Source: a virus. Taken from it: DNA of 20,508 bases. The DNA lies in the IMG/VR virus record IMGVR_UViG_3300023104_000021, positions 1 through 20,508 of that record. One strand, written 5' to 3'. Numbering within the stretch: the stretch's first letter is position 1; every line of letters starts with the position of its first letter. The notes beneath the pieces were generated by a model, which saw only the letters and a program-made list of their open reading frames with translations, ran no database searches and was not told the DNA's origin. Positions 1-20,508 of the stretch are shown here, in pieces. Position numbers and translations under genes: made by a program.

Positions 1-315
1 TTTGATAACTGAAGCGCGGGTGTCAGCTTTGAACGGCTCTAAATCTTCGAGTTTTTCAACGGCTTTGATCGCTTTAATGGTGTCCTGTGCATTCAGACCT
101 TTCGGCTCTTCGGATTTACCATCTGCGGGTTTGGCTGGCTCACGATCGAACGGAAATACTTTTCCGTCTTTTCCGGCATGAAGCTCAGCGTGATTTTCAT
201 TCAAGAAACAATTGCCGTCCGAGGTTGCAAATAATTTATTTGCGGCTGGAAACTGCTCGAAAGTGTCTTTTGCGATTTGTTGCAACTCTTCGTTGCTGTA
301 AGTTTGTTTTGACAT
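1..315 (-). CDS. hypothetical phage protein, 3' end cut by window edge
   Basis: An open frame starts at the ATG at 315 and runs off the left edge without a stop, giving at least 105 residues beginning MSKQTYSNEELQQIA. It is acidic and lysine-rich, with a Pro/Ala/Glu-rich linker around residues 60-70 and the segment LNAQDTIKAIKAVEKLEDL near the cut. I see no signal peptide, membrane segment or recognisable domain. It follows the spanin-like gene by 4 bp in the same orientation and so belongs to the left minus-strand operon of capsid and lysis genes. A small structural or head-associated protein is possible from position only. The start is supported by the tight spacing to the upstream stop at 320. 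An open frame on the opposite strand over this region is a shadow. Confidence 0.7.
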   Translation of the reverse strand, partial: MSKQTYSNEELQQIAKDTFEQFPAANKLFATSDGNCFLNENHAELHAGKDGKVFPFDREPAKPADGKSEEPKGLNAQDTIKAIKAVEKLEDLEPFKADTRASVIK

Positions 316-319
316 AGTA

Positions 320-820
320 TTAGTTTTTAAGCCGATAGGCGTTGATTTGTTTTTTGACAATCCAGAAAATGACAATCAGGATTAAGAGGCAGAACAGGAT
401 ACGGCCTGTCCAAATTTGAAGCTCTTCCAAAAAGGTGAGTTCGTTTTCAATGAAAACAGGTTTTTCGATGACTGCGTCTTTTAAAGTTTCTTTGGACTTC
501 CAGCTCGCAAATAATTCCTGCGCCCTGGCTTCGCAATCAACGTCGAGTTTGTTATCGACTATTTTGACTTTTGGCGCGGAAAGGTGTTTGCCGGGTGCGG
601 CGTTTTTAACTTCTTTCACGACCACTTTACCGTTAATGCAATCAAGTAAAGCTTGGTATGAACTGCTGTCTTTTTCGGTTTTGAAAATCGTATCGTGTAC
701 GGTTTCTGTGATTTTTTCGGTTGTTTTTTCTGTAATGACCGCTGGCTTAGAACTGCGGCAGCTGGTCATCCACAAAAGGAGGAGCAAAAAGGAAAACCAA
801 TAAAAACATGCTTTTTTCAT
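320..820 (-). CDS. candidate unimolecular spanin (lipoprotein with C-terminal membrane segment)
   Basis: The 166-residue protein has a basic start, a leucine-rich stretch at residues 11-17 and a lipobox-like M-T-S-C with Cys21, so it looks like a signal-peptidase II lipoprotein. Residues 141-155 form a strong membrane segment (ILFCLLILIVIFWIV) followed by a basic tail. An outer-membrane lipid anchor at one end and an inner-membrane helix at the other is the architecture of u-spanins such as phage T1 gp11, which disrupt the outer membrane in the last step of lysis. The gene lies 3 bp after the amidase gene, the usual place for a spanin. The residues after Cys21 (RSSK) lack the acidic surface-export signal of Bacteroidota lipoproteins, consistent with staying on the periplasmic face. 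Function is inferred from topology and position; similar proteins are usually annotated as hypothetical. Confidence 0.65.
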   Translation of the reverse strand: MKKACFYWFSFLLLLLWMTSCRSSKPAVITEKTTEKITETVHDTIFKTEKDSSSYQALLDCINGKVVVKEVKNAAPGKHLSAPKVKIVDNKLDVDCEARAQELFASWKSKETLKDAVIEKPVFIENELTFLEELQIWTGRILFCLLILIVIFWIVKKQINAYRLKN

Positions 821-823
821 AAT

Positions 824-1306
824 TTACTTTTGAAGTGATTTATATTCCGGTATGGCATCGAATGACGGGCATTCCTTGATGCGCTCCCACGAGGCGATAA
901 TACCGTCGTGGTTTTGGTCAGGGCTAAAATCGCGATGACCTTTGATTGTGATTTTTGACGTGTCGACGCCGTTTTGTTTGAGCCAGTTTTGGGCTTCGAG
1001 AATGCAAGCAATTATTGCCGCCTTTTGCGTAGGTGTCCGAGTATCTTTTGCTTTAAATACCGCACCGACCTTTTCAACACCGCCGATGTAGCAAATGTGT
1101 AAAGTTGTCGAATTGTGACCCTGAACGCCGTTTGTAAAAGCGGCAAAACTTACGAGTTTTTGGATTGTTCCGTTGGTTTCGATCAACCGATGATAACCGG
1201 GCGATCTCCAACCTTTTGACTTCCAAAAAGCTTCAATACTCTGCCTATTACCAAATCCAGCCGAACAATGAATAACTATGGTTTTAATGTCTTTTGCTAA
1301 TGGCAT
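824..1306 (-). CDS. N-acetylmuramoyl-L-alanine amidase (Amidase_2 / T7 lysozyme-type endolysin)
   Basis: The 160-residue protein matches the zinc amidase family that cleaves the lactyl-Ala bond of peptidoglycan. Visible motifs are IVIHCSAG with zinc ligand His13, the GYH motif with catalytic Tyr38, GHRD with His124, and ECPSFD with Cys146 as the third ligand, so the H/H/C set is complete. The insert DQNHDG before the last ligand is common in Bacteroidota phage amidases. There is no signal peptide, so release to the periplasm would need a holin; none is evident next to it. It sits between the capsid gene and the spanin-like gene, forming a lysis pair inside the head operon. The ATG at 1306 places the His13 strand right at the N-terminus, as in the family. 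Confidence 0.9.
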   Translation of the reverse strand: MPLAKDIKTIVIHCSAGFGNRQSIEAFWKSKGWRSPGYHRLIETNGTIQKLVSFAAFTNGVQGHNSTTLHICYIGGVEKVGAVFKAKDTRTPTQKAAIIACILEAQNWLKQNGVDTSKITIKGHRDFSPDQNHDGIIASWERIKECPSFDAIPEYKSLQK

Positions 1307-1369
1307 AATGATATATTCCCCAAAAGGGAGCGGCCGAAGCGCAGTGCATGCAGCCGCCTTTTTAAAAGA

Positions 1370-2377
1370 TTAGACTTTTCCTGAAATGATTGCAGCCGAT
1401 CCTTCAATGCCGTAGGAAACAATGACGTGATAAAGCTGGAAACCAATTGTATTCTGTCTGTTTTCCGGATCGTCCTCGGCCATTCTCGCGAAACGTTTAA
1501 CAGTTCCGGCAGCTTTGGCAGTTACATTTTTGTGGAAAACAACAGATGACGGTCTACCGACTGTAAGCGAGCCGTAAGGCAGTTTTGCCAATGTAGTATC
1601 GTGATACTGCGGTGTCCTTGAATCCTCATAGGTGATGAAACCGTAGTATCTTTTGGATAATACACCGTCAACCGCGTTGTGATATTGGGTAAAGAAATTT
1701 TTGTCTTCAGCCAATAAATCCGAAACGTGGTCATCGCAAAGGATCAATACACGGCCGTTTCTGTCGATCGCTTTCTTATTCATTTTCGATTGCAAGGTGC
1801 GCACGTCTTTAGAGGTCAGTCTTTTTCTGCCTGTTCCGTCATCTTCGCCAGTTGTCACCAATACAAATAAGTTGTCGGCTTCGCTGTTGGCTTGCGGAGC
1901 TAAGCCCCAAAGACCGTATTCTGCGGTCGTATCTTCCAACGTTTCGCGGTGTTGAACCTGAACATCCGAAGTTTTCTCGTAAGCCAACGCATACAACTCA
2001 TCTTCGGTTACGATGGTGTTCTCAGTATCGAACTTGTTAAGGGAAACAATGACGTGAGAATCTTCCCTTCTGTTTTTTACGATCGGGTAATTCGTGTTGT
2101 CAATCAAAACCTTTGGGGCTGCGCCTTGTTTCGGAATTTTGATCGTGTCCTGATTTACCCAGTTTTGTTTCGATTTGATTTCCTGAACCCATGTGTGCGC
2201 ATGGCGAAGCATTTTGATCATTTCCTTTTCAGCAGTCGTGTTTTTCAACTGCAAAGGAACTGCCGTAACTCCGGCCATTGCGATGCCGTTACCCGGCGTG
2301 ATGTTAGCTGCATGTGCAACCGCTGTCGCAGTTACCATCAGTAACGCCAGCATAAATAATTTAAAGAGGTTTTTCAT
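1370..2377 (-). CDS. major capsid protein (Mu-like Bacteroidota type) with N-terminal signal-peptide-like segment
   Basis: The 335-residue product lies directly downstream of the prohead protease/scaffold gene, the expected place for the major head protein. Its middle part (VIVSLNKFDTENTIVTEDEL, residues about 109-128, then a YALAYEK segment and QHRETLED) resembles capsid proteins of Bacteroidota transposable phages; I recognise this as family style, not by a search. The N-terminus is odd. K2, K6, the hydrophobic stretch LFMLALLMVTATAV and A-H-A before residue 24 form a textbook Sec signal peptide. The 34-bp gap to the upstream stop supports the ATG at 2377 as the true start; the next methionine (residue 34) would leave a gap of over 130 bp. 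Whether the segment is exported, anchors the prohead, or is trimmed is unknown. Confidence 0.75.
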   Translation of the reverse strand: MKNLFKLFMLALLMVTATAVAHAANITPGNGIAMAGVTAVPLQLKNTTAEKEMIKMLRHAHTWVQEIKSKQNWVNQDTIKIPKQGAAPKVLIDNTNYPIVKNRREDSHVIVSLNKFDTENTIVTEDELYALAYEKTSDVQVQHRETLEDTTAEYGLWGLAPQANSEADNLFVLVTTGEDDGTGRKRLTSKDVRTLQSKMNKKAIDRNGRVLILCDDHVSDLLAEDKNFFTQYHNAVDGVLSKRYYGFITYEDSRTPQYHDTTLAKLPYGSLTVGRPSSVVFHKNVTAKAAGTVKRFARMAEDDPENRQNTIGFQLYHVIVSYGIEGSAAIISGKV

Positions 2378-2411
2378 AGAGATTAAAAAGTGTTTAAAGG
2401 TTGTTTAAATG

Positions 2412-2855
2412 CTATTTCGCGAAGTATTCAGCTTCAAGTTTTGCGAATGCATCAGGGTCAGAAACCATCAAAGCTTCAAGCGCTTTCGGGTCTTTTGCCT
2501 GATAATCTTCAAGCGTCCATTTTTCACGGCCTGCTGTCGCTTCCGTTGGCGTATGCAAATGTTCCGACGCTTTGCTGATCGCTGGCATTTTGTCCAAAAT
2601 CGATTTTGTTTTTTCTAAATTGGTAGTTGCCAGAAAGACATATTCCTCACGCACGTCGGCTGTGATCTTTTTGTCTAAAATTGCCTTATCAACAAGCGTT
2701 TCGGCTGTTGTTTTGGCGGCGGCAGCTTGCGCTTCGATCGTTTGCTGCGCGGTTGCATTCTGATCGACGGTTGTTGACAACGCGGCGAAAATCTGCTCAT
2801 CGGTCGCATCTGCGGCCAATTTTAATTTTGCAATGATTTCATTACGGTTTTTCAT
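2412..2855 (-). CDS. possible nested scaffold protein from an internal start (Mu gpZ-like)
   Basis: Inside the protease frame, ATG at 2855 (Met240 of the long product) opens a 147-residue polypeptide beginning MKNRNEIIAKLKLAADA. It corresponds exactly to the helical Ala/Gln/Lys-rich part beyond the protease domain. In Mu (gene Z within I) and lambda (Nu3 within C) the scaffold is made separately from such an internal in-frame start. The stretch before this ATG is A-rich (AGCAGAATCAAAT) but shows no strong ribosome site, which is normal for Bacteroidota. A product made this way would lack the signal peptide of the long form and stay in the cytoplasm. The existence of the separate product is inferred. 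Confidence 0.4.
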   Translation of the reverse strand: MKNRNEIIAKLKLAADATDEQIFAALSTTVDQNATAQQTIEAQAAAAKTTAETLVDKAILDKKITADVREEYVFLATTNLEKTKSILDKMPAISKASEHLHTPTEATAGREKWTLEDYQAKDPKALEALMVSDPDAFAKLEAEYFAK

Positions 2856-3572
2856 ATTTGATTCTGCTTTTGGAATTACTGTGAGTGTGGGAATTGTAGG
2901 AGCGCCACAAGCGACAAACATTGCCTTTTGATCTTCGGTAACTTTCGCGGCTTCGCCTGAAATACCCGTGATAAAGCCCTGTTCTTTGGCTTCTTTAGCC
3001 GAAAGCCAAACGTCGCCTTTTGACCAATTTGCCTCAATGGTGGCTTCGTCAAGTCCTGTTTTTTGGGAATATGCTGTGCGGTACTGATTCGTGAGGTTTT
3101 GAAGCAATTTTAAATCGGCTGCGACTTTGTCCTCATTGCCCTGAATGAAGCCCATCGGTTTGTGATACATATACTGACCGTTATCAGCCAATTCGAAAGA
3201 ATCACAGATTAAGGCCAAGTATGATCCGGCCGATGCAACCAGCGCACCGCCATAACCTGAAATTTTGCCCGAGAATCTTTTAATCTCGTTGGCGATCTCA
3301 TTTGCTTCGAAAACAGAACCGCCCGGCGTATTGATGTAAAGCTTTACGTCTTTAATGCCTTTGGCGATCAGCTCATCAATTTTAAGTTTGAATTCTGCCG
3401 ATGAATTTTGCCATTGGTGGATTACACCTGAAATGCGTATTTCGGCGACATCATTACTGTTTGCCTGTGCGGTGATTTGTAATGGATACTGCTCTGCGAG
3501 TGCCGTGATGTTTAGGCCGCTAAACGCAATTATTAATGATGCCGTTAGTGCCGAAAATACTCTTCTGTTCAT
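2412..3572 (-). CDS. prohead protease (ClpP/S49-like, Mu gpI role) fused to C-terminal scaffold
   Basis: With the start at 3572 the protein has 386 residues. Residues about 41-215 are a ClpP-like serine protease: NTPGGSVFEA (81-90), ASAGS with probable nucleophile Ser114, YHKPM with probable His137, and the LSAKEAKEQGFITGI segment. Residues 240-386 are Ala/Gln/Glu/Lys-rich and helical, as expected of a scaffold. This fits the Mu I/Z and lambda C/Nu3 arrangement. Residues 1-26 are a clear Sec signal peptide (R3, R4, a hydrophobic core, then A-L-A before E27), which is unexpected for a cytoplasmic maturation protease. A longer in-frame start at 3785 exists but would overlap the divergent small-terminase gene, so I prefer 3572. 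It leads the left minus-strand head operon. Confidence 0.85.
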   Translation of the reverse strand: MNRRVFSALTASLIIAFSGLNITALAEQYPLQITAQANSNDVAEIRISGVIHQWQNSSAEFKLKIDELIAKGIKDVKLYINTPGGSVFEANEIANEIKRFSGKISGYGGALVASAGSYLALICDSFELADNGQYMYHKPMGFIQGNEDKVAADLKLLQNLTNQYRTAYSQKTGLDEATIEANWSKGDVWLSAKEAKEQGFITGISGEAAKVTEDQKAMFVACGAPTIPTLTVIPKAESNMKNRNEIIAKLKLAADATDEQIFAALSTTVDQNATAQQTIEAQAAAAKTTAETLVDKAILDKKITADVREEYVFLATTNLEKTKSILDKMPAISKASEHLHTPTEATAGREKWTLEDYQAKDPKALEALMVSDPDAFAKLEAEYFAK

Positions 3573-3770
3573 TTGGTTTTTGTTTGGATTACTGATCCTT
3601 GAGGTTGCAAATTTTGGGAGATTTTGAAGCGCAAAAAAATTGGCTTCCCGCATTAGTATGTATTTCATACTAAAGCGGTTAATGTGCGGGACTGTTACGG
3701 GAAGATGTTTTTTTTCTGCTTCAATAAGTTGGCATTTTTGCAGTATCGAAATGGTAATAAATTGTAGAAA
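3573..3770. promoter_or_regulatory. divergent late-gene control region with nested inverted repeats
   Basis: This 198-bp gap separates the two divergent late operons. TTAGTATG (3653-3660) is repeated inverted as CATACTAA (3666-3673) with a 5-bp spacer: a perfect 8-bp dyad. Around it CTTCCCG (3644-3650) is inverted as CGGGAAG (3698-3704), and CCCGCATTA (3648-3656) nearly matches an inverted copy at 3680-3690. The size and symmetry suit an operator or activator site for a dimeric protein, such as a late activator. For the plus-strand genes, TTTTTGC near 3733-3739 and TAAATTG near 3756-3762 make a possible but imperfect Bacteroidota promoter. The regulator is not identified in this window. Confidence 0.5.
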
Positions 3771-4268
3771 ATGGCAAAAACACAAGAGCAGGAAGTAGCA
3801 AAAAAATACTACATCGAACTTCTAAAACCGCAAAATGAAATCGCCTTTGAATTGGGGCTTACTGAAAAGACGGTGAGCGTTTGGGTCAATAAAGGCAAAT
3901 GGAAAGAACTGCGCGATGCCAGAATTAACAATACCGCTAATCGTGCCGAAAAGGTCAAAGAAGTAATTGGCGCACTTACTGAAAGCGCTTTGGCTGTTAT
4001 GGATGAAATAAAGATCGCGCAAGCTTGCGGCGACAAACCAGCCGAATTATTACTTAAAAAAGAATCTACACGGATCGCTCAGGAAGTCGGGATGTATCAA
4101 AAGGCTCTTGAAAAGCTCGAAAAAAATTTCAAAGTGTCACTTTCTACATACCTCGAAGTAATGGAAGATATGTTTCAGGCAATGCAAAATTTTGATAAAG
4201 ACCTGTACTTAAAGAGCCTTGATTTTCAAAAATACCATTTACAAAACGTAGCACAAAAACTTGGATAA
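3771..4268 (+). CDS. small terminase subunit-like DNA-binding protein
   Basis: The 165-residue protein has an N-terminal helix-turn-helix (QNEIAFELGLTEKTVSVWV, about residues 22-40), a basic residue cluster, then long helical and coiled-coil-prone segments (residues about 60-135). This layout, first in the packaging operon and two genes ahead of the large subunit, fits a small terminase that recognises DNA and regulates the motor, comparable in position to Mu gp27-type proteins. ATG at 3771 opens the gene, and the next gene starts 1 bp after its stop. It is the first gene downstream of the divergent control region. An ordinary HTH regulator is less likely given the context. Confidence 0.7.
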   Translation: MAKTQEQEVAKKYYIELLKPQNEIAFELGLTEKTVSVWVNKGKWKELRDARINNTANRAEKVKEVIGALTESALAVMDEIKIAQACGDKPAELLLKKESTRIAQEVGMYQKALEKLEKNFKVSLSTYLEVMEDMFQAMQNFDKDLYLKSLDFQKYHLQNVAQKLG

Positions 4269-4269
4269 T

Positions 4270-4509
4270 ATGAAACTATTTAAAACCATTCTCGGGCTTA
4301 TGATCAACAAAGCCTCAAAACAACAGTATTATTTGGAAATCGGCGCTCACTTGCTTCGTAAAGGAGCTGCGCACAAAATCGGCGACGTCGTAAAAGGCAA
4401 AAAGCTCGGCGACGGCAGGTGGCGCGTTAAAGTGATCACAGGCATGTTTTTCGACTTTGGCCAAAATAGAATCAATCACACGTCGAAAAATGACGTAATC
4501 CGGGGTTAA
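4270..4509 (+). CDS. hypothetical small basic protein between terminase genes
   Basis: This 79-residue protein (MKLFKTILGLMINKAS...) lies between the two terminase subunits. It starts 1 bp after the small-terminase stop and its stop codon shares one base with the large-terminase ATG. It is basic, with a KGAAHKIGDVVKGKKLGDGRW segment that suggests a small beta-rich fold, possibly SH3-like, in the second half. I do not recognise a family. Its position and tight coupling suggest a packaging accessory role, but that is inference. A TTG nine bases upstream is in frame; the ATG at 4270 is preferred. Confidence 0.7.
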   Translation: MKLFKTILGLMINKASKQQYYLEIGAHLLRKGAAHKIGDVVKGKKLGDGRWRVKVITGMFFDFGQNRINHTSKNDVIRG

Positions 4510-6035
4510 TGAAAAAACAGGACAAAATAAATGTCGAGCGGTACAAAAAGAAGCTCGAGCTCATTGCATCGTCCAGCAAATCATTTTACCAATACGAAAC
4601 GCCCGAAGAGCAAAAGCGCAACATTGAACGCGCCAAAAAGGACGTTGAATATTGTGTGGAACGATACTTTCCGCATTATGCGACGGCCAAATGTGCGCCG
4701 TTTCATATTTATTGGGCAAACAAGGTTTTAAAAGACAAAGGCTTTATCGGTTTTGCAAAGTGGGGTCGCGGCCTCGCAAAGTCCGTTTGGAATAATGTCA
4801 TTATTCCTTTTTGGCTATGGCTCAATGAAGGCGACAATTATTTTGTACTTATCGGTTCATCAGAAAAACGGGCAATCAGATTACTTGAAGACATTCGCGC
4901 TGAGTTCGAAGCCAACCCGCAGATTATTGCCGATTTTGGTGAGCAAGCCACATTGGGAAGCTGGACGGAATCGCTTTGGGTTACAAAAGGTGGCTTCATC
5001 GGTCAGGCGCTCGGTTTCGGCCAAAGCTGCCGTGGTCTAAGGGTTGGTACGAAAAGGCCAAAACAATTCAATATTGATGATACCGAAACCAAAGAGATCA
5101 TCAAAAACGCGAAACGTCAGGCCGAAATGGTAAGCTACATCGAAGAGGAATTACTGCCTTCGATGGACGGCGATGAAGAGCGTATGACAATTTCAAACAA
5201 CTGGTTTGCGCCCGAAATGTACATAAGAACATTGTCGGCAAAACATCCCGATTGGTACGTACACGAGGTCAGGGCTTACGATCCGGTAACTTATGAAGCA
5301 ACTTGGACGGAGAAATACAAACCGGGTTACTACAAAGCCAAAGAAAAGAAAATGGGCGTTTCATCCGCTCATGCCGAATATAATCACCAGCCGAAATTAA
5401 AAGGCGGCATTGTCTTTAAAATGGATTACATCCAATGGCGAAAACCGATAAGGATTGATCACTATAAAGTGATTTCAGCGCATTGGGATATTGCATACGC
5501 CGGAAGTGAAACTTCTGATTTCAACGCGGTCAGGGTTTGGGGTCTGAAAGAACAGGATTTTACTCTAATCGATTGTTTTGTAAAGCAATCGAAAATGGCT
5601 CCGGCCGTAAAATGGATGTGCGACTTTCAAAAAAGCTTACCGCAAGGCGTAACAGTAATTTGGCGCGCAGAAGCGCAGTTTTGGAATGATGAAGTTAAGC
5701 GCACAATCAAAGAGGTCGAAGAGCAGGAAGATGTAAAGCTCAACATCACATTGCAATACAACAAGCGAAAAAAATACGATAAAATTATTTTCGAGCTTGA
5801 AAGCCGCTACCAAAACGGCCGCATTTGGTATAGTGACAAATTAAAAAGCCACGGCGATACTGATGTCGGAATGCAGCAACTTTTCGGAATTGCGCCCGGA
5901 TATACAACCAAAGACGATGCGCCCGATGCCGATGCAGAAGCGATCGGCTTTCTTGCAAAACACATTACAATTTCCAGCGGCAAATCAGGCGATTGGCAAA
6001 GCGGACAATACGAATCAAATAACCACTACATGTAA
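4509..6035 (+). CDS. large terminase subunit (packaging ATPase and nuclease, Mu gp28-like)
   Basis: The 508-residue protein is the DNA-packaging motor. The ATPase half shows a variant Walker A, WGRGLAKS (residues 85-92), a Walker B FNIDD (187-191) with the acidic pair, and the ISNNWF coupling motif (228-233). The nuclease half shows the RNase-H-like core: HWDIAY with Asp327, the strand RAEAQFW around 390, and a C-terminal acidic cluster DAPDADAEAI near 475-485 supplying the last metal ligand. Length is typical for Mu-type large terminases. It overlaps the preceding stop by 1 bp and ends on the last base before or at the next ATG, so it is co-translated with its neighbours. Identification is secure from motifs and context. 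Confidence 0.92.
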   Translation: MKKQDKINVERYKKKLELIASSSKSFYQYETPEEQKRNIERAKKDVEYCVERYFPHYATAKCAPFHIYWANKVLKDKGFIGFAKWGRGLAKSVWNNVIIPFWLWLNEGDNYFVLIGSSEKRAIRLLEDIRAEFEANPQIIADFGEQATLGSWTESLWVTKGGFIGQALGFGQSCRGLRVGTKRPKQFNIDDTETKEIIKNAKRQAEMVSYIEEELLPSMDGDEERMTISNNWFAPEMYIRTLSAKHPDWYVHEVRAYDPVTYEATWTEKYKPGYYKAKEKKMGVSSAHAEYNHQPKLKGGIVFKMDYIQWRKPIRIDHYKVISAHWDIAYAGSETSDFNAVRVWGLKEQDFTLIDCFVKQSKMAPAVKWMCDFQKSLPQGVTVIWRAEAQFWNDEVKRTIKEVEEQEDVKLNITLQYNKRKKYDKIIFELESRYQNGRIWYSDKLKSHGDTDVGMQQLFGIAPGYTTKDDAPDADAEAIGFLAKHITISSGKSGDWQSGQYESNNHYM

Positions 6036-6460
6036 TGAAATACATAGATAAAGACGATCTCATTTCGCTCTCATTTGAGCGATTTATCGATGAAAGTTCG
6101 GAAAACGATACTGAAATACTTGACGATATTGAAGCAAAGCAAATCGGGATCATAAAAAGCTTGATCGCCAGCCGCTACAATGTCGCTGCAATTTTTGACG
6201 AAACTAATCCGATCAAAGACGAAATTCTTATAAACATTTTGGCGACTTTGGTTTTGTACGGAATTATCCGCAGGAATGCCCCGAGGAAAGTCACTACCGA
6301 TTTGAAAGAGGAACGCGACCGAGTTATGTCAACACTTGAAAAAATTGCGACCGGGCGCATCACCTTAAACGGACTTCCGCTTCCAGTAGACGAATCCGGA
6401 AACGGTGTAAACAGCAACACGCTTTATGGCAATAATACAAATGAAGATTTCTATATATGA
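6035..6460 (+). CDS. Mu gp36-like protein (DUF1320), probable head-tail connector
   Basis: The 141-residue protein begins MKYIDKDDLISLSFERFIDE and has helices including IEAKQIGIIKSLIASRYNVA and EILINILATLVLYGIIRR, the pattern of the DUF1320 / Mu gp36 family of small helical connector proteins. In Mu this family lies after the gpF/capsid genes; here it lies between the large terminase and the portal, a rearranged order often seen in Bacteroidota relatives. The gene shares 1 bp with the terminase stop and overlaps the portal start by 4 bp. The C-terminus (residues about 115-141) is Asn/Gly-rich and probably disordered. The family call is by pattern memory, so it is moderately sure. Confidence 0.7.
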   Translation: MKYIDKDDLISLSFERFIDESSENDTEILDDIEAKQIGIIKSLIASRYNVAAIFDETNPIKDEILINILATLVLYGIIRRNAPRKVTTDLKEERDRVMSTLEKIATGRITLNGLPLPVDESGNGVNSNTLYGNNTNEDFYI

Positions 6461-7734
6461 AAAATCCTTTTAAAGAAATTTACGGCAGATTTGAAAACAG
6501 CGTTTTAATGAATGCCGCTCCGTGGAAATTGCGCGTAGCTTCGGTTGCAAAAGGCGAAAAAGCGCCATCGCAGCAACTTGAATACGAAGCGGTTTCAATG
6601 CAGCGCCAAACCTTAAAAGAGTGGTCGGGATCAATTGCAGCAGCAACCGATCCCGATGAGCCGGATTTTACCGGACTTACAAAACTTATAAGGAATTTGT
6701 TGCTTGATAACCATACAGCATCCGTTATTGACAGCCGTATTTTGTTCGCGCAGCGATCGCCGTATAAAATTACCAATGAAAGCGGTGACGAAAACTTAGA
6801 TTTAACCTGGCTTTTTGAAAGGACTTGGTTTGAAGAGTTTATCCGGCTGACTTTGCTAACGAGAACTGAAGGCACGAAACTTTTAGAGCTGTTTGACCTT
6901 GATCCTGATACGAAGGAACTTGCTTCGGTTGACGAAATACCACGCCCACATTTTAATACCAAAAAAGGTATTATCACTAAAAGCCCGGGCGACAGTAACG
7001 GATGGCCATACAAAGAAGGCGCGCTCAAACCTTACTATATTCAGGTTGGAAAAGACAAAGACCTCGGCATGCTTGCCGATTTGGCGCCGATCATATTGGC
7101 TAAAAAATTAGGCTTCGGATCGTGGCTTGACTATATTGAAAAATACGGCGTTCCGGCGCTTTTTATCACTACCGACCGCGAAGACGATGCACGGCTTAAA
7201 GAATTGTTTACGGCTGCTTCGAAGTTCAAATCTAACGGCTTTATGGTTGGCCGTGGTCAGGAAAAATTTGAGATTGGAAAAAGCGAAGGCGGCAACGCTG
7301 ACAATTTTGACAAATTAATCGACCGGGCAAATAGTGAGATTTCAAAACGTATTTTAGGCGGTTCCGGACTTACCGATGAAAAGAGCTTTGTCGGTAGTTC
7401 AGAAATTCAATTTCGACTTGCAAAAGACCGATTTGAAAGCGATAAGCTGTTATTGAAAAACGTGATCAACGAGCAGCTTTTTCCACGGCTTCAAAAAATC
7501 AGTCCGGTATATTCAGTTTTAAAAGGCCATTACTTTGAGTGGGATAATACCGAAAGCCAGTCGGCAAAAGAAGTTGCTGAACTCATACAAATCCTGTCGC
7601 AAAACTTCGAGCTTGACGTCGAGGAAATCAGCCAAAAAACGGGCTTTAAAATCCTATCACAAAAGCAAAATACATTTGCCCCGACACCGCCAGTCGATGA
7701 GGAAGCTAAAAAAAAAAGCGAAGTGAAGAAATAA
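6457..7734 (+). CDS. portal protein (DUF935, Mu gp29-like)
   Basis: The 425-residue protein matches the Mu gp29/DUF935 portal family in length and style. Features include an early LKEWSGSIAAATDPDEPDFTG region (about 49-68), a long mixed core, GSWLDYIEKYGVPALF (about 222-237), a typical portal segment, and the helical KDRFESDKLLLKNVINEQLFPRL (about 326-348). Portals form the dodecameric ring at the head vertex and DNA channel. The C-terminal tail is charged and lysine-rich (EEAKKKSEVKK). The tail is encoded across a run of ten A at 7708-7717, and the next frame (MuF protein) is entered by a -1 shift at that run. The gene overlaps the upstream one by 4 bp. Confidence 0.88.
   Translation: MKNPFKEIYGRFENSVLMNAAPWKLRVASVAKGEKAPSQQLEYEAVSMQRQTLKEWSGSIAAATDPDEPDFTGLTKLIRNLLLDNHTASVIDSRILFAQRSPYKITNESGDENLDLTWLFERTWFEEFIRLTLLTRTEGTKLLELFDLDPDTKELASVDEIPRPHFNTKKGIITKSPGDSNGWPYKEGALKPYYIQVGKDKDLGMLADLAPIILAKKLGFGSWLDYIEKYGVPALFITTDREDDARLKELFTAASKFKSNGFMVGRGQEKFEIGKSEGGNADNFDKLIDRANSEISKRILGGSGLTDEKSFVGSSEIQFRLAKDRFESDKLLLKNVINEQLFPRLQKISPVYSVLKGHYFEWDNTESQSAKEVAELIQILSQNFELDVEEISQKTGFKILSQKQNTFAPTPPVDEEAKKKSEVKK
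7708..7717 (+). other. A10 run: candidate -1 frameshift site (or assembly error) joining portal and MuF frames
   Basis: Ten consecutive A lie at the end of the portal gene, read as AAA AAA AAA AGC in the portal frame. A -1 slip gives ...KKKRSEEITAIFREI and then the MuF frame, which is open from 7710 onward with no stop. Between 7710 and the GTG at 7797 the MuF frame contains no ATG, GTG or TTG, yet it reads like protein (IDASYHAGDCGCEIC). Runs of A in this phase are classical slippery sites (A AAA AAA/G). The alternative is a homopolymer length error or an unusual start. No downstream hairpin was worked out. Confidence 0.45.
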
Positions 7735-7796
7735 CGGCCATCTTTCGTGAGATCGATGCCAGTTACCACGCCGGGGATTGCGGCTGTGAAATATGT

Positions 7797-9062
7797 GTGA
7801 GTGATCCTGTCGCGATCGATTTATCCGGATACGACAAACTCATCGACCAGCTGGCCGCAGACTTGCACTCCGGAAAATTGAAAGCTTCGGATTTAAGCCA
7901 AGGACTTATTACAAAAACATACGCCGATTTATCTGAAGGCGCTGGCAAGGGTTACGGTAAAGACTGGGTTAAATTCCCAGCCGATGGAAAAGGGTCAACG
8001 CCGATCGAGCTGAAAAAAAATATATATGCCTTTTCGGGTGCGAAAACATACGCTCAGCTTGAGGCGCTCAATCAATTGCTTTACGACAAAGACGGCAAAC
8101 TGCGGCCATTTAATGAATTTGCAGTTTACGCTAAAAAGCTTAATCGCCAATACAACGAAAATTATTTGCAAGCCGAATGGCAGACGGCTCGGACGGCCGC
8201 ACAAATGGCAGAAAAATGGGAGCGATTACTTGAAACGGCCGACATATTTCCAAACCTGAAATTTAGAACCGTTGGAGATGACAGGGTGCGGCCGGAACAC
8301 GAAAAGCTTAACGGCATCGTGCGGCCGATAAACGACCCGTTTTGGTCAAAATATTACCCGCCTCTGGACTGGCGCTGTCGTTGCGACGTGGTCGCGACTG
8401 GCGAAGACGAAAACGACTACGACGAAGACGATTTCCCGCCTGTTCAGTTCAAAGGAAACGTTGGCAAAGACAAAGAAATATTCACCAAAAAAGGAACATT
8501 CTTTAAACTTGCTGCAGGAAATCCGGACGCGACCAGAAACATCGAATTATCGAAGCTCAACGCACCGCATGAACTGGTACACAAAGCCAAAAACGGCAGC
8601 AAAGTCGAAGCAAACATTTACGCCGATCCGAAAGACCTTGAAGCCAATGTAACGACCGCAATTGTGATCACCGAAGCGTTGAAGCTTAGCGTTCAGATCA
8701 GGCCGCACCTTGACACCAATATCGCCAAAGGCCAAAAGAATGCCGAGTATCTGATCAACGGCAATATCAGCGATTTAAAATCGCAGTTTAAGGATGAAAA
8801 TTACAAGGCGATAAACAACGCTTTTGATGCTGCGCGAAAACAGAATCTTGAAAGTATTGTTTTCGATTTTACAAAGTCGTTCAAAAATTTGGATTTGTCG
8901 CAAGTAAACCGCTGGGTCTTGAGTAACATCAATGAAAAGCGCGGCCAGCATTTTAAAGAGTTGATTTTTGTCTATGGAAAAAAAGCGGTGAAAGTAGATC
9001 GCGAAACCATAGTAAAAAAGGAGCTGATGCCAGTTTTAGAAAAGCTAAAAGCCGATTCGTAA
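7797..9062 (+). CDS. MuF-type head morphogenesis protein with C-terminal nuclease-toxin-like domain
   Basis: From the GTG at 7797 the product has 421 residues. Residues about 45-196 are the MuF / SPP1 gp7 minor head domain, with the signature GDDRVRPEHEKLNG (160-173), PFWSKYYPPLDW (181-192) and RCRC (193-196). SPP1 gp7 binds the portal and is packed in the head. After an acidic linker (203-215), residues about 290-405 look like a BECR-fold (CdiA-CT/barnase-EndoU-like) ribonuclease toxin: IRPHLD, NAEYLINGNISDLKS, FDAARKQNLESIVFDF and a basic C-terminal strand. Such MuF-toxin fusions are known as phage polymorphic or polyvalent proteins. The true N-terminus is doubtful: the frame is open back to 7710 and may be reached by frameshifting from the portal, or start at a rare codon. 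No obvious immunity gene follows. Confidence 0.85.
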   Translation: MSDPVAIDLSGYDKLIDQLAADLHSGKLKASDLSQGLITKTYADLSEGAGKGYGKDWVKFPADGKGSTPIELKKNIYAFSGAKTYAQLEALNQLLYDKDGKLRPFNEFAVYAKKLNRQYNENYLQAEWQTARTAAQMAEKWERLLETADIFPNLKFRTVGDDRVRPEHEKLNGIVRPINDPFWSKYYPPLDWRCRCDVVATGEDENDYDEDDFPPVQFKGNVGKDKEIFTKKGTFFKLAAGNPDATRNIELSKLNAPHELVHKAKNGSKVEANIYADPKDLEANVTTAIVITEALKLSVQIRPHLDTNIAKGQKNAEYLINGNISDLKSQFKDENYKAINNAFDAARKQNLESIVFDFTKSFKNLDLSQVNRWVLSNINEKRGQHFKELIFVYGKKAVKVDRETIVKKELMPVLEKLKADS

Positions 9063-9074
9063 GAACCGGCTTTT
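9047..9074 (+). terminator. stem-loop at end of MuF gene, possible terminator or attenuator
   Basis: AAAAGCCG (9047-9054) pairs perfectly with CGGCTTTT (9067-9074) across a 12-base loop. The stem spans the MuF stop codon and ends in four T. The 66-bp gap before the next gene also holds GGGA-TTGC-TCCC (about 9087-9098) and an A/T-rich leader. This may lower or separate expression of the downstream neck genes. The T run is short, so readthrough is likely. Confidence 0.45.
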
Positions 9075-9128
9075 AGGTAATGGCTTGGGATTGCTCCCGC
9101 GCCAACGGTACAAATATAATAATTTTTT

Positions 9129-9623
9129 ATGAATACAATACAACCGCCTGATTTTTTAGCAATTGCCGAATCCATTAAAAAGGAAATCCGGCGATATGCA
9201 AAGGTTTATTGTTTGCAATGGTTCGATGACAGTTTCCAAAATCAGGGTTTCACCGATGCTTCCTTTCAGGCATGGGAAAAAAGAAAAGAGCCGGATAGAC
9301 GATCGGGTGGCGCAATCCTGATCGACACGGCCTTTTTGCGTAAAAGCTTGCAAGTTTTGGGAGAAACACAGCGAAACATCGAATTTGGAACGCATGCTCC
9401 TTACGCCGGGCTTCACAATAATGGCGAACGCATGCGGGTGATCCAAAACGTACGGGCGCATCACAGGACGCGAAAAGGAAAGCGCGAACAGGTCAAAGCG
9501 CACACGCGGAAGATGGACACAAAATATCCAAAGCGGCAATTTATCGGCGCGAGTAAACAAATGATGGACGGGTTAGATACCTGGCTTTTAAAAGAAGTTG
9601 AAAAACGATTTAAACAAGAGTAA
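9129..9623 (+). CDS. Mu gpG-like virion morphogenesis / tail completion protein
   Basis: The 164-residue protein fits the phage virion morphogenesis family (Mu gpG, P2 gpS-like). Landmarks are FTDASFQAWEKRKEPDR (41-57), ILIDTAFLRKSL (63-74), IEFGTHAPYAGLHNNGERM (84-102) and PKRQFIGASKQM (134-145), all characteristic of this family. It is strongly basic in the middle (HHRTRKGKREQVKAHTRK). The role is completing the head-tail or tail end interface. It is the first gene after the 66-bp gap and stem-loop behind the MuF gene, with an A/T-rich leader (AATATAATAATTTTTT) before the ATG. The next gene starts 2 bp after its stop. Confidence 0.8.
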   Translation: MNTIQPPDFLAIAESIKKEIRRYAKVYCLQWFDDSFQNQGFTDASFQAWEKRKEPDRRSGGAILIDTAFLRKSLQVLGETQRNIEFGTHAPYAGLHNNGERMRVIQNVRAHHRTRKGKREQVKAHTRKMDTKYPKRQFIGASKQMMDGLDTWLLKEVEKRFKQE

Positions 9624-9625
9624 AA

Positions 9626-10147
9626 ATGCAAAATTTTAAAGAATTATACATCGAGCTGTCGGAAAAGGTATCGTCAAAAATTGACAGCGTTAAATGGGTT
9701 GACCTGTGGAACTCGCAAGTTTATAACCTCGAGAGCGAACACCCATTTCCAGCGCCTGCCGTTTTCTTAGCATTCCGCAGTAACAACATGAAAGATATTG
9801 GCGGGAACGTTCAGGCCGTAGTTATTCAGGTTGACATTTTCCTGTTTTATGAAACTTTCCTTGACACTTACAAAGGAGCGTACAATCAGGCAGAAGCTTT
9901 GGACTTTTTAGACACACTGGATCAGATCAACCAAATATTTCACGGGAGCAGCGGCAAAAGTTACAGCTCGATGTCGCGTGTATCTTTTAGCCCGGTCGAT
10001 ACTGGCGGAGCTGGCAACCTTTTTAATGTGGTGTATAATTGTACGCTTATGGATTACAGCGCAGCGCCGCAAATTGCTGAAGGTACTTTTGGGGAAATGG
10101 AAATTGAACCGAAGGCCGAAAACCGTTACATTATTCCGGTTGGGTAA
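9626..10147 (+). CDS. putative neck / tail-terminator-like protein, last gene of the late operon seen
   Basis: The 173-residue protein starts MQNFKELYIELSEKVSSKI and contains VDLWNSQVYNLESEHPFPAPAV, a beta segment VVIQVDIFLFYE and a central helix EALDFLDTLDQINQIFHG. A start helix, a Pro-rich strand and then a repeated beta-alpha pattern of about this length recalls tail terminator or minor tail proteins (Mu gp37 position), but I cannot assign a family with certainty. It lies 2 bp behind the gpG-like gene. It ends in a 17-bp tail-to-tail overlap with the minus-strand gene at 10131-10364, so the tail sheath and tube genes expected next are not here. Confidence 0.6.
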   Translation: MQNFKELYIELSEKVSSKIDSVKWVDLWNSQVYNLESEHPFPAPAVFLAFRSNNMKDIGGNVQAVVIQVDIFLFYETFLDTYKGAYNQAEALDFLDTLDQINQIFHGSSGKSYSSMSRVSFSPVDTGGAGNLFNVVYNCTLMDYSAAPQIAEGTFGEMEIEPKAENRYIIPVG

Positions 10148-10364
10148 ATAAGGACATTTGAGCCTTTAAACTGACGGCAATAGCGGTCTTATCGAAAACA
10201 ATGTTTTCAATGGTTTTTGGGGATTTGTAGTATTTGACCGCTAAGGCATTCAGGATATATTCAGGGGAAAACTTTCGAACATTAAACTCTCGAACATTAC
10301 TTAATTTCTCGAAATCTTTCTTTATGTCCTGATGCAAGCGTAGGGTTGTTTGTTTGGCTGCCAT
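10131..10364 (-). CDS. small regulator-like protein, possible ribbon-helix-helix fold
   Basis: From ATG at 10364 the product has 77 residues: MAAKQTTLRLHQDIKKDFEKL, then FSPEYILNALAVKYYKSPKTIENIVF. An N-terminal strand TTLRL followed by two helices suggests a ribbon-helix-helix DNA binder, but there is no clear family signature. An in-frame ATG at 10394 would add ten residues (MSKKIIILSS) encoded right across the putative promoter and next to the terminator, so I prefer 10364. The gene is converging on the late operon and overlaps its last gene by 17 bp. Its position, isolated between a terminator and the late-operon end, fits an independently expressed regulator. It could equally be an uncharacterised phage protein. 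Confidence 0.6.
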   Translation of the reverse strand: MAAKQTTLRLHQDIKKDFEKLSNVREFNVRKFSPEYILNALAVKYYKSPKTIENIVFDKTAIAVSLKAQMSLFTQPE

Positions 10365-10370
10365 CGAGGA

Positions 10371-10378
10371 CAAAATTA
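10371..10378 (-). promoter_or_regulatory. Bacteroidota-type -7 box (TAATTTTG)
   Basis: On the minus strand TAATTTTG matches the TAnnTTTG -7 element of Bacteroidota promoters and lies 7 bp before the ATG at 10364. No good -33 TTTG is at the right distance. If used, the transcript would be nearly leaderless, so this is a tentative site. Confidence 0.3.
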
Positions 10379-10399
10379 TAATTTTTTTTGACATAAAAA

Positions 10400-10420
10400 A
10401 ACCACTCGGATTGAGTGGTT
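10400..10420. terminator. bidirectional intrinsic terminator
   Basis: AACCACTC (10400-10407) pairs with GAGTGGTT (10413-10420) over a five-base loop, GGATT. The stem is flanked by a run of A on the left and a run of T on the right, so a U tract follows the hairpin in either direction. It overlaps the stop codon of the TPR-protein gene (10419) and ends the minus-strand block that starts near 11941. It also would stop any plus-strand readthrough from the late operon. This is the cleanest terminator in the window. Confidence 0.85.
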
Positions 10421-10901
10421 ATTTTTTTGCCTGTAAGTCATTTAAAGCCGTGTCTGCGTCCTTAATCTTATAATCGTATTCATTATTGCCGCTTACTTTT
10501 TTTGCGGCTTGAAAGGCCGATTTTGAAAGGTTGTAATGTTCCTTTGCTTGTGAAAAATCGTGTACGTCGTGATCAAAGTATGACGCCAAATAATTCTCGA
10601 CGTTTCCGATCGCACGATATAGCTTTTCTGTATTCTCGTTTTCCTTGATAACATTCAGGTCGGCAAGCGCTTTAGTAAATTCCGGCTCACCTGCGTGTGA
10701 AGTCATTAAAGACTGGACGCGTAACCATCGATATTCTAAAGATGTCGGATTTAATTCTATGGCCTGCGATACAGTTTCGACAGCTTTCCGATACAATTTA
10801 CTTTCAAATTGTTCATTTGCCTTTTTGTAAAGTGTTTCGGCATCCTGCGCATTCGTAAGATAAGCAGCGAACAACGCTATAAATAAAAATATTTTTCTCA
10901 T
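10419..10901 (-). CDS. exported TPR-repeat protein
   Basis: The 160-residue protein starts with a signal peptide (MRKIFLFIALFAAYLTNA, cleavage likely before Gln19). Mature residues contain tetratricopeptide-like helical pairs: AETLYKKANEQFESKLYRKAVETVSQAIELNPTS is split over residues about 21-54, and AKEHYNLSKSAFQAAKKVSG falls near 125-144. TPR proteins are protein-binding scaffolds; here it would act in the periplasm. It is last in a minus-strand block that ends at the terminator at 10400-10420 and overlaps the preceding gene by 4 bp (ATGA). An exported TPR protein is not a core Mu function, so a cargo role in the lysogen (host envelope or exclusion) is possible, by inference. Confidence 0.75.
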   Translation of the reverse strand: MRKIFLFIALFAAYLTNAQDAETLYKKANEQFESKLYRKAVETVSQAIELNPTSLEYRWLRVQSLMTSHAGEPEFTKALADLNVIKENENTEKLYRAIGNVENYLASYFDHDVHDFSQAKEHYNLSKSAFQAAKKVSGNNEYDYKIKDADTALNDLQAKK

Positions 10902-11128
10902 AACTCGATCTTGTAATTATCAATCTTCTTTTGTATTTCGTCACATTTTAAATAATCTTCTACGTCTAAAGCGCGCTGTAATTCATTTTGTAACTCGTTT
11001 AGTGAAACATGCCGTGTAAAATTCACTTCTTTGACTTGGATTAAACGGCCGTCGAGAAAAACTTGAACACTTTCCCATGAAAGTTTTTTTTGTTCGTCAT
11101 TTGTGTTTTGCGATTCGTCAAAGGTCAT
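10898..11128 (-). CDS. hypothetical protein with UVR-motif-like C-terminus
   Basis: From ATG at 11128 the product has 76 residues. The C-terminal half, LNELQNELQRALDVEDYLK then CDEIQKKID, resembles the UvrB/UvrC (UVR) interaction motif, a paired-helix module that in other proteins mediates protein contacts. The N-terminal half (residues 16-40) is predicted as beta strands. The start is chosen because the ATG overlaps the upstream stop in an ATGA junction; a longer in-frame reading to 11257 would overlap most of the neighbouring gene. It overlaps the next gene by 4 bp too. The UVR resemblance is by eye. Confidence 0.6.
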   Translation of the reverse strand: MTFDESQNTNDEQKKLSWESVQVFLDGRLIQVKEVNFTRHVSLNELQNELQRALDVEDYLKCDEIQKKIDNYKIEL

Positions 11129-11298
11129 ATAAATAAGTGTTTTCCCAAAATTAGTAAAATCGTCGATTCGACAATAACAAAAACGATTAAAAGCACAATT
11201 AATCGGCGACGAAGTTTTCGATTTATCAGCGCAATTTTTTCGTGATGCTCGCGCCAAATGGTTTCGAGCGATTCCGTTTCAATGTGTTCATATCTCAT
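11125..11298 (-). CDS. small single-pass membrane protein
   Basis: From ATG at 11298 the product has 57 residues: MRYEHIETESLETIWREHHE, a basic stretch NRKLRRRL, then a membrane helix LIVLLIVFVIVESTILLIL. The charge pattern puts the N-terminus in the cytoplasm. An upstream start at 11346 is possible (73 residues). A small membrane protein with this topology could be a holin or antiholin candidate, but it lies far from the amidase, among accessory genes, so I do not assign that. Confidence 0.55.
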   Translation of the reverse strand: MRYEHIETESLETIWREHHEKIALINRKLRRRLIVLLIVFVIVESTILLILGKHLFI

Positions 11299-11370
11299 GT
11301 CTAAATTTTTTAATGTCTGGACAAGCTGCGGACAAGTACCGGACAACCTTACAAAGCTATATTCAAAATT

Positions 11371-11745
11371 TTATTTTTGCTTACGGTTTTCCGCAATCAT
11401 CGATTTAAAAGTTTTCCCTATTGTTGCTGTAATTTTATTAGCTTCATGCTCAATGGTAACTTCGGTTGAATAATTACCGATGTAAAGGCCTTTGTTACTG
11501 TCATCTACAAAATCGACGTAAAAGAAGTATTCATTCTGCCTGTCGGCAAAGCTGATTCGGTAAACCCTGCTTTTGAAAAACTCAATAAATTCGTCATCAC
11601 AACAAAAATAAAATCCATGTTCCCGAAGATTTTGTATTAAGTAAGATTTTAAATGCTCTTCAAATTTTTGCGACAACTGTTTAGTCAACTTATTGAGTAG
11701 CCAATAGTCGTGGTGTGAATGGTCATCGACACTATATCTGTTCAT
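11371..11745 (-). CDS. hypothetical protein
   Basis: From ATG at 11745 the product has 124 residues (a TTG two codons earlier is also in frame). It is rich in aromatic and acidic residues, with helical N-terminal part (WLLNKLTKQLSQKFEEHLKS) and a beta-rich part (YRISFADRQNEYFFYVDFVD). No family is recognised. It overlaps the upstream gene by 14 bp and is followed by a 72-bp gap (11299-11370) to the membrane protein gene. No signal peptide or membrane segment. Confidence 0.6.
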   Translation of the reverse strand: MNRYSVDDHSHHDYWLLNKLTKQLSQKFEEHLKSYLIQNLREHGFYFCCDDEFIEFFKSRVYRISFADRQNEYFFYVDFVDDSNKGLYIGNYSTEVTIEHEANKITATIGKTFKSMIAENRKQK

Positions 11746-11941
11746 TTGCAATTACTTCTTTTACTATGTTTTTCCAGCGTTCCTGTAAACCTGTTTGCGC
11801 GCTCCATGCTTCTACTCCCATCGTCCGGGCTTGAATAATGGCATCTTCGATTTGAAGGCGATTTACTCGTTTAATTGCCAACTGCTTCGACATAGGTTCG
11901 AGCGATTGAAATGTTTTTGTTTGTTCAATTTGTTGTATCAT
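11732..11941 (-). CDS. hypothetical small protein
   Basis: The 69-residue product (MIQQIEQTKTFQSLEPMSKQLAI...) is mostly helical, with IKRVNRLQIEDAIIQARTMG and WKNIVKEVIANEQI. It is the first gene of the short minus-strand block and lies opposite the DUF3606 gene across a 61-bp A/T-rich spacer. A short helical protein of this kind resembles DUF-type phage accessory proteins but I do not recognise one. Confidence 0.55.
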   Translation of the reverse strand: MIQQIEQTKTFQSLEPMSKQLAIKRVNRLQIEDAIIQARTMGVEAWSAQTGLQERWKNIVKEVIANEQI

Positions 11942-11962
11942 TTTTAACAGAATTGTAATTAT

Positions 11963-11970
11963 TAATTTTG
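11963..11970 (+). promoter_or_regulatory. Bacteroidota-type -7 box (TAATTTTG) for the DUF3606 gene
   Basis: TAATTTTG fits TAnnTTTG and lies 33 bp before the ATG at 12003, giving a short leader. TTTG at 11929-11932 is 30 bp upstream, further than the usual spacing of about 20, so the -33 element is weak. The 61-bp spacer 11942-12002 is very A/T-rich and also serves the divergent gene at 11941, for which I find no clear element. Confidence 0.4.
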
Positions 11971-12002
11971 TAATTTTAATTGAGTGTCAAAGTTTTATAG
12001 CC

Positions 12003-12212
12003 ATGAGTAGCAAAAAACGTAAAGGAAAAGTTCGGACGGTCGATATAAATAGTTTTATCGAGGTTCGAAATCTTGCAATGTCATTAAAGGTTACAGAGCA
12101 GCAAATTTTAGATGCGGTCGCGGCCGTAGGAAATGTGTATTGGGACGTTCAGAAATATTTAGGCAGTTATAATAATCCTTACTTTAACCGCCGAACTCGT
12201 TTCAATTTATAA
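12003..12212 (+). CDS. DUF3606-like small protein
   Basis: The 69-residue product contains the DUF3606 pattern: FIEVRNLAMSLKVTEQQILDA followed by VAAVGNVYWDVQKYLG. This is a small helical domain common in Bacteroidota and Proteobacteria, sometimes fused to other domains, with no established function. It is basic at both ends (KKRKGKVR and RRTRF), suggesting nucleic-acid contact. It is the only plus-strand gene in the right half of the window, with its own candidate promoter, and converges on the gene ending at 12235. Separate control from the early operon suggests expression in the lysogen. Confidence 0.65.
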   Translation: MSSKKRKGKVRTVDINSFIEVRNLAMSLKVTEQQILDAVAAVGNVYWDVQKYLGSYNNPYFNRRTRFNL

Positions 12213-12234
12213 AATCATTCCCGATAAATTTTTC

Positions 12235-12564
12235 TTAGTTTCGCGGTTTTTGAATTCTCAGGAAAAGTGTCATTTGGCGACGGTATGCAAATTCGGGTTC
12301 GATTAATTCGCGGGTCATAACTTGTATAGCATCTGACGCGACGATCTCTTTTGCAAGCTTTAATTTTGCCTTGTGGAGTGACTCCTCATACTTATACTGA
12401 TCTAAAAGCTCGTAGTCTGCGATCGTGTAATCCAACCGAATCAAATCAAATTCAATTGGATCAATTCTAATTTGTTCAATCATTCGACGATCTTTGATTT
12501 CGATCAGCTCGATTAGCTCATCTTTAAGCATAAAGGCGAGCATTCGCTTAATTTTTTTTATCAT
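12235..12564 (-). CDS. hypothetical helical protein
   Basis: The 109-residue product has long charged helices (LKDELIELIEIKDRRMIEQ at about 13-31, and LHKAKLKLAKEIVASDAIQV). No family recognised. It overlaps the upstream ASCH gene by 4 bp (ATGA) and is the last gene of the early minus-strand operon, ending 22 bp from the convergent DUF3606 gene. I see no strong terminator in the 22-bp spacer. Confidence 0.6.
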   Translation of the reverse strand: MIKKIKRMLAFMLKDELIELIEIKDRRMIEQIRIDPIEFDLIRLDYTIADYELLDQYKYEESLHKAKLKLAKEIVASDAIQVMTRELIEPEFAYRRQMTLFLRIQKPRN

Positions 12565-12944
12565 GCTGCTAAATTTTCAAGGTTTCCGGTTTCGATAATT
12601 TTGCCAAACCGTATTACTAAATCTGTTCTGTTTATTTGTACCGTACTCCCATTTGAATAGAGTTTAACCCACGGTTCAAGGTTTTCAAGGTGTTCGAGAA
12701 ATTCGACTATTATAAATGGCCTGTGATTGCCGTATCCATTCACGAAACAAATTTGGTCGTAGTGCCTGTTTTTGTAAATTTCCGCGCTGATCTGTTGGCC
12801 AGTTCTCAAGCTCCATTTTTCCTTTGTGATCTTCCAAAGACGTGATACGATCCATTGCGTTTTTTTACGGTATTCCTCTTTTTTTTCGCCTGCTAAAATC
12901 AGGTTAAACCATTCTTTTGTTACTGTTAAATGTAGTGTTTGCAT
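12561..12944 (-). CDS. ASCH-domain protein
   Basis: From ATG at 12944 the product has 127 residues and begins MQTLHLTVTKEWFNLILAGE then KKEEYR, the hallmark N-terminal strand-helix of ASCH domains (PUA-like beta barrels). ASCH proteins bind RNA or act on modified nucleosides; the E. coli YqfB member is an N4-acetylcytidine amidohydrolase. Further along are ICFVNGYGNHRPFIIVEFL and a C-terminal strand LVIRFGKII, consistent with the barrel. A longer start at 12968 overlaps the upstream gene. It is directly behind the PP-loop enzyme with 11 bp between, suggesting a joint role in nucleic-acid or nucleotide modification. Confidence 0.75.
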   Translation of the reverse strand: MQTLHLTVTKEWFNLILAGEKKEEYRKKTQWIVSRLWKITKEKWSLRTGQQISAEIYKNRHYDQICFVNGYGNHRPFIIVEFLEHLENLEPWVKLYSNGSTVQINRTDLVIRFGKIIETGNLENLAA

Positions 12945-12955
12945 ATAATTATTAT

Positions 12956-13801
12956 TTAGTCGGTGCAACCACCTGAATTACACATTGTGAAATCGTTGAC
13001 CTCCGAAAATAAGTTCCAATATTCAGTTTTAAAAATTTCCCAATATGTTATTCTATCGTCGTGCCAGGTTACGTTTTTTTTGTCAAGTCGCAGTTTTTTA
13101 TCTTCTTGCATTGCAAACCATTCTAAAATTTCAGGGTCTTCTTCATAATTTCTTTTAATTACTTCGTTTGGCTTATGATGGCAGCCTGCGCAATTTGAAT
13201 CCCACGGGAAATCTACCTCGGGAAAATTTTTGATCCACCATGATCTGATCTGATAATGAAAAGTTGTCTTTAATGGGAACTGCTTAATTTGCCAATCAAA
13301 TTCAGCCCACTTTTGATGGTTCATTCCAAAATTATCGCATGAAATAGGGCGTTCAATAGTTCGCTGTTTACCACCTTTTAAAATTCGTTCCGGTTCGTCG
13401 CCTCTAAAACCAATATTGTGGATTGTCTTACCGTATCGAGGGAATAAATATTCGAAAATCGGTATCATCTTCATTTCTGTTGTACAAAATCTACGCGCCC
13501 ATGTTGGAAGAGCCGAATTTTCGTCAATTACTTGATCAAAAGACTTACCACGAACCCAAACAATTTCTTTTCCTAAAATCTGCTCTAAATCCATCAAAAC
13601 GCGTAATGTTTTTTGACGTTCTGCACTTGCAATAAAATTACCGTCCAGTTTTTCGAGCGCGTATTTTAAGATGGCTGGGTCTTTTGGCGCAGCTTTGTGG
13701 TAATCGATACAAACGCATGCGAATATGTTTACATCAGCTGGATTATGAATCGCCATGTAAGAACTTGTTTTACCTCCCGAAACTGAATTGACTGTTATCA
13801 T
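12956..13801 (-). CDS. PP-loop (PAPS reductase-like) phage enzyme with cysteine pairs
   Basis: The 281-residue protein is an adenine-nucleotide alpha-hydrolase: SGGKTS (residues 8-13) is the PP-loop, followed by RRFCTTEMK with Cys106, IGFRGDEPER (130-139) and a cysteine pair CAGC (204-207), ending in CNSGGC (274-279). These match the phosphoadenosine phosphosulfate reductase family found in phages. The extra cysteines could hold an iron-sulfur cluster or carry sulfur, so tRNA/DNA thiolation or sulfur transfer is more likely than assimilatory sulfate reduction. It shares one base with the stop of the upstream gene and is followed by an ASCH gene. The precise substrate is not known. Confidence 0.8.
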   Translation of the reverse strand: MITVNSVSGGKTSSYMAIHNPADVNIFACVCIDYHKAAPKDPAILKYALEKLDGNFIASAERQKTLRVLMDLEQILGKEIVWVRGKSFDQVIDENSALPTWARRFCTTEMKMIPIFEYLFPRYGKTIHNIGFRGDEPERILKGGKQRTIERPISCDNFGMNHQKWAEFDWQIKQFPLKTTFHYQIRSWWIKNFPEVDFPWDSNCAGCHHKPNEVIKRNYEEDPEILEWFAMQEDKKLRLDKKNVTWHDDRITYWEIFKTEYWNLFSEVNDFTMCNSGGCTD

Positions 13802-14253
13802 TATTTTATTTTGTGAAATTCATCGTTATATCTTTCGCCATTTATGTAACTGGACATGTAAAGCTGAGCAGTACCTTTTCGACCGAGAAACTTTTTATAG
13901 GCTGGCAAAGACATAAAAAACAGTATTTTTTTTGCTTTTGTAAGCCTGTCAAACGCCGACTTTGCTTCTTTTTTTCCGACTCGGTAATCATAAACCAGCC
14001 ACGCATGATCAAACGATAAATCCGGCTCACCGACTTCGATCTCAAAATTCTTTTGCAGCTTCAATTTCCAATGCTTGACATGATCTTCTAAATATGGAAA
14101 TCGGCCTTTGATAAAAAACCATTCTATTTGCGCTTGGTCGAACATTCCTTCGAGTATTTCAAAGGCCGCTAAAGTGCCGTTTAAATGGTATTTAAACTGC
14201 CAAACATTCGTACTGTTTTTACTTCGTACTGTGTAGGTCGTGTATAGGTTCAT
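13801..14253 (-). CDS. hypothetical protein with replication-protein-like C-terminal motif
   Basis: From ATG at 14253 the product has 150 residues. The C-terminal half shows a pattern W..YDYRVGKKEAKSAFDRL, IL.FMSLPAYKKFLG and YMSSYINGERYNDEF. This is like the C-terminal motif of phage/plasmid replication and primosome-type proteins (Y..KVGK..A...W..L, then ... TYLN..RW.DE). Residues 1-60 are beta-rich and not recognised. A longer frame to 14385 would overlap the DUF4406 gene fully, so the short start is used; it still overlaps that gene by 35 bp. It shares one base with the PP-loop gene. Function is uncertain. Confidence 0.6.
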   Translation of the reverse strand: MNLYTTYTVRSKNSTNVWQFKYHLNGTLAAFEILEGMFDQAQIEWFFIKGRFPYLEDHVKHWKLKLQKNFEIEVGEPDLSFDHAWLVYDYRVGKKEAKSAFDRLTKAKKILFFMSLPAYKKFLGRKGTAQLYMSSYINGERYNDEFHKIK

Positions 14254-14566
14254 CGGCTTCGACGTTTGGGAGTTCGTAATAAATATCAAGGTTGTGGCGA
14301 AGCGCCCAGTCAAGTTCAATTTGTGCGCCTTTGCTATCAACGGTGCAAGGCAGCGCATACAACGCGTCGCATTTTGGCAGCGCATTCATGCAAATTTCCA
14401 TTGCTTCCGGCCACGGCGTTTCCGGATCAGTCACAAGCTCCATTGGATTGACTGTTTCCCAGCCCTGTCCTTTTAGGTTTTCTGCGGCGGTTGCGAACTT
14501 GGTTTTAGATTCCTCATAATCCAGTCCGGTAATTTTTCCGGAGATGTAGATAGTTCCTTTTTTCAT
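14219..14566 (-). CDS. DUF4406 / nucleoside 2-deoxyribosyltransferase-like protein
   Basis: The 115-residue protein starts with TIYISGKITGLDYEESK, the start motif of DUF4406, a family in the nucleoside 2-deoxyribosyltransferase superfamily. Further landmarks are GWETVNPMEL (35-44), PWPEAMEICMNALPKCDALY (51-70), and SKGAQIELDWALRHNLDIYY (77-96), with a glutamate in the position of the catalytic residue. The superfamily cleaves or swaps nucleobases on deoxyribose. Many phages carry it with no proven role. It overlaps the upstream gene by 4 bp (ATGA) and the downstream one by 35 bp. The C-terminal tail (ADEPIHDLHS) is probably flexible. Confidence 0.85.
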   Translation of the reverse strand: MKKGTIYISGKITGLDYEESKTKFATAAENLKGQGWETVNPMELVTDPETPWPEAMEICMNALPKCDALYALPCTVDSKGAQIELDWALRHNLDIYYELPNVEADEPIHDLHSTK

Positions 14567-14916
14567 GATAATTTTTGGTTTAGTTCGATTGATATTTGTA
14601 AAAGTGCATTTTGTTCGTAGTCATTAAATTGGACTGGAAAAGCCTGCGGGTTTGCTCGGACAATTCCAATAAACGCATCGATATAATAGGCTTCGAAATA
14701 CTCAAGAGAAAGTTTAACTTTAATTTTCTCGTTAAAGAGATTGCGATCGCTTTCAAGCTCGATTTGTTTCTTTTTGACTTTTACCGTTATTCGGCTCATC
14801 GCGCTTTTGATCATTTTGTTTTCCTGCGTTTTAGGTGGCGGCGCTAAATCGAGCATGTTTAAGAGTGATGCCAGCACTAAAAATTTTGGCTTTGTAAGTT
14901 TTAAATCAATTATCAT
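14563..14916 (-). CDS. hypothetical protein
   Basis: The 117-residue product begins MIIDLKLTKPKFLVLASLLN and includes a beta segment SRITVKVKKKQIELESD and a helix YYIDAFIGIVRANPQ. No family recognised, no membrane segment or signal. It overlaps DUF4406 by 4 bp (ATGA) and is preceded by a 12-bp gap. The charged, small, early-operon profile is typical of phage accessory genes. Confidence 0.6.
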   Translation of the reverse strand: MIIDLKLTKPKFLVLASLLNMLDLAPPPKTQENKMIKSAMSRITVKVKKKQIELESDRNLFNEKIKVKLSLEYFEAYYIDAFIGIVRANPQAFPVQFNDYEQNALLQISIELNQKLS

Positions 14917-14928
14917 AGTGTTTGAGTT

Positions 14929-15099
14929 TCAGCAGTCCATTATTGTTGAAATAGTTCGACGACAGTCTAAGCACGTAACCGTTGTTTTTTCGCACGTAAC
15001 GATCGCTTCGGTATATGTGTGGGTGTTTTTATGCGGACATTCATTTCGTGGCTCACAAAGCCCTAAAACGAGGTAGTAAATTTTAAGCAGGTGTTTCAT
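14929..15099 (-). CDS. small cysteine/histidine-rich protein, possible zinc finger
   Basis: From ATG at 15099 the product has 56 residues. Cys and His residues (CEPRNECPHK, H, then TCEKTTVTCLDCRRT and a terminal C) form possible C-H/C-C metal-binding sites resembling a small zinc ribbon. The start is chosen because the ATG follows the upstream stop by 1 bp; the longer reading to 15132 overlaps the preceding gene. Function is unknown; nucleic-acid binding is the usual role of such modules. Confidence 0.5.
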   Translation of the reverse strand: MKHLLKIYYLVLGLCEPRNECPHKNTHTYTEAIVTCEKTTVTCLDCRRTISTIMDC

Positions 15100-15100
15100 T

Positions 15101-15310
15101 TTAATGATTTTTTGAAAATCTGTGTTTAGCAATGCACCCCGTTTCGCACTCGTTTACGTCTCGGCAAGTGCATTTTGGAAATTTGCTTTTTTTCTTTTTT
15201 CGCTTTGGGTTAGAATTCGCATTAAATCCTAAGAGAAAGCCAGCTATGAAAGTAATTGTGACAATAACCAACATTTGAATTATTACCGCCTGTGTAGAAT
15301 TGTCACCCAT
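15101..15310 (-). CDS. small membrane protein with basic, cysteine-rich tail
   Basis: The 69-residue product has an N-terminal hydrophobic helix (IIQMLVIVTITFIAGFLLGF, about 10-29), then a strongly basic linker KRKKKKSKF and a tail with four cysteines (CTC, C, C) and a histidine. The topology suggests a single-pass inner-membrane protein with a cytoplasmic tail that may bind metal. The ATG at 15310 immediately follows the upstream TAA at 15311-15313. No family recognised; together with the next gene it forms a pair of small Cys-rich proteins. Confidence 0.55.
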   Translation of the reverse strand: MGDNSTQAVIIQMLVIVTITFIAGFLLGFNANSNPKRKKKKSKFPKCTCRDVNECETGCIAKHRFSKNH

Positions 15311-15634
15311 TTATTTGTATTTGTGTGCGACTACGCCGCCAATTGCAATAATGATTTTTGAGAGTTCAGCCTTATCCATTTCAAGCAATGGCTTTTTAAC
15401 CGGGGATTTGTCGCTTTTCAGGAAATCACTTAGCCTTTCGAGGTCTGCAACGTCGCCGTATTTTTCATGTTTTACCGTCCATTTCGCACTACGCATGAGC
15501 GATAATATCTGCATGTGTTGGATATTTGTTTTTTTAAATAATCCCCAATTTTCATTGCTTTGCGGCTGTTCCGACTTGTAATTGTCGATGGCGCTGCCTG
15601 TGCCTGTGTAAACAAGTGGTTTAGTTGCTGTCAT
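15311..15634 (-). CDS. hypothetical protein
   Basis: The 107-residue product starts MTATKPLVYTGTGSAIDNYK, has a helix HMQILSLMRSAKWTVKHEKY and a C-terminal helix ELSKIIIAIGGVVAHKYK. No family recognised. It overlaps the upstream gene by 14 bp and its stop directly abuts the next start codon. No signal peptide; the C-terminal hydrophobic stretch is too short for a membrane segment. Confidence 0.6.
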   Translation of the reverse strand: MTATKPLVYTGTGSAIDNYKSEQPQSNENWGLFKKTNIQHMQILSLMRSAKWTVKHEKYGDVADLERLSDFLKSDKSPVKKPLLEMDKAELSKIIIAIGGVVAHKYK

Positions 15635-15833
15635 TCTGAATTTTTTTTAAAGCTTCTAAGTGAAAGGACATGCTACACAATAAATCTTGCGTGCGTTGCA
15701 GTTGACGTTTTGACATTGGGGATTTTGCTCTTTTAAGCTTGTAAGTATTGTCATCGACAATGTTTACAACATCTTTGCACAATTCGTCGAGCGGTATTAA
15801 TGTGAATTTTACTTGTTTAGTTTCTACTGCCAT
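15621..15833 (-). CDS. hypothetical small helical protein, first gene after the tRNA-like elements
   Basis: From ATG at 15833 the product has 70 residues, beginning MAVETKQVKFTLIPLDELCK; the second half (SKRQLQRTQDLLCSMSFHLEA) is helical. A longer reading to 15905 would run back through the tRNA-like RNA sequence and translate it, which is implausible, so the ATG at 15833 is chosen. The leader between the RNA element and the ATG is A/T-rich. It overlaps the next gene by 14 bp. Being the first gene after two structured RNAs, its expression may depend on processing there. Confidence 0.6.
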   Translation of the reverse strand: MAVETKQVKFTLIPLDELCKDVVNIVDDNTYKLKRAKSPMSKRQLQRTQDLLCSMSFHLEALKKIQNDSN

Positions 15834-15856
15834 TTTTATAAGTTTTAATATTTGTA

Positions 15857-15930
15857 CCCGGAGCGGGGATCGAACCCGCAAGGCCGCGCCTTTTGCTCCG
15901 CTCACACACTTCCGGGACTTGACACAGTGT
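15857..15930 (-). ncRNA. tRNA-like RNA element 1: acceptor stem and T-arm, no anticodon arm
   Basis: Read 15930 to 15857 on the minus strand. A T-arm with canonical loop, GCGGG-TTCGATC-CCCGC (15879-15863), is followed at once by TCCGGG (15862-15857), which pairs with CCCGGA (15916-15911) to form a 6-bp acceptor-like stem. Immediately before the T-arm is a perfect hairpin AAGGC-GCG-GCCTT (15892-15880), placed like a class II variable arm. Only 18 bases (15910-15893) remain for D and anticodon arms, enough for at most one short stem (a weak D-arm-like AGCGGA lies there), so a full cloverleaf cannot form. ACACT (15930-15926) may pair with AGTGT (15910-15906), enclosing the acceptor strand in a pseudoknot. 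It could be an RNase P/Z cleavage signal in the early mRNA or a cis element. Confidence 0.6.
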
Positions 15931-15950
15931 GGTATTTGGTAATGTCTGCT

Positions 15951-16020
15951 CCCGGGGCGGGAATCGAACCCGCAAGCTTGCGCTTTTACGATTAACCCGG
16001 GTCACCAACTTAACTATCGT
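15951..16020 (-). ncRNA. tRNA-like RNA element 2: acceptor stem and T-arm, no anticodon arm
   Basis: Read 16020 to 15951. The T-arm GCGGG-TTCGATT-CCCGC (15973-15957) is followed directly by CCCGGG (15956-15951), pairing with CCCGGG (16001-15996). A hairpin AAGC-GCAA-GCTT with a GNRA loop (15985-15974) abuts the T-arm, just as in element 1. Only ten bases separate it from the acceptor 5' strand, so there is no room for D or anticodon arms. ACGAT (16020-16016) can pair with ATCGT (15992-15988), enclosing the acceptor 5' strand, again as in element 1. The arrangement is shared while the connecting sequence and hairpins differ, which argues for selection on structure. It begins 3 bp after the stop of the upstream gene. 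Confidence 0.6.
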
Positions 16021-16023
16021 TGA

Positions 16024-16173
16024 TTACTTTATGTGGTTGAGTTTTTCCATTTTGTCAGCAAACCATTTGCTGAAAACGACTACCAGCAATCCGGCAAATG
16101 GTAGCGCTAAAATTGCTCCGACAATCAAACCCAAAATTGTAAGGAGCTTTTCAATATCATGCAGCGTGATCAT
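16024..16173 (-). CDS. small single-pass membrane protein
   Basis: From ATG at 16173 the product has 49 residues: MITLHDIEKL, a long hydrophobic segment LTILGLIVGAILALPFAGLL then VVVF, and a basic tail KWFADKMEKL. The hydrophobic stretch is long enough for one, perhaps a bent, membrane helix. The ATG follows the upstream TAG by 1 bp; a longer reading would overlap it. The family is not recognised; small membrane proteins in early operons of transposable phages sometimes act in superinfection or host interference. It directly precedes the tRNA-like elements. Confidence 0.6.
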   Translation of the reverse strand: MITLHDIEKLLTILGLIVGAILALPFAGLLVVVFSKWFADKMEKLNHIK

Positions 16174-16174
16174 G

Positions 16175-16849
16175 CTATACTGAAAATCTGAATTCAAGCT
16201 TTTTAGTGCGATTCTCGGCAACTTCTATCATTTTCCAACCGCTAACAAAGCTGCTACCTTTTACGCGGTGCTGTGCGGCGATTATGATGTCAAGACCTTC
16301 CTCAAATTCAGGCGAGTTGAACGTACTTCGCATTTCGTTGAGCTGGATGATCTTGATTGGGTTAAGCATGTTGGTTTTAAGGTTCGGTTTCAACAGCAAC
16401 TTGCATGCGATCGCCAGTTTTTGCAGATTTTCGTTTTCTGTGTCACCGGAAAGAGCGTCGAGGTAATCCGTGACCATTTGCACTCCCGCGCTTTCAGTTC
16501 CATCAAACGAAATATTGACGTTATAGCCAATCGTAACACTACATTTTCCTTCAGGATGCGTTACAGTGTGGCTTTCCTGTTCTAATCGATCAAGACCGTA
16601 TATGTCCGCTTTTAATTTCAAGATGTTAGTGAAACCAGCAAAAACGTTATTTACAATTTTCTCAACGTCCATTTGTTGACTGATCAATGTGTCGATGTTG
16701 GCTTCTACAAACTGCGTTGACAGTTCCTTTAAGGTTGCGATATCGCCTTGACGCTTTTCTTTTTCGGCTTTGTCCTCAGCCTTAATTTGCGCCTGTAGTG
16801 CTTTGCGATCCGCTGATGATAATTTTTTGATGTCGAGTGTGTTTTCCAT
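16175..16849 (-). CDS. DUF3164-like early protein of Mu-like phages
   Basis: The 224-residue product has a charged, helical N-terminus (SADRKALQAQIKAEDKAEKE), then VEKIVNNVFAGFTNILKLKADI, and a beta segment HPEGKCSVTIGYNVNISFDG, followed by helices and NPIKIIQLNEMRSTFNSPEF near residues 163-182. Order and spacing resemble DUF3164, a family seen in early regions of Mu-like phages after the transposition genes. Function is unknown. It lies 8 bp behind the gene at 16858 and 1 bp ahead of the membrane protein. The assignment is by overall pattern and position. Confidence 0.65.
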   Translation of the reverse strand: MENTLDIKKLSSADRKALQAQIKAEDKAEKEKRQGDIATLKELSTQFVEANIDTLISQQMDVEKIVNNVFAGFTNILKLKADIYGLDRLEQESHTVTHPEGKCSVTIGYNVNISFDGTESAGVQMVTDYLDALSGDTENENLQKLAIACKLLLKPNLKTNMLNPIKIIQLNEMRSTFNSPEFEEGLDIIIAAQHRVKGSSFVSGWKMIEVAENRTKKLEFRFSV

Positions 16850-16857
16850 TATAAATT

Positions 16858-17106
16858 TTATTTTGATAAATTAATTGTGTTGATATTCGATTGTATTTTC
16901 TTTTCTATTTCGGGTGATACTTTGTAGTTCCGGCAATCTGCCATTTCACGAAGCCCGGCGTTAAAATCGAGCAGCTCGAAGAGCGATGCGCGTTCCATAT
17001 TTATGCAGATTCTTTCGCCAGCGGTCAGCACATCGGTTTTGATTGTGGTGTATTGCAGAATTGTAAAGAGCAGCTCGAGGCGTTCAAGGATTTGTTCTGT
17101 GTTCAT
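16858..17106 (-). CDS. hypothetical small protein
   Basis: The 82-residue product (MNTEQILERLELLFTILQYT...) is helical throughout, with ERASLFELLDFNAGLREMAD and a C-terminal SPEIEKKIQSNINTINLSK. No domain recognised and no membrane segment. Its ATG directly follows the upstream TAA (17107-17109). It is part of the early run between the RecA-like ATPase and the DUF3164-like gene. Confidence 0.6.
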   Translation of the reverse strand: MNTEQILERLELLFTILQYTTIKTDVLTAGERICINMERASLFELLDFNAGLREMADCRNYKVSPEIEKKIQSNINTINLSK

Positions 17107-17454
17107 TTAATTTAAATTGTTGATGATTTTGATTTTTCGGGCAGCCTCAATTAAGGGCTTTGGATAATGCTCGTAGGCTTGAACAGTGATCGTGCTGTAA
17201 AGCGACTTTATTTGCGGCAGCTTTAAGTATGAATGCGTGTTGGCTACCATTTTTGCAAACTCACTTTCAAGCCGTGCGTATTCATCGATAAACCAGCTCG
17301 AGAGCGATTTGTTTGCGAGGAACTTCTGAAAGTCATCCGGGTGTTTCGGATCGCATTTTGATTCACACCAACGCATGTATCTTTCTAAAATGAAATTTTC
17401 ATATTGCTCAGGCGTCATGCCTATTAATTCGTTGATCGGTTTTATTGTAGTCAT
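17107..17454 (-). CDS. hypothetical early protein
   Basis: The 115-residue product begins MTTIKPINELIGMTPEQYEN and contains FILERYMRWCESKCDPKHPD and DEYARLESEFAKMVANTHSY. The Cys pair (WCESKC) with a following His could bind metal, but a single cluster is not enough to say so. No family recognised. It sits 10 bp behind the RecA-like ATPase gene and abuts the next gene. Confidence 0.6.
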   Translation of the reverse strand: MTTIKPINELIGMTPEQYENFILERYMRWCESKCDPKHPDDFQKFLANKSLSSWFIDEYARLESEFAKMVANTHSYLKLPQIKSLYSTITVQAYEHYPKPLIEAARKIKIINNLN

Positions 17455-17464
17455 GCCTTTATTT

Positions 17465-18100
17465 TTAAATTATTTCTTTCCAATATTTCGCGGCTCTTTG
17501 TGGCCAAACGGTGAAAATTTCGCCACCGCCATTTAATCTTCCGTCCGGAAACAACCGGAAACCTTCTACCCACAATTTCACATCGACATCATACCAAATA
17601 TCATCCGCCAATGATCCTTTCGGGCTTTTACCTTTTGCCTGACTAATCCAAATTATTCCCTTTCCTTTTGCCAGCATCAACTCCTTTAACTGATAGTATT
17701 GTGCTTTGTTTATTCTCGTGTATTGCACCGAATCGACAAACAAAAAATCGGCGCTTTTAGGCTTTGAAAATCGTGCGATCAATTCATCAAATGGCATTCT
17801 GTCGAGCAGGCGAAAACTGTTCTCGCAATTCTCCATATCATTTCGTTTTAATGCGTTTTGCATGGTGGACGATAAACCCTGCTCCAATGAATTGTAATCG
17901 ACTTTTCCAAATTTCGTAAGCTCTTTTGCCAGCTTGATCGCGGCCTCGGTTTTTCCATTCGAAGTATTTCCAAAAAGAATAGCCGAAAAAGCTTTGTCAG
18001 GTTTTCCAAGTGTTTGCTCCCATTCACCTGTAAGATTTAGAGGATTGAATTTTTTAGCATAAACGTTTGACATGGAATAGGCTCTTCCTGTTTTACTCAT
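17465..18100 (-). CDS. RecA-fold P-loop ATPase (Sak4/DNA-recombination-like)
   Basis: The 211-residue protein has a Walker A GNTSNGKT (residues 44-51), a Walker B FLFVDS with Asp123 (119-124), and a later IIWISQAKGKSPKG segment resembling the sensor region of RecA-type NTPases. The compact size and single ATPase core match phage Sak4-like or RadA-like proteins and other early NTP-binding proteins of Bacteroidota transposable phages. A role at replication or recombination is inferred; the partner is unknown. It overlaps the preceding gene by 8 bp. It is distinct from the MuB-type ATPase two genes upstream. Confidence 0.75.
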   Translation of the reverse strand: MSKTGRAYSMSNVYAKKFNPLNLTGEWEQTLGKPDKAFSAILFGNTSNGKTEAAIKLAKELTKFGKVDYNSLEQGLSSTMQNALKRNDMENCENSFRLLDRMPFDELIARFSKPKSADFLFVDSVQYTRINKAQYYQLKELMLAKGKGIIWISQAKGKSPKGSLADDIWYDVDVKLWVEGFRLFPDGRLNGGGEIFTVWPQRAAKYWKEII

Positions 18101-18542
18101 ATCTGTTTTTGGCGGTGTAATAGGCTTTATTACTCACGTTTTTTCGTTTTAAAAAAGCCTGTAATGTTTCGGTTGGTGATTTTTCGGCGAGTAATTTTTT
18201 AAACTGAGCTTCTGTAAATTTTGGTTTGGTGTTTATTCCCGGCGAATTGTGACTAAAGCCTGTGCCTTGAACTGACCAACACAAATTTGAATAGTGATTT
18301 CCTGCCGTCTGATTAACTTTTTTAACCACATAGTCAAGATTTTTCGACATTCCGTGCCAACACTCGCAAACAAGGCGCATCACAGTTACCGTTTTATAAC
18401 CAACCGCGACAATCTCCATTGGTACGCTGTTATTTTTACGTTCATAGGTCTTTGACACTAAAGCTTCACCTTTATAAATAATTGAAGTTCCGTCTTCATT
18501 TACCCTCAAACCTTCTACTATTGGATGATTGCGATAGTTCAT
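18093..18542 (-). CDS. HNH-like protein with degenerate active site
   Basis: The 149-residue protein has the scaffold of NUMOD/HNH_3 phage endonucleases: an N-terminal beta part with VSKTYERKNN, then VTVMRLVCECWHGMSKNLDY and VVKKVNQTAGNHYSNLCW (about 72-89). In active enzymes the second segment reads V.HH(I/D)..N..N..NL.W; here the two histidines are Lys74-Lys75, though the Asn residues and NLCW remain. The metal site is therefore probably lost and it may act as a DNA-binding protein. The C-terminus (FTEAQFKKLLAEKSPTETLQ) looks like an HTH-type helical region. It shares one base with the MuB gene stop and overlaps the ATPase by 8 bp. Confidence 0.65.
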   Translation of the reverse strand: MNYRNHPIVEGLRVNEDGTSIIYKGEALVSKTYERKNNSVPMEIVAVGYKTVTVMRLVCECWHGMSKNLDYVVKKVNQTAGNHYSNLCWSVQGTGFSHNSPGINTKPKFTEAQFKKLLAEKSPTETLQAFLKRKNVSNKAYYTAKNRYE

Positions 18543-19387
18543 TATGCGGCTCTTTTATTTGCAAAAATTAATCTCCGTACTCTTCTGATATCGCCGTCGC
18601 AATCTTTGGAAATACTGCGGATTGTTGCGCTGTCTTCGATTCCGTTGGCTTTACAAACCTTTTCGACGTCGATATAGCTCGTTTGCTCCAATTCAATAAA
18701 TCGAAGCCCTACGCGGCTATAAATTTCCCTGTAACCTTTCTTTTCGATCGCCGCACCACGTTTGATGCGTTTCTCTAAAAAGTGTGTGGCCATAAGCACA
18801 ATTCCGCAGTGATTTTCCAGCTCGTTGTAAAGTGTGATGAAAAACAAAAGCACGTTATCAGCAAGTTTGTCGGCTTCATCCATAATGATGATCGGATTTT
18901 CAAGCGCTTTCAATAATTGCGTGACCTTGTACATCATTTCGGGAAGTGTTAAGCCAGCGTGATCTTTACCCATTTTCGCTAACAATTCGCGCAGGAACCA
19001 ACGTTTATCCCAGTATTCGTTACACGAAAGCAAAAACACATTTTTGTTTTCACTTTCATATTTTTTCGCGGTTTCAGATTTACCCGCTCCGGCTTTTCCG
19101 GTTACAGCGATAACCAGCGAATGCGCTTGAGAATCGGTAAAAAATTTGATCAGCTCCTGTGAGTTGATTGTTTCGGCAAAATTCCAGTTGCTTGACGATG
19201 ATCCGGTGTAAGCAGCAACTTTGCGCCACATCTCTTCGGCAATATTGTCCCAATTGTGGTTTCGCATTTGTGAAATTGTAGCCGAGGAAACGCCTGGCAT
19301 TTCTGCGGCCACTTTATTTGCCGAACCTTTTATGGTAATCATTCGCTCTAAAGCTTCAACGGTTTGTATTTTGTCTTGATGTGTCAT
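18542..19387 (-). CDS. MuB-like AAA+ ATPase, transposition target activator
   Basis: The 281-residue protein has an N-terminal helix-turn-helix (NKVAAEMPGVSSATISQM, about 24-41), Walker A GKAGAGKS (97-104), Walker B IIIMDEAD (166-173), an HFLEKR sensor-like segment near 208 and a C-terminal DNA-binding region with DGDIRRVRRLIF. HTH plus AAA core is the MuB design: ATP-dependent DNA binding that delivers target DNA to the transposase and protects the phage from self-insertion. It follows the transposase gene with a 40-bp gap, as in Mu. ATG at 19387 gives the full HTH. Confidence 0.9.
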   Translation of the reverse strand: MTHQDKIQTVEALERMITIKGSANKVAAEMPGVSSATISQMRNHNWDNIAEEMWRKVAAYTGSSSSNWNFAETINSQELIKFFTDSQAHSLVIAVTGKAGAGKSETAKKYESENKNVFLLSCNEYWDKRWFLRELLAKMGKDHAGLTLPEMMYKVTQLLKALENPIIIMDEADKLADNVLLFFITLYNELENHCGIVLMATHFLEKRIKRGAAIEKKGYREIYSRVGLRFIELEQTSYIDVEKVCKANGIEDSATIRSISKDCDGDIRRVRRLIFANKRAA

Positions 19388-19427
19388 TTTCTTAGATTTA
19401 ATAAGGGGTTAAACAGTTTTTAAACAA

Positions 19428-20508
19428 TCAGTATTTTGAATTAAGTGATAATCTATCGGCTTCCATTTGCTGCTCTTTGGGGAGATGTCCCTGAAACTTG
19501 ATCATTAGTTCCTGCTCTTCAATTAAGCTTTCGCGGGTGATGCCTGTGCGATAAATCAAATTTTCGTAAGCTTCCTGATCGCGTTTTAATTCAGCGTCAC
19601 GAATAGCGATATCTTCGAGTAGCATTGCTTTGGAATTTTCGACCATTAACACCGGAATGCTTTCGTGAGCGCGTTTTTTCTGTGCGTAAGTGATGAAGCG
19701 CTTTTCGCCCGAAGGTGTCAATTCATAAAGGGCGACGTAATCGTTTAAATATTCCGGATCATAGCGAACGATCAATTTTTCATTTACCCATTTTCTGCGG
19801 AAATCAAGATCGATTTTTCCTGCGGCGTCATAAACTTCAAATAAATAGTCTTGGCCTTCGACCGTCAGAGGCAAACCGTGTGCGTAGTATTTCTTTTCTT
19901 TGGTTTCATCTATCCAAAACAATGAAAGTTGATCCATCATGTTTATAGCTTCGCGGTGTTCGGTTTCTTCGGCATATCTTTCGTTCCTGCTGATTGCCCA
20001 ATCTTCTTGTTTGCCAGCATTCCACTTATTGACCAATGCCTGAAATATTTTATTAAACTCATCGACTGTCGGCAGCGCCTCTTTATATTCAACAATAAAG
20101 TCGGTGTTTGGTTTGTTGGTGGCAGTTCTAACTTTGATTCCTTGTTTGTCGGAAAACCACATTTTGGAAATAACCTGTTGTTGCAAACGGTTAAATATTT
20201 GCTCTGCCGGGGAAGATTTACGCCCAACTTTGTGGCTGTAATGTGTACCGCCTTTTGCCGGAAGCCTGTCGTATAAATCCTGCATCCTGCCAGAGGTGTG
20301 ACCCGATTGCTTATCGTAAGTAAAAAGAAACGGGCGGCAGCCGCTTTCGTTAACAGCTCTTTTAATCGCTCTAAAGTGTGATGCGTGGTTTTCGCTGTAT
20401 GCAATATCCCAACCAATGATCCTTTCGCTGTGAACGTCAAAAACAACGTTTATTTTTAATTCAGCAGCCATCTTTTGTTTGTTGTTTGCGAAGTGCACCA
20501 AATCGAGC
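19428..20508 (-). CDS. MuA-like DDE transposase, 5' end cut by window edge
   Basis: The frame is open to the right edge, and the visible product is about 359 residues of the C-terminal part. The first visible strand VVFDVHSERIIGWDIA is the second beta strand of the RNase-H-like core; the first catalytic Asp is probably just off the edge. FTYDKQSGH supplies the second Asp, and KSSPAEQIFNRLQQQV the catalytic Glu. Downstream residues carry the beta-barrel region (LTPSGEKRFITYAQ) and an acidic C-terminal helical tail (SLIEEQELMIKFQGHL) where MuA contacts MuB. It is the most upstream visible gene of the early operon. The apparent TTG start at 20501 is an artefact of the edge. Confidence 0.9.
   Translation of the reverse strand, partial: LDLVHFANNKQKMAAELKINVVFDVHSERIIGWDIAYSENHASHFRAIKRAVNESGCRPFLFTYDKQSGHTSGRMQDLYDRLPAKGGTHYSHKVGRKSSPAEQIFNRLQQQVISKMWFSDKQGIKVRTATNKPNTDFIVEYKEALPTVDEFNKIFQALVNKWNAGKQEDWAISRNERYAEETEHREAINMMDQLSLFWIDETKEKKYYAHGLPLTVEGQDYLFEVYDAAGKIDLDFRRKWVNEKLIVRYDPEYLNDYVALYELTPSGEKRFITYAQKKRAHESIPVLMVENSKAMLLEDIAIRDAELKRDQEAYENLIYRTGITRESLIEEQELMIKFQGHLPKEQQMEADRLSLNSKY

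Follow-up and report, generated by a model that had tools for sequence, protein, structure and literature searches.

On the evidence of sequence comparison, two tRNA-like elements in the early operon of a Mu-like phage, here designated A and B, are members of a phage family of tRNA top halves present in transposable phages of Bacteroidota. More than 50 relatives were recovered from Mu-like phages and prophages of Flavobacteriia, where most occupy the same gene slot; phages of Bacteroidales yielded a few, at other early positions. No description of such a family was found in searches of the open-access literature, and the phage publications consulted do not mention the elements. The window analyzed here is the whole IMG/VR virus record, a Mu-like phage contig of 20,508 bases, for which a direct DNA similarity search against sequenced phages returned no match.

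Elements A and B and their gene neighbourhood

Besides the MuA-like and MuB genes, the minus strand of the window carries a string of small early genes, and both elements lie on this strand within a 190-nt intergenic gap (15834-16023) between two of them (Table 1). The gene that marks the upstream side of the slot gave no match in a Pfam search, and a DUF3164 gene is annotated at the corresponding position in Phage Peternella_1. A homologue of the small membrane-protein-like gene preceding A also precedes the element in prophage L199.

Table 1. Features of the window around elements A and B (E-values of model R1 are rough).
Feature	Position	Strand	Basis or remark
MuA-like gene	19428-20501	minus
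MuB-type AAA ATPase	18542..19387	minus (strand of the elements)	Pfam AAA_22 1.1e-16, TniB
Gene at the position of the DUF3164 gene of Mu-like phages; upstream mark of the conserved slot	16175..16849	minus	synteny in relatives
Upstream small membrane-protein-like gene	16024..16173	minus	stop codon 21 nt before the acceptor of A
Leader of A	16003..16019	minus	comparison with about 30 relatives
tRNA-like element A	15947..16002	minus	sequence; model R1 35.6 bits, E=3.1e-6; T-arm also matched by the tmRNA model
Hairpin AAGC-GCAA-GCTT directly 5' of the T-arm of A	15974..15985	minus	sequence; minimum-energy fold
tRNA-like element B	15853..15917	minus	model R1 26.3 bits, E=3.6e-4; homologous monomer in prophage L199 at 3886
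Hairpin AAGGC-GCG-GCCTT directly 5' of the T-arm of B	15880..15892	minus	sequence; minimum-energy fold
Downstream early gene	15621..15833	minus	ATG 22 nt past the acceptor end of B; ORF list and spacing table
Conserved early gene; downstream mark of the slot	15311..15634	minus	synteny

Each element retains the top half of a tRNA, as a preliminary description of this DNA had proposed, with a 6-bp acceptor helix, a T stem paired at 5/5 positions and a canonical T-loop, and both D and anticodon arms are absent. In A, the acceptor strands ACCCGGG (16002-15996) and CCCGGGA (15956-15950) form 6 of 7 pairs, the end pair being A x A, and enclose a 22-nt linker and the T-arm GCGGG-TTCGATT-CCCGC (15973-15957), followed by the trailer GCA (15949-15947). 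The acceptor of B (TCCCGGA, 15917-15911; TCCGGGT, 15862-15856) likewise forms 6 of 7 pairs with a T x T end pair, around a 31-nt linker and the T-arm GCGGG-TTCGATC-CCCGC (15879-15863), the trailer being ACA (15855-15853). In both cases the end of the linker forms a hairpin, and the earlier count of 10 and 18 bases for everything else was correct. This small hairpin before the T-arm, initially presented as part of a common plan, exists in A and B but is not universal in this form; most short elements instead have a tiny D-loop-like linker with GG. The other part of that plan, a shared pseudoknot closed by a 5-bp P1 helix, was not sustained: a leader-linker helix occurs in 10 of 32 elements versus 9.5 expected from shuffled linkers. 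The P1 letters ACACT/AGTGT and ACGAT/ATCGT do exist in the window; linkers of 11-14 nt leave scant room for P1.

The leader of A, CGATAGTTAAGTTGGTG, is a divergent copy of the family leader GGTTAGTTAATTCGGTT, which sits between the preceding stop codon and the acceptor. L199 has one counterpart, which corresponds to B and stands alone; A, which comes with a separate leader, appears to be a copy added in the window. The outer strands of A and B can pair at 7/7 positions, versus 6/7 for each element pairing with itself, as they would in a nested double of the kind present in L004 and L226; this outer pairing is present in the minimum-energy structure of the whole stretch, and each half alone is also plausible, so that the predicted fold of A and B could also be that of a nested double. 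As the minimum-free-energy z-scores of the window elements were modest, the case for them rests on comparative evidence.

Scanned under strict criteria (all 5 T-stem pairs, a TTCRANY loop, 6 inner acceptor pairs and a gap <=40), the window gave 2 matches versus 0.09 per dinucleotide-preserving shuffle, and 2 matches were reached in 0/300 shuffles. ARAGORN reported neither a tRNA nor a tmRNA in the window, in agreement with the initial view that these are not ordinary tRNA genes. In an Rfam search of the window, RF00005 was not reported up to E = 5, and only a 17-nt T-arm was matched, as a fragment of tmRNA (RF00023; 17 bits versus a gathering score of 47); a few long family members (L017, L216, L190 and L004) do score with RF00005. 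A covariance model, R1, was built from 24 short elements of other phages, excluding the window, and with filters off A and B were its sole good matches in the window (Table 1). Standard annotation misses most elements because tRNA finders demand an anticodon arm.

Relatives, conserved core and variable interior

MuB and the neighbouring downstream ATPase were used as protein anchors to search viral contigs and genomes, yielding over 50 early regions of Mu-like type, the majority from Flavobacterium; these two queries did work, whereas the DUF3164-like protein as a query found nothing. The slot was defined by its two borders, the DUF3164-like gene on the upstream side and, on the downstream side, the homologue of the window gene at 15311. 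A tRNA-like element was present in 33 of the 52 protein-anchored slots and absent from the other 19, a count that places L224 (same element as L220) among the slots with an element and L037 (element upstream of MuA) among those without, omits loci fetched by pattern or model, and includes a few near-duplicates, e.g., L025 and L028. Lysogens with an element include F. degerlachei DSM 15718 (L025) and F. geliluteum (L017). Further loci were obtained by searching with the core, or with the 5' leader and 5' acceptor strand only. All 18 leader-pattern loci have a matching T-arm and 3' acceptor strand (18/18), neither of which was required by the pattern, and they provide what we consider the least biased evidence for pairing. 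L015, a pattern match that looks like a genuine tRNA-Leu remnant, was left out of the family. Across 399 Flavobacterium genomes, model R1 gave 12 matches, 12/12 of them in Mu-like prophage early regions; 9 lie in prophages already collected, and the other 3 have the same neighbouring genes. An exact pattern gave 3 matches in the same genomes, all in Mu-like prophages, and the reversed control pattern gave none.

In an alignment of 44 distinct acceptor/T-arm cores, 98.3% of the cells were paired, changes on both sides occurred at 11 of 12 pairs, and the covariation score was 0.559 versus 0.156 in shuffles, with 0/500 shuffles reaching any of these measures; some of the cores came from a scanner that itself required most of the pairs, and kinship among the sequences inflates the counts. 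The compensatory changes in the acceptor that the preliminary description had proposed to look for are therefore present, and acceptor and T-stem both covary across relatives. The helix from the T-loop to the end sums to about 11-12 bp, even where the junction is shifted (L010 at 3794, and L229), the T-stem of the former taking 7 pairs and the acceptor fewer. The smallest members measure 45-48 nt, and the 48-nt element of L150 reads TCCCGAG-TGAAAATGGCTTTT-GCGGG-TTCGAAT-CCCGC-CTCGGGA-GCA. GG was found in 17 of 18 short linkers versus 10.9 expected, which by analogy with the tRNA elbow suggests a D-loop-like contact to the T-loop. In many elements the leader (TTCGG) could instead form a hairpin with the 5' acceptor strand, but on inspection the two do not change jointly (L031, L010, L189).

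Conversely, the interior (linker) ranges from 11 to 116 nt across the family. An anticodon-arm test requiring a 5-bp stem, a 7-nt loop and U33 was passed by 26/26 host tRNAs and by 1/51 elements, the one being a weak AU-rich case; the absence of anticodon arms first noticed in A and B thus extends to the family, and the relatives display neither the full cloverleaf tRNAs nor the non-covarying decay that had been named as contrary to a novel RNA. Some interiors are tRNA-Leu-like with enlarged anticodon loops (L007, L034, L201, L208), that of L017 has a D-arm and a hairpin in the anticodon loop, and those of L004 and L006 keep a D-arm and have lost an anticodon stem strand. L004 and L226 carry fused doubles, in which the 5' acceptor of the first half pairs with the 3' acceptor of the second, and the inner strands pair over 7 bp beneath a GAAA cap; on inspection, one of these pairs is compensated (CAGAGTT-GAAA-GGCTTTG versus CGAGATT-GAAA-GGTTTCG). 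Since the top half is kept and covaries while the anticodon arm is nearly always missing, selection appears to keep the top half and to remove or neglect the decoding half, and simple decay cannot explain such selective keeping. We read the loss of the anticodon arm as selection against making a chargeable tRNA that could misread codons. As a separate observation, an interior of 92-93 nt is common to three distant phages (L158 2280-2406, L202 3944-4067 and L223 about 4600-4722), with a well conserved sequence (CCCGCCACCCGTTATGTCAAGG or close variants) and without a clear fold.

Position in the operon and occupants of the slot

All elements are intergenic and lie on the sense strand, and no antisense copies were seen. 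In about three quarters of cases, the next open start codon falls at +21 to +25 nt from the acceptor end, and the preceding stop codon is usually 7-31 nt before the acceptor; in distant elements (L042, L094, L013 and the P. gingivalis phages), the start codon is 15-25 nt downstream. The genes behind the element vary between phages. In L022, which has no element, a relative of the same upstream gene type is joined to the downstream gene with few bases between, and this downstream gene type also stands behind elements in L150, L156 and L199. The variable downstream genes, together with close relatives that have no element, indicate a removable, modular cis cassette at the 5' side of a cistron.

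An Rfam search of the slot in 17 element-free relatives identified no known ribozyme or Rfam RNA. In L008 (about 6699-6735) and L011 (about 9599-9635), a plain 9-bp hairpin, TACCGGATA...TATCCGGTA, fills the slot instead of a tRNA-like element. In L009 (5890-6130) and in Winogradskyella phage Peternella_1 (L254, NC_062754; 6845-7070), the slot is occupied by about 200 nt of another conserved sequence, unannotated, in which the two phages have several blocks in common and a possible closing helix, TTGGTG/CACCAA against GCAACC/GGTTGC; it had no match in Rfam and is possibly another structured RNA. Ahead of the next start codon, a recurring 5'-UTR motif, ATTACNATAATCAGTAATAATC...TATTACAC, was observed in L006 (about 7338-7390), L008 (about 6738-6790) and L011 (about 9638-9690), that is, both with and without a tRNA-like element.

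Elements remote from the usual slot are less numerous, and not all of them are clear-cut. One directly precedes a DNA methyltransferase gene in an Alistipes-like Mu phage (L013, host guessed from composition); another, in L106, precedes the ATPase gene; and in L037, L042/L044 and L094/L095 the element lies upstream of MuA. Deposited transposable phages of P. gingivalis have elements of the same kind before MuA, where their records carry no RNA annotation. In one of these (L256, BK068094), a tRNA-like element with a D-arm and a broken anticodon arm occupies 3097-3166, directly before MuA, and the MuA coding sequence of the record (from 3111) begins inside it, so the deposited start is probably wrong.

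Proposed processing of the early message and competing explanations

With roughly even confidence, we interpret the elements as minimal substrates of RNase P and RNase Z that act in cis as punctuation of the early mRNA. In this model, the early polycistronic transcript would be cleaved at the 5' side of the acceptor by RNase P of the host and at the 3' side by RNase Z or else an exonuclease. Transposition genes upstream would thereby be separated from the early genes downstream, and the cistron that follows the element would begin with a short leader, A-rich and about 22 nt long. Model substrates reduced to acceptor stem, T-stem and T-loop are cut by RNase P at the canonical site, and the enzyme also processes several phage and mRNA structures (PMC11143913). 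In favour of cis processing, the part recognised by RNase P (acceptor and T-stem) is conserved and all else is free, and other RNA-like structures occupy the same slot in some relatives (L008/L011, L009 and Peternella_1). We infer that the elements are transcribed and cleaved, with an effect on expression, whereas their shape, covariation, arm loss, slot, strand and spacing are observed. On the other side, the fixed spacing partly reflects the common descent of leader and trailer, the element is dispensable, being absent from roughly one relative in three, and a strong hairpin would be cheaper if message separation alone were needed. Further, an RCCA end, for which bacterial RNase P usually has a preference, is encoded in none of the elements; CCA is also not encoded in 24 of the 26 listed host tRNAs (one strain).

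The main alternative, possible but tentative, is a trans-acting tRNA mimic, i.e., an excised, CCA-tailed mini-tRNA that would bind and distract a host protein gripping the acceptor/T-arm half, whether a tRNA-cutting defence nuclease or a tRNA-modifying or end-processing enzyme, the missing anticodon keeping it out of translation. Only the part visible to acceptor-gripping proteins is indeed conserved, and the fast-changing interior and the recurrent emergence of new tRNA types (Leu-like, GCTC-D-arm, fused doubles) are what an arms race might produce. Such defences exist, including Cas12a3 from a Bacteroidetes bacterium, which loads tRNAs by their T-arm, acceptor stem and CCA tail and also cleaves truncated ones (PMC12851939). 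However, a trans-acting RNA would need neither a single copy, nor a constantly intergenic location in the operon, nor a start codon at a fixed distance; moreover, no promoter of its own was recognised, and the T1-A72 end pair is typical rather than constant. We find doubtful the more specific proposal of fast-evolving, anticodon-free mimics that are cut from the early message, CCA-tailed and directed in trans at a host protein recognising acceptor and T-arm, e.g., as decoys for Cas12a3-type nucleases; if it were true, an arms race would have left its mark in different tRNAs being captured and gutted repeatedly, each time independently. The conservation of the TTCRANY T-loop and of the 11-12 bp helix points to a tRNA-specific reader, which, together with the fact that a plain hairpin would suffice, makes it unlikely that the elements are uncleaved cis insulators or stabilisers, whose compact elbow fold would block exonucleases or ribosomes and leave the next ribosome binding site open, even though this role would suit their constant position and spacing as well as the plain hairpin (L008/L011) and the other conserved RNA-like stretch (L009/Peternella_1) in the same slot.

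Two further readings appear very improbable. Recognisable D-arms and the apparent loss of anticodon strands (L004, L006, L017 and the P. gingivalis phages) recall decaying, functionless copies of captured tRNA genes; nevertheless, decay would hit all arms alike, whereas more than 40 distinct elements have an intact acceptor and T-stem that show compensating changes, a canonical anticodon arm persists in just one, and every genomic match falls in a Mu-like early region. A DNA-level boundary for module exchange or integration, with the conserved leader and palindrome serving recombination rather than an RNA, would be compatible with flanking genes that vary around a conserved segment of roughly 90 bp, tRNA 3' halves being common att sites (PMC9897764). 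Against it, the elements are always sense-oriented, their acceptor strands change together so that RNA pairing is preserved over DNA sequence, and these phages transpose, with no integrase or partner half-site seen. The preliminary description had already set aside remnants of an attachment site, in agreement with the position inside the early operon, the retention of the 5' acceptor strand and the recurrence of the element at the same slot in about 60% of relatives.

The tRNA-like domain of tmRNA (RF00023) resembles the elements in its acceptor, T-arm and stemless D-loop, the T-arm of the window matching model positions 347-363; nonetheless, the elements have neither a tag reading frame nor an SmpB-type or pseudoknot domain, and their score is well under the gathering threshold. 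Phage-encoded tRNAs with altered anticodon loops were reportedly described by van den Berg et al. in eLife in 2023; there too the anticodon region departs from that of host tRNAs, but those tRNAs are complete and carry loop mutations, whereas here the arm is gone or broken. In mascRNA of MALAT1 and the tRNA-microRNA precursors of murine gammaherpesvirus 68, a tRNA-like element lies in a longer transcript, and trimming by RNase P and RNase Z defines the transcript end; these are eukaryotic, belong to different transcripts and have no homology to the phage elements. The RNase P model substrates have the same minimal shape, with an acceptor stem stacked on a T stem-loop and a leader upstream, although they are synthetic with a 3' CCA, and the phage elements are natural, have RCA instead of CCA and lie inside an operon (PMC11143913). 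Phage RNAs cut by host RNase P include the C4 antisense RNA of P1/P7, the M3 RNA and the dimeric pre-tRNAs of T4 (PMC11143913). The T4 pairs are likewise closely spaced and without an encoded CCA but yield working tRNAs, and C4 and M3 have RNA roles of their own, whereas the elements described here have no anticodon arm and stand between protein genes.

If the elements are processing sites, transposable phages of Bacteroidota would use the tRNA maturation machinery of the host as a generic scissor for polycistronic messages, and the family would offer dozens of natural minimal RNase P/Z substrates with linkers from 11 nt upward; if trans-acting, they would add a novel type of tRNA mimic to the conflict between phage and host. 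Apparently intact tRNA-Met(CAT) genes were also observed in other Mu-like phage contigs (L052 298-372, L072 15314-15388 and L074 13772-13844). Elsewhere in the early region of the window, the minus-strand gene at 12956-13801 resembles by eye a PAPS-reductase/DndC-like enzyme, with the motif SGGKTSSYM.
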